Shown: one piece after another, positions 1 through 64,000 of the stretch
Position numbering within the stretch: position 1 is the first letter of the stretch
Layout: each line of letters starts with the position of its first letter
NCBI GenBank assembly: GCA_004298155.1
Contig: SCRD01000016.1
Coordinates: forward strand, 186,001 to 250,000
Reading direction: 5' to 3'
DNA from: Acidobacteriota bacterium
GTDB taxonomy: Bacteria; Acidobacteriota; Terriglobia; UBA7540
Length of the DNA: 64,000 bases
Made by a program: the position numbers and the translations under genes
Notes under the pieces: model-generated
Database searches by the model: none
What the model saw: only the letters and a program-made list of their open reading frames with translations
What the model was told of the DNA's origin: nothing

Positions 1-2
1 CT

Positions 3-743
3 GCAGGTGTGCAGAATAAGGACATTGTTGTTTACGACCGTTACCGGGATCAGTTCTTCGAAGCAGGATACGACAAGTGGCTGCCCGAGGGCGTTCGCAC
101 ATCCTACGCGGCCGACCACTTCGAGCCCATCCAGCTTGGGATGGACGGCTATGACCCGGACCATTACCTGGACATGGCATTGACTCTGCCGGGCTACGAC
201 ATCGACGACGTCAGAGCGCGGCGATCTTTCGCGGCGCGCTTCATCACGCGCCAGGTGAATAAACTGGTCAATGTTCCCGTACTCAAGGACCACCAGTCGG
301 CAGGAGTCACACTTGCTCTTAAGAACCTCTCCCATGGCCTGGTAAACAACGTCAGCCGCAGCCATTCCTCCTCCACCCTGAATGCCTGCAACACCTTTAT
401 TCCGGCGGTTGTATCATTGCCTGTTATCCGGAACAAGGCCGTCCTTCACATTCTGGATGGCGTCAAAGGCTTATATGACGGCGGACCTGGTGCACGGCCG
501 CAGTTCGTATGGGAGCATCGCACGATCTATTTCGCCACAGACCCCGTGGCGCTCGACCATATAGGCTGGGAGGTGATCGACGCCAAGAGGGCCTCGGTGG
601 GGATGAAAAAGATCTTTGAATCAACGCCCGACAAATTCAGTACCTTCGGACATCGGCAGCCCGAACACGTCGAGATCGCAGGCGCTCTCGGGTTGGGTGT
701 TTGGGACCGCGCGAAAATCGATTTACGGCAGTTGAAGGTGTAA
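3..743 (+). CDS. DUF362 domain protein, 3' part (5' end outside window)
   Basis: The reading frame is open from the left edge of the window, so this is most likely the C-terminal part of a longer gene; an internal GTG at 9 is the first possible start but has no ribosome binding site. The protein has the look of DUF362 proteins: a segment 'VPVLKDHQSAGVTLALKNLS', followed by 'HILDGVKGLYDGGPGARP' and 'TDPVALDHIGWEVIDAKR' near the C terminus. DUF362 members are often exported in acidobacteria and some carry Fe-S clusters, but no cysteine cluster is visible in this part. The reaction is unknown. The gene ends about 160 bp before the convergent radical-SAM gene. Confidence 0.75.
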   Translation, partial: AGVQNKDIVVYDRYRDQFFEAGYDKWLPEGVRTSYAADHFEPIQLGMDGYDPDHYLDMALTLPGYDIDDVRARRSFAARFITRQVNKLVNVPVLKDHQSAGVTLALKNLSHGLVNNVSRSHSSSTLNACNTFIPAVVSLPVIRNKAVLHILDGVKGLYDGGPGARPQFVWEHRTIYFATDPVALDHIGWEVIDAKRASVGMKKIFESTPDKFSTFGHRQPEHVEIAGALGLGVWDRAKIDLRQLKV

Positions 744-902
744 ACGATCGGGTGGATTTGTGAAGCTGCTTCGGATTGGGGCGCGCCGGCACTTTGTTGG
801 CGCTTACGAGACCCATGCGTCAGCAAAGGATCATTAATCCCATCCTTCAGCGCTGCCCACTTCTGGTTAAAAAAGTTTTCCCGATATACATTACGGGGTG
901 CG

Positions 903-2270
903 TCAGGCGCCTCCGGCGGTCGATCCGCAACACTTTTTAAATTTCTTGCCGCTGCCGCAAGGGCAGGGACCGTTTCTTCCAGGCAGTTCCTTGCCAGACG
1001 TTTCCTTCTCGCGCATCCGGAGCCACTCCATCACGTTGGCGGGCGCTCTGCGCTGCTGGAGTTCCTCGGCCATGAACCTCATGTACGGATCGACGTGGTT
1101 GAAAAACTTTTTGTATCCAGCACAAAGGTAATTGAGGCCTTCCTCTCCGTCCGGTGTCCGGATAAAACGGTGTTTGGGGCACTCGCCATTGCAGGCAAAG
1201 TGCACCTCACATTCCCGGCAATACCGCGGCAGTGTGTCGTGCTTGTCCTGCCCGAATTTTCGCTGTTGGGCGGAATTGGCGAGCGCGCTGAGAGGAGTCT
1301 CCATGATATTGCCCAGCCTGTTTTCCGGGTAAACAAAGTGGTCGCAGGAATAGAGATCGCCGTTATGCTCAATGGCCATAGCTGATCCGCAGGTCTCGCG
1401 AAAAACGCAGAGGCTGGCCGGGTAGCCCATCCAGCTTTCAAGCGCCACGTCGAACATCTGGACAAAGCAGCGTCCCACATCGTTACGGACCCATTCGTCA
1501 AAAATGGCGCACAGAAATTTCCCATACTGGACCGGCTCCACAGACCACTCAGAAACTCGGGCGGACTCCGCCGATTCGGGGCTGATCAGCACCAGGCCAT
1601 CCGGATTCGGCGACTTGGCGATCCTTTCCACTATGGGAATAAACTGCATGAAGCCGCTGCCGTTTTCCCTCAGAAAGCGATAGACTTCCAGCGGATGATG
1701 CGAATTGTGGCGCTGGATTACCGTCAGCGTGTTGAACTCCACGCCGTGCTTTTTCAGGAATCCCAGGCCGCGCATCACGCGTTTAAAGGTCGGCTGGCCT
1801 CCCTTATCCACGCGATAGTGATCGTGAAGTTTTTGCGGCCCGTCGATTGAAAGACCCACCAGGAATTGATTTTTCGATAGGAACTCGCCCCACTGATCAT
1901 CCAGCAGAACACCGTTGGTCTGGAAAGCGTTTTCGATCCTCTTTCCTTCAGCGTACTTCTTCTGCAGCTCGACGGCTTTCTCAAAATACTCAACGCCCAG
2001 CAGGGTGGGTTCACCTCCCTGCCAGGCAAAAGAAACCTGCGGCACGTTCTGTGACCGGATGTAGTCACGGACGTAGGTTTCGAGAACGTCTTCGGGCATG
2101 GCCCAGCTGGATTGTCCCGGATACATATTTTCTTTTTCGAGATAGAAACAGTAACGGCAATCCAGGTTGCAAATGGGCCCCATGGGCTTTGTCATGATGT
2201 GAAATGCCGGTAGGTCTGGTTGCCCTGGTTCCGGCCTTTCCGCAAGGGTGCCGTGAGGTGATTGAGACAT
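903..2270 (-). CDS. Radical SAM anaerobic sulfatase maturase with C-terminal SEC-C motif
   Basis: Cytoplasmic radical-SAM enzyme of the AslB/anSME type, which converts a sulfatase active-site Cys or Ser to formylglycine. From the ATG at 2270 the protein is 455 aa. The radical-SAM cluster CNLDCRYC (CxxxCxxC) lies at residues 34-41, preceded by the family-typical 'MTKPMGPI'. The C-terminal half has the Cys-rich SPASM region ('CDHF', 'CRECEVHFACNGECP') that binds auxiliary Fe-S clusters. The last ~20 residues, ending GPCPCGSGKKFKKCC, form a SEC-C metal-binding motif. An upstream in-frame extension to 2393 looks unlike the family, so I start at 2270; the Met of 'MTKPMG' (residue 26) is an alternative. 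No formylglycine-type sulfatase is visible nearby. Confidence 0.88.
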   Translation of the reverse strand: MSQSPHGTLAERPEPGQPDLPAFHIMTKPMGPICNLDCRYCFYLEKENMYPGQSSWAMPEDVLETYVRDYIRSQNVPQVSFAWQGGEPTLLGVEYFEKAVELQKKYAEGKRIENAFQTNGVLLDDQWGEFLSKNQFLVGLSIDGPQKLHDHYRVDKGGQPTFKRVMRGLGFLKKHGVEFNTLTVIQRHNSHHPLEVYRFLRENGSGFMQFIPIVERIAKSPNPDGLVLISPESAESARVSEWSVEPVQYGKFLCAIFDEWVRNDVGRCFVQMFDVALESWMGYPASLCVFRETCGSAMAIEHNGDLYSCDHFVYPENRLGNIMETPLSALANSAQQRKFGQDKHDTLPRYCRECEVHFACNGECPKHRFIRTPDGEEGLNYLCAGYKKFFNHVDPYMRFMAEELQQRRAPANVMEWLRMREKETSGKELPGRNGPCPCGSGKKFKKCCGSTAGGA

Positions 2271-2560
2271 ACAAGGCAAGTCTATTCCATGCGGCAACCG
2301 CGTGCAACGCAGCAGGCCTGCCGCAGAGGGACCCAACCATCTTCTTGCGGGCGCCGAAATCAAATCCAGGCAGGCACAGATAACACCCGACACTCCAAAA
2401 GGTAATCAGCACCTGCAACTCCCTATGCCGGCGCCGATGCGGCAGGCGGATGTTACACGCTGGAAGTGCGCAAGGTTTGGCGCGGATTGACGGAAACCGG
2501 AACGCATGCTATTTTCAGGTTCGCTTTCGGGCCCACGGTTGAAAGGATTCCAGACACGCA

Positions 2561-3691
2561 ATGATTTCCGTGGTCATTCCAACCTATAAAGAGGCGGACT
2601 CCATCCAGGATGTCATCCGCCGCTCCGGCAAAGCCCTGGCAGAGTCTGGGGAAGAATATGAGCTGGTCGTCGTTGACGACAACAGCGGCGATGGCACCGC
2701 TGAACTGGCCGAAGAATTGAGCAACGAGTTCCACGTACGTGTGCTTCGCCGCACTGGGCGCCTGGGGCTCGCCACGGCGGTGGTGGATGGCTGGAAGCTC
2801 GCTCGGGGCGACTTGCTGGGTGTGATCGACGCAGACCTCCAGCACCCGCCGGAGATTCTTGTGGCCTTGGCGAATGCTCTGCGCCAGTCTAGCGCTGACC
2901 TGGCCGTCGCCAGCCGTTACGTCGCGGGCGGTGGCACGTCAGATTGGGAGTTCGTCCGCCGGGTGATTTCTGGCGGTGCCACTCACCTGGCGGCGTCAGT
3001 CCTTCCGCTCAAGCTTTCGGCGGTCAGCGACCCCATGTCAGGCATGTTCGTTTTGCAGGCCGCGGCGATTTCGGGCGTGGAACTTTCGCCGCTGGGTTAT
3101 AAAATCCTGCTTGAAGTCCTGGCCAGGGGCCGGATCGAACACATTGTGGAAGTACCCTACCAGTTCGAGGAACGAACCCGAGGCGCTTCCAAACTTGGCG
3201 CTCGCCAGTACGGGGAGTACCTCGCCCATCTTTTGCGCCTCGCTCTTGCTACGGGGCAGTTCCGCGCATGGGTCTTGTACGGCCTTGTGGGCCTCACTGG
3301 AGCCGTATTGGATATTGGCTTGATTTATTGGATGGCCGAACTTGCCGGGGGCAGCATCCTCTGGGTTGTTCCTGTGGCCGTTGAAGTTGCCTTGCTGTGG
3401 AACTTCCTCTGGAACCAGAGAGTTACCTTCGCGCGCCGCCTCCGCAGCATTTCCGGAGGGGGAGGAATCGCTTCCCGCCTGTGGCGTTACCAGAAAGTGT
3501 GCCTGCCCGGCGCCATCATAAACATCATCCTTACGCTAGGTCTCGCCTCACAAGGGGCGTGGTTGCTTCTGGCAGCAGCGGCAGGAGTGATTCTCGACGG
3601 CATTGTTAATCTCGCCTTCAATGTTCCCTCCATCTGGAAAATCTGGGGCCCGCGGACTACCACCTCCAGCGGCGGGGTTGGAAATCAGTAA
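2561..3691 (+). CDS. Family 2 glycosyltransferase (dolichol-phosphate mannosyltransferase-like) fused to GtrA domain
   Basis: The N-terminal ~215 residues are a GT-A fold glycosyltransferase of the DPM1/polyprenol-phosphate type: it opens with 'MISVVIPTYKEADSI', has the VVVDDNSGDGT motif near residue 40 and the DADLQHPPE metal/nucleotide motif near residue 90. From about residue 222 there are four hydrophobic segments typical of GtrA ('FRAWVLYGLVGLTGAVLDIG' to the end). Such fusions transfer a sugar from a nucleotide donor to a polyprenyl phosphate and present or flip the lipid-linked sugar. That product is the donor used by GT-C enzymes, and two GT-C-like genes follow directly downstream, which supports the call. 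The start is ATG with a weak AAAGGA about 13 nt upstream. Confidence 0.88.
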   Translation: MISVVIPTYKEADSIQDVIRRSGKALAESGEEYELVVVDDNSGDGTAELAEELSNEFHVRVLRRTGRLGLATAVVDGWKLARGDLLGVIDADLQHPPEILVALANALRQSSADLAVASRYVAGGGTSDWEFVRRVISGGATHLAASVLPLKLSAVSDPMSGMFVLQAAAISGVELSPLGYKILLEVLARGRIEHIVEVPYQFEERTRGASKLGARQYGEYLAHLLRLALATGQFRAWVLYGLVGLTGAVLDIGLIYWMAELAGGSILWVVPVAVEVALLWNFLWNQRVTFARRLRSISGGGGIASRLWRYQKVCLPGAIINIILTLGLASQGAWLLLAAAAGVILDGIVNLAFNVPSIWKIWGPRTTTSSGGVGNQ

Positions 3692-3792
3692 CGACTGAAC
3701 AGGCTTCCTCCGGTGCCGAGAGTGTCTGGCTCTGGAATTCACTTTCACTCACCCGCATTTCTGTTTTTGCCGATAAAGAGCCTGATCTCGGT

Positions 3793-5454
3793 ATGCACAG
3801 GCTCGGCGCAACTTCGGGCGGCTCTGTCTCCTTGCGCAACTCCCGAACCTGGCTGATTGCATCCATGGCTACGGTCTTGATCCTCTCCCTGCCCAACCTT
3901 CAATACCCCATTGGCCGCGACCAGGCAACCTATTGCGTCATCGCTGAGAGCCTGCTGAAGGGCAAGCATCTCTACCGCGATCTCTGGGATAACAAGCCAC
4001 CCGGGATCTTTTATCTCTACGTCCCCATCGTCAAACTCCTTGGACGGGCGGCGTGGCTTGTGGGCGCGGTTGATCTGGTTTGTGTCGCGGCCACGGCGCT
4101 TTGCACCTTTTACTTCTGCGCGCGATACCTCGGGCCGCAGGCGGGCGCTCTCGCCGCGGTGCTCTATGCCTGCTGGCACAACAGCAAGGGCTACATCAAC
4201 GCGGCGCAGCCGGAGATTTTCCTTGTCCTGTTTATTTTTGTGGCCTTCTTTCTATTGTCTTGCGAAAGGCGCTTTACGAAGTGGCGAAGTTTCGCGGCAG
4301 GACTTGCCATGGGCGCGTCTTTCTGGATCAAGTACAATGCGCTGGCGTTCCTGCCACTCCTCATCATTCTTCCCTACCTTGATACCAGTCGCTTTGACGC
4401 AGATTCTCCTCAGTTAGCGCTGACAATTCCCTGGCGGGACTGGCTCAGCGGGACCACCGCTCTGTTCTGCGGGCTTGGCCTCACCATCGCAGGGGTCCTC
4501 GTCGGGTTCCTGTTATCGGGCACGTGGCCGGCTATGAAGGAGGTACAGTTTCAAGTTCTGCCGCGCTATGGCGCGATGGTTGTCGAGCGAACGCCTCACT
4601 ATTTTCTCTGGGCGCTCCGCCAGGTCAACTTCAATCTTGGAAGCTGGCCTGAGGCAGGCATCGCACTGGCTTTGCTGATTGCCTGGAGATGCCGCGATCT
4701 CCATCGCGCTGCGCCGATTTTTCTTGCCGCCGCTTCGGGATTTCTTGTGACGGCGTCCCAGACGCGATTCAATGCCTACAGCTTTGAGACGTTCTTCCCG
4801 TTTCTCGCTATGCTCTGGGCCTATGCGGCTATCCAGATTCTTGAAGGTTTTCGCGCGCTCTCTCAGCGCCTGGCACAACGCAGCTGGTTCGCGGCCCGCA
4901 TCGGCCTCTGGCTGGTATTCATCAATTGCGCTTACTTCCCGCTGCCGATGCCAGCCATGCGCCAGGTGGAACGCTACCAAGGTCTCGAAAAGTGGTGGCG
5001 CAGCCCTGAAAAGTCATACGGGAGTTACTGGTGGCCGCTGAGGATTGAACATCTGGGGGGAGAGTTTCAGGTAATCCGCTATCTGGAAGGCCATTCCGCT
5101 CCGGGAGACGAGGTCTACGTGTGGGGAACCGCGCCGCTTATCTATTTCCTTTCCGGGCGCGGGTGCCCATCGCGTTTTGTTTCCAACCTGGCGCTGGTTT
5201 CGGACTGGGCGCCGGCAGCGTGGCGCGATGAGCTTGTCGAAACCCTCGAGGCGAAGCGTCCGCACTTCATCATTGTAGAGCGCGGCGACGCCATCCCGGC
5301 CGTATCCGGGACCACGCTTGATTCCCAGGAATATCTCGTCCGCTATCCATCTCTCGCGGCTGCCCTGAACAGCCAATACCTGCTCGTTAAGGCTTTCAGA
5401 AACTTTATCCTTTATACGCGCAAGCATGCGCCGGCTGCTGGCGGCGCGTCGTGA
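3793..5454 (+). CDS. ArnT/PMT-like GT-C membrane glycosyltransferase (copy 1)
   Basis: A 553-aa polytopic membrane protein with about 9-11 hydrophobic segments and a hydrophilic C-terminal third. The loop after the first membrane segment, 'YPIGRDQATYCVIAESLL...LYRDLWDNKPPGIFYLY', is typical of GT39/ArnT-like transferases: an acidic residue in the first periplasmic loop and a DxKPP motif. These enzymes move a sugar from a polyprenyl-phosphate donor to a lipid or protein acceptor on the outer face of the inner membrane. The gene overlaps its downstream paralogue by 4 bp (GTGA) and follows a GT2/GtrA gene that could make its donor. The acceptor is unknown. The N terminus is uncertain because the ATG at 3793 has no clear ribosome binding site. 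Confidence 0.82.
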   Translation: MHRLGATSGGSVSLRNSRTWLIASMATVLILSLPNLQYPIGRDQATYCVIAESLLKGKHLYRDLWDNKPPGIFYLYVPIVKLLGRAAWLVGAVDLVCVAATALCTFYFCARYLGPQAGALAAVLYACWHNSKGYINAAQPEIFLVLFIFVAFFLLSCERRFTKWRSFAAGLAMGASFWIKYNALAFLPLLIILPYLDTSRFDADSPQLALTIPWRDWLSGTTALFCGLGLTIAGVLVGFLLSGTWPAMKEVQFQVLPRYGAMVVERTPHYFLWALRQVNFNLGSWPEAGIALALLIAWRCRDLHRAAPIFLAAASGFLVTASQTRFNAYSFETFFPFLAMLWAYAAIQILEGFRALSQRLAQRSWFAARIGLWLVFINCAYFPLPMPAMRQVERYQGLEKWWRSPEKSYGSYWWPLRIEHLGGEFQVIRYLEGHSAPGDEVYVWGTAPLIYFLSGRGCPSRFVSNLALVSDWAPAAWRDELVETLEAKRPHFIIVERGDAIPAVSGTTLDSQEYLVRYPSLAAALNSQYLLVKAFRNFILYTRKHAPAAGGAS

Positions 5455-7124
5455 GCGCCTTTCAACAATCACCGCGTGACGTGTTTTCAACATCGGGTTC
5501 AGTGCGCTGGCTCGTGACGGCACTTGGAGTGGTGCTGGTGATGGCCCTGCCCAATCTCTGCTATCCCATCGGGCGCGACCAGGCAACCTATTGCGTGATC
5601 GGGAGAGGGTTGCTCGACGGCGCGCGGCTCTACCGTGACCTCTGGGATAACAAACCGCCCGGCATCTTTTATCTCTACGCAGGTATCGTGAAGGTATTCG
5701 GGCAAGCGATGTGGAGTATCGGGCTGCTGGATATTCTCTGGCTGCTGGCCATTTCTGCTTGCATCTTCAAGTTTACCGAACGCACTCTTGGCAGAACCAC
5801 AGCGTTCCTCTCTGTTCTAGTGAACGCCGTAATGCACATTCGGGCCGGTTATTGGGACGCAGGCCAGCCGGAAGCCTTCCTGATGCTTTTCGTCTTCGGC
5901 AGTTACTTTCTGCTTTCCGGTCATGGTCGGAGGATAAAACTCAGGGCAGTATCAGCGGGACTTCTGTTTGCCGCCGCCTTTTGGGTAAAGTACAACGCCG
6001 TCGCTTTCCTGCCCCTTCTGTTGCTGGCGCCGGTGCTGGAATCGGGTGGAGCTAGCGGCGCGTGGTTAAGGGCCAGGCTCGGAACCCCCTCGATCCATTG
6101 GGCTTCGGCGCTGTCCAGTTTTGCAGCGGGCTTCCTCCTGGGCAGCGGTTTGGTCGTCTCCGTCTCGTTGTTCAGTGGCGCATGGAACGGTTTTGTTGAA
6201 GAGCAGTTCAAAGTGCTCCCGCGCTACGCGGCTACGGCATCCGACGGCATCCCGCACTACTGGGCGTGGTCGGCCGGGCGCATCGAATTCTGGCTGGGTT
6301 TATGGACGCTCTGCGCGGCGCTCGCGGCCGTCATTCTGGCTTGGAGGCGGCACCACCTGCTCAGGGTGACCCCGGCGCTCGCGGGAGCTGCTGCCGGGTT
6401 CGCAGCGCTGGCCCTGCAGGTGCGCTATCAACCCTACTACTTTGAAACCTGCTACCCGTTTTTTGCCATCCTTTGGGCTTATCTTGCCGTCCAGGTCTAT
6501 GAAGGTGTGCGGGCGCTAGCGCGTTACTGTGCCCGCCGCAACTGGCAAGTGGCGCACGTTCTCACCTGGGTGATGTTTGCGAACTTCGTTGCTCTCTGCC
6601 TGCCGGGGCCGTTGACGCGGTTGGCAACGAACTACCGGGCCTTTAACCAATGGCGACGGGGCCCGGCCAAGTTCTACTCCAGCTACTTCTGGCCCGGCGC
6701 TGCGGAAGACTTTCACCACGTCCTGCGCGTTGTTGATTACCTCGAGCGCCACCCTGCCCCTGCCGACGGTGTTTACGTCTGGGGTAACGAACCTCTCATC
6801 TACTTCCTCAGCGGACACCGCCCGCCCACACGCTTTGTCTGGAACCTGCCCCTGATTGCCCCCTGGCGCTTGCCCGGCTGGCGGAGGGAGCTGCTCCACC
6901 AACTCAACAGTGCCCGGCCACGCTACATCATCGTGGCTCGCGGCGATGAGGTACATGGCCTTTCAGGGACCCATCAGGATTCCGCCCAGGTCCTCCGCGA
7001 TTTTCCAGCACTGGCCAATTACCTTCACAATTTCTACAAGCACTGCGAAGACGAAGTTACTTTTGAAATCTACTGCGGCGCTCCGGGCACGGTGGCGGCC
7101 ACCTTGGCTGGCTCGTCCTCCTGA
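5451..7124 (+). CDS. ArnT/PMT-like GT-C membrane glycosyltransferase (copy 2)
   Basis: A 557-aa membrane protein clearly paralogous to the upstream gene: both share 'YPIGRDQATYCVI', 'LYRDLWDNKPPGIFYLYAGI', an 'F.V.PRY' loop ('VLPRYAAT' here) and the C-terminal pattern 'VYVWG.EPLIYFLSG'. It begins with GTG at 5451 inside the stop codon of copy 1, so the two are probably translationally coupled. The tandem arrangement suggests duplication followed by divergence for a different acceptor or sugar. The last 55 bp overlap tail-to-tail with the convergent YfhO-like gene, so both C termini are encoded by the same DNA. Confidence 0.82.
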   Translation: MSAFQQSPRDVFSTSGSVRWLVTALGVVLVMALPNLCYPIGRDQATYCVIGRGLLDGARLYRDLWDNKPPGIFYLYAGIVKVFGQAMWSIGLLDILWLLAISACIFKFTERTLGRTTAFLSVLVNAVMHIRAGYWDAGQPEAFLMLFVFGSYFLLSGHGRRIKLRAVSAGLLFAAAFWVKYNAVAFLPLLLLAPVLESGGASGAWLRARLGTPSIHWASALSSFAAGFLLGSGLVVSVSLFSGAWNGFVEEQFKVLPRYAATASDGIPHYWAWSAGRIEFWLGLWTLCAALAAVILAWRRHHLLRVTPALAGAAAGFAALALQVRYQPYYFETCYPFFAILWAYLAVQVYEGVRALARYCARRNWQVAHVLTWVMFANFVALCLPGPLTRLATNYRAFNQWRRGPAKFYSSYFWPGAAEDFHHVLRVVDYLERHPAPADGVYVWGNEPLIYFLSGHRPPTRFVWNLPLIAPWRLPGWRRELLHQLNSARPRYIIVARGDEVHGLSGTHQDSAQVLRDFPALANYLHNFYKHCEDEVTFEIYCGAPGTVAATLAGSSS

Positions 7125-9790
7125 ACCCCCGGTGGCCTCCCGGTATCAGGCTCATCTTGCAGATGCAGCTTGATCACCGCTACCTGCAAATCCAGCAAGT
7201 AGATAACGCCGGACAGCGCCAGTGCGGCAAGCGAGACCGCCAGGCCCACTGCAAGCCCGCGCTGCCGGTAACTGAAACGGACCGTGTGCCGGCCGGCGTG
7301 CGCCCGAACGGCGCGAAACAGGAGGTTCGCCTGCAGCATCGGCACTTCATGCCCGTCAACGGTTGCGTGCCAGTTGGGGTCGAACCGGTCGAGCAGCACA
7401 ACGTAGCCGGGGCGTAAAAGATTAACCTGCAGAGTCACGCTGTTTGCCTGGCGGTTGAGCCGCTCCACCTGCCCGGCGGGGCCTGTGGCGGCAGAGGAAG
7501 ACCCCACTCCCTCATTTGAAGCCACCAGCACCGTGCCGCGGGCGTCGAATCCAGGATCGGCCAATCGCGCAAGCGTATTGTCCGGGTTGGGGGAATAGAC
7601 GGCCCTACCGGCCACGAAGGCCCTGGGCAGGAAGCACTGGTTCTCGTAGAGATAGCTCGGGAAGGCTGTGCCGTTCGCCACGGGCGCGACCTCTCGGGCC
7701 GTTTCAAAATTCCCCCGCCTGCCGATAATCTGGTAGCGCGCATTGCTTCGCCCCATCAGGCAGAGCGTCTGGTCCGGATCGCGGAGCTTGTGCAGCGCAA
7801 ACACCCAGAACTGGTAGAGCGACACCGGGAAGCTCCATTCCGGATCGACGTTCGAGATACCCTCGGCGCCTTCCAGCATGCCGCCGTGCTCCAGCAGCAG
7901 GCGCTCCTGGAAAGCCGCAAGCGCCGGTGCGTCAAGGTTCCGCACTGACGGGATGGATGCAAAATCCAGCGGCTGCTCGAGTGCCCCGGTTGAGACCGCT
8001 GCCAACGCCGACCCACCGAAAATGTCACAGTAGCGATAAGGCATTTGCGAAGGTCCAAAGTGTTGCAGCACGGGCGGCCGATAGGCGTAAAAAGCAGCAG
8101 CCACGGTGGGGTTTACGGAATAGTTCACCAGAATAAGCTGCCCGGCCGCCACAGCCAGCGCCAACGGCAGGCCCAGCCGCGCGCGACGGTCACCCCGCAT
8201 GGCTCCCGCAAACCAGAGCGCAGCGCCCAGCGTCAGTCCGGCGATTCCCGGTGCCTGCCACCGCAGCATGTCGAAGAAATACCGCGTTGCGTCTTCCAGT
8301 GCTTCGCGGCCATAAGTTTCAAGGGGATGCACTCCCATGGCAGTAATGGTGTGGTGCAGGGTCCACCCGGCTGCCAGTTCCACCCATTGCGGAGCCAGCC
8401 AGGACGCACTCCACATAAGCCAAGCCCAGGCTGTAGCAATGACCAGGAACACAAACACACCCCTGGCTTTCCTCGGCCGCAAGGGGCCGGGCCGGCGCAT
8501 CACGTCGATCCCCCAGCCCGCCAGCAGAGCCACTGGCAGCATCACCGGGACCAGCAGCTTGATGGGAAAGCGAACCAGCTTCAGAAGGGGCAGCGCCAGA
8601 AGCGCCAGCCTGTAAAGCGGCGTGAACCGCCCGAAGGCGAACAGCAGGAGCGCCAGCGCGGCCCAGCCTGAAAACCGCCGCCGCCGGCTGCGGCCCATGG
8701 CGCAGCCGATAAAGGCCAGAAAGAGTGGCACAAATCCCAGGAAGAGTGAGGGGAAATAGGGCTTGTTGTTGAAATTCAAAATTGGCGTCCACAGCGACGA
8801 CGCGGTGAACATGGGGTCAGGAAATCCCGCGACCAATGTCCCGATCAACTGCAGCGGATGGAGCGACCAGTAGGTGTTCTGGCTGTAAGGGAATCCTATC
8901 GCGCCGCGAAGCGAGCTCCGCAGCAGGACCGTGGCTGGGAAAAGCTGCGCCGCAGCCAGCGCCGTCATCAGCCCGCCTGAGCAGACAAAGGCCGCAAGCA
9001 CCCGCAGGTTTACCGGCGCAAGCGGCCGCCGGAGGGACCCGGCCTGAAAAAGCGCGTACGCGAAGCACAATCCGAAGGTTGCCAGCAGCGTGAAAGGCTC
9101 GCCCGCCAGAAATTGCATCAGGAAAACCAGCGTCAGCAGCAGCCAGGAACGGACAGAACGGCCAGCGATGGCGAAGTCCGTGGCAAGCAGCGCCCAGGGA
9201 ATCCAGGCCGCGCAGGCCACTTCGTTATAAAAACTTCCGAGCGAGAGCACCGGCCCGCTGAACACAAAAAACAGCGCTGCAAAAAACGCCGCCAGGTGCG
9301 ACTGCCGCCACCGCCGGGCCAGCCAGTACGTCCCAGCCGCCGCCAGGATAAAGTGCACGACAAAGTGCAACTGGAAGGCCAGGCGGACCGGCAGCAGAAT
9401 AATCAGCAGAGTTGTGGGATAGAAGAAGAGCGCGTTGGGATCTTCCAGGATGGGCTGGCCGAAGTTCAGGTAAGGGTTCCAGTAGGGCAGCGAGCCGCTG
9501 CGGCAGATTTCGTGAATGAGGCGCGCGAGCGGATAACTCTGGTTCAGAATGTCGCGGTAAAAAAGCATCTGGGAAGCGAACAGGACTTTCCAGAACATCA
9601 ACGCCACAGCGACGGCCAGCAGAGCGAGTGCGTAATAATCGCGGCGGTCGGGGAAAGGGGCATCCGGCTGGGCGCTTTCGAACGGCGGGCGCAAACGTTG
9701 TTCTTTAGTGTCTGCGCGCAGTGCCTGAGTAGCGCGGACCTCCGCCCTCGAGGTCCACGGTTCTAATTCGGCGGGATCGGCCCGGTCCAT
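7070..9790 (-). CDS. YfhO-like multi-spanning membrane protein
   Basis: A 906-aa protein (from the ATG at 9790) with about a dozen N-terminal membrane segments, a long extracytoplasmic region around residues 530-830 and a final membrane segment ('LAVGLAVSLAALALSGVIYL'). The order 'YRDILNQSYPLARLIHE', 'LPYWNPYLNFGQPILEDPN' and the C-terminal 'PGYVVLLDRFDPNWHATVDG' is typical of bacterial YfhO-family GT-C-like proteins, one of which is needed for glycosylation of lipoteichoic acid in Bacillus. The frame stays open to 9871, but that extension (containing 'KPPSPGRGERW') is encoded by a dispersed repeat, so I place the start at 9790; this is a judgement and no good ribosome binding site is visible. 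It sits convergent to the two GT-C paralogues and probably belongs to the same glycan function. Confidence 0.8.
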   Translation of the reverse strand: MDRADPAELEPWTSRAEVRATQALRADTKEQRLRPPFESAQPDAPFPDRRDYYALALLAVAVALMFWKVLFASQMLFYRDILNQSYPLARLIHEICRSGSLPYWNPYLNFGQPILEDPNALFFYPTTLLIILLPVRLAFQLHFVVHFILAAAGTYWLARRWRQSHLAAFFAALFFVFSGPVLSLGSFYNEVACAAWIPWALLATDFAIAGRSVRSWLLLTLVFLMQFLAGEPFTLLATFGLCFAYALFQAGSLRRPLAPVNLRVLAAFVCSGGLMTALAAAQLFPATVLLRSSLRGAIGFPYSQNTYWSLHPLQLIGTLVAGFPDPMFTASSLWTPILNFNNKPYFPSLFLGFVPLFLAFIGCAMGRSRRRRFSGWAALALLLFAFGRFTPLYRLALLALPLLKLVRFPIKLLVPVMLPVALLAGWGIDVMRRPGPLRPRKARGVFVFLVIATAWAWLMWSASWLAPQWVELAAGWTLHHTITAMGVHPLETYGREALEDATRYFFDMLRWQAPGIAGLTLGAALWFAGAMRGDRRARLGLPLALAVAAGQLILVNYSVNPTVAAAFYAYRPPVLQHFGPSQMPYRYCDIFGGSALAAVSTGALEQPLDFASIPSVRNLDAPALAAFQERLLLEHGGMLEGAEGISNVDPEWSFPVSLYQFWVFALHKLRDPDQTLCLMGRSNARYQIIGRRGNFETAREVAPVANGTAFPSYLYENQCFLPRAFVAGRAVYSPNPDNTLARLADPGFDARGTVLVASNEGVGSSSAATGPAGQVERLNRQANSVTLQVNLLRPGYVVLLDRFDPNWHATVDGHEVPMLQANLLFRAVRAHAGRHTVRFSYRQRGLAVGLAVSLAALALSGVIYLLDLQVAVIKLHLQDEPDTGRPPGVQEDEPAKVAATVPGAPQ

Positions 9791-9810
9791 CGGTGCGCCA
9801 GCCCGCCATC

Positions 9811-9903
9811 TTTCGCCCCTGCCGGGGCTGGGAGGTTTTGTCATGGCCTTGTTTCCCACGGCTTGCGCCATGGGCTAAAGTCTTTCGCCCGCTTCGCGGG
9901 CTG
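9811..9903 (+). repeat. Dispersed composite palindromic repeat, copy A
   Basis: The unit consists of box 1 GCCCCTGCCGGGGCT (9815-9829, near-palindrome), a spacer of variable sequence, box 2 CCCACGGCTTGCGCCATGGG (9855-9874) followed by CTAAAG, and box 3 CCCGCTTCGCGGGCTG (9888-9903). Copies B and C keep the same boxes in the same order. Copy A overlaps the upstream extension of the YfhO-like reading frame. Confidence 0.85.
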
Positions 9904-10190
9904 CTTTCTGCCTGCCGCCTACTGGCTACTGCTTACTTTCCCCAGCTATCGCCGCCGTTGCCGTGCCGCCCGTGATTTGTGCGGGAGAAAATTCGCATAG
10001 AAACCAAATCCGACGTGGAAGCGCCAGCGCGGCGCACCCCAGTAGAGGAAATCGTCGGAACCGGCCTGAGGGTTTATAAATTTGATTCTTGTGGAAGTGG
10101 GCGTCTAATTGACAGATACCGTGAGGCAAGCGTCTGCGGCAGCCTCTCGCTTCGCGAGATCGGCCCGACGCTTTGACGCGCCACTCGCCC

Positions 10191-10284
10191 CAGGCCCGGA
10201 GGGCCGGCAGACTTTAGCCCATGGCGCGAGCCGTGGGACCGCAACGACCGCTAAAATCCCGCTAAGCCCCGGCAGGGGCAAAAG
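10191..10284 (-). repeat. Dispersed composite palindromic repeat, copy B (inverted)
   Basis: Read on the minus strand it has box 1 GCCCCTGCCGGGGCT (10265-10279), box 2 CCCACGGCTCGCGCCATGGG followed by CTAAAG, and a variant box 3, GGCCCTCCGGGCC. Box 3 keeps the palindrome although its bases differ from copies A and C, which looks like compensatory change and suggests that the folded form matters. Confidence 0.8.
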
Positions 10285-10374
10285 AAATAGGCCTTTCCGA
10301 AGCTCCTGACCCATGGCGGCTGACGAATTCTTTGCGGTTTTGGTGGGCGATTTCCAACGCAGCGAGACAGGGTT

Positions 10375-10454
10375 TGTAGCGCGGGCCTTTACGGCTCGCG
10401 GTTCTTTTTTCAGAGAACACCCAAGAACCGCAGGCCACGAGGGCCTGCGCTACA
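10375..10454. repeat. Long imperfect inverted repeat (32-bp arms)
   Basis: Arm 1 (10375-10406, starting TGTAGCGCGGGCC) and arm 2 (10423-10454, ending GGGCCTGCGCTACA) are inverted copies with 25 of 32 positions matching and a 16-bp loop. The outer TGTAGCGC and inner GCGGTTCTT blocks are fully conserved. It could form a long hairpin or be a MITE-like element; no target-site duplication was evident by eye. Confidence 0.75.
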
Positions 10455-10560
10455 GGGAGGTCTAACCCCTCACACCTCCCCATTTTTCCAGGCGAATACC
10501 CACCCGTTTGGCTGATGCGCAAGCATTACGAATCTTCCAGAATGGTCCTGGAGGTTGAAT

Positions 10561-11466
10561 ATGCAAAACGCATTGGTAAGTCTTTCAGGCGAGCTTACAA
10601 AGCTCGTTGAAGAGTTTCAGTCTGAGGTTGTGGCGGTTCACGCTCGTCCCAGATACCCATCGAGCGGCGTTCACTGGGGGCCTGGCCTGGTGGTAACGGC
10701 TGACCACACCATTCGCCGGGAAGAAGACATCCAGGTGACGCTCGACGGCAAGACTGTCAACGCAACACTTGTTGGCCGTGATTCGGGCACGGACATTGCA
10801 CTCCTCAAGGTGGACGGGCTGGGCTCCCCGCCTACTCGAACCCATAACGGTGAATCAGCCAGGGTGGGCGAACTGGCGCTGGTGCTTGGGCGCTCGCCGG
10901 ACAGCGGGCCAAACGCCAGTCTTGGCATCATCAGCGCCGTTTCCGGCCCCTGGCGCACCTGGCGAGGCAAGCGCCTCGACCAATACATTCGGCTGGACGC
11001 AAACTTCTTTCCCAACTCATCCGGCGGCGCGGTGGTTGATGGCGGGGGGCGCCTCGTGGGCATCGCCACTGCGGGCCTTTCGCGGATCGCAGGGCTGGCG
11101 ATTCCGGCTGCAACGGTCAAGCGGGTTGCGGACACTCTGCTCGAAAAAGGCAATGTACCGAGCGCCTATCTGGGCGTGGGAGTCCAGCCTGTGGGGATTC
11201 CCGATGCTCTTCGAACCAGGCTGTCGCTGCCCAACAGGAGCGGAGTGATGGTGGTGAGCGTCGAGGCCGACGGTCCAGCCAGCCGGGCCGGGGTGTTACT
11301 GGGTGACATTCTCGTGAGCCTCGGTGAAGAACAAATTGAGCAGATTGAAGATCTCCAGTCATTCCTGGATTCGCTGGGAGTTGGCAAAGCGGCCCGGGCC
11401 AGGCTTATCCGCGCCGGCGCGCTACTGGAGGTGACGATCACAACGGACGAAAGGCCTGGAAAGTGA
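10561..11466 (+). CDS. HtrA-like trypsin-family serine protease with PDZ domain (first of pair)
   Basis: A 301-aa S1C-type protease. The likely triad is His49 (in TADHTI), Asp78 (in DSGTDIALLKVD) and Ser154 (in PNSSGGAV); the usual GNSGGP around the nucleophile is altered to NSSGGA. A PDZ domain covers about residues 200-295 ('SAYLGVGVQPVGIP' to 'EVTITTDE'). There is no signal peptide or membrane segment, so unlike DegP/DegS it appears cytoplasmic, or exported by another route. The ATG at 10561 has GGAGG six bases upstream; the in-frame TTG at 10555 abuts that site and is less likely. It is followed 7 bp later by a second HtrA-like gene and then a LuxR-type regulator, forming an operon. Confidence 0.85.
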   Translation: MQNALVSLSGELTKLVEEFQSEVVAVHARPRYPSSGVHWGPGLVVTADHTIRREEDIQVTLDGKTVNATLVGRDSGTDIALLKVDGLGSPPTRTHNGESARVGELALVLGRSPDSGPNASLGIISAVSGPWRTWRGKRLDQYIRLDANFFPNSSGGAVVDGGGRLVGIATAGLSRIAGLAIPAATVKRVADTLLEKGNVPSAYLGVGVQPVGIPDALRTRLSLPNRSGVMVVSVEADGPASRAGVLLGDILVSLGEEQIEQIEDLQSFLDSLGVGKAARARLIRAGALLEVTITTDERPGK

Positions 11467-11473
11467 GGTTAAC

Positions 11474-12325
11474 ATGGCGATCTATGGATGGGGCGAGATT
11501 GCCGAGCAGTTGCGCCGGTCCACGGTCCAGGTGGCCAGCGGCGGGCACGGGCAAGGGTCTGGATTCATCGTAAAATCAGATGGGGTGGTGGTGACCAATG
11601 CGCACGTGACCGGCAGGGCCGAGCATTCAGTGCGGCTCTGGGACGGGAGTTCCTTTCCGGCACGCCTTGAGGCGCAAAGCACCCGGCGCGACCTGGCCCT
11701 TCTGCAAATTCCAGCGCGGAATCTCGCGCCTGTCACGCTGGCCAATTCGGACGAGTTGCGGGTGGGCGAACTGGTGATGGCGGTGGGCAACCCGTTCGGG
11801 TTTACAGGCGCCGTGACCACGGGAATTGTGCACGCCGTCGGACGCCTGCCGGGGCTGGGACCGACCAAATGGATCCAGGCCGACGTTCAGCTTGCGCCCG
11901 GAAACTCAGGAGGACCCCTGGCTGACGCGCGCGGGAACGTTGTCGGCGTCAATACGATGATCGCGGGAGGGCTTGGGCTTGCGGTCCCGGCCAACGCGGT
12001 GGCGCGGCTGATGGCTGGCGATCTTGAGCAGACGCCGCTCGGCGTGGTTGTTCGCCCTGTGGCGGTCCGAATGGCGGGAGTGGAACGCCTGGGACTCCTG
12101 ATTCTGGAAGTGGTTCCGAACGGCGCGGCGGAGTATTCCTCGCTCAGCGCCGGCGATATTCTGACCGGAATTGAGGGGCGCGCAATCAAGTCGCTCGACG
12201 ACCTCGAAGAGAAGCTTGAAGGCGGTGGCGAGCGTTTGTTGCACCTGCAATTCATCCGGGGCGATCCAGGAAAGGTCCGGAATGTAACCGTGCGCCTCGG
12301 CGCTCCGCAGGCGGTCATGGCATGA
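11474..12325 (+). CDS. HtrA-like trypsin-family serine protease with PDZ domain (second of pair)
   Basis: A 283-aa protein with an intact S1C triad: His44 (TNAHVT), Asp73 (RRDLALL) and Ser145 (APGNSGGPL). A PDZ domain follows from about residue 190 ('LGVVVRPVAV', 'SAGDILTGIEGR'). Like its upstream neighbour it has no visible signal peptide and is shorter than typical DegP, with one PDZ domain. It is only distantly similar to the first protease, so the pair is not a recent duplication. It shares a 4-bp ATGA overlap with the downstream regulator, which implies translational coupling. Possible roles are a heteromeric protease or a sensor module for the regulator; the substrate is unknown. Confidence 0.88.
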   Translation: MAIYGWGEIAEQLRRSTVQVASGGHGQGSGFIVKSDGVVVTNAHVTGRAEHSVRLWDGSSFPARLEAQSTRRDLALLQIPARNLAPVTLANSDELRVGELVMAVGNPFGFTGAVTTGIVHAVGRLPGLGPTKWIQADVQLAPGNSGGPLADARGNVVGVNTMIAGGLGLAVPANAVARLMAGDLEQTPLGVVVRPVAVRMAGVERLGLLILEVVPNGAAEYSSLSAGDILTGIEGRAIKSLDDLEEKLEGGGERLLHLQFIRGDPGKVRNVTVRLGAPQAVMA

Positions 12326-12954
12326 TTCGTGTGCTGGTGAAAGCATCGTCCGCGATTGCACGGGCGGGCCTTGAAAGCCTGATCAGGGAACATCCAGGTT
12401 TCCAATTGATCGCGGGCCAGCCCGGCGGCGCTTCTGTGGACGGCCCGGAACCACTGCCGGATGTTCTGGTTGCCGAAGCAGAGAGCTTTGCCGACGATTC
12501 CGCGCGGGAGGCTTTGGATTGGGCCAACGCAGGCGGGCCGGTGGTTTTGCTGGTTCGGAACCTCGCCAGCGAATCGATTGCAGAAGGGCTGCGCGACGGC
12601 GTCAAGGCGGTGCTTCCAGCGGGTTTGACGGCGGCCGAAATCGTAGCGGCGATCGAGGCGGCAGCCGCCGGGCTGGTTGTCCTTGATGGAATTGGCGCAG
12701 AAGGACTGGTTCATTCCGCGGCGCCCGTTTCCGGCGGAGACGTGAAGCCGTTAATCGAAGCGCTCACTCCTCGCGAGATCGAAGTGCTGCGGCTGGTCGC
12801 CGTGGGGCTTGGAAACAGGGAGGTTGCTTCCCGCCTGAAGATATCCGAACACACGGTTAAGTTCCACGTCGCCTCGCTCATGGGCAAGCTGGGAGCGGCA
12901 AGCCGTACGGAGGCCGTGACCCTCGGCATCCGGCATGGTTTGATTTTGATCTGA
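12322..12954 (+). CDS. LuxR/NarL-type regulator with degenerate receiver domain
   Basis: A 210-aa response-regulator-shaped protein. Residues 1-125 resemble a receiver fold, but the acidic pair expected after 'IRVLV' is replaced by Lys-Ala-Ser-Ser and the phospho-acceptor aspartate position is Glu52 (DVLVAEAES). Residues 145-205 are a clear LuxR helix-turn-helix ('LTPREIEVLRLVAVGLGNRE', then 'ISEHTVKFHVASLMGKL'). It should bind DNA, but classical phosphorylation is unlikely; a Glu in that position can mimic a phosphorylated state. It is coupled by ATGA to the second HtrA-like protease and no histidine kinase is present in the window, so activity control through the proteases is an attractive inference. 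Confidence 0.9.
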   Translation: MIRVLVKASSAIARAGLESLIREHPGFQLIAGQPGGASVDGPEPLPDVLVAEAESFADDSAREALDWANAGGPVVLLVRNLASESIAEGLRDGVKAVLPAGLTAAEIVAAIEAAAAGLVVLDGIGAEGLVHSAAPVSGGDVKPLIEALTPREIEVLRLVAVGLGNREVASRLKISEHTVKFHVASLMGKLGAASRTEAVTLGIRHGLILI

Positions 12955-12959
12955 TCTGC

Positions 12960-12979
12960 AAGCAGGGGTCCTGCTTTGG
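12960..12979 (+). terminator. Possible intrinsic terminator after the HtrA/LuxR operon
   Basis: A perfect 7-bp stem (AAGCAGG / CCTGCTT) with a 3-nt loop lies directly after the stop codon. It is followed by TGGTTT rather than a clean run of T, so termination is plausible but weakly supported. Confidence 0.4.
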
Positions 12980-13023
12980 TTTCCTGAATCCTGACGGCTG
13001 ACCTGCATTAACAGATGCCTGTT

Positions 13024-13116
13024 CTTTCGCCCCTGCCGGGGCTCCCAGTCGTGTAGCGCTTTGTAATCCCATGGCTTACGCCATGAGCTAAAGTGTTGAG
13101 CCCGCTTCGCGGGCTG
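13024..13116 (+). repeat. Dispersed composite palindromic repeat, copy C
   Basis: It has box 1 GCCCCTGCCGGGGCT at 13029-13043, box 2 CCCATGGCTTACGCCATGAG followed by CTAAAG, and box 3 CCCGCTTCGCGGGCTG at 13101-13116. It lies between the convergent LuxR-type regulator and sulfatase-like gene. As in copy A, box 3 is followed by a CTGCTTACT/CTACGGCTTAC-like pyrimidine-rich stretch. Confidence 0.85.
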
Positions 13117-13204
13117 TCGTCTGCTTACTTCCTACGGCTTACCGCATACTGCTAGTAGTATCAAAGGGCGGATACAGCAAGAGCGGGGGCCTTCGCCAGC
13201 AGCG

Positions 13205-15343
13205 CTAATGGTAAGGCAGGCTTTTCAGTGATTCCTGATCGGGCCGGGGTGGGTTGGAGGAAAGCGGCGGCTCCTCAGAGGCATCGAGCGCCTGTGACGA
13301 CCCCACAAACAGGGACTTGCGCGCGAGCTGGGCCGGGGCGGCTTTGCGGGCGGCGAGCAATTCCCTCATAAAGATCTGCCCGTTGGCGCTATGGGCAAAA
13401 AGGTAGTCCTGGCCGCGCCAGGGCTGGGAGGAATCCGCCAACACCTGAACGAGTCGGCTGTGGAGAGCTGCGAGGGCAGGCTGCGCTTGGTCGAATCCGG
13501 CAAGATTGACCTGATCGAGCGGATCCGCAGTCCAGCGGTATAGCTCCTGGCGGCCGTTCGAGTGGTAAATGTATTGCCACTCGGGCGTGGTGAGGCTGAT
13601 CATGGCCTGCTTGCCGCCCTCGTTGAAGATGGGAACCAGTTCAGAAACGGCGAAGTCGTCAAAAGCCTGTGGCGTGAAGGTGGGGTCCCAGAAGCGGCCC
13701 AGGCTGTCGCGGCTGAAAGGCGTTTTCCCGCCCCCAGCCAGGTCAAGCACCGTGGAAAAAAGGTCGCGGGTGCGGACCAGGTGGCTGATGCGCGCGTCTT
13801 TGGGAATGCCGGGACCGGCGATGATGAGCGGCACATGCAGCGCCTCGCGATAGAGGTTGTAACCGTGGCTGTAAAAGCCCTGCTCCCCGAACTCTTCACC
13901 GTGGTCGGAAGTAACGATCACAATCGTGTTTCGGCCCTGGGGAGTCTGGTCGAGAAAATCGAGCAGGCTCCCGACCTGTGCATCGAGATAGGCCAGGCAG
14001 TTATCATAGGCGGCGATCAGCCCATCCCGGTCGCTGGAAGTGATTCCGCGGGGCGGGCCGGGTCCTTGCAGGCCGTCAAACAGTTTGTGGACCAGCCTGC
14101 CCGAGACCCTTCCAAAGCGATGGTCATAAGGCGGCCAGGTCAGGTAGGGCACGTGGACGTCAAAGTAGTTGATGAATAGAAAATAAGGGTTCGCCTGCGG
14201 GTGCCGAAGCCAGCGGATAACCTCGTGGTTGGTTTCCCGCGCATCCTGCCGTTCGAGATAGTCAAACCGGCAAAAACTTTGGTAAACAGGCTGGATGAGC
14301 GCCGTTCCCAGCAGCGTGCCGGCCAGATTGCGCTGCAGCGATTCGCTGTCATCGCTATAGACGTCAAACCCCCGGGCGATGCCCCAGCCCTTCTGGCAAT
14401 AGTCAAAATTAGCTGCAAAGCCAGCCGTCTCGTAGCCGCTCGATCGCAGTGCCCCAGCCAGCGTGCGCGGTCCCGGCGGCATCGGCAACCACCAGTCGGC
14501 CCCGTTCTGATGAGGCAGCAGGGCTGTGAACATGGAGGCGTGGGAGGCAAGCGTCCAGGAAGAAGGCGAAATAGCATTCTCAAACAAGACGCCCCGGCGG
14601 GCCAGCCGGTCAAGGTTTGGGGTGGTGGGGCGCGAATAGCCGTAGGAGGAAAGATGATCGGCCCGCACCGTGTCGAGAACAATGAAGACAATGTTCGGCC
14701 TTGCGCGCGGAGTGGAAATTTCCTCGCGGCTGTTTGCGATATCCGGCCGTGGGAATGGCCTCCATAAAAAATATCCAATGCCGCAGAGGGCAACCACACC
14801 GGCCATCATAAGTCCCCGCGAAAGGTATCGCACCGCGGGAAACCTGACCCGGCTGGCAATCCGCGAACCGGGCTTCCATAACAGATAAATGGCGGCTACC
14901 AGCACCGCAAAGCCCGCGGCGAACGCGGCCAGCGGAACCAGGACGTCGCCGCTGAAACTGAATTCTGTGATGACGATTCGAGTGTGAAGCCAGCGAATGC
15001 GCAGCGCCACAAACGCCATCACAGCCGCGACATCGGCTGCAGCAAGCAAAGCGATCCTGTGTTTTCCCGGACTGCGGGCCGCCAGGAGTCCCAGCGCCAG
15101 GCCCCAGAGCCCGAACCAGGCCATGTCTACGAGCGGCGCCAGGAACCATTCCACAAAACCGATGTCAGGAACCAGCAGGAACTTGATGCGCGGCGAACTT
15201 CTGAGAAGGGCGGCCTCAAAGATACCCAACAGGAGGCCGGCCAGCGCGCTGATGGCGACAAACCGTGAAACGATTTCGCGGCGGCTCGCGGCGTTTTCGG
15301 GCGAGGCAGAAGTGGCGGGCGAGTCTTTGGCGGCGATTTGCAT
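13205..15343 (-). CDS. Membrane-anchored sulfatase-family hydrolase (alkaline phosphatase superfamily)
   Basis: About five N-terminal membrane segments (residues ~25-205) precede a sulfatase-type catalytic domain that begins 'RPNIVFIVLDTVRADHLSSY' and contains 'IVIVTSDHGEEFGEQ' with the metal-binding Asp-His pair. The formylglycine signature C/S-x-P-x-R is absent; the aligned stretch reads WTLASHAS, with Thr in the nucleophile position and His in place of Arg. The enzyme therefore probably uses Thr directly, as in phosphoethanolamine transferases and related hydrolases, and would not need the maturase found at the left end of the window. The ATG at 15343 has GGAG just upstream; the frame also extends to a TTG at 15406. 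Confidence 0.83.
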   Translation of the reverse strand: MQIAAKDSPATSASPENAASRREIVSRFVAISALAGLLLGIFEAALLRSSPRIKFLLVPDIGFVEWFLAPLVDMAWFGLWGLALGLLAARSPGKHRIALLAAADVAAVMAFVALRIRWLHTRIVITEFSFSGDVLVPLAAFAAGFAVLVAAIYLLWKPGSRIASRVRFPAVRYLSRGLMMAGVVALCGIGYFLWRPFPRPDIANSREEISTPRARPNIVFIVLDTVRADHLSSYGYSRPTTPNLDRLARRGVLFENAISPSSWTLASHASMFTALLPHQNGADWWLPMPPGPRTLAGALRSSGYETAGFAANFDYCQKGWGIARGFDVYSDDSESLQRNLAGTLLGTALIQPVYQSFCRFDYLERQDARETNHEVIRWLRHPQANPYFLFINYFDVHVPYLTWPPYDHRFGRVSGRLVHKLFDGLQGPGPPRGITSSDRDGLIAAYDNCLAYLDAQVGSLLDFLDQTPQGRNTIVIVTSDHGEEFGEQGFYSHGYNLYREALHVPLIIAGPGIPKDARISHLVRTRDLFSTVLDLAGGGKTPFSRDSLGRFWDPTFTPQAFDDFAVSELVPIFNEGGKQAMISLTTPEWQYIYHSNGRQELYRWTADPLDQVNLAGFDQAQPALAALHSRLVQVLADSSQPWRGQDYLFAHSANGQIFMRELLAARKAAPAQLARKSLFVGSSQALDASEEPPLSSNPPRPDQESLKSLPYH

Positions 15344-15497
15344 CGGCTCCAGTCCGGCCTGCTTGCTGGCCCATTCAGCGTAGCAGGCTTCTGGCCAGCC
15401 TGACAAACCAAACCGCCATTTGCAGAGTTTCCCCCGGCAGCAGGCCGAGCCGGCGTCAGGGCCAGGGAATTCCGCCAGGCTTTGAGGAAGGCAGGTA

Positions 15498-16610
15498 TTA
15501 GTTGAGAGCGAGATATTTTTCCGCTTCGTCCGGTTTAAAGCCTACCAGCTCCGGCTCAAGTTGAATGGTCATCCCTGTGCGGGCGTGGACCGTTCGTCGG
15601 ATAACACCGGCGAGCGCCAGCACATCGCGGGCGGTTGCGCCGCCGTCATTCAGCAAGACCAGCGGCTGGGATTCATTCACACGCGCGCCGCCCTCGCGAT
15701 GTCCTTTCAGCCCGCAGATTTCGATCAGGAATGCGGTGGGAATTTTCACCGGCCGGTCCGTGCCTGAGCGCTTGCGGATTTCCTGGAGGCGCTCGCATTC
15801 TGCGGTTGAAAAGTTTCGTTGCAGGTTTGTGCGCAGCATTTCAAATTCCGCGTCGTTTAAAACCAGATTCTTAAAAAAAGATCCCGCATTGCCGCCTTTC
15901 TCCTCGCGCGGAAAAGGAAATTTGCGGTCGCGGATCTGGATAATGGCTTCGCGGACCTGCTGGATGGAAGGACCTTCAATGCCGCGTTCGTTGAAGAAGC
16001 TCCGTACATCCGGATAGCGAAGGTTCGGCTTGCCACGTCGGCTAAGCGCCAGTTCGAGCTGCAGGATGATGAATTGATTTCTTCTGCTTGAGTTGAAAAT
16101 GCTTTTCCGGTAGCCGAATCCGCAATCGGCAGCGCTGAGCTTCATCACATCTCCGGAATGGATTTCCATGACTGTTGCGCTCGAGAAGGCATCACTGATC
16201 TGCTGACCATACGCTCCGATGTTCTGCACAATTGCAGCCCCAGCCTGCCCGGGAATGTGGGAAAGGTTTTCGATGCCATAAAAGCCTTCCACTGCTGCGC
16301 GGCTGACCACATCATCCCAGGTTTCAGCCGCTTCAACCCGTAACATGATTTTCCGGTTTTCCGCCGATTGAATGGCAATGCCACGCTGCACAGGGTGAAT
16401 AACCAGGCCCTGGAAGCCATTGTCGCTCACCAGGATGTTGCTTCCGCCGCCGAGCACGAAGACAGGAAGGCGCTCTTTACGCCCGAACCGAAGCGCTTCA
16501 AGAAAATCCTCGGGCGCGGCCGCGCACGCAAAGAAGGCGGCAGGCCCTCCCACCCTGAAGGTGGTAAAAGGCCTAAGCGCTTCATTCCGGCTGATCTCAA
16601 AATGCGTCAT
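15498..16610 (-). CDS. murB: UDP-N-acetylmuramate dehydrogenase (UDP-N-acetylenolpyruvoylglucosamine reductase)
   Basis: Cytoplasmic FAD enzyme of peptidoglycan synthesis that reduces the enolpyruvyl group of UDP-GlcNAc-enolpyruvate with NADPH to give UDP-MurNAc. The 370-aa protein begins 'NEALRPFTTFRVGGPA' and has the FAD-binding 'FVLGGGSNILVSDNGFQGLV' and the catalytic-serine segment 'GNAGSFFKNLVL'. The C-terminal 'LNDGGATARDVLALA' and 'IQLEPELVGF' carry the conserved acidic residue. Length and motifs fit type I MurB. It stands apart from a division/cell-wall cluster; 30 bp upstream on the same strand is an acyl-CoA ligase, so the two may be co-transcribed. Confidence 0.95.
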   Translation of the reverse strand: MTHFEISRNEALRPFTTFRVGGPAAFFACAAAPEDFLEALRFGRKERLPVFVLGGGSNILVSDNGFQGLVIHPVQRGIAIQSAENRKIMLRVEAAETWDDVVSRAAVEGFYGIENLSHIPGQAGAAIVQNIGAYGQQISDAFSSATVMEIHSGDVMKLSAADCGFGYRKSIFNSSRRNQFIILQLELALSRRGKPNLRYPDVRSFFNERGIEGPSIQQVREAIIQIRDRKFPFPREEKGGNAGSFFKNLVLNDAEFEMLRTNLQRNFSTAECERLQEIRKRSGTDRPVKIPTAFLIEICGLKGHREGGARVNESQPLVLLNDGGATARDVLALAGVIRRTVHARTGMTIQLEPELVGFKPDEAEKYLALN

Positions 16611-16640
16611 GCCTCAGTGTAGCGCCTGAAGGCCGGCGAG

Positions 16641-18233
16641 TCATTGCACGCGGCGCTCTCGCCCCGCCCAGTAGGGCTCGCGCAGCACCTTTTTCAGGAT
16701 CTTGCCAGTGCCACCTTTGGGCAGGCTCTGGAAAAATTCCACGGTCTTGGGGACCTTGAATCCGGCCAGATGGCAGCGGCAATGGTCGAGGATTTCGGCC
16801 TCGGTAGTGTTCTGCCCCACTCTAAGGACGACAAGTGCTTTGGGGACTTCGCCCCACTTTTCGTCCGGGACGGCAATCACCGCGCACTCCAGGATTGCCG
16901 GGTGTGAGTTCAGGATGCGTTCAATCTCAGCTGAGGCGATGTTCTCGCCGCCGCTCAAAATCATGTCCTTGGCGCGATCGACGATCAGGATGTAACCCTC
17001 TTCGTCGATGGTGGCCAGGTCTCCAGTGTGGAACCAATCATCCTGGATCGCGCGCGCGGTTGCTTCCGGTTGTTTCCAGTAGCCGCCCATTACCACGTCG
17101 CTGCGGACAATCACCTCGCCCACTTCGCCGCTATCGGGCCTCACGTCGTGTCCATGAAGATCCACCACGCGGATCTCGGCCCCCGCCAGGGCGCATCCTG
17201 CGGTCGCTTTGCGGCGGTCCCGGACTTCTCGGGGCTCGCTCGCCAGGTGGTCTTTGATGCTGGCGGCGGAAATAACCGGAGAGGTTTCCGTCAGGCCATA
17301 CCCGCCTTTCGCCACGCAGCCGGGCACTTTTTCTTCAATCTCACGAATCAACGCCGTGTTGCAGGGCGCTCCGCCGATGAACATCACCTTGAGGCTTGAA
17401 ACGTCGTACCGGGCAAAGTCCGGGTGATTGAGCACTGCGGTGACCATGGTGGGAACCATCTGGATCTGCGACACCCTCTCATTCTGGATCAACTGAAGCA
17501 CGATGAGAGGGTCGAATTTCCGGATAATGACATGCTTTCCGCCCAGGAGAGTCAGGGAGTGAGGCGTTCCCCAGCTGTTCACGTGAAACAGCGGGACCGT
17601 GTATATTCCAACCTCGTTGTCGGTTTCAGTATCCAACTGCAGCTTGTAAAAAGCGTGCAGGTAGAGGTTACGGTGGGTCAGCATCACGCCTTTGGGATGG
17701 GCCGTAGTGCCGCTGGTGTAGAAAAGCTCGGCCACTGAGTTTTCATCAATCGTGCGGTAATCGATGTTGGCGGGCTCGGCTTCCGCCAGAATCTCGTCAT
17801 AAGTCCCAGGATGGGCCCACTCCGGGGTGGGCCCCCGCAGCGCGACAAAGTGCCCCACCGATGGAATTTTTTGCTTCATGCTTTCAATCAGAAGCGCAAA
17901 CTCGGGGTCGAAAAAAAGCACACTGGGCTCGCCATCATTCAGGATATAAGTCAATTCTTCCGGCGCCAGGCGGATATTGAGCGGCAACAGGATGGCGCCC
18001 AGTTGAGGGACCCCGAAATAAGCCTCCAGCAGGCGATGGCAGTTGAAACTCAGGAAGGCAACCCGCTCGCCTTTTTTCAGCCCCAGCCGGAGCAGCGCGG
18101 AAGATAGCCGGTCGCAGCGCTCGTCAAACTGGCGATAAGTGAACCGCAGGTTTTCACAGACCACGCCTACTTTGCTCCCGAAAATGCGGGAGGCATGGCG
18201 CTTCAGGCGGACTGGGGTGAGAGGAAGAATCAT
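16641..18233 (-). CDS. AMP-forming acyl-CoA synthetase / fatty-acid-CoA ligase
   Basis: A 530-aa member of the ANL superfamily. The P-loop-like motif YTSGTTAHPKGVMLTHRN (near residue 180), 'GYGLTETSPVIS' (A5), 'WFHTGDLATIDEEGY' (A7/A8) and the C-terminal catalytic lysine region 'PKGGTGKILKKVLRE' (A10) are all present. It should activate a carboxylic acid to the acyl-adenylate and then the CoA thioester. Similarity of layout to medium/long-chain fatty-acid ligases is good, but the acid is not determined by the sequence. It lies 30 bp upstream of murB on the same strand. The start ATG has AAAGG about 14 nt upstream. Confidence 0.9.
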   Translation of the reverse strand: MILPLTPVRLKRHASRIFGSKVGVVCENLRFTYRQFDERCDRLSSALLRLGLKKGERVAFLSFNCHRLLEAYFGVPQLGAILLPLNIRLAPEELTYILNDGEPSVLFFDPEFALLIESMKQKIPSVGHFVALRGPTPEWAHPGTYDEILAEAEPANIDYRTIDENSVAELFYTSGTTAHPKGVMLTHRNLYLHAFYKLQLDTETDNEVGIYTVPLFHVNSWGTPHSLTLLGGKHVIIRKFDPLIVLQLIQNERVSQIQMVPTMVTAVLNHPDFARYDVSSLKVMFIGGAPCNTALIREIEEKVPGCVAKGGYGLTETSPVISAASIKDHLASEPREVRDRRKATAGCALAGAEIRVVDLHGHDVRPDSGEVGEVIVRSDVVMGGYWKQPEATARAIQDDWFHTGDLATIDEEGYILIVDRAKDMILSGGENIASAEIERILNSHPAILECAVIAVPDEKWGEVPKALVVLRVGQNTTEAEILDHCRCHLAGFKVPKTVEFFQSLPKGGTGKILKKVLREPYWAGRERRVQ

Positions 18234-18318
18234 GTTCGTTTATCTTACCTTTAACCATTCCAGGGAAAAAATCAGCCACACGCGCCGGGACACCAATGCA
18301 GGTACGGCAATTTTCGGG

Positions 18319-19623
18319 TCAGGATTCAGCGGTTGCTGCGATTTGCGAGTCCTGCGGCGATTCGAGTTTCCCCACCACGAACCAATAGGCCAGCAAGCCG
18401 CTCACCAGCAGCACGGGTCCCAACACAAAACCGGCAACAAACGATCCGGTCCAAGCAATGAGGAAACCCGTTATCAGCGGTGCGGTAATGCCTCCGATGT
18501 TTCCTGCAAAGTTCAGGAAGCCGGTCCAGACCCCGATTTCATCGGGCGGCGCGCAGAGCTGTACCATCACCAGGAGATTGGCGGTCGAGAGTCCAACCAG
18601 GCCTGCCCCGACGATCAAGGCGACGGCCACATTGGCGCTTTGAGCAAACGCCGCAGGAATCATCAGCAGGCCAAACATGAATCCGAAAGAAATGATGCTT
18701 TTGCGCGTCCGTGTAGCGTCCCAGCCGTGGCTGATCAGGCGGTCGGAAACCCAGCCTCCCAGCGGCTGGCAAACGCCGAAAACTGCATAGGGCAGGGCAG
18801 AAAACAATCCCGCCTTGATAATGCTCAAGTGTCGCGCCTCGTATAGATAGTCCGGGAGCCACGTCAGCATCAGATACCAGAAATAATCGAAGCAAAAAAA
18901 GCCCAAACACACTCCCAGCAGGTTGCGGTCAAAATGCGCCAGCCGGAAACGCAGGCGCCTTTGCGTGCCGGAGCGTTCGGTTTGCTTATCTGCTTTTTGT
19001 GCCAGCTTTGCAGGGAAAGCAAAAAACCAGGGCACCAGCCAGATAAGGCCCAGGATCCCCACCATTACAAATGCGTCCCGCCACCCATAACGGACCAGCA
19101 GCCAGGGGATGCCGACGCCTCCCACCACCAGGCCGAAACGCGTCCCGGAATCAAAGAAGCCCGAAGGCAGTCCGCGCTCCGAGCGGCCGAAAAGCAGGCT
19201 CACAATCTTGGTGCCGCCCGGGAGGTAAATGGATTCGCCAAATCCCAGCAGGATGCGAAGCAGGATGAGGACCGTCAGCGTGCCGGCCAGTCCCGTGAGC
19301 CCCTGCGCCACGGACCACAAAGCAAAAGCTCCGGCATAAATCCACAACAGGTTCATGCGGTCTGCCATGAGCCCGATAGGAATCTGCATCAACGTGTAGG
19401 ACCAGAAGAAGGCGGAGAGCAGTACGCCCTTTGACTCCGGACCCAGATGGAGATCGTGGGAGATCAGCGGCAGCGCAAAGGAAATGGTGGTGCGATCGAG
19501 GTAGTTAATGATTGACGCTATGAAAAGCAGCCACATCACTACCCAGCGCCGGGTGTTGCTGATGCCGATAGCAGGGACCGGAGTGTAGGATGGGCCTGAC
19601 GCCATTCGGTTCGAGGTATCCAT
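18319..19623 (-). CDS. MFS transporter, anion:cation symporter (ACS) type
   Basis: About 434 aa with 12 predicted membrane segments. The first half contains 'INYLDRTTISFALPLISHDL' and 'FFWSYTLMQIPIGLMADRM', typical of ACS-family transporters for hexuronates, galactonate or glucarate. It probably imports an organic acid or sugar acid by proton symport. The ATG at 19623 is preceded by GGGAG five to six bases upstream and is preferred to the in-frame ATG at 19638, which lies within the leader. The gene is divergent from a putative exported glycoside hydrolase (240-bp gap), which would fit uptake of the released product. Confidence 0.88.
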   Translation of the reverse strand: MDTSNRMASGPSYTPVPAIGISNTRRWVVMWLLFIASIINYLDRTTISFALPLISHDLHLGPESKGVLLSAFFWSYTLMQIPIGLMADRMNLLWIYAGAFALWSVAQGLTGLAGTLTVLILLRILLGFGESIYLPGGTKIVSLLFGRSERGLPSGFFDSGTRFGLVVGGVGIPWLLVRYGWRDAFVMVGILGLIWLVPWFFAFPAKLAQKADKQTERSGTQRRLRFRLAHFDRNLLGVCLGFFCFDYFWYLMLTWLPDYLYEARHLSIIKAGLFSALPYAVFGVCQPLGGWVSDRLISHGWDATRTRKSIISFGFMFGLLMIPAAFAQSANVAVALIVGAGLVGLSTANLLVMVQLCAPPDEIGVWTGFLNFAGNIGGITAPLITGFLIAWTGSFVAGFVLGPVLLVSGLLAYWFVVGKLESPQDSQIAATAES

Positions 19624-19862
19624 TCGATCTCCCTGCATTCAGCAAGGGCTTGGGCAGAATATCGCATTTCTGGAGGAGATCAAGAAAAAGATGGAATGTT
19701 GCTCCCTTCGCTTCCCGGCTCACACCCTGATGAGCCACGCCAGCCCGGTAAAATCCTGCGGCGGGCCGGAGATCGAAGGCGATTTAAGATTATCCCTCCA
19801 GTCCGTTTTCCGTGTGGTATCGTTGTGCTGCAAAAGACATTCCAGTACGGAGATATCTTCCA

Positions 19863-21536
19863 ATGCATTCCATCAGCCGAAGGCAATTCCTGCAGGCAGG
19901 TGCGGCCGCAACTGTGTCTTTTAAAGGTCTGAAACTGGACGACCCCAGGATTTACGCGGATCGATGGGTCTACGTTCCAACTGGCCTCCAGAGCGAAGCA
20001 GAGCTCAAACGCGTGCAGGGCATCGCGCGCACTGCCGCGAGCCATGGGTTGAACGGCATGTTGCTCTCTTCGGGCTTCGATCAACTGGATTTGAAATCGC
20101 AAGAATACCTTGGGCGGCTCACCAGTCTGAAGAAATGGTGCGACGACCTGAAAGTGGAAATTATCCCGATAGGATTCAGCGTGGGATACGGCAGCGGGGT
20201 AATGGCTCACAACAGGAACCTTGCCGCCGGGGTGCCTGTCCACAGGGCGCTGTTCGTCGCCCGGGAACATGAAGCACACTTCGTCCCGGATTCTCCTGCA
20301 AAGCTTTTAAATGGCGGATTCGAAGCCTGGCAGGGAAACCTTCCAGCAGGTTTTTCCATTCACGGAGGACCGGCTTCGATTGATACGGCCGCGTTCCATT
20401 CCGGAAAGGCTTCTGTTCGTTTCCCGGATTTTGACGGCGCCTCGGGAGAAAGATACCTGGAGCAGGAAGTCCGCACCACTCCTTACCGTTGCTATCGCTT
20501 GCGCTGTTGGGTCAAGACTGAGGATGTGTCGCCGGAAACGCGGTTCCATTTCTGGGCCATCGCGCCGGATGGCCGCAATCTGTCTTACCTGGAGCATCCC
20601 TTAAAGGCAACGAGCGACTGGAACAGAGTCGACTGGGCTTTCAACAGCTGGTACGCAGACCATGTAACTTTTCGTGTCGGAATTGCAGACGGCAAAGCCC
20701 GCAGCGTCTGGGTGGACGACGTGGAGTTGGAAGAAATTGGCCTCACAAACGTTCTGCGCCGGCCGGGAACGCCGGTCGTGGTTCGAAATGAGAAGACGGG
20801 CGAGGTGTATCAGGAGGGCCGGGATTACGCTCCCATCGCCGATCCTCATCTCAACTTCAGATGGGACCACGACGGCCCTTCAATTCGCCTGCCTGCGGGC
20901 AGCCGCATACGCCCCGGTGACCGGCTGCGGGCGGACTATTTCCATAGTCTGATGATCTACCACGACCAGGTTCCCATCGACATGTCTGAACCGGAGGTGT
21001 ACGAAATCTGGAAAAGGCAGATTCCGCTCATCGAAAAATTTCTGGCGCCGAAGAAATACTTTCTCAGCATGGATGAAGTCCGCATCGGCGGCTTCTGCAA
21101 GGCCTGCAAGGACCGGCACCTTTCAATGGCGGAAATCCTGGGCGATTGCGTCAACAGGCAGGCCGAAATGATTCGCGCCGTCAATCCCCGCGCCGAGGTC
21201 TTTGTGTGGTCAGACATGTTTGACCCCAACCACAATGCCCTCAAGCAGTACTACCTGATCGATGGAAGCTTTGACGGCACCTGGAAATACTTGCCGAAGA
21301 ACATGGTGATCGTGTGCTGGTATTACGAAAAGCGGGACCTGAGCCTGCCGTTCTTTTCCAAACTCGGTTATCAGACGCTTGCCGGCGCTTATTACGATGC
21401 CGACAACCTTGACAATCCGAAAGGATGGCTCCAATCACTCGATCGCACACCCGGCGCCATCGGCATCATGTACACCACCTGGCAAGACAAGTACAAGCTG
21501 CTTCCTGCCTTCGGCGATCTTGTTTCCAGAAGATGA
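19863..21536 (+). CDS. Putative exported GH20-like barrel protein with inserted jelly-roll module
   Basis: A 557-aa protein from the ATG at 19863 (GGAG 10 nt upstream). It starts with a twin-arginine motif (SRRQFLQAG), but the hydrophobic stretch is short, so export is probable rather than certain. Residues ~30-140 look like the first strands of a TIM barrel. Residues ~150-300 look like a carbohydrate-binding jelly-roll ('NGGFEAWQGNLPAGF', 'SGKASVRFPDF', 'VWVDDVELEEIG'). After it the barrel resumes, with 'FLSMDEVRIGGFCKAC', an Asp-Glu pair placed like the catalytic pair of family 20 hexosaminidases, then 'VFVWSDMFDPN' and 'GIMYTTWQDKY'. The substrate is unknown and the fold assignment is by eye. 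Confidence 0.65.
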   Translation: MHSISRRQFLQAGAAATVSFKGLKLDDPRIYADRWVYVPTGLQSEAELKRVQGIARTAASHGLNGMLLSSGFDQLDLKSQEYLGRLTSLKKWCDDLKVEIIPIGFSVGYGSGVMAHNRNLAAGVPVHRALFVAREHEAHFVPDSPAKLLNGGFEAWQGNLPAGFSIHGGPASIDTAAFHSGKASVRFPDFDGASGERYLEQEVRTTPYRCYRLRCWVKTEDVSPETRFHFWAIAPDGRNLSYLEHPLKATSDWNRVDWAFNSWYADHVTFRVGIADGKARSVWVDDVELEEIGLTNVLRRPGTPVVVRNEKTGEVYQEGRDYAPIADPHLNFRWDHDGPSIRLPAGSRIRPGDRLRADYFHSLMIYHDQVPIDMSEPEVYEIWKRQIPLIEKFLAPKKYFLSMDEVRIGGFCKACKDRHLSMAEILGDCVNRQAEMIRAVNPRAEVFVWSDMFDPNHNALKQYYLIDGSFDGTWKYLPKNMVIVCWYYEKRDLSLPFFSKLGYQTLAGAYYDADNLDNPKGWLQSLDRTPGAIGIMYTTWQDKYKLLPAFGDLVSRR

Positions 21537-21586
21537 AACGGCCGCGACTCAGGGGACCGGACCTGGAGAGTGCGGAGAATCCGGAC

Positions 21587-21760
21587 TCAGGCGAAAGGAA
21601 GCATGATCCAGCCGAGCAGCAAGGCAATGCCAACGAAGGCGGCAAAAACCTTGGCCCCGTAAATCAGTTGCTCCCGCAGCGTTTGTTTGCTGAGGACCGC
21701 AAACACCACGGAGACGAGGAAAGAAAACAACACGAGAGCTTCAAAATGAGAGAGGACCAT
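21587..21760 (-). CDS. Small two-helix membrane protein
   Basis: A 57-aa protein starting 'MVLSHFEALVLFSFLVSVVF', a first membrane helix, followed by a short charged loop ('SKQTLREQLIYG') and a second helix ending 'LLLGWIMLPFA'. It starts 29 bp after the stop of the DUF6677-like gene on the same strand, so the two are likely co-transcribed. No strong ribosome binding site is visible. The same frame is open far upstream, but that extension is antisense-type shadow of the DUF6677 gene. I do not recognise a family. Confidence 0.55.
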   Translation of the reverse strand: MVLSHFEALVLFSFLVSVVFAVLSKQTLREQLIYGAKVFAAFVGIALLLGWIMLPFA

Positions 21761-21789
21761 TTGTTTGCTCTGCCAGGCAGCCAGCCGAT

Positions 21790-22230
21790 CTAAGCCTTTC
21801 TTCCCAGCGCAATATCGTATGCGTCGAGGACCGTCAGGACGTTCAGCATGCCCGCCGCGATCAAAAACGCCGTGCCGTAGTCCGAGCACACAAAATAAGT
21901 GTCGCCACCCGCATAGCCGAAGAAGGTGGCAGCTGGCATGGGCGCTCCTGCGGAAAGTTCTGCAAAATAGCCCAGAGTGTGCAGATACGAACCGGAACCG
22001 GTGGCAAAAAACTGCCCCTGCATTGCCAGCCCGAAAACAAACATCGCCACGATGGCTAAAAACAGCACCAGTGCCCGCCATTTGCGGCCCTGCAGGAAAT
22101 GTCCGAGCCCGGGAACCAGCCACGCCGCCAGGCATAAGCCAAACAGGCTGCCGGTCGAAGGCGGCCTGACGGAAGGCTGTCTGGCCTCTTTTGGTGTTTT
22201 TTCTTCCTGCTCCTCGATTTTCCTTGCCAT
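21790..22230 (-). CDS. DUF6677-type small membrane protein
   Basis: A 146-aa protein with a charged N-terminal tail ('MARKIEEQEEKTPKEARQPS') and about three or four membrane segments: 'LFGLCLAAWLVPGLGHFLQG', 'RALVLFLAIVAMFVFGLAMQG' and a C-terminal helix around 'TAFLIAAGMLNVLTVLDAYD'. The pattern PGLGHFLQGR is typical of the DUF6677 family, which I associate mainly with acidobacteria. Its function is unknown. It precedes a small two-helix protein gene on the same strand. Confidence 0.75.
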   Translation of the reverse strand: MARKIEEQEEKTPKEARQPSVRPPSTGSLFGLCLAAWLVPGLGHFLQGRKWRALVLFLAIVAMFVFGLAMQGQFFATGSGSYLHTLGYFAELSAGAPMPAATFFGYAGGDTYFVCSDYGTAFLIAAGMLNVLTVLDAYDIALGRKA

Positions 22231-22472
22231 AGGCTGGGATCAAAAAGCATCGCAGGCTTACCCCACACGGCCCGCGGCGCCCCCTCCAAATTCAACCTGT
22301 AACCATACCACACGGCCCAAACAAGCGGCAATAAAGGTGGGGACGCTGCGGCAATCGAGCGGCGATGGCGAAGAAATTATGAATTATGAAGGATGAGTTT
22401 TGGGTTAAAGCTTCTGAAGTCTCAAGCTTACGGTTTTCAGCATCGACGATGCGGCCTCCATCTCAGAACTCA

Positions 22473-25163
22473 TCACTCGTATCTCAGCGCCACCATGGGA
22501 TCGACTTTTGCTGCACGGCGGGCGGGGATGTAACAGGCTGCAAGCGCGACAACGATCAGTATGAGCGAAACGGCGACGAAGGTGAGCGGATCGGTGGGTT
22601 TGACGCCATAGAGCAGGCTCGATAAGAAGCGGGTTAGGGCCAAAGCGGCCGTAATTCCGATGCCGAGACCAATGATTGCCAAGCTCATCCCCCCTCTAAG
22701 AATCAATCTCAACACGTCAGGCTTTTGTGACCCCAGGGCCATCCGAACACCGACTTCGTGGATGCGCTGTGAAACGGAATAAGAAATCACGCTGTAAAGG
22801 CCCACAATGCCAAGCAGGAGCGCCATGCCCCCGGCAATTGCCAGTATCACCAGCGTGAACGAGGTTCGCGCCATCGACGCGCGCTCGTAATAGTCAAGTG
22901 TATGGACATCGGCGAGCGGCAGATCAGAGTCTACTGACCACACAGCCCGCCGAACCTCCTCCATCAAGCTCTCGGTACCGGCGCGTGGGCTGCGAATCGA
23001 GACGGCGGGCCATCGGATCACCAGGGCGTCCATGCCTTTCAAATGCGTTGTCAGAATGGGCCAGTAGACCGAACTGGGCGCTGGCTTGTCCGCGCCATCG
23101 TCATGAATGTTTCCTACGACGCCGATCACCTCCCGCCAGTCATCTTTCCTGGTAGTACGGATTTGCTTGCCAACGGCATTTTTCGGGTCATGCCAGTATT
23201 CGCGCGGCAGCCTTTCCGAAACGATTGCTACAGGAACCTTGTTGTACATATCACTCCAGGTGAAGTCGCGGCCAGCGATGAGCGGTGCGCCGAGAGTTTT
23301 GATAAATCCCGGCGTCGCAAACCTGTACCGGTGGAGCGGCATTTCACCTGGAGCATAGGCCTGATCCCTGGCGAAAACGTTATCGCTCCATTCATTGCCG
23401 CCCATGGGAACACTCATCGATAGCCCGGCTGAGGAGACTCCCGGAACGGCCCTGATCCTTCGCAAAATCTCCTGCTCCATTCGAACCACTCGCACGGGGT
23501 CTTGTACTTGAGTTTCGGGAATGTCAATCCGGAACGTCTGGATCCCGGCAGGCGCAACGAACCCGGGATCGACGCGGGTCAGGGCGCGAAAAGTTCGAAT
23601 CATGAGTCCTGAGCTGACCAGCAAGACGAGAGCCATGGCCACCTGGACCGTCACCATTGCGCTGCGCGACCGGAGCCTTTGCCGGCTCTCGCTCATGGAA
23701 CGTCTGCTCTCTCGCAATCCGATCCCGAGACTCGCGCCCGTATATTTCAAGACCGGGACCAGGCCGATCAGGAGAGTTACAAAGAGCGATACTGTCAGGG
23801 TGAAGAGTACAACCGTCCCGTCCAGGGTGATTTCGTTCAGGCGAGGTAGACCGCTAGGCGCCATCGCCACGAGGCCGCGCACGACCACATCGGCCAGCAG
23901 CAGGCCAAGGCTGCTGCCAAGAAGAGCCAGAATAAATCCTTCCAGTAACATTTGCGTGGCAATGCGGCCACGGCCAGCGCCCAGCGCGGCGCGGATTGCC
24001 AATTCCTGCCGACGGCCTTCAACTCGAACGAGTAAAAGATTTGCAACATTGGCGCACGCAGTGAGCAGCACCAGGCCGATTCCTCCCATCAGCACCCATA
24101 AGACGCTGCCCATGTCACCTATCACTTCTTGCTTCAGTGGCCGCAGGCTGGGTGCGATGCGCGCGTCCTCGAACATTTTGGCGGTGTACCCCGGCGGCGG
24201 AGGGAAGCTTCGAAGCACGATCGGGAGCATGCGAGCTACATCTGCATTCGCCTCGGCCAGCGTTACTCCCGGCTTGAGCCTGGCAATGCCGTCAAACGCG
24301 AAATCTCCCAGAAATGTCTTGGCTCGGTCGAGTTGCAAGGGAGTAAGCAGAGCGAGGCCGGGCTCGCCGAAGAGGAAGCTTTGCGGCAGCACTCCAATAA
24401 TCTCCCGCAACTTCCCATCCACTGTGATTGCTTTTCCGATTACCGAACTGTCGGCACCAAGCCTGCGGCGCCAATAACCATACGTGAGCATCACGACTTC
24501 CGGGCTTCCTGGCGCGTCGTCCGCCCGTGTAAAGGATCGCCCAAGCATTGGCGTTGCCCCCAGAGCCGGGAGCAAATCATACGTCACTTTGAGGCTTCCT
24601 ACACGCTCCGGCTTGCCAAGGCCCGTGACGTTTACCGAATAGCCCGTCGAGAGGCCTACGTCCTGGAAGGTACGATTCTGGTCGCGAAAGAGAAGGTAGT
24701 CTGATGGCCCTGGATTCAGGTCATTTACGTTCATCCCAGGCGCCGTGAGCCATACCGCGACTAACTGTTCCGGGTGCGGATATGGCAGAGGCTTGAGAAG
24801 TACGCCGTTTACCACACTGAAAATAGCCGTGGTCGCGCCAATGCCCAGGGCCAGCGTGACGGCGGCCACTATGGTAAAACCGGGGTTGCGCCGAAGCTGG
24901 CGGAGGCCATGGCGGAGGTCCTGGGCGAGTTCCTGCAGCAGGCGGGTGCCGAAGGCTTCGCGGCATTCTTCCTTGTAGCGCTGGTAGCCGCCGAAATCGA
25001 TGCGCGCCTGCCGTTCTGCCTCTGTTCGCGAAAGCCCCTGCCGCTTGAGGTCCGCGCCGCAGATTTCGAGGTGGGAACGGAACTCCTCGTCCAATTCGCG
25101 TTCAACGTGCGAGCGGCGAAAGATAAACGCCGCGACGGTCCGAAGCCATGCCCAGAGTTTCAT
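22473..25163 (-). CDS. ADOP-type orphan ABC permease (MacB/FtsX-like)
   Basis: An 896-aa permease. It begins with a cytoplasmic prefix ('RRSHVERELDEEFRSHLE', 'RQARIDFGGYQRYKEECREA') followed by 'DLRHGLRQLRRNPGFTIVAA', a MacB-like periplasmic core, four FtsX-type helices and then a second core and FtsX unit ending in 'DPMVALRYE'. This duplicated layout is that of the acidobacterial duplicated orphan permeases, large permeases lacking their own ATPase gene. No ATP-binding subunit is present nearby, so any ATPase must come from elsewhere. ATG 25163 has GGAGG five bases upstream. A PadR gene lies 97 bp upstream on the same strand, the usual arrangement for this family. Confidence 0.93.
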   Translation of the reverse strand: MKLWAWLRTVAAFIFRRSHVERELDEEFRSHLEICGADLKRQGLSRTEAERQARIDFGGYQRYKEECREAFGTRLLQELAQDLRHGLRQLRRNPGFTIVAAVTLALGIGATTAIFSVVNGVLLKPLPYPHPEQLVAVWLTAPGMNVNDLNPGPSDYLLFRDQNRTFQDVGLSTGYSVNVTGLGKPERVGSLKVTYDLLPALGATPMLGRSFTRADDAPGSPEVVMLTYGYWRRRLGADSSVIGKAITVDGKLREIIGVLPQSFLFGEPGLALLTPLQLDRAKTFLGDFAFDGIARLKPGVTLAEANADVARMLPIVLRSFPPPPGYTAKMFEDARIAPSLRPLKQEVIGDMGSVLWVLMGGIGLVLLTACANVANLLLVRVEGRRQELAIRAALGAGRGRIATQMLLEGFILALLGSSLGLLLADVVVRGLVAMAPSGLPRLNEITLDGTVVLFTLTVSLFVTLLIGLVPVLKYTGASLGIGLRESRRSMSESRQRLRSRSAMVTVQVAMALVLLVSSGLMIRTFRALTRVDPGFVAPAGIQTFRIDIPETQVQDPVRVVRMEQEILRRIRAVPGVSSAGLSMSVPMGGNEWSDNVFARDQAYAPGEMPLHRYRFATPGFIKTLGAPLIAGRDFTWSDMYNKVPVAIVSERLPREYWHDPKNAVGKQIRTTRKDDWREVIGVVGNIHDDGADKPAPSSVYWPILTTHLKGMDALVIRWPAVSIRSPRAGTESLMEEVRRAVWSVDSDLPLADVHTLDYYERASMARTSFTLVILAIAGGMALLLGIVGLYSVISYSVSQRIHEVGVRMALGSQKPDVLRLILRGGMSLAIIGLGIGITAALALTRFLSSLLYGVKPTDPLTFVAVSLILIVVALAACYIPARRAAKVDPMVALRYE

Positions 25164-25260
25164 GCCCACCTCCGCCCAACGCCACGGGTTAGGAATTCCG
25201 GGTCCTGAGTTTTATCCGCGAATACGATCGTGCAAGAACTCTGAACTCATAACTCAAAAC

Positions 25261-25602
25261 CTATAACTCGCTTGTTTCCGTCTTGAGCGCCGTGCCAATA
25301 GCGGCCACCAGCCGGTTCCAGCCCTCGGTTTCTTCGCGCAGGCGCTTACGGCCCGCCGGTGTGAGCTCGTAGTACTTGGCCTTGTGTTTGTTTTCTGAAA
25401 TGCCCCACTCGGTTTTCAGCAGACCCTGGCGGACCAGCCGAAACAGCGCCGGATACAGCGCTCCCTGTTCGATGGCCAGAGCGCCCCTGGAAATCTGCCC
25501 GATTTGCAGCAGGATGCCGTAGCCGTGGAGGCGCCCGAGAGAGACCGCCTTGAGGATGAGAAGGTCGAGCGTGCCGGGAAGAATCTGTGCCTGTTTATCC
25601 AT
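25261..25602 (-). CDS. PadR-family transcriptional regulator
   Basis: A 113-aa winged-helix repressor. 'LPGTLDLLILKAVSLGRLHG' opens the domain, 'QGALYPALFRLVRQGLLKTE' is the recognition region, and 'KAKYYELTPAGRKRLREE' is the wing. It ends with a short helix for dimerisation. It directly precedes the orphan permease gene on the same strand, and in this family the regulator typically controls the adjacent permease and itself. No ligand can be inferred from the sequence. Confidence 0.93.
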   Translation of the reverse strand: MDKQAQILPGTLDLLILKAVSLGRLHGYGILLQIGQISRGALAIEQGALYPALFRLVRQGLLKTEWGISENKHKAKYYELTPAGRKRLREETEGWNRLVAAIGTALKTETSEL

Positions 25603-25732
25603 GGCATACCCCTAAGATGATTAGGAGTATACGGCGGCGCGAGGCGCGTGTCAACGGAAGATGTTCGTAACCTGTATTTCAAATACCTCAAAAACTGGCT
25701 TGAAGCACAAAGCACGCGCCATCCGGCGGAAA

Positions 25733-25762
25733 GTTATGAATTCTGAAGGATGAAGTATGAAA
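25733..25762 (+). repeat. AT-rich GAAGGATGAA-type repeat copy
   Basis: It reads GTTATGAATTCTGAAGGATG and continues AAGTATGAAAC. Related copies lie at 22375-22397, 26061-26085 and 43481-43512, all next to gene ends. Inverted-sense relatives (TTCATACTT, TTCATACTCC) follow at about 25791 and 26107, so some copies may form hairpins. Confidence 0.5.
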
Positions 25763-25844
25763 CGGAGCCTGCCGAACGGATCTCTTTCACACTTCATACT
25801 TTACATTCTGCGAAGTGGACGGCGACTGTAAATCACAAAGTGGT

Positions 25845-26021
25845 CTAAACGTTGTCCTGCGTCTGGTAGTCGCAGGCTTCGCGGCAGTCGGTGCAGTAGT
25901 ATTGGCCGTCTTCGGAGAGCCGGACTCCAAAATCCGAGTGGCAAAGAGCGCAGTATCTGTCGCACGTGCAGCGCTCTTCCGGCTGGCTGCAGACGCAACA
26001 ATGAAATACTTTCCGTGGCAT
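25845..26021 (-). CDS. Small Cys-rich (zinc-ribbon-like) protein
   Basis: A 58-aa protein from the ATG at 26021 (AAGGAG nine bases upstream). It contains ten cysteines: C8, C9, C11, C18, C20, C24, C27, C43, C46 and C50, including CxxC knuckles (CALC, CTDC). This suggests one or two zinc-binding ribbons. The remainder is polar and soluble. The function is not recognised; it may act in RNA or protein binding. It is divergent from gcvT by about 200 bp. The frame continues upstream to 26057 but without a ribosome binding site. Confidence 0.68.
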   Translation of the reverse strand: MPRKVFHCCVCSQPEERCTCDRYCALCHSDFGVRLSEDGQYYCTDCREACDYQTQDNV

Positions 26022-26227
26022 GAGCAGATTCTCCTTCCAGCGCATGGCGAGGGCCATGGCTGAAGTATCAAGGACGAAGGATGAAGAGATGGCTTAGCAC
26101 AGCCTGTTTCATACTCCACCCTTCATATCATCGGCCTTTGCGGCGCAATTTCTTGACCCTTCTCGTGCGGGCGTGTTACTTTCCATCTTTCAGCATCCTC
26201 AAAGGATTTAATCAGGGAGGATTAGAT

Positions 26228-27337
26228 TTGGCGATGCCGGCAGAGCCCGGGCCAAAGCGAACGGCGCTTTACTCTGTCCACAAGGCAGCGGGCGCGCGGA
26301 TGATGGAGTTCGGCGGATGGGAAATGCCCATCGAGTACACGGGCATTACCCAGGAGCACCTGGCCGTGCGGACGCGTGCCGGCCTGTTTGACGTCAGCCA
26401 CATGGGCGAGATCATCGTGCGGGGTCCCCGGGCGCTTGCCTTCCTCCAATCGATCACCTGCAATGATGTTGCTCGCCTGAGTGACCACCAGGCCCAATAC
26501 AGCGCTCTCATGTACCCCAGCGGCTGTGCCATTGATGACTGTGTGGTCCACCGGATGGACGAAAACGAGTATTTTATCTGCGTTAACGCCGCCAACACCG
26601 ATAAGGATTTCGAGTGGCTGGTTGAGCACAACTCTTTGGGCGCGGAACTGGAAAACGTTTCTTCGCTGTATTCGCAACTGGCCGTGCAGGGTCCGCGGGC
26701 TGTGGCGATCTTGACCAGAGTGACGGGGTTTGACCTCGCTTCCATTCGCACGTATTGGTTTTCACCCGCGGAATGCTGCGGCGTGGAAGGCATCCTGGCA
26801 AGGACCGGCTATACCGGCGAAGACGGCTTCGAGTTTTACTTTTCTCGCGAGCATTCCGTGGACGTGTGGAACGCCCTGCTGGAAGCGGGAAAAGATGACG
26901 GCTTGCAGCCGGCTGGGCTGGGCGCGCGCAACACGCTTCGCCTGGAGGCTGGATACGCGCTTTACGGCCACGAACTGGACGAGGACACTACCTTGCTGGA
27001 AGCCAACCTTGGCTGGATCTGCAAGCTCGAAAAGGGAGAGTTTCTCGGCAGGGACGTGCTGGTGAAGCAGCGCGAAGAGGGCATCCGGAAAAAGCTGGTA
27101 GGCTTTGAAATGGCCGAACCCGGCATCGCCCGAGATGGCTATGCGGTATGGGTCAGCGGTGAGAAGGCAGGGCAGGTGACCAGTGGTTCTCCCGCTCCGT
27201 TTCTGAAGAAGAACATCGGGCTTGCCTATGTGCCGCCGGAGGCAGCACAACCCGGCTACGAGATCATGATTGAAATCCGGCAGCGGCAGGCGCGGGCACG
27301 GCAAGTGGTACTACCTTTTTACAGACGGCCAAAGTAG
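26228..27337 (+). CDS. gcvT: Aminomethyltransferase, T-protein of the glycine cleavage system
   Basis: The T-protein transfers the methylene group from the aminomethyl-lipoyl H-protein to tetrahydrofolate, releasing ammonia. The sequence has 'MEFGGWEMPIEYTGI', 'GLFDVSHMGEI', the folate-site segment 'GYTGEDGFEFYF' and 'ARNTLRLEAGYALYGHELDE'. Length (369 aa) is normal. GGGAGG at 26215-26220 is seven bases before a TTG at 26228 and 13 before the ATG at 26234; spacing favours TTG, though ATG is possible. It is the first gene of gcvT-gcvH-gcvPA-gcvPB. No glycine riboswitch core was recognised upstream. Confidence 0.96.
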   Translation: MAMPAEPGPKRTALYSVHKAAGARMMEFGGWEMPIEYTGITQEHLAVRTRAGLFDVSHMGEIIVRGPRALAFLQSITCNDVARLSDHQAQYSALMYPSGCAIDDCVVHRMDENEYFICVNAANTDKDFEWLVEHNSLGAELENVSSLYSQLAVQGPRAVAILTRVTGFDLASIRTYWFSPAECCGVEGILARTGYTGEDGFEFYFSREHSVDVWNALLEAGKDDGLQPAGLGARNTLRLEAGYALYGHELDEDTTLLEANLGWICKLEKGEFLGRDVLVKQREEGIRKKLVGFEMAEPGIARDGYAVWVSGEKAGQVTSGSPAPFLKKNIGLAYVPPEAAQPGYEIMIEIRQRQARARQVVLPFYRRPK

Positions 27338-27400
27338 GATGGAAAGACGGGGCGAAATAGTTTTCGGCCCCGAAGCTAATCATAAGGGAGCGCGGGTCCC

Positions 27401-27790
27401 ATGTACCCTGAAGAATTTCAATACACCAAAGATCACGAGTGGATTCGAGTGGATGGTGATACCGGGACAATTGGAATAACCGACCACGCCCAGAAGGAAC
27501 TGGGTGACATCGTCTATGTTGAACTCCCCAAATCGGGCGACGCAGTGACGGCTGCCCAAACCTTGGGAACGGTGGAGTCCGTAAAAGCCGTTTCAGAGAT
27601 TTATTCTCCCGTCAGCGGAAAAGTAACCGCCGTCAACGCCAAGCTCCAGGAACATCCGGAACTGCTGAATTCCGATCCGCACTCAGAGGCATGGCTCATC
27701 CGCGTTCGCCTGGCAGACCCCCAGGAGGTCCGGAAGCTGATGTCTGCTGAACAATACGAGGCGTACATCCGGGAGGCTGCGTCGCAATAA
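27401..27790 (+). CDS. gcvH: Glycine cleavage system H protein
   Basis: A 129-aa lipoyl carrier that shuttles the aminomethyl group between the P, T and L proteins. The lipoylated lysine is Lys62 in 'GTVESVKAVSEIYSPVSG'. The N terminus 'YPEEFQYTKDHEWIRVDG' is typical. The ATG at 27401 has a purine-rich GGGAG-containing site 10-14 bases upstream. The stop codon shares one base with the start of gcvPA (TAATG), so translation is probably coupled. Confidence 0.97.
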   Translation: MYPEEFQYTKDHEWIRVDGDTGTIGITDHAQKELGDIVYVELPKSGDAVTAAQTLGTVESVKAVSEIYSPVSGKVTAVNAKLQEHPELLNSDPHSEAWLIRVRLADPQEVRKLMSAEQYEAYIREAASQ

Positions 27791-29190
27791 TGCGTTATCT
27801 CCCGAACTCCATGCGCGACCGGGAGGAGATGCTCGGGACGCTCGGCTACAGTTCGATTGAAGACCTCTTTTCACAAATTCCTGAACAAATTCGGCTAAGA
27901 GGCCGGTTGGACCTGCCTGGCCCCCTTTCGGAACAGGAAGTTCTGGAATTCTTTAAGCAGGCTGCCAGCCACAGCACGCGCGAATACGCGTCATTGCTGG
28001 GTGCGGGCGCCTACTCGCACTTCCGGCCCGCGGCAGTAGACGCGCTGCTCTCCCGCGGCGAATTCTTTACAGCCTACACGCCCTACCAGGCCGAACTCGC
28101 CCAGGGAACGCTGCAGGCGATGTTTGAGTTCCAGACGCTGATCGCCCAGTTGACCGGGATGGAAGTGTCGAACGCCTCGCTTTACGACGGCTCCACGGCC
28201 ACGACTGAAGCGGTACTGATGGCCCTCCGCCTGACGCGCCGCAATCGCGTGGTGGCGTCAAGGACGCTGCATCCGGAGTACCGCGAAGTGATGGCCACTT
28301 ACTTGCGCCACCTGGGGACGGAAGCCGTGGAGATACCCTACTCTGCTTCCGGGCAAATCGATCTTGCCGCACTGGAGGCGGCGCTCAGCAAGGAAACCGC
28401 GGCCGTCGTCGTGCAATCGCCAAACTTTCTGGGCGTAATCGAACGTTTCACTGAAATCGCGGAAGTTGTCCACCGAAGCGGCGCATTGATGGTGGTGACA
28501 ATAAACGAGCCGCTTTCCCTCGCAGTCGTCAATCCTCCTGCGGAAGCAGACATCATTTGCGGCGAGGCGCAATCCTTCGGTGTGCCCGTCGCCTTTGGAG
28601 GCCCTTACGTCGGCTTCCTGGCCACTCGTGAAAAGTTTGTGCGGCAGATGCCGGGACGGCTGGTGGGCCAGACCACGGATACCCAGGGCCGGCGGGGGTT
28701 TGTGTTGACCCTCGCTACGCGAGAGCAGCACATTCGGCGCGAGAAAGCCACCTCAAATATCTGTACCAACCAGTCACTTTGCGCTCTGGCCGCAACCATC
28801 TATCTGTGTCTTCTGGGTAAGCAGGGGCTGAGGGCGCTGGCGGAGCATAATCTAGCCAAAGCGCACTACGCCGCCAGCCAGCTCGCAACCGTGCCGGGAG
28901 CGTCCATCCCATTTGCCGCGCCGTTCTTCAATGAATTCGTTGTCAAGGCGCCCGGGAACGCCGAGGTCCTTCTGCAAGACCTCCGGCAGGAGAATATTCT
29001 GGGTGGCGTGAATCTTGAGCGTTTCTACCCTGAGTTGAGTGATCACTTGCTGGTTTGCGTTACCGAGACCGTGAACAAATCCGCTCTCGACCGGATGGTC
29101 AGGACGTACCAGAAATTTTCCGGACAGAAACAGGCGAGAGCCGCAGCGCCGTCTGGCGTGTCGCACCCCGTTGGCCAGGAGAAAGCATGA
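27790..29190 (+). CDS. gcvPA: Glycine dehydrogenase (decarboxylating) subunit 1
   Basis: The 466-aa alpha subunit of the split P-protein. It begins 'MRYLPNSMRDREEMLGTLGY', contains 'FTAYTPYQAELAQGTLQAMF', 'MEVSNASLYDGSTATTEAVL' and 'NICTNQSLCALAATIYL', all typical of the N-terminal half of glycine decarboxylase. It has no PLP lysine of its own; that lies in subunit 2. Together they decarboxylate glycine and load the aminomethyl group onto GcvH. It overlaps gcvH by 1 bp and gcvPB by 4 bp (ATGA). Confidence 0.96.
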   Translation: MRYLPNSMRDREEMLGTLGYSSIEDLFSQIPEQIRLRGRLDLPGPLSEQEVLEFFKQAASHSTREYASLLGAGAYSHFRPAAVDALLSRGEFFTAYTPYQAELAQGTLQAMFEFQTLIAQLTGMEVSNASLYDGSTATTEAVLMALRLTRRNRVVASRTLHPEYREVMATYLRHLGTEAVEIPYSASGQIDLAALEAALSKETAAVVVQSPNFLGVIERFTEIAEVVHRSGALMVVTINEPLSLAVVNPPAEADIICGEAQSFGVPVAFGGPYVGFLATREKFVRQMPGRLVGQTTDTQGRRGFVLTLATREQHIRREKATSNICTNQSLCALAATIYLCLLGKQGLRALAEHNLAKAHYAASQLATVPGASIPFAAPFFNEFVVKAPGNAEVLLQDLRQENILGGVNLERFYPELSDHLLVCVTETVNKSALDRMVRTYQKFSGQKQARAAAPSGVSHPVGQEKA

Positions 29191-30674
29191 AGGAACATCC
29201 CCGCCACGCCAGGCCGCACATCACGCGGGACGAAAACCTAATCTTCGAGCGGAGTTCGTCCGGCAAATGCGGCGTTGATCTCCCATCGCCGGAAGTCCCG
29301 GCTGCATCGGCGGCTGAGCTCCTGGGTGATGATCTCTGCCGGAACGACATCCCAGGGTTTCCGGAGGTCTCGGAGCTGGAAGTCATCCGCCACTTCACGC
29401 GCCTCTCAACCTGGAACTACGGCGTAGACACTGGCCTTTATCCGCTGGGTTCCTGCACCATGAAGTACAATCCGCGCATCAATGAAGTGGTGGCCCGGCT
29501 CGAAGGCCTGGCGACAGATCATCCTTATGCGCCTGCGGAACTCACGCAAGGATGCCTGAAAATTCTGTACGACACGGCCCGCTGCCTGGCTGAAATAACA
29601 GGCATGGATGCGGTTTCGTTGCAGCCGTCGGCGGGCGCGCAGGGTGAACTCTCCGGCATCCTGATGATCCAGGCCTGCCTGGCAGACCGCGGCGACCCTC
29701 GAAAATACATTTTGATTCCCGACTCCGCGCACGGTACCAATCCTGCCAGCGTTACGACCTCCGGCTACCAGGTGAGAAACCTGAAGTCCGACGCCCACGG
29801 CTGCCTTGACCTTGCGGAACTCGATGGCGCCATGACAGAAGAAGTGGCCGGACTGATGCTGACCAATCCCAATACGCTGGGAATTTTTGAAGTCCGCATT
29901 CGCGAGATCTGCGAACTGGTCCACCGCAAAGGCGGCCTGGTTTACATGGACGGGGCCAACATGAATGCGCTGGTTGGGGTCGCGCGGCCTGCTGACTTTG
30001 GCGTGGACGTGATGCACCTGAATCTGCACAAGACCTTTACAACCCCTCACGGGGGTGGCGGGCCGGGCTCTGGACCCGTCGCCGTCAAGAAGGTGCTTGA
30101 ACCGTATCTCCCCTCGCCCATGGTGATCCTGTCGGCGGACGGGACGTACAGCCTGGATTACAACCGCCCGAAGAGCATCGGCCGCGTGCGCGCGTTCTAT
30201 GGCAATTTCGGAATGGTAGTGCGTGCTCTGGCCTTTATTGCCGCCAACGGAGGCGAAGGCTTGCTGCAGTCCACCCGGGATGCCGTGCTCAATGCTAACT
30301 ATGTAATGTGCCGGCTGCAGGACCTCTACGATTTGCCCTACAACGAGCCGTGTATGCACGAATGCGTGCTATCTGACCGTCGCCAGGCTACCCGCGGCGT
30401 TCATACCGTCGACATCGCCAAACGGCTGATCGATTATGGCTTTCATCCCTACACCACGGCGTTTCCACTAATCGTGCCGGGCGCCATGATGATTGAACCC
30501 ACGGAAAGCGCCAGCAAGGAAGAGCTGGATGAGTTTATCGAGGCCATGCGAAACATTGCGGAAGAGGTCGAGGAAGACCCGGAATTTGTGCTGAAGGCTC
30601 CGCACTCGACGCGCGTCAGCCGCCTGGATGAAGCCACAGCCGCTCGCAAGCCGATTCTGCGCTGGAAGCCCTAA
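29187..30674 (+). CDS. gcvPB: Glycine dehydrogenase (decarboxylating) subunit 2
   Basis: The 495-aa PLP-binding subunit of the split P-protein. The PLP lysine lies in 'MHLNLHKTFTTPHGGGGPGS', and 'YPLGSCTMKYNPRINE' and 'QPSAGAQGELSGILMI' are family hallmarks. ATG 29187 overlaps the gcvPA stop and has AGGAGA five bases upstream; a longer in-frame extension to 29055 lies inside gcvPA and is not used. The operon lacks lpd (L-protein), which must be encoded elsewhere. Confidence 0.96.
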   Translation: MKEHPRHARPHITRDENLIFERSSSGKCGVDLPSPEVPAASAAELLGDDLCRNDIPGFPEVSELEVIRHFTRLSTWNYGVDTGLYPLGSCTMKYNPRINEVVARLEGLATDHPYAPAELTQGCLKILYDTARCLAEITGMDAVSLQPSAGAQGELSGILMIQACLADRGDPRKYILIPDSAHGTNPASVTTSGYQVRNLKSDAHGCLDLAELDGAMTEEVAGLMLTNPNTLGIFEVRIREICELVHRKGGLVYMDGANMNALVGVARPADFGVDVMHLNLHKTFTTPHGGGGPGSGPVAVKKVLEPYLPSPMVILSADGTYSLDYNRPKSIGRVRAFYGNFGMVVRALAFIAANGGEGLLQSTRDAVLNANYVMCRLQDLYDLPYNEPCMHECVLSDRRQATRGVHTVDIAKRLIDYGFHPYTTAFPLIVPGAMMIEPTESASKEELDEFIEAMRNIAEEVEEDPEFVLKAPHSTRVSRLDEATAARKPILRWKP

Positions 30675-31017
30675 CCTTTCAGGCAGTTAAAAAACCTGTC
30701 CAACCACAATATCTGGCATCTTGTAAAATTCGGCCCCACGATATTGGGTTTTTCACTTTACAGTAATTTCGAATCGTGGTAGTTTGAGCGAAGTGTTTGG
30801 GGTAGCTCGCTGTAGCCTTTTGTTGCGCGCCAAAGGCATGATGGGTAAGGCGAGCGTTTTGATAAGTGGAAGAGCAAGGGCGTCGAGGAAACTCGCCGGG
30901 AACCTACCTGTGTGTGTGGCGCGCTTCCTTCGAAATTAGAGAAGAGGACATGCGCCTGAGGTGTACCTGCGGGACATTTTGCGAGGACGGCCCAGTTCTT
31001 AAACGGAGGCAATTACC
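30675..31017. other. 343-bp intergenic region between gcvPB and smc
   Basis: No protein gene is seen. The region contains several complementary segments described separately as a possible structured RNA, a TTTACA element at about 30762, and the GGAGG ribosome binding site of smc. No tRNA fold was found. Confidence 0.6.
30805..30924 (+). ncRNA. Candidate structured RNA (unassigned)
   Basis: Several stems are visible. GCGCGCCA at 30825-30832 is fully complementary to TGGCGCGC at 30917-30924. GGCGAG (30849-30854) pairs with CTCGCC (30892-30897). GGTA (30844-30847) pairs with TACC (30905-30908). CGAG-GAAA-CTCG at 30884-30895 is a GNRA-capped hairpin, and GCTCGC (30805) and GCCTTT (30815) have local partners GCGAGC (30850) and AAAGGC (30832). 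Some of these are mutually exclusive, so the fold could switch or only part is real. The long-rod version with an internal bubble is reminiscent of 6S RNA, but I could not match a known family. A terminator for gcvPB is a simpler alternative for 30805-30860. Confidence 0.3.
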
Positions 31018-34000
31018 TTGCTGAAATTAAAGAGATTAGAGCTACTCGGCTTCAAGTCTTTTGCAGACCGGACTCGACTGGAATTCCAGAACGGAACGGT
31101 CGGCATTGTGGGGCCGAACGGGTGCGGCAAGTCGAACCTGTCCGACGCCATGAACTGGGTGCTCGGCGAGCAGAGCGCACGCCTGCTCCGGGGCGAGCGC
31201 ATGACGGACGTCATCTTCAACGGCACGGGAAACCGGCCGCCAACCGGCATGGCAGAAGTGACCATGACGCTTGAAGATTCCGAATACGACGGCATTGAGG
31301 AAGTTATAGAGCAGGCAGAACCGGCCCAGGCACAGGCAGAAACCGTAGATTCCGAAGGACCGTCAGAGGGTGAAGTTTCTGAAATCGAACGGACAGCGGC
31401 CGACAAGCGCGCTGTGTACAGAGGGTATCTCAAAGACGGCTCAGGCCAGATCACCGTAACCCGGCGGCTGTTTCGTTCCGGTGAAAGCGAATACCTCATC
31501 AATGGCCGTGTCAGCCGCCTGCGCGATATCCAGGATGTCTTTATGGGCACGGGCCTGGGCCCCGAATCCTACGCGATCATTGAGCAAGGGCGCATCGGCC
31601 AGATCCTGAGCTCTAAACCTTCCGACCGCCGCCTGATCCTTGAAGAAGCGGCCGGCATTTCCAAATTCAAAGCCCGCAAGCGGGCGGCTGAGCTGAAACT
31701 TGAATCCTCCCGGGGAAATCTCTCTCGCATCACCGACATCCTGGAAGAGGTCATCAAGCAGGTAAATTCGCTGAAGCGCCAGGCGTCGAAGGCGCGCCGC
31801 TTCCGGGAGCTGCAAGACGAGATGATGGGCCGCCAGAAGGTTACTCTGGCGTCGCGGCTGCGCATTCTTGAGTCACAGTGCCAGCAGCTTCAGAAAGACT
31901 CTGAGGCGCTCCAGCAGCTCTCGGCCGAAGAGGGCCGCGGACTTGAGCTGCTGACGAACGAACAACGGTCCACCACGGCGCGCTGCGAAGAGCTGGAAGG
32001 CAGACTGATTTCCATCCGGGAGGCATTGGCGGAAAACGAACTCGAACGCCAGCGCCTGCAGTCGCGGCTTGAGCAGATCCGCCAGCAGATTATGGCGCTC
32101 GATTCCCGAAGCGCTGACGCGAAACAGGAGAGCGAACAGATCAGCTCCCGCATGGATTCTCTTGGGCGTGAAGGCGGGATGCGGGCCCAGGAACATGAGG
32201 CGTTGCTGAAGGAACAATCAGCAGCCGAAGAGGAAGGAGCGCGGCTTCAGGAAAAGCAGGAAGATCTCGGCCTGCGCATCCGCGAGGCCGAAGGGGCCGT
32301 CGAGCAGGCACGCCAGGCGCTTCTGGCCTCCATCAGCCGGGCATCCAACCTTCGCAATCAGCTTGTGCAGGCGGAGGAAATGTGCCTTGGGCTCGAGCGG
32401 CAGGAAGCGAGAACCAGCGAGGAGCGCGCCGGCGTTGAAGCCGAACGCGCGCAGAATGCAGCCGAACTTGAAACTCTATCGCAGGAGAATGAACGCTTCC
32501 AGGATGAGCTGGCGCGGCTAGCCGAATCGGTTTCGCGAACGGCTGCGGCGCTGGACCAGGCGCAGAAGGCGGAAGCGGCGGAGAGGCGGGACCTAGAAAA
32601 TGTTCGCCGCGAGTTTTCCGGCATGCAGGCCCGCAAGCAGACGCTTGAAGAGTCGCTGGCCCGCCATGCATACTCCACGGAAAGCGTTCGCCGGCTTTTG
32701 AACGGAGAGTTTCCCTCAAACGGCCATTACTTCCGGCCGCTCGGCGTACTGGCGGACTTTCTGGAAGTTTCTCCCGGATACGAGGAAGTCATCGAAGAAT
32801 TTCTGAAGTCGGAACTTGATTGCGTGGTGGTTGAACAGCACGCAGAGGCTCGCTCAGGAATTGCAGTTCTTCAGGCGGAAGGTACGGGCCGGTCAACGTT
32901 TTTTGTGACTCGCGCGGACGCCGCCGGGCACCTCAGCAGCAACGGGCATCACCAGGTTAGCCAGGAACCCGGCGTAGTGGCTTCGCTGCGGGAAATGGTC
33001 CGGTTGGAGCCACGGCTGGGATTGAACGGTGACCCGCCACTACCCTCGCTGGGCAAGGCCTATCTGGTGGAGGATGCTGCGGCCGCAGAGAGGCTGGCTG
33101 CGAATTATCCCGATTGCCACTTTGTGACCCGCTCCGGTGAGCACTACCACCACCGGCTTGTTTCTGGCGGGCGCGGATCGAGCGCGGGCCCTCTGGCGTT
33201 GCGGCGTGACTTCCGCGACCTGGAACGGCGCACGGTGGAGGTGGAATCAGACATTCAGGCCCGCGAAGCCAGACTCGCAGCCTTTGAGGAGCACGCGCAG
33301 ACGCTGAAAGAGCGCCTTAGCGGCCTTACCGCGGCGCGGCAGGAATCAGAGAAGAACTCCGTGGTGGGATCTGAGCGATTGCGGCAGGTCCAGCAGGCGC
33401 TTGCCCGCGCGCTTGAGCGGTCGCGCGTTTTTGCGGAGGAAATTCAGCGGCTTGAGGCTGAGCGTCAGTCGCTCGAATCAAAGCAGGTGGTGATTCGCGG
33501 CCAGCTTGAAGCCGAAGAAACTGCAAGAGTGCGGCTTGAGGCTGAGATCACTGCCAGCTCTGAGCAGGTGGGGGTGGAACGGCAGCGGTTTGACCAGGGG
33601 GCGCAAGCCCTGGCGCAGGCCCAAGCCCGCTTCAGCACCCTCCAGGAGCGCACTCGGGCGCTTGCTGCTGAACGCGAACGGCTGGCTGCCCAGACACGGG
33701 AAATGGCAGACCGCATGGACCATCTTACCCGGCAGGTAACCGGTTGGGAAGAAAACCAGCGGCAGCTTGCCGCGGAAGCTGATTCGACGCGGGCGCGTGA
33801 TACCGAGCTGGAGAGCATACACGCCCGGGTGAAGACGGAATTGCAGGGCGTTGGCGACGAACTGCAGACGGTGCGGGCACGACGGGATCACCTCCGGCCG
33901 CAGGTTGAGCAGGCCCGCGCCCGCTACGAAGCTGCGCGTGAAAAGCGGTCCGAGGCAGAAGTCGCGCTGGCGCGCGCGGAGTCTGACCGCGATCACCATC

Positions 34001-34761
34001 TTGTGCAATGCCGCGAATCACTCCAGCAGGCCCCTGAGGCGTTGCTGGCTGAACTGGCCGCGGAAACCTTCCTGGTGGGTGAAGCCCTGGAGCTTGCCGA
34101 GGAAGAAGTCCGCGAACTCAAAAAGAAGATCGACAATCTTGGCCCGCTCAACATGATGGCGCTCGAGGAACTGAAGGAAGCCGAAGAGCGCTACGAATTT
34201 CTGGAAAGCCAGCGGCAGGACCTGCTGACTTCCATCGAAGACACGGCGCAGGCCATCCGGGAAATTGACCGGCTCTCGCGCCTGCAGTTCATGGAAGCTT
34301 TCAAGGCCATCAACATCCACTTTGCGGAGTCTTTCCGCACGCTGTTTGGCGGCGGCATCGGCCAGTTGCGGCTGACCGATGAGGAAGATCCCGACAGCGG
34401 GCTCGACATTGTGGCCCAGCCGCCCGGCAAGCGGCTGCAGAACATCCTGCTGCTATCGGGTGGCGAAAAGGCCCTGGCAGCGCTGGCATTGCTGATTGCG
34501 ATTTTCCGCTACACGCCAAGCCCCTTCTGTGTGCTGGACGAAGTGGACGCTCCGCTGGACGATACCAACGTGGGGCGCTTCACGCGCATGATCCAGAGAA
34601 TGAGCACGGCGACACAATTCATCCTGATCACCCACAATAAGACCACCATGGAAATCGCGCGGGCCATCTACGGCGTCACCATGGAAGAAGCCGGTGTGTC
34701 AAAACTGATCTCCGTGCAATTGGAAGAGTTCGAAGAAGAGCCGGTGGCCGTGTCGGCATGA
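31018..34761 (+). CDS. smc: Chromosome segregation protein SMC
   Basis: A 1247-aa ATPase of the condensin complex that organises and segregates the chromosome with ScpA/ScpB. The P-loop GPNGCGKSN is at residues 32-40, the signature LLSGGEKALAAL at about 1145, and Walker B 'FCVLDEVDAPLDD' at about 1172. Long coiled coils surround a hinge around residues 555-690. Residues ~90-125 carry an acidic, Glu-rich insertion in the N-terminal head ('EVIEQAEPAQAQAETVDSE') that is absent from well-known SMCs. The start is TTG at 31018, with GGAGG eight bases upstream. scpA and scpB are not in the window. Confidence 0.97.
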   Translation: MLKLKRLELLGFKSFADRTRLEFQNGTVGIVGPNGCGKSNLSDAMNWVLGEQSARLLRGERMTDVIFNGTGNRPPTGMAEVTMTLEDSEYDGIEEVIEQAEPAQAQAETVDSEGPSEGEVSEIERTAADKRAVYRGYLKDGSGQITVTRRLFRSGESEYLINGRVSRLRDIQDVFMGTGLGPESYAIIEQGRIGQILSSKPSDRRLILEEAAGISKFKARKRAAELKLESSRGNLSRITDILEEVIKQVNSLKRQASKARRFRELQDEMMGRQKVTLASRLRILESQCQQLQKDSEALQQLSAEEGRGLELLTNEQRSTTARCEELEGRLISIREALAENELERQRLQSRLEQIRQQIMALDSRSADAKQESEQISSRMDSLGREGGMRAQEHEALLKEQSAAEEEGARLQEKQEDLGLRIREAEGAVEQARQALLASISRASNLRNQLVQAEEMCLGLERQEARTSEERAGVEAERAQNAAELETLSQENERFQDELARLAESVSRTAAALDQAQKAEAAERRDLENVRREFSGMQARKQTLEESLARHAYSTESVRRLLNGEFPSNGHYFRPLGVLADFLEVSPGYEEVIEEFLKSELDCVVVEQHAEARSGIAVLQAEGTGRSTFFVTRADAAGHLSSNGHHQVSQEPGVVASLREMVRLEPRLGLNGDPPLPSLGKAYLVEDAAAAERLAANYPDCHFVTRSGEHYHHRLVSGGRGSSAGPLALRRDFRDLERRTVEVESDIQAREARLAAFEEHAQTLKERLSGLTAARQESEKNSVVGSERLRQVQQALARALERSRVFAEEIQRLEAERQSLESKQVVIRGQLEAEETARVRLEAEITASSEQVGVERQRFDQGAQALAQAQARFSTLQERTRALAAERERLAAQTREMADRMDHLTRQVTGWEENQRQLAAEADSTRARDTELESIHARVKTELQGVGDELQTVRARRDHLRPQVEQARARYEAAREKRSEAEVALARAESDRDHHLVQCRESLQQAPEALLAELAAETFLVGEALELAEEEVRELKKKIDNLGPLNMMALEELKEAEERYEFLESQRQDLLTSIEDTAQAIREIDRLSRLQFMEAFKAINIHFAESFRTLFGGGIGQLRLTDEEDPDSGLDIVAQPPGKRLQNILLLSGGEKALAALALLIAIFRYTPSPFCVLDEVDAPLDDTNVGRFTRMIQRMSTATQFILITHNKTTMEIARAIYGVTMEEAGVSKLISVQLEEFEEEPVAVSA

Positions 34762-34876
34762 CGGGTACCTGGAGATGGTTGTGCCAGTAGCCACGATATG
34801 GTTTCTATGCCGGTGGGTTTCTGATGCTGCGTGATTGAAAACGCCCATGAAATGAAATCGCTGCCAAGGGCATGCC

Positions 34877-35437
34877 CTAGCGTAGCTCTGTGACCTGACC
34901 TTCGTTTACTCTGCTGAGAGAGACAGTCGCCGGTTGCAGCTTGGGCCACGATTCCACCTTGACCTTATCGGGCGCACCGATCGAAAAAATCCGATCCGCT
35001 GTGTAAGTCTTTAGTTGATAAAAGTGGTTTGATTTGCGACTCCAGAACACCACCGGCGCATACATTGGTGAATGGCCGCCCGAACTGCCCATTCGGCAGA
35101 CGAAATACTGAGAGTCGGGCGTCCATTGTGCCCGCACGACGCCGTAACCATGCTCGCCGTCTTTAGACGAGAAATCATGCATACCAATCTGCGTTCCCTC
35201 CCTACGTAGTATTAAGATTCGGCTTTCGTACTCCTCGAACCCTTTCTTCTTGTCCGCGGGAACTGCAATGGCCGTAAGCTTGCCATCGGGTGACCTGAAC
35301 GCCTTCTGTCTTCCCACGGCAGGCGCGTAGCCAAACAGAACCGTGGCTGCCGCCAGGACCGCTGGCAATAACAATCCCCGAAACCTCGTTGGTGCTCTAA
35401 GTATTCCGGCTGGCGAACGCATGAGTAAATTTTCCAT
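34877..35437 (-). CDS. Hypothetical exported protein
   Basis: A 186-aa protein with a hydrophobic N-terminal segment ('GLLLPAVLAAATVLFGYAPA') that looks like a signal peptide or anchor. The rest is soluble, with 'RSPDGKLTAIAVPADKKKG' and 'AQWTPDSQYFVCRM', phrases resembling single blades of WD40/TolB-like beta-propellers. The protein is too short for a whole propeller. The start at 35437 is tentative; Met at 35422 is equally possible. It is divergent from purC, with about 200 bp between them. I do not recognise a family. Confidence 0.6.
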   Translation of the reverse strand: MENLLMRSPAGILRAPTRFRGLLLPAVLAAATVLFGYAPAVGRQKAFRSPDGKLTAIAVPADKKKGFEEYESRILILRREGTQIGMHDFSSKDGEHGYGVVRAQWTPDSQYFVCRMGSSGGHSPMYAPVVFWSRKSNHFYQLKTYTADRIFSIGAPDKVKVESWPKLQPATVSLSRVNEGQVTELR

Positions 35438-35611
35438 TCTTGTCCAGGCGTGTGCAGTGTGGGCGGCGGTTACATCGCAGTTATTACAACACGAGCGCCG
35501 CAAAGAACCACAAGAACACAACAGCGCCTGTGTACACCCGCAGCAAGACGATTGCAACGGCACATTAGCTGCGCATACACCGTGCAGAACAATATACGTC
35601 AGCTTTTGCCA

Positions 35612-35639
35612 TTGACATGTTCTTCTGATGCTTTAAAAT
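35612..35639 (+). promoter_or_regulatory. Sigma-70-like promoter upstream of purC
   Basis: A perfect -35 box TTGACA (35612-35617) is followed after 16 bp by TAAAAT (35634-35639), five of six matches to the -10 consensus. Transcription would begin near 35646, a few bases after the ATG at 35642, which bears on the choice of purC start. Confidence 0.5.
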
Positions 35640-35641
35640 TG

Positions 35642-36568
35642 ATGACTGCCAACTTCCACGATGCAAGGGAAACACATTTGATCATTCATGAGACGAACCT
35701 CCCAGGGATAGCGCTTTTATCTCGCGGCAAAGTGCGCGACATTTACGCCGTGGGTGAAGACAAACTCCTTGTAGTTGCAACGGACCGCATTTCTGCTTTC
35801 GATGTGATTCTGGACCAGCCCATACCGGACAAAGGACGGGTGCTGACGCAGCTTTCATGCTTCTGGTTTGAACGGTTCAGGAATCTGGTGCCGACCCATT
35901 TCCTGACAGCCGATCTCTCAGAGTATCCGAACGAACTCCAGGCGATGGCGGACGAGATTGAAGGGCGTTCGATGCTGGTGAAACGGGCTGAACCGTTTCC
36001 CATCGAGTGCGTGGTGAGGGGTTATCTGGCCGGTTCAGGCTGGAAGGAATATCGTTCGAACGGCACCGTTTGTGGAATCAAGCTGCCTGCAGGGCTGATG
36101 GAATCAAGCCGCCTGGATGAGCCGATTTTTACTCCGGCTACCAAGGCACAGACCGGCCATGACGAAAATATCTCTTTTGAGGAAACCGTAAAGACGATTG
36201 GAAGAAGCGCTGCCGAAAAACTCCGCGACCTGAGCATTCGGCTTTACGCGGAGGCAAGGAAGTACGCAGAGGAACGCGGAATCATTATTGCCGACACGAA
36301 ATTCGAATGGGGCCGGCTTGGGAACGAGGTCATCCTGATTGACGAAGTGCTTACTCCAGACTCTTCACGCTTCTGGCCCAAAGACAGCTATGCGCCCGGC
36401 AAATCCCAGCCTTCCTTTGACAAGCAGTTTGTGCGGGACTATCTGGAATCAATCCACTGGGACAAGACTCCTCCCCCGCCGCCTCTTCCCCCCGACGTTG
36501 TCGAAAAAACAAGTCAGAAATACCGGGATGCATACCGGCTTCTGACCGGAAAAGCGCTGAGCTCCTGA
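35642..36568 (+). CDS. purC: Phosphoribosylaminoimidazole-succinocarboxamide synthase (SAICAR synthetase)
   Basis: A cytoplasmic purine-synthesis enzyme joining CAIR and aspartate with ATP. The 308-aa protein has 'LLSRGKVRDIYAVGEDKLLV', 'VATDRISAFDVILDQPIPDK', 'PIECVVRGYLAGSGWKEY' and 'IADTKFEWG', typical of the longer, ADE1-like form. The annotated ATG lies upstream of the predicted transcription start. A TTG at 35678 with AAGGGA seven bases upstream would place translation inside the transcript and begin closer to the conserved 'ETNLPGIALLSRGK', so 35678 may be the true start. It is followed by cvpA and a Fis-type gene on the same strand. Confidence 0.95.
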   Translation: MTANFHDARETHLIIHETNLPGIALLSRGKVRDIYAVGEDKLLVVATDRISAFDVILDQPIPDKGRVLTQLSCFWFERFRNLVPTHFLTADLSEYPNELQAMADEIEGRSMLVKRAEPFPIECVVRGYLAGSGWKEYRSNGTVCGIKLPAGLMESSRLDEPIFTPATKAQTGHDENISFEETVKTIGRSAAEKLRDLSIRLYAEARKYAEERGIIIADTKFEWGRLGNEVILIDEVLTPDSSRFWPKDSYAPGKSQPSFDKQFVRDYLESIHWDKTPPPPPLPPDVVEKTSQKYRDAYRLLTGKALSS

Positions 36569-36590
36569 TTCTGAACGGGCCGAGAGCTGC

Positions 36591-37166
36591 ATGGCACACT
36601 GGAACTGGCTCGATTGGGTCCTCGCCACCATCGTTCTTGTATCGGTGGTGACGGCCATGTGGAAGGGTTTTGTCGCCGAGTTGATTACCCTGGCGTCGGC
36701 GATCGCGGGCCTTATTGTTGCGGCGCTTTACTACGAGCGCCTGGCCCCTTTGCTGGTGGGATTCACGCGCAGCCCTGGCGCTGCGCGGGGAGTCAGTTTC
36801 GTCCTTTTGTTTGCGGCAATTCTGGTGGTTGGCGCGCTCATTTCGTTTGGCGCGAGCAAGCTTATTGCGAAGGTCCAGCTTCGGTGGTTCGACCGCTTTC
36901 TTGGGGGGATATTTGGCCTCGTCCGCGGGTTGTTGATCGATTGCGTCGCCCTCCTGGTGATGATGGCGTTTTCCATTCAGCAGGGGACGGTGGAAAAGTC
37001 AGTGCTGGCTCCGTATTTCGGCGCAGGATCAAAAGTCCTGGCCGCAGCCATGCCCGTCAACATGAGGAACGGCTTCCGGGCCAGCTTTGAAAAGTTCAAA
37101 AAGGAATTGATCGAAACCGACAAGAAAGCCATGGAAGCCCGTTCGGCAGAGAAGAAGCATCTCTAG
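36591..37166 (+). CDS. CvpA family membrane protein
   Basis: A 191-aa inner-membrane protein with four hydrophobic segments and a charged C-terminal tail. The opening 'NWLDWVLATIVLVSVVTAMW' followed by 'KGFVAELITLASAIAGLIVA' is characteristic of CvpA (colicin V production protein) homologues. Members affect purF-linked functions, colicin V export or envelope integrity in E. coli. Location 22 bp after purC recalls the cvpA-purF pairing of enterobacteria, although the purine gene differs. Confidence 0.87.
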   Translation: MAHWNWLDWVLATIVLVSVVTAMWKGFVAELITLASAIAGLIVAALYYERLAPLLVGFTRSPGAARGVSFVLLFAAILVVGALISFGASKLIAKVQLRWFDRFLGGIFGLVRGLLIDCVALLVMMAFSIQQGTVEKSVLAPYFGAGSKVLAAAMPVNMRNGFRASFEKFKKELIETDKKAMEARSAEKKHL

Positions 37167-37181
37167 GATTGGAGTCGTTGG

Positions 37182-37415
37182 GTGAAGAACCAGCTCGATG
37201 CTCTCATCAATGAGTTAGTCGAACACGACATCCTCTTTGAGGATGCCGTCTGCGAGTTCGAAAAACGATTTATCAGGAAGGTCCTGGAAATGAATAACGG
37301 AAACCTTTGCAAGGCCGCCAAGGCCCTCCATCTCCACCGCAATACATTAAGCCGAAAGATCGCAGCATTGAAGGTTGACCACCAGCCAAAGCGCCGAAAA
37401 CAAGCCCGCAGCTAA
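37182..37415 (+). CDS. Small Fis-type helix-turn-helix protein
   Basis: A 77-aa protein. The C-terminal half, 'FEKRFIRKVLEMNNGNLCKA' followed by 'AKALHLHRNTLSRKI', is a Fis/NtrC-type DNA-binding helix-turn-helix, and the tail is basic (PKRRKQARS). It lacks AAA+ or receiver domains, so it resembles stand-alone Fis. The start is GTG at 37182, with GGAG seven bases upstream. It follows cvpA by 15 bp. It probably binds DNA as a dimer; the targets are unknown. Confidence 0.8.
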   Translation: MKNQLDALINELVEHDILFEDAVCEFEKRFIRKVLEMNNGNLCKAAKALHLHRNTLSRKIAALKVDHQPKRRKQARS

Positions 37416-37568
37416 AAACAACCCCCTGGGCGCTACAGGAAGCCCCTCGGATCCCAGACTCCCAGGCAATTTCATTATTGCCGCCCGGCCTTCGAGAACC
37501 AGGCGGCATCGTTCAGTATGGCAACTCTTCCAAAGGCGCAATGGGGGAGTTACACGTCCAGCGTCCGC

Positions 37569-38921
37569 TCACCTTTTCTTCTTCTGCGTTGCGGCCGCAG
37601 CCTTCTCCTGTGCAGCTTTCAAAACAGCCTCATCGATCTTTACGTCACTTAAGGTGAGAGTAAAATTAGGGGTAGTTGTATAAGCCGCGATATTTCCCTG
37701 GAAGCGCAGTGGATCGCCAGGTTGCAGATACTTGGCGTTTGGCTGGGCATCCTGGAGGACGATGTCGTAGGTTCCACTCTTGCCTTGTGAGTCTGGAGTA
37801 ATATCTACGCGAACCAGAATATTCTTCGGATCGCCTGAGGCATCAACGCTGTCAACGTGGCCGACCAGCCCGAGGGGCTGGCCTTTCAACTGCGACCAGT
37901 TTTGTTCAGCGGTGTCACCGCCCACCATGAGGGCGTCCTCGATTTTGTAAAATCCATCGAGATAGGTGTCTCCGGTGGCCGCATGCTGGGGTGGCGGCGC
38001 CACATTGAAGCTGGCAGGCATGCCGTCTGAAGTCTTCGCGGCAGTCAGCACGCTCTCTTCGCCAGCGTCGGAACCATGTTGAGCCTCATAGACCTGGCTG
38101 AAAGATTTCTTGAGCTCGGCCGCGTTCTGGCTATGGCCGGCCTCGGCCAGAGTCGCCGCTCGTGCCAGGCTCCAGATGGCTTTGTTCACCTCCCGCGGCG
38201 ATTCGTTGTAATAAGCCTGGCCAAGGAATGAATATATCAGCACGTTCTCCGGCTGGTCCTGTGATGCAGCCTCAAGGAATTTGATCGCCTGGGTATAGTT
38301 CTTCTGCATCAGAGCAGCATAACCGGCCGCTATATTGAAGACCGCCCGTTTCGTTTTCGGTTGAACGTACTTTTCAAACTGTTCCTCGCTGACTCCGGCG
38401 GGTTTCTGCAGGGTCTGGAGGACCTCCATGCCGTGCTCAGCGTTTTTGCCGGCCGTCGACAATTCCTGTGCGGCGTTCGCGGCTGAAGGCTTGAATGTGT
38501 AAGGGAACGTAAAGCTGAGATAAGAGAGAGCATCGAGATTGTTGGGGTCCGCAGCCAGCGCTTTATTGGCAGACGCGATCGCATTATTCGTCTGGTTAAT
38601 CTGAACGTATGATTGCATTTCAGCTACATACGCGTTCGCAAGAAAGTCAGAATCCGAGTACTTCTTGATGAAATCCTGGATCAGCGAAACTCTCTTCTGC
38701 GCGTCGCTCTCTTTGACAAAAGCCTGAAAGGCGTCATATTCAGCACGGCTCTTCCATTGCGGGGTCTTCCCCTGGGGTGCGGCGGGCATCGGCGCTGGCG
38801 ATGCGGTTACTGGCAACAAAGCTAAGCGTCCTTCGAGTCTGCCTGTGGCGCGCATTGAATTTGGCAGGCAGACGAAGCCAGCAAGCAACATCATGCTGAA
38901 AAGCACAGTCGTTTTCTTCAT
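37569..38921 (-). CDS. Exported TPR-repeat protein with C-terminal OB-like domain
   Basis: A 450-aa protein with a Sec signal peptide ('MKKTTVLFSMMLLAGFVCLP'). Residues ~65-300 contain degenerate tetratricopeptide repeats ('DFLANAYVAEMQSYVQINQT', 'NNAIASANKALAADPNNLDA', 'QAIKFLEAASQDQPENVLIY'). The C-terminal ~120 residues ('LGLVGHVDSVDASGD', 'LRFQGNIAAY') look like a beta-rich OB/tOB fold, and the tail is Ala/Lys-rich. This architecture is seen in acidobacterial exported proteins of unknown role. It stands alone on the minus strand. Confidence 0.8.
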   Translation of the reverse strand: MKKTTVLFSMMLLAGFVCLPNSMRATGRLEGRLALLPVTASPAPMPAAPQGKTPQWKSRAEYDAFQAFVKESDAQKRVSLIQDFIKKYSDSDFLANAYVAEMQSYVQINQTNNAIASANKALAADPNNLDALSYLSFTFPYTFKPSAANAAQELSTAGKNAEHGMEVLQTLQKPAGVSEEQFEKYVQPKTKRAVFNIAAGYAALMQKNYTQAIKFLEAASQDQPENVLIYSFLGQAYYNESPREVNKAIWSLARAATLAEAGHSQNAAELKKSFSQVYEAQHGSDAGEESVLTAAKTSDGMPASFNVAPPPQHAATGDTYLDGFYKIEDALMVGGDTAEQNWSQLKGQPLGLVGHVDSVDASGDPKNILVRVDITPDSQGKSGTYDIVLQDAQPNAKYLQPGDPLRFQGNIAAYTTTPNFTLTLSDVKIDEAVLKAAQEKAAAATQKKKR

Positions 38922-39515
38922 TGTAAAGCTACCTCTTGTTATAGGGTTTTAATTTCCGGGCCTCGAAGACTCTTCCGATATCTGGCCCGGGTCCGTCGCG
39001 GAAGACTCGCAGAACTCCGCCCTGTCACCCGGCTGGCCGGACCTCGTCGTTCGGAAGCATTTCTCCAAATACCAAGACTTTTTTAACATTGCAAGCAAAA
39101 ACTTCTTGTCCCTTCTTCGGTGTCGCTCTACAACGACCAAGCCATCCCATTGCTTAGATGCGGATAAACAGGTCTCAGCCACTTGTAACAGCTTACCATT
39201 TATTTTTTCCCGGCATGTCATATACAAAGCGGTCGTCTGTCCCGGCCCCAGGAACTTAAAGCCTGATTTGCACCCGGCAGTACCCGCCGAGCACTTCCGG
39301 GCATCCTTGTTAAGGCTTCAATTCAAACGTTTCCGTGACATGCCCCAAGTTCTTTAGCATTCTTCCTGCGGACGGTGTATTATTTGAACCCGGTGAAAAA
39401 CAAACTTCAAGCGTTATCTCCAAGATCCCGATAGGGATTGCAATTTTCGCACGTTTAGCGCATTATGGCAACTTTCCTTTAACGATTTTCATGGAACAAC
39501 TGAAAGGACGGCAAA
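38922..39515. other. 594-bp intergenic region upstream of inositol-3-phosphate synthase
   Basis: This is a divergent control region between the TPR protein and the inositol-phosphate synthase. It is more AT-rich than its surroundings. Open frames inside have no ribosome binding sites and no familiar sequence. A candidate promoter is listed separately. Confidence 0.6.
39437..39465 (+). promoter_or_regulatory. Possible promoter of inositol-3-phosphate synthase
   Basis: TTGCAA (39437-39442) and CATTAT (39460-39465), each four of six matches to consensus, are separated by exactly 17 bp. Transcription would start about 45 bp before the TTG start codon. Confidence 0.35.
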
Positions 39516-40841
39516 TTGGCAAAGAAAGCTTTCCAGATCTCCAAGCCTGAAGGCAAGTTGGGCGTTATGACCTGCGGAATGGGAGCAGTGGCCACCACCT
39601 TTTTCGCGGGGGTGGAGGCGGTTCGCCGGAATCTCGCGCCTCCCATCGGCTCTCTGACCCAGATGGGGACCATTCGCCTGGGGAAGCGGACGGACCATCG
39701 GACTCCGCTGATAAAGGATTTTGTTCCCCTTGCAGAACTTCAGGATATCGTCTTTTCAGGTTGGGACATTTTTCCCGACAGCGCCTACCAGGCTGCTCTG
39801 AAGGCCGGTGTGCTCAGGCCGGACCATCTCAGCGAAGTTAAGGATTTTCTGGAAGAGATTCGGCCTCTTCCGGCGGTGTTCAACCGCAAATATGTGAAAA
39901 AACTGAACGGGCCAAACGTCAAGCGAGGCAAGACCAAAATGGACCTTGCCAAGCAGTTGATGGAGGACATTCAGGAGTTCCGGGAGAAGAGTGGAGCAAG
40001 CCGCATGGTGATCATCTGGTGTGGGTCCACTGAAATTTTTATGAGGCCAGGACCTGTGCACAAGTCCATCGCTTCGTTCGAAAAAGGCCTCCGTTCTTCG
40101 GACCCTGGCATCGCGCCCAGCATGGTTTACGCCTACGCTGCGTTGAAGCTTGGCATTCCCTTCGCCAATGGCGCTCCCAACCTGACCACCGACATTCCCG
40201 CGCTCCAGCAGCTTGCCCTCGAGAATAAGGTCCCCATCTGCGGAAAGGATTTTAAGACCGGGCAGACGCTGATGAAGACCATTCTTGCACCTGGGCTCAA
40301 GGCGCGAATGCTTGGATTGAGCGGCTGGTTTTCAACCAACATCCTCGGCAACCGGGACGGAGAAGTGCTCGATGATCCCATGTCGTTCCGGACCAAAGAA
40401 GAGAGCAAGCTTTCGGTGTTGGAATATATCCTCCAACCCGACATCTATCCGCAACTCTACAAGGACTTCTACCACAAGGTACGAATCAACTACTATCCGC
40501 CGAGCGGCGACAACAAGGAGGGATGGGACAATCTCGACATCTTCGGATGGATGGGTTACCCCATGCAGATCAAAATCAATTTCCTTTGCCGCGACTCCAT
40601 ACTTGCTGCTCCGATCGTTCTTGACCTCATTCTGCTTATGGACCTTGCCCAGCGGTGCCCTGAAATGGCCCAAAAGGGAATCCAGGAGTGGCTCTCCTTC
40701 TATTTCAAGAGTCCGATGTGCGCTCCCAATCTCTACCCTGAGCACGACCTCTTCATCCAACTCATTAAACTCAAGAACACTTTGCGCTATCTGCGAGGCG
40801 AGGAACTCATCACCCACCTGGGCCTTGAATACTACGACTAA
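39516..40841 (+). CDS. ino1: Inositol-3-phosphate synthase (myo-inositol-1-phosphate synthase)
   Basis: A 441-aa NAD-dependent enzyme that cyclises glucose-6-phosphate to myo-inositol-3-phosphate. It has the nucleotide-binding N terminus 'GKLGVMTCGMGAVATTFFAG', then 'MVIIWCGSTEIFM', 'GIPFANGAPNLTTDIP' and 'KDFKTGQTLMKTILAPG', with 'GWFSTNILGNRDG' in the catalytic part. It is the INO1 family, also used by archaea and actinobacteria, and in bacteria usually supplies inositol phospholipids or inositol-based solutes. The start is TTG at 39516, with AAGGA seven bases upstream. No phospholipid synthase gene is adjacent. Confidence 0.92.
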   Translation: MAKKAFQISKPEGKLGVMTCGMGAVATTFFAGVEAVRRNLAPPIGSLTQMGTIRLGKRTDHRTPLIKDFVPLAELQDIVFSGWDIFPDSAYQAALKAGVLRPDHLSEVKDFLEEIRPLPAVFNRKYVKKLNGPNVKRGKTKMDLAKQLMEDIQEFREKSGASRMVIIWCGSTEIFMRPGPVHKSIASFEKGLRSSDPGIAPSMVYAYAALKLGIPFANGAPNLTTDIPALQQLALENKVPICGKDFKTGQTLMKTILAPGLKARMLGLSGWFSTNILGNRDGEVLDDPMSFRTKEESKLSVLEYILQPDIYPQLYKDFYHKVRINYYPPSGDNKEGWDNLDIFGWMGYPMQIKINFLCRDSILAAPIVLDLILLMDLAQRCPEMAQKGIQEWLSFYFKSPMCAPNLYPEHDLFIQLIKLKNTLRYLRGEELITHLGLEYYD

Positions 40842-40934
40842 GAAGCTTGCAGTCTTCACAAGAGACTTAGAACTCCGTTTGACAAAAGCGCGCCAGGGTC
40901 CGGATAATCGATGAGCAGCCGATGACGCTGCCCT

Positions 40935-42167
40935 ATGAGAAAATTTTTCTTCATCCAGATTACCATCCTGATGGCAGCTGTCTGCTTGTCGGCCTCACAG
41001 CGTTCGGGTCCAGAAGTCAGGCTAGTCACGGAGCGGGCACTCCAGCGCGCCATTATCATCGATACCCATGCCGACACCCCACAAATGATGCTGGATGAGG
41101 GTTACGATCTTGGGAACCCGGCAAGCCCCTACATGATCAGCATCCCAAAGATGCGCCGGGGCCATCTGGGCGCGGAATTTTTCTCCATTTGGGTGCCCGT
41201 GGACTGGCCGTCACAGGACGTGGTTCACCGCGCTCTGGACCTTATTGATGTCGTCAACGAGCAGGCGGCGCGGCACTCGGACAGGCTCGGTCTTGCGCGC
41301 AGCGCCGCCGATGTGGTTCGACTCCATCGAGAGCACAAGATTGCCATTCTGATGGGGCTCGAGGGCGGGCACATCATCATCAATGATCTGAGAGTCCTGG
41401 ATAATTTCTACCGCCTGGGAGTTCGTTACATGACGCTGACCCACACCCGGGACACGGACTGGGCCGATTCTTCCGGAGACACGCCCCGGCATAACGGTCT
41501 CACGCCTTTCGGGCGCAGCGTGGTGGAACGCATGAACCGTCTGGGCATGATGGTGGATATTTCGCACGTCTCGGACAAGACCTTTTACGATGCCATAGCA
41601 GTAAGCAAGGCGCCAGTGATCGCTTCCCACTCATCCTGCCGCGCCTTGTGTGATGCGCCCAGGAACATGACCGACGACATGATCCGCGCTCTCGCCAGGA
41701 ATGGCGGCGTGATCGACATTAATTACTACTCCGCCTTCGTTGATCCCGGTTTCCGCGCGGCGCAGGACAAGATTTCAAAGCAGGTCGATGCTGCCGTGGA
41801 TGCCGCCCGGAAGGAGCATGCGCGGGAAGGCAAGCGCCTGACGTATGCAGAGGAGAATGTGATTCGCAGGAAGATCCAGGCCGATCTTCCGCAGCCCAGC
41901 TACAAAGTGATTGCCGACCACATTGACCATGCCGTCAAAGTAGGAGGCATCGACCACGTTGGCCTGGGCTCGGATTTTGACGGCGTCGACGCCATCCCGC
42001 GCGGCATGGAAGATGTTTCCCAGCTTCCAAACCTGGTGGCGGAACTTGCGCGCCGGGGTTACAGTGAAGAGGATTTGGAAAAGATCCTGGGCGGCAACGT
42101 CCTGCGTGTCATGCGGGAAGTGGCTCGCGTATCCCAGAAAATGCAGACGAGAGGAAGTTTGCAATGA
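40935..42167 (+). CDS. Exported membrane dipeptidase (peptidase family M19)
   Basis: A 410-aa zinc dipeptidase with a signal peptide ('MRKFFFIQITILMAAVCLSA'). The metal ligands His45 and Asp47 are in IIDTHADTP, Glu143 is in GLEGGH, and the later His residues are in DISHVSDKTF and VIASHSSCRA. 'HVGLGSDFDGV' near the C terminus supplies the conserved Asp. It probably cleaves dipeptides, including D-residue ones, in the periplasm. It is translationally coupled (ATGA) to a cyclophilin lipoprotein. Confidence 0.92.
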   Translation: MRKFFFIQITILMAAVCLSASQRSGPEVRLVTERALQRAIIIDTHADTPQMMLDEGYDLGNPASPYMISIPKMRRGHLGAEFFSIWVPVDWPSQDVVHRALDLIDVVNEQAARHSDRLGLARSAADVVRLHREHKIAILMGLEGGHIIINDLRVLDNFYRLGVRYMTLTHTRDTDWADSSGDTPRHNGLTPFGRSVVERMNRLGMMVDISHVSDKTFYDAIAVSKAPVIASHSSCRALCDAPRNMTDDMIRALARNGGVIDINYYSAFVDPGFRAAQDKISKQVDAAVDAARKEHAREGKRLTYAEENVIRRKIQADLPQPSYKVIADHIDHAVKVGGIDHVGLGSDFDGVDAIPRGMEDVSQLPNLVAELARRGYSEEDLEKILGGNVLRVMREVARVSQKMQTRGSLQ

Positions 42168-42856
42168 GAAGCAGGAATTCCTTCAATCGAATACTATGGG
42201 CGGGCCTCATTCTGGCGTTGTTTGCCCTGGGAGCGTGCGAGACTGCCAAAAAGGAGAAGCCCAGCACCCCGAGCGAACCGTCTCTCAGCAACCCGTCGTC
42301 GCTTAACTTGCAGGCGCCAGGTGTCTATTGGGCCAGGTTTGATACCACAAAAGGCAGCTTTGTGATTAAGGTCACGCGGGACTGGGCCCCGATCGGCGCA
42401 GACCGTTTTTACAACCTGGTGAAAAGCGGTTTTTATACCAACGCCAGTTTTTTCCGGGTAATCCCCGGGTTCATCGTTCAGTTCGGCATTAGCGCAGACC
42501 CGAACGTTTCGGCGGTATGGCACGATGCCAATATCCAGGACGATCCGGTCAAGCAGGCCAACGTGGCCGGCACCGTCACCTTTGCCACGGCCGGGCCAGG
42601 TACGCGCACCACGCAGGTGTTCATCAATCTGGCGGACAACAAAAGCCTGGATGCTCAGGGCTTTTCGGCCTTTGGAGCCGTCACCGAAGGAATGAGCGTC
42701 GCCCAGAGCTTCTACAGTGGGTATGGCGAAGGCGCTCCTATGGGAAGCGGCCCTAACCAGGAATTGATCCAGAGCCAGGGCGAAACCTACCTGGCCGCAA
42801 ACTTTCCCAAGCTCGATCACATTAAGTCGGCGACCATACTGCAATCGGCGCCTTAG
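42164..42856 (+). CDS. Cyclophilin-type peptidyl-prolyl isomerase, lipoprotein
   Basis: A 230-aa protein with a lipoprotein signal peptide and lipobox LGAC (Cys25), a Pro/Ser-rich linker (residues 30-50) and a cyclophilin domain: 'GADRFYNLVKSGFYTNASFF', 'RVIPGFIVQFGI', 'FINLADNKSLDAQGFSAFG'. The usual QFF of the active site reads QVF ('TTQVFINL'). It probably assists folding of exported proteins from a membrane anchor. Its start overlaps the dipeptidase stop by 4 bp, and a cytoplasmic-type cyclophilin follows about 100 bp downstream. Confidence 0.9.
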   Translation: MRSRNSFNRILWAGLILALFALGACETAKKEKPSTPSEPSLSNPSSLNLQAPGVYWARFDTTKGSFVIKVTRDWAPIGADRFYNLVKSGFYTNASFFRVIPGFIVQFGISADPNVSAVWHDANIQDDPVKQANVAGTVTFATAGPGTRTTQVFINLADNKSLDAQGFSAFGAVTEGMSVAQSFYSGYGEGAPMGSGPNQELIQSQGETYLAANFPKLDHIKSATILQSAP

Positions 42857-42953
42857 TCCTATTGAGTTCTGCACCTGGCAAGAGCGGATCAGGAGCTGCC
42901 TGCGGCCGCCATATTCCGAACAATATCTTTTAGCAACACGAACAGGAGAACGA

Positions 42954-43480
<527 letters not shown>

Positions 43481-43484
<4 letters not shown>

Positions 43485-43512
43485 ATTATGAAGAATGAAG
43501 TGTGGAGGATGA
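43481..43512 (+). repeat. AT-rich GAAGGATGAA-type repeat copy
   Basis: ATGAATTATGAAGAATGAAG followed by TGTGGAGGATG matches the copies near 22375, 25733 and 26061. This copy supplies the TGA stop codon of the cyclophilin gene. Confidence 0.5.
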
Positions 43513-43629
43513 TGGGGAAGCGCAGAGTGTCCGGGTCTTGGAAACTCTGCGGTTTGTGGGTGAATTCTAAGCGAAAAGCCGCAGACTTCGAAAGGCACAA
43601 AGTCCGCGCTGCCGTCACTTCATCGTTCT

Positions 43630-44646
<1,017 letters not shown>

Positions 44647-44698
44647 TTATGTTAAGGGCAGCGAAGCATCCCCGTATTTTTCTGAAAGTAAATGCCGA

Positions 44699-44725
44699 GA
44701 TTCTTCGCTCCGCTCAGAATGACAG
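44699..44725 (-). repeat. Dispersed 27-bp repeat copy (CTGTCATTCTGAGCG type)
   Basis: Read on the minus strand it starts CTGTCATTCTGAGCG and ends GCGAAGAATC. The copy at 55302 matches at 24 of 27 positions. It lies in the mdh-icd gap. Elements of this type are scattered widely through many environmental bacterial genomes. Confidence 0.65.
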
Positions 44726-44745
44726 AACCCTTTTTCAGCAATCTG

Positions 44746-46185
44746 TTAAACGGCTCCGGCCTTTACTGGCGCCATGTTTTCGATGATGGCGTCGGCAAAC
44801 GCGGCAGTCCCCAGTTTCGTGACTCCGGAGATGCCTTCCATCTGCAGCAGGCGCTCCAGGTCGTAGGTTACGCGGTGCTGCGCGATGGTGTCGGCAAGCG
44901 CCTGCTCGATCATCTCGCCGGCTTCCGGCCATCCGATAAATTCAAACATCAGCACGGCAGACCGGATCAAAGCAGCGGGATTGATCACGTCTTTGTCGGC
45001 ATATTTCGGCGCGGTGCCGTGCGTAGCTTCGAACACGCCGTAGCCGTCGCCGATGTTTGCGCCCGGCGCCAGGCCCAGGCCTCCGATCTGCGCCGCGCAG
45101 GCGTCAGACAGGTAATCGCCGTTCAGGTTGGGCGTGCAAAGCACCTGGTACTCATCGGCGCGGGTCAGAATCTGCTGGAAGATGGAGTCGGCAATCCTGT
45201 CGTTTACCAGAATCATCTTCTTCCACTTGCCTTTACCGTGCGTCGAGTAACTGGCGTCCAGGCACTCCTTGACTTCTTTATAGATTTGCTCCTTGAAGGC
45301 GTCGGGTGCCATTTCAAGGCCGGGCTCCACCATGGCGGCGTTCTCTTCAATAGAAAGGTTCGGATTGCTGTCCTTGTTGCCGATAATCCAGCCTTCGCGC
45401 TCGGTCACAATTCTGTTTCGGAATTCTTCCCGCGCCAACTGGTATCCCCAGTCGCGGAAGGCGCCTTCCGTGAACTTCATGATGTTGCCCTTGTGCACCA
45501 GAGTCACGCGATTGAGTCCGTGGTCGAGCGCATACTGGATGCCCCGCCGGACCAGCCGTTTGGTTCCCAGAACGGAAATGGGCTTGATACCGATGCCGGA
45601 ATCCGCGCGGACCTGTTTGTTGGCTTTATCTTCGCGCAGCAGCGTGTTCACAAATTCAATGGCGCGGCGGGCCTGTTCCGTGCCTTCCCGCCATTCGATG
45701 CCCGCGTAGACGTCCTCCGTGTTTTCACGGAAGATGACCACGTTCATATTGGTTGGCCGCCGCACGGGCGAGGGCACCCCGGGAATATATTTTACCGGCC
45801 GCCAGCAGGCGTAAAGATTCAGCAACTGGCGCAGCGCCACGTTCAGGCTGCGAATGCCGCCGCCTACCGGAGTGGTCAGGGGACCCTTGATGGCGACGTG
45901 AAACTCCTTGATGGCGTCCAGCGTGCCCTGAGGCAGCCACTCGCCAAATTGCCTGAAGGCTTTCTCTCCCGCAAAGACCTCAAACCAGGCCACGCGGCGC
46001 TTGCCGCCAGAACTCTTTTCTACTGCCGCGTCGCAAACGCGCGCTGTAGCTTTCCAAATGTCGCGGCCTGTGCCGTCGCCCTCAATGTATGGAATCACAG
46101 GATGGTCAGGAACAACCAGCTTCCCATTGGTAAAGGTGATTGCCTTGCCGTTTTCGGGGACAGGGACTCCGTTATACGATTTCAT
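44746..46185 (-). CDS. icd: Isocitrate dehydrogenase, NADP-dependent
   Basis: A 479-aa enzyme converting isocitrate to 2-oxoglutarate. '[14 protein letters not shown]' and the active-site serine region '[17 protein letters not shown]' match E. coli Icd, as does '[19 protein letters not shown]'. '[14 protein letters not shown]' keeps the Lys-Tyr pair associated with NADP specificity. It is about 60 residues longer than the E. coli enzyme, mainly in the C-terminal half. The complementary strand is open over nearly the same span (44692-46191), which I regard as a codon-bias artefact. Confidence 0.95.
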
Positions 46186-46343
46186 ACCTGAAGAATCCTC
46201 TCAGTTAGTTTCAGATAATTATCAACGCCTGCCTGGCGCTACAGGGCGAGGGAGCAGGCCGCCCGGTGCGTTCATTGCTTGAATCAAGATTTAACCACAT
46301 CCCGCGGGTGGGACTGCATTGGCCGAAGACCCGCCGGCCGCGA

Positions 46344-49064
<2,721 letters not shown>

Positions 49065-49211
49065 TTGGATATCGTGAAAACTCTTTATACTATCAGGAAA
49101 TACGCATCATGACGACCCATTTCTGGCTGGCGGTGTTCGGAACCCGGCATCTGCAACCAGCAAGGCAATGGGGTTCCAATAGCGCGCGTATTCGTTTGCG
49201 GGGATACGGCA

Positions 49212-50795
49212 TTACTGCGCGGGGCTGGTGGATGGCGGCAACGTCCAGGCGTAGAGGACGCTGCCCACGGCGGTCAGAAGATATTGCCGGCCGTTCAGTT
49301 CGTAGGTCATGGGGCAGCCGGTGACACTGTCACCAGCATACACATGCCACAGAGTTTTGCCGGTTGCGGGATCCAGAGCAATAATGTCTCCGGCAACGTC
49401 GCCGGTGAGCAGAAGATGGCCCGCAGTTGTCAGGATTCCAGACCCTGCCTCTCCGTATCCGGTGATGGCTGGGCTGTCCCGGTGCCATGCGATCTTTCCC
49501 GTCTTGTAGTCAATTGCCAGCAGTTGGGCCTGCGACCAGAGCGGGCTGACCACGGCGCCCTGGTGGTCGGATTCGGTGGCCTTTGAGCCGTCCCTGGTCA
49601 GATAGCTGACGAAGGTAAGCCGGTAAGCGTTCACATAGAAAAGCCCTGTGCCCGGGTCGAAGCTAGGCGCCCACCAGTTTGTCCCCATGGTATCCACCAG
49701 AGTGCCTGAAGTCTGCGGTTGCTTTTTCAGATTGGGGATGGGTTCGCCGCGCTTGTCGAGCCCCTCGCTCCAGTTTTGGGGACCGTAAAGCGTGCTCAGC
49801 AGGTCCTCACCCGTCGCGCGGTCCAGCAGGAAAAAGTATCCGTTGCGGCTTGCCTGGGCCAGTAGCTTGCGTGGCTTGCCCTGGAAATTCGCGTCAAAGA
49901 TGACAGGTGTCTCGTTCGCGTCGCGGTCCTGGGTGTCGTGCGGTGAAGCCTGGAAATACCAGACCATCTTGCCCGTGTCCGGATTGATGGCCACAATCGA
50001 GCAGGTATAAAGGTTCGCGCCGGGGCGCACCTGGCCGGCCATCACAGGGTGCGGATTGCCGGTTCCCCAGTAAATCATGTTCAGCTCAGGATCATAGCTG
50101 CCCGTCATCCAGGTCGTGCCGCCGCCGTGGGCCATGATGTCGGCGTTCGGCCACGTGTTTGCGCCTGGCTCTCCTGGATTGGGCGTGGAGTACCACCGCC
50201 AGATCAGGCGCCCGTCCTCCGGGCTCCTGGCGTCCAGGAAGGCCTTGATGTCCGTCTGGTCGCCGGAAATTCCCACGATCAGCCGGTCCTTCACCACCAG
50301 CGGAGCCGTGCTGATGTAATACCCGAATTTTGTGTCGGCAACGACGACGTCCCAGATTTTCTTCCCGGTGCGCGCGTCAAGGCAGATGAGGTGCGCGTCA
50401 GGCGTGCCAAAAAACAGCCGGTCCTTGTACATGGCCACGCCGCGATTGGCGATGAAGTTTCCTTCCGACTCGCGCTGGAATTGCCAGATCTGGCGGCCCG
50501 TGCGGGCGTCCACCGCCCACACATGGTTCGGGACGGTGAAGTATAGGACTCCGTTCACTTCAAGCGGCGTTGATTTCATCTCCTGCTGGTGCGTCTGGAA
50601 CGCCCATGCCAGCGTCAGCGAGCTGACGTTGCTTTGATTAATCTGCGAGAGAGGGCTGTACCGCCGGCCGGTGTAATCGCCGTTATAGGTGGGCCAGGTG
50701 TCCGTGGTGGGCTTCAATAGCGCGCTCGGGTCGAGGCCCTGGGCGAAAATCGACGGGGCCCAGAGCAGGAACAGGATTGCGATCAGCTTCCTCAC
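49212..50795 (-). CDS. PQQ-dependent dehydrogenase (methanol/ethanol family)
   Basis: A 527-aa periplasmic quinoprotein with a signal peptide ('MRKLIAILFLLWAPSIFAQG') and an eight-bladed propeller. Family segments are 'DTWPTYNGDYTGRRYSPLSQ', 'GTTWMTGSYDPELNMIYWGT', 'GNPHPVMAGQVRPGANLYT' and 'SPHDTQDRDANETPV', whose Asp pair corresponds to catalytic residues of methanol dehydrogenase. It should oxidise an alcohol, or possibly a sugar, and pass electrons to a cytochrome. The adjacent upstream gene encodes a dihaem cytochrome c and overlaps by 4 bp, an obvious electron acceptor. The substrate is not determined. Confidence 0.9.
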   Translation of the reverse strand: MRKLIAILFLLWAPSIFAQGLDPSALLKPTTDTWPTYNGDYTGRRYSPLSQINQSNVSSLTLAWAFQTHQQEMKSTPLEVNGVLYFTVPNHVWAVDARTGRQIWQFQRESEGNFIANRGVAMYKDRLFFGTPDAHLICLDARTGKKIWDVVVADTKFGYYISTAPLVVKDRLIVGISGDQTDIKAFLDARSPEDGRLIWRWYSTPNPGEPGANTWPNADIMAHGGGTTWMTGSYDPELNMIYWGTGNPHPVMAGQVRPGANLYTCSIVAINPDTGKMVWYFQASPHDTQDRDANETPVIFDANFQGKPRKLLAQASRNGYFFLLDRATGEDLLSTLYGPQNWSEGLDKRGEPIPNLKKQPQTSGTLVDTMGTNWWAPSFDPGTGLFYVNAYRLTFVSYLTRDGSKATESDHQGAVVSPLWSQAQLLAIDYKTGKIAWHRDSPAITGYGEAGSGILTTAGHLLLTGDVAGDIIALDPATGKTLWHVYAGDSVTGCPMTYELNGRQYLLTAVGSVLYAWTLPPSTSPAQ

Positions 50796-51619
50796 TTCAG
50801 GGTCTCCAGGTAAGCAAAGAGGTTGTGCATGTCGGCATCCGTCATCACAGAAAGCAACTGGCGGTGTGCCGCCAGCCGGTCATCAAGTTTCACCTTGACG
50901 GAGTTGAGCGGCCAGGAACGGTACCAGCCCGAGCCGTCAACAATGGCAACGTCGTAGTGCGAGAGCAGGCGGACCGCGCCGGTGTATTCTTTCCCCGAAG
51001 CGTCCGTCACCGTGGCCGTGGGGGCCTGGGTGTCGCCTGGATAAAGCATTCGCGCCTGCAAATCCGCCGGCGGATACTTGCCGGCAATACCCTTCAAATC
51101 GCCCGCAGGGGAGTGGCAACTGGAACACTTGCCCGCGCCGTCGAAAAACTTTTTCCCAGCCTCCGCGTTGCCCACCAGCAGCTTGGCAAGCGAATAGCCT
51201 GCGCCAGCCTGCGCGGCCGAACGGCGGTCAGATTCATCCAGCCGGAAGCGGAGAAACGCCACAATGTCCATGACCTGGTCGCTCGAAAGCTGGAAGGCGG
51301 GCATTCCTTTGCCCGGAAATCCGTTGCGAACCACCGGGCCAATCTGGTCACCCTTTTCGTCGTGCCGCACCACCGAGCTACGCATGAGATTGGGGCCTGT
51401 GGAACCGCCGTTTGCGTCAGGGCCATGGCAAAAGCCGCAGGTCTTCTGGAACTGGACGCGCCCGCGTTCCACCTGCGCGGCTGGATATTCGTTCCAAAGC
51501 CCGCGGCGCCTTCCCGAGGCTTGCTTTTCCTGCCCCGCCATCAGCATGGGCAGGCAGCAGCACGCCACCACGAGCAGCGCGAGACAGGTCTGTTGTGGGT
51601 TTCGAGTGATTTTTATCAT
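50792..51619 (-). CDS. Dihaem cytochrome c, partner of the PQQ dehydrogenase
   Basis: A 275-aa exported cytochrome. The N terminus has a hydrophobic signal ('CLALLVVACCCLPMLMAG'). Haem sites are CGFCH at residues 61-65 and CSSCH at 165-169. The first domain has a likely Met ligand in 'GKGMPAFQ'. The second domain ('GNAEAGKKFFDGAGKCSSCH' onward, with 'DASGKEYTGAVRLL') resembles the TIGR02603-type haem-binding domain often found in planctomycetes and acidobacteria. Its stop overlaps the quinoprotein start (4 bp), so both are probably made together. Confidence 0.9.
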   Translation of the reverse strand: MIKITRNPQQTCLALLVVACCCLPMLMAGQEKQASGRRRGLWNEYPAAQVERGRVQFQKTCGFCHGPDANGGSTGPNLMRSSVVRHDEKGDQIGPVVRNGFPGKGMPAFQLSSDQVMDIVAFLRFRLDESDRRSAAQAGAGYSLAKLLVGNAEAGKKFFDGAGKCSSCHSPAGDLKGIAGKYPPADLQARMLYPGDTQAPTATVTDASGKEYTGAVRLLSHYDVAIVDGSGWYRSWPLNSVKVKLDDRLAAHRQLLSVMTDADMHNLFAYLETLK

Positions 51620-52161
51620 TAGAATGGGCGCCCTGCGCCTCTGGATATGCCCACCTCACCAAAGTGCAGCAACTTATACGATATTTCGATGGAATGTCAA
51701 GAGAATCGAGCTTCAACTCGTCATGCGGCTCGATTTGTGCCACGGGCGGGGACGCCCGTGCTGCGGTAAGAGGCGGTAGTGCGCCTATAACGGCGTTGGC
51801 GTTGTCAAGGGACACTGGTATGCAAAGCTTTGGGCGGTTCCAAAGCTTCGACCTTCGAGGATTCTTTTCGGCTCATCCCGACCAAGGCTCGTCTCGTTGA
51901 ATCCCACGACGGAACCTGGGTTCCACCAATCATCTATTCGATCCCGCAGGGTGGGACCATGATTCGTAGTGCAAACTCCCTCGCTCATCAAGAGAGGCCC
52001 GGCGCCCAATCAGACCGTCGATCCCGCGCTTTGCGGGGCCACCGCGCTACTCGGGCTGCCGGACATGCGAACTATCTGCGCGTAATCCACTTGCGCGCGC
52101 AGCATCCAGTACAGACGAAACGCCAGGCGGCGACAGGTGCGCTGTAAGGTACAATAGAGCC
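51620..52161. other. 542-bp intergenic region
   Basis: No gene is supported. It has a perfect 8-bp hairpin CACGGGCG-GGGA-CGCCCGTG at 51741-51760, and a pair of AAAGCTT units at about 51826-51847. A TACAAT element at 52150-52155 lies close to the CDF-like gene start. Open frames in both directions have no ribosome binding site or recognisable protein sequence; a decayed gene cannot be excluded. Confidence 0.5.
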
Positions 52162-52788
52162 ATGGCGACACAGACTGCGACGAGAAGGCCGCAATTGCAG
52201 CGCGGAATCCTCCTGGAATACCTGACAATCGGGTGGAACATCATCGAGGGCTTCGTCGCGGTCGCGAGTGGCGCGGTAAGCGGGAGCATTGCCCTGGTAG
52301 GCTTCGGGGTCGACTCCTTCATAGAAACATTTTCAGGCGGAATCCTGCTCTGGCGCCTGGGCGCGGAGGATCGTGGACACGACGCAGAGAAGGCAGAGCG
52401 CAGAGCGTTGAAGCTGGTGGGCATCAGCTTTCTGCTGCTGGCCGCCTATATCGCCTTTGACTCGGCCAAGTCCCTGCTCGAGAGAGAAGCTCCGGAGCAG
52501 AGCATTGCGGGAATCGCAATCGCCGTGCTGTCGTTGATCGTGATGCCGTGGCTTGCCCACGCCAAGCACAGGACAGCAGGACACCTCAGCAGTGCTGCGC
52601 TGCACGCTGACTCACGCCAATCGTCACTCTGCGCCTGGCTGTCCGCCATCCTGCTCAATGGCTTGTTGCTGAACGCCCTGCTGGGCTGGTGGTGGGCTGA
52701 CCCAGTGGCCGCTCTGGCCATGGTTCCAATTATCGCGAATGAGGGGCGAGATGCGCTTAAAGGCCAGGCCTGCTCCGAATGCCGCTGA
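52162..52788 (+). CDS. CDF-like cation transporter, membrane domain only
   Basis: A 208-aa protein with six hydrophobic segments, resembling the cation diffusion facilitator membrane domain without the usual cytoplasmic C-terminal domain. In the second membrane segment the expected HxxxD metal site reads Asp51-x-x-x-Glu55 ('GFGVDSFIE'). In the fifth it reads Asp150-x-x-x-Ser154 ('LHADSRQSS'). The metal site therefore differs from classical Zn/Co/Cd carriers and transport of metal is not certain. TACAAT lies only seven bases before the ATG and no ribosome binding site is visible, so the mRNA may be leaderless. Confidence 0.75.
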   Translation: MATQTATRRPQLQRGILLEYLTIGWNIIEGFVAVASGAVSGSIALVGFGVDSFIETFSGGILLWRLGAEDRGHDAEKAERRALKLVGISFLLLAAYIAFDSAKSLLEREAPEQSIAGIAIAVLSLIVMPWLAHAKHRTAGHLSSAALHADSRQSSLCAWLSAILLNGLLLNALLGWWWADPVAALAMVPIIANEGRDALKGQACSECR

Positions 52789-52879
52789 ACCACGCCTTCG
52801 ATGCGCCCGCCTCAGTCCGTCTGGCAAACGCAGGTGGTGCAGGGTCGAAAATGTGGGCCGCAGGCCCTAAGTTTGGTAG

Positions 52880-52907
52880 CCACGGACAACGCTTTCCTGT
52901 CCGTGGG
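52880..52907. repeat. Palindromic CCACGGACA hairpin repeat
   Basis: CCACGGACA (52880-52888) and TGTCCGTGG (52899-52907) form a perfect 9-bp stem with a 10-nt loop, flanked by GGTAG and GTAT. It resembles the other palindromic intergenic elements in the window in style but not in sequence. It could also act as a terminator for the CDF-like gene, though no T-run follows. Confidence 0.6.
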
Positions 52908-52974
52908 TATTTCCCCTTGCGAAGAACCCATGGTCAGAACAACACTGACCGTGGCTGCCCGCCTGCTTGCTTTT

Positions 52975-53640
52975 CTAAAAACGATGTATCCGACAGCAGT
53001 CAGTCATAGGCCCGAGCTTCAACAGCATTGCCGGGTAGCTGCCCACTTTGAGCCTGGGCTGTTGACCGCGCACGAGCGCCAGGGTCACGTTCTCAAAGTC
53101 ATACGCGTCCGTTTTGGTGCTGAAGACGAATCGATACTCGCGCTGGCTCGCGAACCTCTGTGCTTTGTGCATGACAATCCGGTCCGGCAAGGCCCAGACT
53201 TCCTTGGGAGGATTCTCGTTGCGGTAATACGTGACCTCCCCACAAATCAAGGTCTTCAATTTTGCCCTGTGCCTCCGGCGAAGGGCTGTACGCAGCCTAG
53301 CAACAAACGTACCAACATCGGCGATTTCGACGCATGCATCGGCCTGAAACTTCTGGGCCAGATCGCCGCTCAGTAGGAGGCTCGTCGAAAAGACGAATAT
53401 TTTGTTCGGCTCTTTGACACTGGACCGAAACGATCCCTGTATCCTCAGCCTCTCTCCGGTCTGCTTTGTGATCTCCAGCCCATCTTCAGGCTCGTAGATG
53501 CGGATACCCTCTGCGTTGTCACCGCGCTCATCGTGCTCGCATGCCAAAAAGTACGAGAGCGCACGAAACAATACCTCGCCCTTCGAGACAAAGCGTCCGG
53601 CATACGGACTCGGGACGTACTTGTACAGGGTCAGTGCCAT
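52975..53640 (-). CDS. DUF2971-like protein
   Basis: A 221-aa soluble protein from the ATG at 53640. It begins 'MALTLYKYVPSPYAGRFVSK', then 'GEVLFRALSYFLACEHDERG' followed by Asp and 'EGIRIYEP', and has a later 'FASQREYRFVFST' segment. The pattern (N-terminal YKY, RGD-NAEG, and a late 'QREYRF') resembles DUF2971 proteins, often found in accessory or defence-associated regions, but this is recall by eye. It has no signal peptide or membrane segment. It sits alone between repeat-rich gaps and has no obvious partner gene. Confidence 0.65.
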   Translation of the reverse strand: MALTLYKYVPSPYAGRFVSKGEVLFRALSYFLACEHDERGDNAEGIRIYEPEDGLEITKQTGERLRIQGSFRSSVKEPNKIFVFSTSLLLSGDLAQKFQADACVEIADVGTFVARLRTALRRRHRAKLKTLICGEVTYYRNENPPKEVWALPDRIVMHKAQRFASQREYRFVFSTKTDAYDFENVTLALVRGQQPRLKVGSYPAMLLKLGPMTDCCRIHRF

Positions 53641-53782
53641 TTGCTCACGTGGGTGGCGCACACGTCGCCCCCTTTTGCCATGTATGCGATTCAGCGAAAC
53701 GCATACATTCCAAGCACCGGAGCGTCTGCGCCGGCCCCGGTTTGTGAAATGAGAGGATCCCGCGTGGCCCGTGGGCAGTGCG

Positions 53783-55243
53783 TCAGACAGCGCTCAGTCC
53801 CAGGCCGCCTAATTCAGCGGTGTGGAGTTTGCCATCGCGGACCTCGAATAGTCCCGGAAACTTCTTCAGCCACGGCTTATTCGCCGCGGGCACGTACTCC
53901 CGCCCATTCGACTCTAGAAGATCAATCGGCGCAACGTGCGCGGCGATGCCGGCGGACTGAATCAGGGATGCTCCGGGGCAGGTGAGGTCCTGCGCTGACA
54001 TATACATTTTGAACTTTTGCGCCGCAGCGTTCAGCAGCACGGTCTGGCTTTGGCCCTTACAGGCCTTGAGGGCCACCCCGGTATATCCAAGCTTGCGGCC
54101 CCGCAAGAGCGCATCGTAGCCGGTGAGCGATTCGTCCATGACCACGGGTTTCAGCCTCGAAACCTTGAAGAGCATTTGTGACGGGTCATCAATCAGGTCA
54201 CGGGACTCTGGCTGCTCAAGGTAAAGGATGCGGCTGTAGCCGCCGGGCGACTTTTCCCTGATGCGGCGGACCGATTCCATGAGGTAATCGGCGTTCGGGC
54301 ACCCCTCGTTGAAGTCCAGCGTGTAATACCAGTGGCGGACGCCGCGGCGGGCTTCCACTTCTGTCGCGATGCGGTCAATGTGCAGCACCCGTTCAACATC
54401 GGGTTCAAGATTGTTGCCGTCGAGCTTGATCTTGAAGTGCGTGAGGCCGTCGGCAACAATCCATTGGGACAGCGTTTGCGGCAGGCCATCGTGCAGCCAT
54501 TTCTTGACATCCGAAGCCACGATGGGATCAGACGCTCCCACCGAATGATTGCACCACACCCAGGGCTTGGGTTTTTGCAGCAGATACTGGCTGGGATATT
54601 CGTCTTTGAATTCTGGCGCAAGGTAATGGGCGAGGTCGTGACTCATGAACTCCGGGCCGTAAGTCTGGTAACAGTTAAGCCGGTGGACCTTTCCAAAGGC
54701 ATCGTGGATGGCGGCGTCAAAAGGGCTGGCGGTGACAAGCGTGCAGAGCTTGGGGATCGGCTGCTCGAGACGCATTTCTTTTGTGACCTCAGCCGCCGCG
54801 CGCAAATATTCCGGCTCCAGCGCAAAGTTGATGTCGATGGGATGGCCGGATTCCTGATAATCGGCGGTGATCCTGGAGATGCGCTGTGCCAGGCGCTTCA
54901 TAGCATTGAGCGTGGCGTCATAGGAGAGCGTCTTGGACGGGAACGCCCATTCATTGCCCATGGTCATGGAGCCGAATCCGTGGGCCACACGCCCCAAACC
55001 CGTCTCCACCGTGCAATGAACGTCCAGGAGCGTTACTTTGTCAACGCTGCGGCCGCCGAATTCATAAGGAGTTCGATAGGGAAAATCCTCATAGCTGACG
55101 CGGACCTCTTTGACGCGAATGTCGCTGGATTTACGATTTGGCGCGGCCATTGTGAGCCCTGCTGCCAGCGGTGAGAGGGAAACTGACCCCACCGATGCGG
55201 CTTTCAGAAACTTTCTCCGCGTCATTTTATAGCGCAGTTCCAA
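53783..55243 (-). CDS. Tat-exported enolase-superfamily (mandelate racemase/muconate lactonising) protein
   Basis: A 486-aa protein with a twin-arginine signal (TRRKFLKAASVG). The barrel carries enolase-superfamily features: KIK at about residues 272-274, metal ligands at Asp310 (YTLDFNEG), Glu343 (LYLEQPES) and Asp370/Glu371 (VVMDESLTG), and a later Lys in 'VALKACKGQ'. Members abstract a proton alpha to a carboxylate, for example as sugar-acid dehydratases or racemases. AAAGGAGG lies five bases before a TTG at 55243, which I take as the start; the frame's first GTG at 55249 overlaps that site. It is the third gene of an operon-like set with an isomerase-like protein and a quinoprotein. Confidence 0.88.
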   Translation of the reverse strand: MELRYKMTRRKFLKAASVGSVSLSPLAAGLTMAAPNRKSSDIRVKEVRVSYEDFPYRTPYEFGGRSVDKVTLLDVHCTVETGLGRVAHGFGSMTMGNEWAFPSKTLSYDATLNAMKRLAQRISRITADYQESGHPIDINFALEPEYLRAAAEVTKEMRLEQPIPKLCTLVTASPFDAAIHDAFGKVHRLNCYQTYGPEFMSHDLAHYLAPEFKDEYPSQYLLQKPKPWVWCNHSVGASDPIVASDVKKWLHDGLPQTLSQWIVADGLTHFKIKLDGNNLEPDVERVLHIDRIATEVEARRGVRHWYYTLDFNEGCPNADYLMESVRRIREKSPGGYSRILYLEQPESRDLIDDPSQMLFKVSRLKPVVMDESLTGYDALLRGRKLGYTGVALKACKGQSQTVLLNAAAQKFKMYMSAQDLTCPGASLIQSAGIAAHVAPIDLLESNGREYVPAANKPWLKKFPGLFEVRDGKLHTAELGGLGLSAV

Positions 55244-55301
55244 ACTCACCTCCTTTAAGATTGCTTAAAAATTTCCTCGCCCGCCATTCGAGCCCTTTTG
55301 C

Positions 55302-55328
55302 CTGTCATCCTGAGCGAAGCGAAGGATC
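55302..55328 (+). repeat. Dispersed 27-bp repeat copy (CTGTCATCCTGAGCG type)
   Basis: It starts CTGTCATCCTGAGCG and ends GCGAAGGATC. The inverted copy at 44699 matches at 24 of 27 positions. It sits in the 148-bp gap between the enolase-superfamily and isomerase-like genes, inside an otherwise operon-like arrangement. Confidence 0.7.
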
Positions 55329-55391
55329 ACAGTAGTTCGCAACTTGAGGGCGAACAGGCCCAGCATGACATGTTGCCTGTTTCGAATGCTG

Positions 55392-56369
55392 CTATGCCTT
55401 TCCGTAGGCCTCGCGAACCGCCGATTTAATGTAATCGAGATTTTCCTTGATGGCAGCCATGACTCTGGGAACTTTATCACGCGACAGCGCAACCCCCGAC
55501 TCATGGGAGAAGCCAGGAATTCCATACTCATGCTGGTAGGAGATGGGGCCATGGAAATCCGACCTGGCAAGGAGCTGGAAAAACTCCTTCCAGCGGGACA
55601 TCCCCTGGCCCATGGGGCAGATGACAGCACGCCACTCGTGAGGCCCGGCGCTTTTCCAGATAAAATCCTTGGCGGCCACCATCTTCAGGCGTGGCATGAC
55701 GAGATTGGTTGAAACGCTCCATCCGCTTTCTCCGCCCTCGATTGTGGCCTGGCAAAGGTCATAGTAGTAGCCGCACCAGCGCGGATCGAGCGGTTCGATC
55801 ACTCTTGCCATGTCCCAGATGGCTTCTCCGATATAACGAGGGTGGTTGTGATAGCCCACCTGGATTCCGTGGTCCTTTGCCAGGTCCACCAGGGTGCGGA
55901 AACGCCGCCCGGCCTCGGCAACTTCTTCCTGCACGTTGACCATCTTGTAATGGTAATACCCCGGTTTCAGGTAGGGGATGTGGAGCTTGCTGGCCGTGCT
56001 GATGATGGGCCTCGCCGTGGGGTCATCGGCGGAGAGAAGTTCGGTGGTAATCATCGGGACCTCAAGCCCCGTGTTCCGTATGGCCTCGACCGCCTTCGGA
56101 AGGTCCGATTCCGCGCGTTCGGGAAGGACGTGCCCCTCCGACCGGACGGTCAGGTCAATTCCGCCAAAGCCTGCACGCTTTGTGCTCCCCGCCAGTTCCT
56201 TCCAATTCAGCTGCGGGACGGGCTTGGAGAATAAACAGAGAGTTCCGCGGAAGGCCCCGCGCGGAGCGGGTGTGGCAGCTGCCCGAGCGGCGCTGAGCGC
56301 TACAGCCCCGCCAAGCGCGCCAACGGATGATGCCTTTAGGAATTCACGCCTGGAAACATGTTCGTTCAC
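55392..56369 (-). CDS. Tat-exported sugar phosphate isomerase/epimerase-like TIM barrel protein
   Basis: A 325-aa protein beginning with GTG at 56369, which has GAAGGAGG eight bases upstream. It starts with a twin-arginine signal (SRREFLKASSVG) and an Ala-rich hydrophobic segment. The barrel has 'LVDLAKDHGIQVGYHNHPRY', 'WCGYYYDLCQATIEGGESGW' and 'AAKDFIW', typical of the xylose-isomerase-like AP2EC family, with His, Glu and Asp ligands. Most relatives act on sugars or inositols in the cytoplasm; here it is predicted to be exported. It starts 14 bp after the quinoprotein stop on the same strand, so it is probably in the same mRNA. Confidence 0.88.
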   Translation of the reverse strand: MNEHVSRREFLKASSVGALGGAVALSAARAAATPAPRGAFRGTLCLFSKPVPQLNWKELAGSTKRAGFGGIDLTVRSEGHVLPERAESDLPKAVEAIRNTGLEVPMITTELLSADDPTARPIISTASKLHIPYLKPGYYHYKMVNVQEEVAEAGRRFRTLVDLAKDHGIQVGYHNHPRYIGEAIWDMARVIEPLDPRWCGYYYDLCQATIEGGESGWSVSTNLVMPRLKMVAAKDFIWKSAGPHEWRAVICPMGQGMSRWKEFFQLLARSDFHGPISYQHEYGIPGFSHESGVALSRDKVPRVMAAIKENLDYIKSAVREAYGKA

Positions 56370-56383
56370 GGTGTTCACCTCCT

Positions 56384-58744
56384 TCAGGGCAGACCAAAGC
56401 ATAAAATGTTGGGACCAACTGCAAGCGCCACATACTGCTTTCCGTTTACCAGGTAAGTCATCGGCGAGGCCTTGTTTTCACCATTCGTTGAGAAGCGCCA
56501 AAGCGTCTTTCCGTTGCGCGCATCGACGGCCACTACATTGCCGCTCGGATCGCCATAAAAGAGAAGTCCACCTGCCGTTGCCAGCACCCCCGCTTCTCTC
56601 TTGCCTTCCGGCGGTCCAAGTTCCGGGACCTTCCACACAATTTTTCCGGTATTGATATCCAGCGCTTCCAGATATTTGATTGCGGGCTCTTCCTTCGGCT
56701 GATTCTGCTTCCAACTGCTGGCGGTAAGTTTGAACTCGCACTTTTCAAGGGCCACCAGATAATAGAGGCCGGTCTGAGGGCTGAAGGCCGTGGCGTTCCA
56801 GTTGGCGCCGTACGAGCCTGGGCAGAGAAGTCCTGCCTGCTGAAGAAGCTGGGGCCGCCCGTTGAGGCCGATTCCGCTGGCCCATGTTACCCGCACAAAC
56901 GGGCTGGCCAGCAGCACCTGGCCGTTCGTCCGGTCGAGCACATAGAAGAACCCGTTCTTGTCGGCGTGCAGCAGGAGTTTCCGTTCCTGGCCCTGATATT
57001 GCGTATCCACCAGCACAAGTGGCGCGTTCGCGTCCCAGTCGTGGACATCATGAGGAGTAACCTGGTAATACCACTTGATCTTGCCGTTGTTCGGATCGAG
57101 GGCAAGGATGGAGTTCGTGTAGAGATTGTCACCGGGGCGGGCCCGGTCATCTGAATCGGGATAAGGATTGCCAGTGGCCCAATAGAGCGTGTCCGTCCCG
57201 GGATCGTAAGAGCCGGTCAGCCACGTTGCGCCACCGCCTGTCTTTGGCGGGTTCCCCCCCCAGCTTTCAGCCTCTGGCTCGCCCTTTTCGGGAACGGTCC
57301 ACCGCCGCCAGACCCGCTCGCCATTGGACGCCTTATAAGCGGCCACAAAACCCCGCATGCCCCAATCGCCTCCAGAAACTCCGGCAATCACCATGTCTTT
57401 GACCACGAGAGGCGCGACGGTTGCGCCATAGTGCATCGGTTCGTCCGGCATCACCACTTCCCACACCAGTTTCCCTGTAGTGCGGTTCAAGGCTATCAGG
57501 CGGGCATCATCCGTCACCCTGAAAACTTTATCGCCGAGGATGGCCATGCCGCGATTCGTGCCAAGCGCTGCATCGCCAACCACCACGGAAGTTCGCGGGC
57601 GCGAATATGACCAGATCTCCTGGCCCGTGTTGGCATCCAGCGCATAGGCCCGTTGCGGACCCGTGGCGTACATGATGCCGTCAGCAACCAACGGCGTCAC
57701 CTCCAGGCCGAAGTACTCCATGTTCAGGTTGAAATAGGCGGTGTCAGGGAGAAGTTGCTTCCACAGTGGCACCGTAAAGACCCACTTCAGGCGCAGTTGG
57801 CCGACATTTGACTTGTTGATCTGCGAAAGCTCGCTGTATCGATTCCCGTTCAGATTGCCGTTGTAAGTAAGCCAGTCGCCCGGCCGTGGATTGAGAATTC
57901 TGGAGAAAGGAACGCCGCCAGCTTCGGAGGGACCACTGGCCACGGCCATGCCTGGCTTTACACCGGCGAGGCCGCTGAGGAAGGCGACGAGGTCCTGGAG
58001 TTGCTCAGCGCTTGCTTTGACGGGTGGCATCTGCGATTCCCGGTCTTCGCTGATGGCCGTAATCGCGTCCATCGGCAGCATGTGGAACTGCCCCTTCAGG
58101 TCCTGTACGATGACTTCAAAATTGCTCCGGCTTCGCGCGAAGCCACGAACGACCTTTCCCTCCTGCAAGTGTACAGTCACCATTTGATAGCCGGGAGCAA
58201 TCTGCCGGCTGGGCTGCAGCAGGCTCGATCGAAGCTCCTCAGCGGTCATCTCGCGGGCGACATTTGAGAGGTCGGGCCCCAAGGCCGATCCCCTGCCGTA
58301 AACCATGTGGCAGGTGGCGCACTGGCCCGCGCCAAAGAAGTACCGTTCCCCGGCCACACGGTCGCCGGAAATGCTGCCTTCAGCAGCCGGCAAGTTCATC
58401 GAGTAAATCAGCGCCGCAAGCGCGTGCAACTCGCTGGCCGGGAGGGCATTGAACGACGGCATGCCTCCGGCTGGAACTCCGTCGTGAATTACGCGGCTCA
58501 ACCAGGAAATTGAGCGCCCTCGCAGCCTGCCGCTCCCAGCCAAAGGAGGCCCGTACTCGCCGCCCCGCGCGTCAACGCCGTGACAACCAGCGCATTGCCT
58601 GGCAAAAGTTTCGCTGCCGATTGTCTGCAAGTTCCGGCTGGCGGGGGTTTGGCCCCATAGAATCGCCAGGCTGAAGACGAGGGCAACAGGCGCCAGGCCA
58701 ATAGTCCCTCGGGATACTGTTTTCCGGATTACGGCGCCCATCAT
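56384..58744 (-). CDS. Fused cytochrome c / PQQ quinoprotein dehydrogenase
   Basis: A 786-aa exported protein. After a signal peptide ('LAPVALVFSLAILWGQ') come two haem c sites, CAGCH (51-55) and CATCH (142-146); the second belongs to a TIGR02603-type haem-binding domain running to ~250. The PQQ propeller then runs from 'PGDWLTYNGNLNGNRYSELS' to the end, with 'GGGATWLTGSYDPGTDTLYW' and 'TPHDVHDWDANAPLVL'. The cytochrome is at the N terminus, opposite to classical type II quinohaemoprotein alcohol dehydrogenases. GAGG nine bases before the ATG at 58744 supports this start. It leads an operon-like set with the isomerase-like and enolase-superfamily genes. Confidence 0.9.
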   Translation of the reverse strand: MMGAVIRKTVSRGTIGLAPVALVFSLAILWGQTPASRNLQTIGSETFARQCAGCHGVDARGGEYGPPLAGSGRLRGRSISWLSRVIHDGVPAGGMPSFNALPASELHALAALIYSMNLPAAEGSISGDRVAGERYFFGAGQCATCHMVYGRGSALGPDLSNVAREMTAEELRSSLLQPSRQIAPGYQMVTVHLQEGKVVRGFARSRSNFEVIVQDLKGQFHMLPMDAITAISEDRESQMPPVKASAEQLQDLVAFLSGLAGVKPGMAVASGPSEAGGVPFSRILNPRPGDWLTYNGNLNGNRYSELSQINKSNVGQLRLKWVFTVPLWKQLLPDTAYFNLNMEYFGLEVTPLVADGIMYATGPQRAYALDANTGQEIWSYSRPRTSVVVGDAALGTNRGMAILGDKVFRVTDDARLIALNRTTGKLVWEVVMPDEPMHYGATVAPLVVKDMVIAGVSGGDWGMRGFVAAYKASNGERVWRRWTVPEKGEPEAESWGGNPPKTGGGATWLTGSYDPGTDTLYWATGNPYPDSDDRARPGDNLYTNSILALDPNNGKIKWYYQVTPHDVHDWDANAPLVLVDTQYQGQERKLLLHADKNGFFYVLDRTNGQVLLASPFVRVTWASGIGLNGRPQLLQQAGLLCPGSYGANWNATAFSPQTGLYYLVALEKCEFKLTASSWKQNQPKEEPAIKYLEALDINTGKIVWKVPELGPPEGKREAGVLATAGGLLFYGDPSGNVVAVDARNGKTLWRFSTNGENKASPMTYLVNGKQYVALAVGPNILCFGLP

Positions 58745-59523
58745 TGAATGAAACCTCATCGACAATGCCCTGACCCCGGAACCTGACGAATTATTGTGGC
58801 CAGGCTGATCGGTTGCTGAAAATTCTGATAGGAGGGTTCTCTCCCCTCGACCTTCTCGATGCGCCGCTTGCGCCTGGCCGGCCAGGGCCCCGCAGGCGGC
58901 TGCCCTCCGCTTTCTCTTTCCACTCGCTCCGCGAGGTCGGCTCCCATTGTACTCCTGTGTTCAAGTTTCCAAACCTGTTCTGCTGCCACTCCCCGGCACA
59001 CCGGGGCCGTCCGCAAAAAGAAAATTGGGATTATGCGAGGCCGAAACGGCCAAAGGCGCCGCTCGGGGTTGGCAGGCCCTGGCACCCTGGGGCCGGAAGA
59101 TTTCCGAATTTCGGACTATGGAGCCGACTTGCTTCAACTTACGGAGATAGCATGGGACATAAGACATCAATCGCCGGCGGCAGGAACCGAGCGGATCGAG
59201 ACTGAAAACAGGCTGTCGAAGCAACCTTTCGCCTCCTGGTTTGCGTCAGAAAGTATTTCCGGCATTCCACTTTAGCGAAGAGAGTTTACATCCGACGCCC
59301 CGGCGCTCCCGGATAATTTTTGCGTTTTTAGCCTTGGTATAATGTATGGTTGAATAACAACAGGACCCAGCAAATACGCTATGATAATGTTGCGTCGCGA
59401 ACAAACAGGTTGTATTGTATTTTGATTATCAGTGCATCAGGAGACGGACTTTGTCCAATGCGCGGGGCAAGTGCGGTTTTTTTGTCGCTGAGGCCTTGTG
59501 CTCTAGGTTAAAGGATAAATCAA
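58745..59523. other. 779-bp divergent intergenic region
   Basis: This lies between the divergent quinoprotein and outer-membrane protein genes. The left 500 bp are GC-rich with no supported gene. The right part (59300-59523) is AT-rich and contains a perfect TATAAT at 59338-59343 without a good -35 box, so the promoter for the rightward genes probably lies here. AAAGGA near 59509 is the ribosome binding site of the next gene. Confidence 0.55.
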
Positions 59524-60456
59524 GTGGGGAAAATTTACAGTGTATTGCTCGTCGCCATCCTTATCTTCTGGGTCCCAGTCTGCAGCAGGGCACAGGAATC
59601 TTCGGGCCAGGAAGCTCAGCCTGCCGCGGCGGCGAGTGCGACCGGGCCGACAGCATTTGCCGTGGCCGTTGGCAAACACTCCAATCTCGGAGGAGTCTAC
59701 AGCGCCGGAGTCGGCATCGGTTACAACATTACAGAGCATTTGGGAGGCGATGTCGGTGCATCGCTCTACACGATTCAAAGCCCCTTTTCCGTGGTTTCGA
59801 ACAAGGACTGGCGCTGGACAACGCTTGCCGGAGACCCGTTCGTGGACCTTCGGTACACAACGAAATTTCATGGGCTGGACGCAACTTCTGTTCTCACCGG
59901 GGCCATACCTATTTCGAGCGCGGAGCGCGTTTACACCACGGGACGCTTCGGCGTGGACTGGTATAACCACATCAGCGCCAGCTTCGCAGGGTTCACTCCT
60001 TTCGTGAATATCGGGGCCGCCAATGAGACCATCGACCGATGGATTTTTCCGCGTCCTTATAACATAGCCCGGCCATATCAGATTTTCGGCCCCAACGGAA
60101 ATGGTGAAGCTGGCGCCAGCTACACAATATTCAAACATTATACGGTTGGCGCTTCCGCCTACGCCGTCGTTCCCGTCGGAACGCAAAAAGTGTTCAGCAG
60201 GCTGGTCACACCCAATTCCAGTGTTTCGGGAGACGCAAATCACAATCGCGTATGGAACCAATCCTTTGAAACCATCGGCGATTCCAAGCTCGGGCGCGAC
60301 AACGGCTATTCAGGGTGGGTGGAAGTCGCCCGGGTCAAGAACCTGAACGTAGAGGCCGGGTATACCTACAGCGTTCACTATCGATGGGGTTCCGCGTACC
60401 TCATGCTGAAATTTGACGGAACATCACTGATCCGTTTTCTGACGGCAACCGACTAG
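59524..60456 (+). CDS. Exported protein, probable outer-membrane beta-barrel
   Basis: A 310-aa protein starting with GTG at 59524, with AAAGGA eight bases upstream. It has a signal peptide ('VLLVAILIFWVPVCSRAQ'), then short alternating segments rich in aromatic residues and Gly ('GVYSAGVGIGYNITEHLGGD', 'FTPFVNIGAANETIDRWIF', 'AGYTYSVHYRWGSAYLMLKF'). It ends after amphipathic strands. This is the look of an outer-membrane beta-barrel. No family or substrate was recognised. A large SBBP-repeat surface protein follows about 90 bp downstream in the same direction. Confidence 0.7.
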   Translation: MGKIYSVLLVAILIFWVPVCSRAQESSGQEAQPAAAASATGPTAFAVAVGKHSNLGGVYSAGVGIGYNITEHLGGDVGASLYTIQSPFSVVSNKDWRWTTLAGDPFVDLRYTTKFHGLDATSVLTGAIPISSAERVYTTGRFGVDWYNHISASFAGFTPFVNIGAANETIDRWIFPRPYNIARPYQIFGPNGNGEAGASYTIFKHYTVGASAYAVVPVGTQKVFSRLVTPNSSVSGDANHNRVWNQSFETIGDSKLGRDNGYSGWVEVARVKNLNVEAGYTYSVHYRWGSAYLMLKFDGTSLIRFLTATD

Positions 60457-60546
60457 GAGCACAGGAACTTTAGCGCAGGGTTGCGAACGTCTGAATCCGG
60501 ACGGGTGAAACCGGAGAACTTTTCTGGAGCGAAGGGAAAGAAGATT

Positions 60547-63500
60547 TTGAAAAGGAACACGGTCGTCTGCCTCCTGGTATTTATTCTGATAGGGCTCGCG
60601 ACCTGGCCATCGACTTATGGCCGGGAGAATGCCCAGGTTCGTTTGCCTGCAGCCGGCCTTCAGGCCATGCAAACCGTTTTGTATGGCCGCCTTCCTCTCA
60701 GTTTTGAGGCCAACAAAGGCCAGGTTAGCTCGCAAACCAGGTACCTGGCTCGTGGAAATGGTTTTACGCTTTTTCTTACTCAAACTGATGCCATTCTGCA
60801 ACTCAGGAAATCCATAGCCGGCAATCAAACAGCCGGGTTGAGTTCTTCGGAGTTTAAGAACGCTCAGCCTGGAGCAGCTTCATCACCCGGAGCAGCCGAT
60901 GTGGTCCGTCTTAGACTGCTGGGCGCGAACCATGAGGCGGAGATTACGGCATTGGACCGGCTTCCGGGGACAACCAGTTATTTTCTGGGAAACAATCCAC
61001 AGAGCTGGCATACCAATATTCCCAACTACGCACGCCTTCGCTATCACCAGATCTATCCCGGAATTGATCTCGCCTATTATGGCCGCCAGGGACAATTGGA
61101 AAACGATTTCATGGTGGCTCCGGGCTCCGATCCAAAGTTGATCCGCCTGGGTTTGGAAGGCGTGAGGTCCGCCCGCCTTAACCCTTCCGGAGATCTGGTG
61201 CTGGCGGTGCGCGACGGGGAAGTTTACCTTCGGCGCCCTCGTGCCTATCAGGGAGAGGGAGTGAATCGCAGGGACGTCGCCGTCCGCTATGTACTCCGGG
61301 CTGGGAACAAGGTTGGTTTTGGCCTTGGCGCTTATGATCACGCCCAGGAGCTGGTAATTGACCCTGTCTTGTCATACTCAACGTATCTCGGCGGCAGTGG
61401 CGGGGACGATGGCCTCGGGATCGCTGTTGACGCCTCTGGAAACGCCTATGTAACGGGCACAACCGCATCGGCGAATTTCCCCACTACGGGTGGACAGACC
61501 ACTCTTGGAGGGGGCAAGGACATTTTTGTGGCGAAGATCAATCCTGCGGGGACTGCCTTTCTGTATTCGGTTTTTCTCGGCGGAGGCAACCTGGACAAGG
61601 CCACCAGCATTGCGATTGACTCCTCGGGTGATGTCTATCTGGCCGGGTATACCAACTCGACTGATTTCCCGACTACGGCGGGGGCGTACCAGGTAAGCAA
61701 TGCCGGAAATACAGACGCCTTTCTGACCAAGCTGAACCCCACGGGCACCTCGCTGGTCTATTCAACCTACTTCGGCGGAAGCGGGATCGATTACGGGCGC
61801 GGAGTAGCTGTGGACGCCTCGGGCGACGCCTTTATCACCGGTTCGACTCAATCAACAAATTTCCCCACGGTGCGCCCACTGCAAGTCGGGCTGGACGGGG
61901 GCTCGGATGCCTTTGTGGCGGAGTTCAGTCCAACCGGCGCGTCCCTGCTTTACTCGACCTATCTGGGTGGGAGCGGCGCGGATGAGGCGCTTGCCATTGC
62001 GCTCGATGGCTCAGGGAACGCCTATGTGACCGGCTATACTTTCTCTTCCAACTTCCCTACTCAAAACGCTTTGCAGTCTACGCTGTCGGGGCCATCGGAT
62101 GCCTTCGTCACCGAGATTAATCCTGGGACCTCCTCGCTGGTGTTCTCGACCTATCTCGGCGGAAGCGGGTCCGAGAGCGGCCAATCCATCAAAATCGACG
62201 CGGTTGGCAGCATCTATGTGACGGGCAACACTTCGTCGAACGGCTTCCCGGTGACCAACGGGGCTTCCCAGGCAACTTATGGCGGCGGTACAGACGCCTT
62301 CGTCACCAAACTCGGCCCCGGAGGCGCCCCAATGGTTTACTCCACCTTCCTGGGTGGAAGCGGTTTGGACCAGGGAAATTCAATAGCGGTTGACTCGTCG
62401 GGAGACGCCTTCGTAACTGGATTTACGCAGTCAAGTGACTTTCCTTTGACGAACGCGCTGCAACGTGTCCTGGGGATTACCGCAGCCAGTTCGTGCGGTA
62501 CAACTCCCTGTGCTGACGCCTTTGTCACGGAGCTGGGTCCCTCCGGGAACGCCGTCTTTTCCACCTTCCTTGGAGGTAGCGGGACGGATTTAGGGCAAGC
62601 CATCGCAACGGACGCTTCAGGAGCGGCTTATCTGACCGGCAGCACGAGTTCTACAAACTTTCCCGTCATTGCAGGGGCGCCACAGTCAACTTATGCCGGA
62701 ACAAATTCAAGCACCAACGTCTTTATCGCCAAGGTCAGCCCTCAGGACGCACCGGCTGCGGCCCTCAGCCCCCAGAGCCTGAATTTTGGCAACCAGGTGA
62801 TCAATAAAGCCAGCAACCCGCAAACGGTAACGCTGGTCAACGCCGGCAGCGCGCCGCTGGGAATCACCAGCATTTCAGCCAGCGGCCAGTTCAGTCAGAC
62901 CAATAATTGCGGAACGGTCGTCCCAGCCGGCGGGGGAACTTGCACGATTCAGGTAACCTTCACGCCCACCCAGACGGGCTCCGTCACGGACCAGATCACG
63001 ATTACGGATAATGCCGCTGGAAGCCCTCAGGCCATTACGGTTACTGGGGGCGGAGTAACATCAGCCGGCACGCTGTCTGTTTCCCAAACGTCTCTTACCT
63101 TCGCGGCGCAGACCGTGGGGCAGACCAGTCCACCGCAGATGGTTCAACTGGCCAACACAGGGAATACGGCCATCAACATCAGTGGCATTGACACCACCGG
63201 GGACTTTGCACAAACCAATACCTGCGGGACCCTGCCCACCGTGCTCAATGTGGGCGCCTCGTGCAGCATCAGCGTCACGTTTACGCCGACGTCAACCGGC
63301 GCTCGCACCGGAGGACTGACGATCCGGGACGATGCCATCAATAACCCGCAGGGAGTGTCGCTTACCGGGACCGGCAATGCGGTGTTTACGCTCTCGTCCA
63401 ACGTGCGGTCCAGTGTCGTGTTGATTGGGACCAAGTCGACCACATTCACGGTCACCGCTTCCGCCCCCAGCACCTTCCAGGGCGGGATCAGCCTCGCTTG

Positions 63501-64000
63501 TACAACCGGGACGTGCAGCTTTAACCCCGCAACCATCTATTCCGGGCAGTCGAGCACGGTCACGGTAAGCGGTTTGTCGGCAACCACGGCAAACCCATTT
63601 GATTTTGCAGTGAAAGGCAACAGCAGCGGCCAGGACGCAACTGTGTCGCTTACCATCTTTTTTGCGGATTTCTCGCTATCGCAAACGCCGCCCTCGCCGC
63701 CGCTCCGCACGGTCACTGCCGGCAATTCAACAACTTATACGGTTACTGTGACGCCGGCCAACGGGTTCAACCAGGTTGTGCTCATGGGCTGCGCTAATCT
63801 GCCGCCGCAAACAACCTGCACCTATTCTCCGCCGGGCCTGACCCTGAACGGGACAAACCCGGCCACGACGGTTGTGACAGTCCAGACAACCGCTCAGCAG
63901 GCTGCCTACTTGCAGCCGCCACCGCCGGGAGGGTTGCCCCCATGGGCGCAAATAAATTTCCACTGGTGGATTTATCTTCTGACATTCTTTATGATTTTCG
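60547..64000 (+). CDS. SBBP-repeat / choice-of-anchor D surface protein (3' end outside window)
   Basis: At least 1151 aa, still open at the window edge. The start is TTG at 60547, with AAGGG about 10 bases upstream, followed by a signal peptide ('VVCLLVFILIGLATW'). An N-terminal domain of about 270 residues ('LSFEANKGQVSSQTRYLARG', 'YHQIYPGIDLAYYG') precedes seven SBBP repeats at 61370-62740 with the pattern YSTYLGGSG..D.G..IAVD and G.AYVTG.T.S..FPT. Two ASH-like domains follow ('LNFGNQVINKASNPQTVTLV' and 'LTFAAQTVGQTSPPQMVQL'), then Ig-like segments. The visible end, 'WWIYLLTFFMIF', is a hydrophobic helix, so only a short C-terminal tail is probably missing. The likely role is cell-surface structure or adhesion. 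Confidence 0.9.
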   Translation, partial: MKRNTVVCLLVFILIGLATWPSTYGRENAQVRLPAAGLQAMQTVLYGRLPLSFEANKGQVSSQTRYLARGNGFTLFLTQTDAILQLRKSIAGNQTAGLSSSEFKNAQPGAASSPGAADVVRLRLLGANHEAEITALDRLPGTTSYFLGNNPQSWHTNIPNYARLRYHQIYPGIDLAYYGRQGQLENDFMVAPGSDPKLIRLGLEGVRSARLNPSGDLVLAVRDGEVYLRRPRAYQGEGVNRRDVAVRYVLRAGNKVGFGLGAYDHAQELVIDPVLSYSTYLGGSGGDDGLGIAVDASGNAYVTGTTASANFPTTGGQTTLGGGKDIFVAKINPAGTAFLYSVFLGGGNLDKATSIAIDSSGDVYLAGYTNSTDFPTTAGAYQVSNAGNTDAFLTKLNPTGTSLVYSTYFGGSGIDYGRGVAVDASGDAFITGSTQSTNFPTVRPLQVGLDGGSDAFVAEFSPTGASLLYSTYLGGSGADEALAIALDGSGNAYVTGYTFSSNFPTQNALQSTLSGPSDAFVTEINPGTSSLVFSTYLGGSGSESGQSIKIDAVGSIYVTGNTSSNGFPVTNGASQATYGGGTDAFVTKLGPGGAPMVYSTFLGGSGLDQGNSIAVDSSGDAFVTGFTQSSDFPLTNALQRVLGITAASSCGTTPCADAFVTELGPSGNAVFSTFLGGSGTDLGQAIATDASGAAYLTGSTSSTNFPVIAGAPQSTYAGTNSSTNVFIAKVSPQDAPAAALSPQSLNFGNQVINKASNPQTVTLVNAGSAPLGITSISASGQFSQTNNCGTVVPAGGGTCTIQVTFTPTQTGSVTDQITITDNAAGSPQAITVTGGGVTSAGTLSVSQTSLTFAAQTVGQTSPPQMVQLANTGNTAINISGIDTTGDFAQTNTCGTLPTVLNVGASCSISVTFTPTSTGARTGGLTIRDDAINNPQGVSLTGTGNAVFTLSSNVRSSVVLIGTKSTTFTVTASAPSTFQGGISLACTTGTCSFNPATIYSGQSSTVTVSGLSATTANPFDFAVKGNSSGQDATVSLTIFFADFSLSQTPPSPPLRTVTAGNSTTYTVTVTPANGFNQVVLMGCANLPPQTTCTYSPPGLTLNGTNPATTVVTVQTTAQQAAYLQPPPPGGLPPWAQINFHWWIYLLTFFMIF
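61370..62740 (+). repeat. Seven SBBP coding repeats (~180 bp period)
   Basis: Seven in-frame units of about 58-70 codons each encode YSTYLGGSG-type beta-propeller blades followed by DAFVTKLNPTG-type linkers. Nucleotide identity between units is moderate, so they are an old expansion, not a recent tandem duplication. Confidence 0.8.

What the first reader, a model, noticed from the sequence alone, without database searches (positions are those of the whole stretch)
53783..58744. Operon of three exported enzymes: cytochrome-quinoprotein, isomerase/epimerase-like barrel and enolase-superfamily protein
The quinoprotein has a Sec-type signal and the other two have twin-arginine signals; spacing is 14 bp and 148 bp on one strand. 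Isomerase/epimerase and enolase-superfamily enzymes are normally cytoplasmic sugar or sugar-acid enzymes. A full periplasmic route (oxidise a sugar, then epimerise and dehydrate the acid) is a reasonable inference and would be unusual. I regard this as the best candidate for an undescribed pathway in the window.
Basis: partly seen in the sequence, partly recalled or inferred. Interest (0 to 1): 0.55.

Follow-up and report, generated by a model that had tools for sequence, protein, structure and literature searches.

The report
Exported barrel–enolase pair with a quinoprotein
Three genes in a soil acidobacterium make enzymes that appear to work outside the cell's inner membrane; two of them belong to a little-known partnership also found inside root-nodule bacteria, which suggests an undescribed way of processing sugars or sugar acids, although the exact reaction is still unknown.

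Summary
On the minus strand lie a di-haem cytochrome c/PQQ-propeller protein (QUI, 56384-58765), a twin-arginine xylose-isomerase-like barrel (BAR, GTG start 56369) and a twin-arginine enolase-superfamily protein (ENO, 53783-55249), with gaps of 14 and 148 bp.

The conserved unit is BAR+ENO: neighbours in 21 of 78 Terriglobia ENO loci in both orders, in 5 of 14 further genomes of the phylum sample, and one gene apart in 35 of 35 Rhizobium plasmids present in both hit lists, without signals. QUI joins in 11 of 78 loci in two orders, but 17 of 27 close QUI homologues have no ENO neighbour.

ENO is an uncharacterised family with invariant lysines and a D-E-D metal site, resembling the muconate-cycloisomerase (MLE) subgroup rather than known sugar-acid dehydratases. 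BAR has an H-x-H motif but lacks one known metal histidine. QUI has the lanthanide-type D-x-D; this genome shows no PqqC or PqqE over cut-off.

Best reading: an extracytoplasmic oxidise-rearrange-deprotonate module for a sugar-derived carboxylate, the exported counterpart of a cytoplasmic couple. Substrate and reactions are inferred; both AlphaFold jobs failed.

The parts
56384..58765 (-). QUI: exported di-haem cytochrome c + TIGR02603 haem domain + PQQ-type beta-propeller (793 aa from TTG; ATG starts at 58759/58744 also possible)
58307..58594 (-). QUI haem-binding CAGCH (residues 58-62) to CATCH (149-153)
57365..57367 (-). QUI D467, replaces the metal-ligand Glu of PQQ alcohol dehydrogenases
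   Evidence: alignments; D in 11, E in 2, Q in 1 of 14 aligned
57032..57040 (-). QUI D576-W-D578: catalytic Asp and lanthanide-type Asp
   Evidence: alignment with XoxF 6dam and with 6zcw; D576 and D578 in 14 of 14 aligned
56370..56386 (-). QUI TGA stop overlapping the Shine-Dalgarno AAGGAGGTGA of BAR
   Evidence: sequence
55392..56369 (-). BAR: Tat-signal xylose-isomerase-like TIM barrel (GTG start 56369; ORF open from 56402)
56334..56354 (-). BAR twin-arginine motif SRREFLK
55842..55850 (-). BAR H185-x-H187 (strand beta5)
   Evidence: H185 21 of 22, H187 22 of 22; compare AtOGE His132/His134 (PMC10628242, passages)
55758..55760 (-). BAR D215 (beta6 metal Asp)
   Evidence: 22 of 22
55527..55529 (-). 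BAR E292 (beta8 metal Glu)
   Evidence: 21 of 22
53783..55249 (-). ENO: Tat-signal enolase-superfamily protein, MLE-like (likely start TTG 55243)
55202..55225 (-). ENO twin-arginine motif MTRRKFLK
54425..54433 (-). ENO K273-I-K275 (KxK, beta2)
   Evidence: 76 of 76 assessable; invariant in 30 of 30 across phyla
54305..54316 (-). ENO D312-F-N314-E315 (beta3 metal Asp)
   Evidence: D in 75 of 76 assessable; D312, N314, E315 invariant in 30 of 30
54209..54217 (-). ENO E345-Q-P (beta4 metal Glu)
   Evidence: 75 of 75 assessable, 30 of 30
54131..54136 (-). ENO D372-E373 (beta5 metal Asp)
   Evidence: 75 of 75 assessable, 30 of 30
54056..54067 (-). ENO K395-A-C-K398 (beta6 Lys)
   Evidence: 76 of 76 assessable, 30 of 30

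Best explanation
The operon encodes an extracytoplasmic catabolic module. QUI oxidises a hydroxyl or aldehyde of a sugar, polyol or cyclitol with bound PQQ plus a metal (lanthanide-type D-x-D site) and passes electrons through its own two c-type haems to the respiratory chain (inferred). BAR, a divalent-metal TIM barrel of the IolE / tagatose-epimerase / 3-keto-glycoside-eliminase superfamily, rearranges the oxidised intermediate through an enediolate, by epimerisation or beta-elimination, with the H185-x-H187 pair and D215/E292 (inferred). ENO, an uncharacterised MLE-like member of the enolase superfamily, binds a carboxylate on Mg2+ (D312/E345/D372) and abstracts its alpha-proton with the K275/K395 pair, giving 1,1-proton transfer or a syn elimination (family and residues shown, reaction inferred). 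BAR and ENO are the core couple; they exist as cytoplasmic partners in Rhizobium sugar-uptake operons, so the acidobacterial version is that chemistry with Tat signals, and QUI was joined to it in some lineages as an oxidising step that needs no soluble NAD.
For: BAR next to ENO in 21 of 78 Terriglobia ENO loci, both orders; all 16 BAR copies of 390 bits or more that can be judged adjoin ENO (17 found; the 17th ends 169 bases from its contig end). In the phylum sample 14 further genomes of 297 hold ENO (16 loci fetched) and 5 of those genomes have BAR adjacent. Separate tblastn searches of 72,556 plasmid records with BAR and with ENO both reach Rhizobium (80 of 81 and 91 of 127 records), and in 35 of 35 records present in both 60-row listings the two hits are 979-1066 bp apart; the Rhizobium barrel scores 117 bits with the BAR profile. 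QUI joins in two gene orders and in at least two starred places of the ENO tree. ENO catalytic residues are invariant in 30 of 30 sequences of Acidobacteriota, Alphaproteobacteria, Actinomycetota and haloarchaea; best PDB profile matches are L-Ala-D/L-Glu epimerase 2e-6 and muconate cycloisomerases. Export motifs in 70 of 76 ENO and 20 of 21 BAR, TatC present. Neighbours: Gfo/Idh/MocA proteins best matching the glycoside-3-dehydrogenase model NF058561 below its cut-off, alpha-L-fucosidase and acetyl-xylan-esterase-like proteins, GH39, KduI/IolB and 2-hydroxyacid dehydrogenase in Rhizobium, sugar ABC transporters and DHDPS-family genes near ENO in other plasmids.
Against: No substrate or reaction was shown. 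Both AlphaFold models are useless (pLDDT 36.7 and 29.9), so active sites rest on alignments. QUI is away from ENO in 17 of 27 homologues of 1000 bits or more. Most ENO (57 of 78 loci) have no BAR beside them. This genome has no PqqC or PqqE over cut-off, QUI lacks the vicinal Cys-Cys and has Asp for the metal Glu, and falls under both quinoprotein cut-offs, so it may not carry PQQ. BAR lacks the beta7 metal His (A243), and the Rhizobium barrel has lost H185 and E292. In S. meliloti, Glaciihabitans, Chelatococcus and Nitratireductor the barrel near ENO is a different AP_endonuc_2 branch (E 0.02-0.7 with the BAR profile). ENO of genus g25 in f8 seems to lack a signal.
Confidence: 0.5

Rival explanations
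1. One reading: QUI oxidises an aldose to its aldonate, BAR epimerises it and ENO dehydrates the sugar acid to a 2-keto-3-deoxy acid in the periplasm.
For: DHDPS-family genes (the family of 2-keto-3-deoxy-acid aldolases) and Gfo/Idh dehydrogenases lie by ENO relatives; a gene annotated L-arabinonate dehydratase follows ENO in one Rhizobium operon; OSBS, a dehydration, belongs to the same MLE subgroup (PMC7246345, passages); 3,6-anhydro-galactonate cycloisomerase, a sugar-acid enzyme, is a weak hit (0.17).
Against: Acid-sugar dehydratases are listed for the MR, GlucD, ManD, GalD and enolase subgroups (PMC7246345) and ENO has Lys on beta6, not the His/Asp dyad (dyad recalled); no DHDPS-type aldolase was seen in the acidobacterial gene lists; the S. 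meliloti DHDPS-type neighbour is DUF993.
Confidence: 0.2
2. [quoted passage not shown]
For: The chain oxidation, beta-elimination, hydration, reduction by 'sugar phosphate isomerases' and Gfo enzymes is shown for levoglucosan (PMC7676230, passages) and proposed around the phlorizin-cleaving AtOGE (PMC10628242, passages); BAR has the H-x-H, Asp, Glu of AtOGE; Gfo neighbours best match glycoside 3-dehydrogenase NF058561, below cut-off; GH39 in Rhizobium.
Against: BAR lacks the beta7 His that AtOGE needs (H189A under 0.1% activity); the sugar phosphate isomerases 8tcd/8tcs match only at 0.3; nothing in that pathway needs an enolase-superfamily enzyme.
Confidence: 0.2
3. Amino-acid or peptide chemistry: ENO is an exported dipeptide epimerase or N-acyl-amino-acid racemase, perhaps on murein peptides; BAR and QUI are incidental.
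For: Closest PDB profile matches are L-Ala-D/L-Glu epimerase and NAAAR; a DmpA-type S58 peptidase lies within four genes in 6 of 78 loci; oligopeptide/dipeptide-type transporter annotations near two plasmid copies.
Against: BAR-ENO coupling across phyla and the sugar-type neighbours; similarity to those epimerases is weak (23-30 bits over part of the barrel).
Confidence: 0.15
4. Chance neighbours: QUI is an unrelated 'empty' quinoprotein next to a BAR-ENO pair.
For: Only 10 of 27 linkage; no PqqC or PqqE over cut-off here.
Against: Two gene orders, 14 bp spacing with stop codon inside the Shine-Dalgarno; 5 of 11 trio genomes carry PqqE over cut-off.
Confidence: 0.2

Closest known systems
MLE subgroup of the enolase superfamily (L-Ala-D/L-Glu epimerase 1jpm, muconate cycloisomerase 1muc, NAAAR 2zc8)
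   Same: KxK, D-E-D metal ligands, beta6 Lys, best profile matches
   Different: longer, exported, extra invariant K398 and (Q/E)DL and N448, no NCBIfam match, partner barrel
AP_endonuc_2 barrels: IolE (3cny), MJ1311 (3wqo), AtOGE and LgdB of 3-keto-glycoside pathways
   Same: fold family, H-x-H, Asp and Glu positions
   Different: Tat signal, no beta7 His, paired with ENO
PQQ alcohol dehydrogenases (1kv9, 6zcw, XoxF 6dam) and TIGR04528 acido-empty-quinoprotein group A
   Same: propeller, catalytic Asp, metal Asn, D-x-D
   Different: N-terminal di-haem module, no Cys-Cys, Glu to Asp, below both curated cut-offs
Rhizobium plasmid operon: ABC transporter, IolB/KduI, GH39, BAR-like, 2-hydroxyacid dehydrogenase, ENO-like (L137, L139)
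   Same: both BAR and ENO relatives in one operon
   Different: no signal sequences, no quinoprotein, BAR-like has lost metal ligands
Periplasmic quinate/shikimate catabolism (PQQ quinate dehydrogenase plus dehydratases; recalled)
   Same: quinoprotein plus TIM-barrel dehydratase outside the inner membrane
   Different: AsbF-type barrel only distant (2e-4), no enolase-superfamily step

Membership tests
Enolase superfamily, MLE subgroup (ENO) | KxK on beta2 and Lys on beta6 | tested here: met
   K273/K275/K395 invariant in 30 of 30; aligned with 1jpm and 3iji
Enolase superfamily, MLE subgroup (ENO) | D-E-D metal ligands | tested here: met
   D312, E345, D372 invariant in 30 of 30
Enolase superfamily, MLE subgroup (ENO) | capping MR_MLE_N domain | tested here: inconclusive
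   only MR_MLE_C found, 27.8 bits against 29.4; 40 of 40 members hit MR_MLE_C and no second Pfam family
Enolase superfamily, MLE subgroup (ENO) | epimerase, racemase or cycloisomerase activity | not testable with these tools
   needs enzyme assay
Acid-sugar dehydratases (MR/GlucD/ManD/GalD) | His/Asp dyad on beta7/beta6 (recalled) | tested here: not met
   Lys395 on beta6, Q420-D421 on beta7 by alignment
AP_endonuc_2 (PF01261) (BAR) | profile match over cut-off | tested here: met
   86.3 against 31.1 bits
3-keto-glycoside beta-eliminase, AtOGE type (BAR) | His beta5, Asp beta6, His beta7, Glu beta8 and catalytic His | tested here: not met
   H185, D215, E292, H187 present, beta7 position is A243
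PQQ methanol/ethanol dehydrogenase TIGR03075 (QUI) | curated cut-off 480 bits | tested here: not met
   458.4 bits
PQQ methanol/ethanol dehydrogenase TIGR03075 (QUI) | catalytic Asp, metal Asn, metal Glu, vicinal Cys-Cys | tested here: inconclusive
   D576 and N533 kept, Glu is D467, Cys-Cys absent
acido-empty-quinoprotein group A TIGR04528 (QUI) | curated cut-off 650 bits | tested here: not met
   480.7 bits
Tat substrates (BAR, ENO) | RR motif plus hydrophobic stretch, TatC in genome | tested here: met
   export itself not tested

The most novel reading that the evidence does not exclude
A complete extracytoplasmic oxidative pathway in Acidobacteriota: a lanthanide-type, self-wired cytochrome-quinoprotein oxidises a plant or microbial sugar derivative, and a Tat-exported barrel plus a Tat-exported member of a new enolase-superfamily family convert the product before uptake; the same barrel-enolase couple works in the cytoplasm of rhizobia on an imported, GH39-cleaved glycoside.
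Probability: 0.3. Interest if true: 0.7.

Novelty: new variant of a known kind. Interest (0 to 1): 0.5.

Why it matters
An enolase-superfamily family without a known reaction, single-copy in many Terriglobia genomes and carried on rhizobial plasmids, gets a genomic partner and a testable chemistry. If the exported version works as inferred, soil acidobacteria do multi-step sugar-acid chemistry outside the inner membrane with electrons going straight to cytochrome c. It also bears on whether the many quinoproteins of acidobacteria without PQQ synthesis are working enzymes.

Tried and rejected
AlphaFold models of ENO (pLDDT 36.7) and BAR (29.9) on 3-row alignments: too poor for fold search, so none was run. 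Single-sequence PDB searches for ENO and BAR found nothing; profiles were needed. The PqqC hit in the own genome (61 bits) was rejected as a CADD-like protein (my reading of its sequence, recalled family). Apparent long ENO fusions in f5/f8 (680-753 aa open frames) are read as non-coding 5' extension of the frame. Literature searches gave no paper on this operon, on exported enolase-superfamily enzymes or on the Rhizobium couple; that is the extent of the search, in an open-licence library, and only listings were seen except for the passages of PMC12124388, PMC10628242, PMC7676230 and PMC7246345. The B. thetaiotaomicron 3-keto pathway paper is recalled, not read; only NCBIfam names and papers holding words of its title were seen. 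First plain twin-arginine counts (74 of 78 ENO) were replaced by the stricter rule (70 of 76; rows L088, L090, L092 dropped). Even under that rule some f8 g25 rows (L078, L080) may pass on non-coding extension. The ENO tree is the quick one; the careful search did not finish, and rows under 400 aligned residues were left out. The two contigs fetched twice (L093/L094 = L001/L002) were dropped from counts; L092, a distant relative, is not in the 78-locus table. In one search the QUI alignment has 15 rows, of which 14 were assessable at most positions; it includes the second window quinoprotein.


Full report
What is there. On the minus strand the window holds QUI (56384-58765), BAR (55392-56369 from GTG, open from 56402) and ENO (53783-55249). 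QUI has two CxxCH haem sites, a TIGR02603 haem domain and a PQQ-type propeller; BAR is an AP_endonuc_2 barrel; ENO matches only MR_MLE_C. BAR and ENO carry SRREFLK and MTRRKFLK; QUI a more hydrophobic Sec-like segment. TatC is encoded.

Is the linkage real? In 299 genomes of the class, 76 hold an ENO homologue at E 1e-20 or better. I fetched the surroundings of these (two contigs were the same as L001/L002). In the gene-order table of 78 loci BAR adjoins ENO in 21, as BAR>ENO or ENO>BAR, and QUI joins in 11: QUI>BAR>ENO in the window, L001, L002 (two small gene calls between), L095 and L054; BAR>ENO>QUI in L099, L104, L106, L108 and L110; one further gene between in L097. The remaining loci, mostly f5 and f8, have ENO without BAR, often in housekeeping synteny such as LigA-DedA-ENO or RpoN-HPF-RapZ-ENO (gene names are my reading of the sequences). 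The reverse look: 17 BAR copies of 390 bits or more, 16 of them beside ENO and one ending 169 bases from its contig end; 27 QUI copies of 1000 bits or more, 10 beside ENO, 17 elsewhere, mostly single or near other quinoproteins (some of those contigs end close by). On a quick tree of 74 ENO sequences the QUI+BAR label needs 4 changes, at least 2 forced by starred branches. The own genome has about 30 AP_endonuc_2 and about 9 PQQ-propeller genes, so neighbours of these kinds are expected by chance only about once in a hundred.

Wider relatives. In 297 genomes of the phylum, 15 including the own one hold ENO; of 16 fetched loci in the other 14 genomes, 5 (L146, L147, L148, L150, L151, all in different genomes) have BAR adjacent and none QUI. 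In plasmid records ENO finds 127 (91 Rhizobium, 18 Sinorhizobium, some haloarchaea), the listed full-length ones at 24-30% identity, BAR finds 81 (80 Rhizobium). For the 35 accessions in both 60-row listings the two hits lie 979-1066 bp apart in all 35; in the two annotated ones that I opened the gene between is a 2-hydroxyacid dehydrogenase. The Rhizobium operon also holds an ABC transporter, a KduI/IolB protein and a GH39 glycosidase. The Rhizobium barrel is a true BAR relative (117 bits); the barrels near ENO in S. meliloti, Chelatococcus, Nitratireductor and Glaciihabitans are not, though these loci again combine an ENO relative with an AP_endonuc_2-type barrel, Gfo/Idh and DHDPS-family genes and transporters.

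Active sites. ENO keeps K273, K275, D312, N314, E315, E345, Q346, D372, E373, K395, K398, D421 and N448 in 30 of 30 sequences across Acidobacteriota, Alphaproteobacteria, Actinomycetota and haloarchaea. The 30-row profile reaches L-Ala-D/L-Glu epimerase (2e-6), chloromuconate and muconate cycloisomerases, N-acylamino-acid racemase and dipeptide epimerase. A paper on the superfamily puts acid-sugar dehydratases in the MR, GlucD, ManD, GalD and enolase subgroups, and epimerases, racemases and OSBS in MLE (PMC7246345, passages). So ENO is MLE-like by residues and profile, but an uncharacterised family. BAR keeps H185 (21 of 22), H187 (22), D215 (22), K245 (21), D246 (22), E292 (21); profile relatives are MJ1311, IolE, UlaE and AsbF. 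AtOGE, a 3-keto-glycoside beta-eliminase, uses His132, Asp163, His189, Glu233 and catalytic His134 (PMC10628242, passages); BAR lacks the beta7 His. QUI aligns with XoxF and 6zcw over D576-x-D578, keeps the metal Asn, has Asp for the metal Glu and no Cys-Cys.

Cofactor. The own genome (97.6% complete) has no PqqC or PqqE over cut-off; 36 of 200 class genomes do have PqqC over cut-off, and 5 of 11 trio genomes PqqE. PQQ scavenging is common in Gram-negative bacteria, and in Acidobacteria the importer PqqU was found only in Vicinamibacteria (PMC12124388, passages). Whether QUI is loaded with imported PQQ or empty is open.

Export. A strict rule (RR plus hydrophobic 12-mer within 45 residues of the domain) holds for 70 of 76 ENO and 20 of 21 BAR. 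Among the failures are f8 g25 genomes whose ENO seems to start without a signal, and rhizobial copies have none.

Mechanism. I read BAR+ENO as a conserved couple acting in sequence on a sugar-derived carboxylate, exported in Acidobacteriota, with QUI added as oxidant. Shown: linkage, signal motifs, residues. Inferred: order of steps, metals, substrate. The neighbours lean towards sugars (Gfo/Idh like glycoside 3-dehydrogenase, fucosidase, acetyl-xylan-esterase-like, GH39, KduI/IolB), but an S58 peptidase in 6 of 78 loci and the epimerase-like profile keep a peptide substrate possible.

Verdict. New variant of known kinds: known folds, an uncharacterised enolase-superfamily family, and an exported two-enzyme couple that I did not find in print in the searches listed under Tried and rejected.

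Noticed in passing
window 49212-51619 (-): A second exported cytochrome c plus quinoprotein pair; the propeller scores 733 bits with TIGR04528 acido-empty-quinoprotein group A (cut-off 650) in a genome without PqqC or PqqE over cut-off.
   Followed up: partly
L137 and L139; 35 of 35 records: Rhizobium plasmids carry BAR-like and ENO-like genes in one operon, with ABC transporter, IolB/KduI, GH39 and 2-hydroxyacid dehydrogenase genes in the two opened; function unknown.
   Followed up: partly
L078, L080, L082-L085: ENO of f8 genus g25, after RapZ where the contig shows it, seems to lack a Tat signal, so the same family may be cytoplasmic there.
   Followed up: partly
L042, L045, L050, L052, L064 and others: In many f5 genomes ENO is a lone gene in LigA-DedA-ENO synteny, suggesting a core role independent of BAR and QUI.
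   Followed up: no
L035, L099, L100, L106, L108, L110: A DmpA-type peptidase S58 lies close by on the opposite strand in six ENO-BAR loci.
   Followed up: no
window 55303-55319 (-), also 44708-44724 (+) with 2 mismatches: Short repeat CTTCGCTCAGGATGACA in the BAR-ENO gap, none expected by chance.
   Followed up: no
L124 6848-8095, L105 5130-6350: Other Tat-type enolase-superfamily proteins near QUI or ENO; the L124 one best matches the L-rhamnonate dehydratase model, below cut-off.
   Followed up: no
L142, L143, L141, L136: ENO relatives outside Acidobacteriota sit with a different AP_endonuc_2-type branch plus Gfo/Idh and DHDPS-family genes (DUF993 in S. meliloti), perhaps a parallel version of the couple.
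   Followed up: partly
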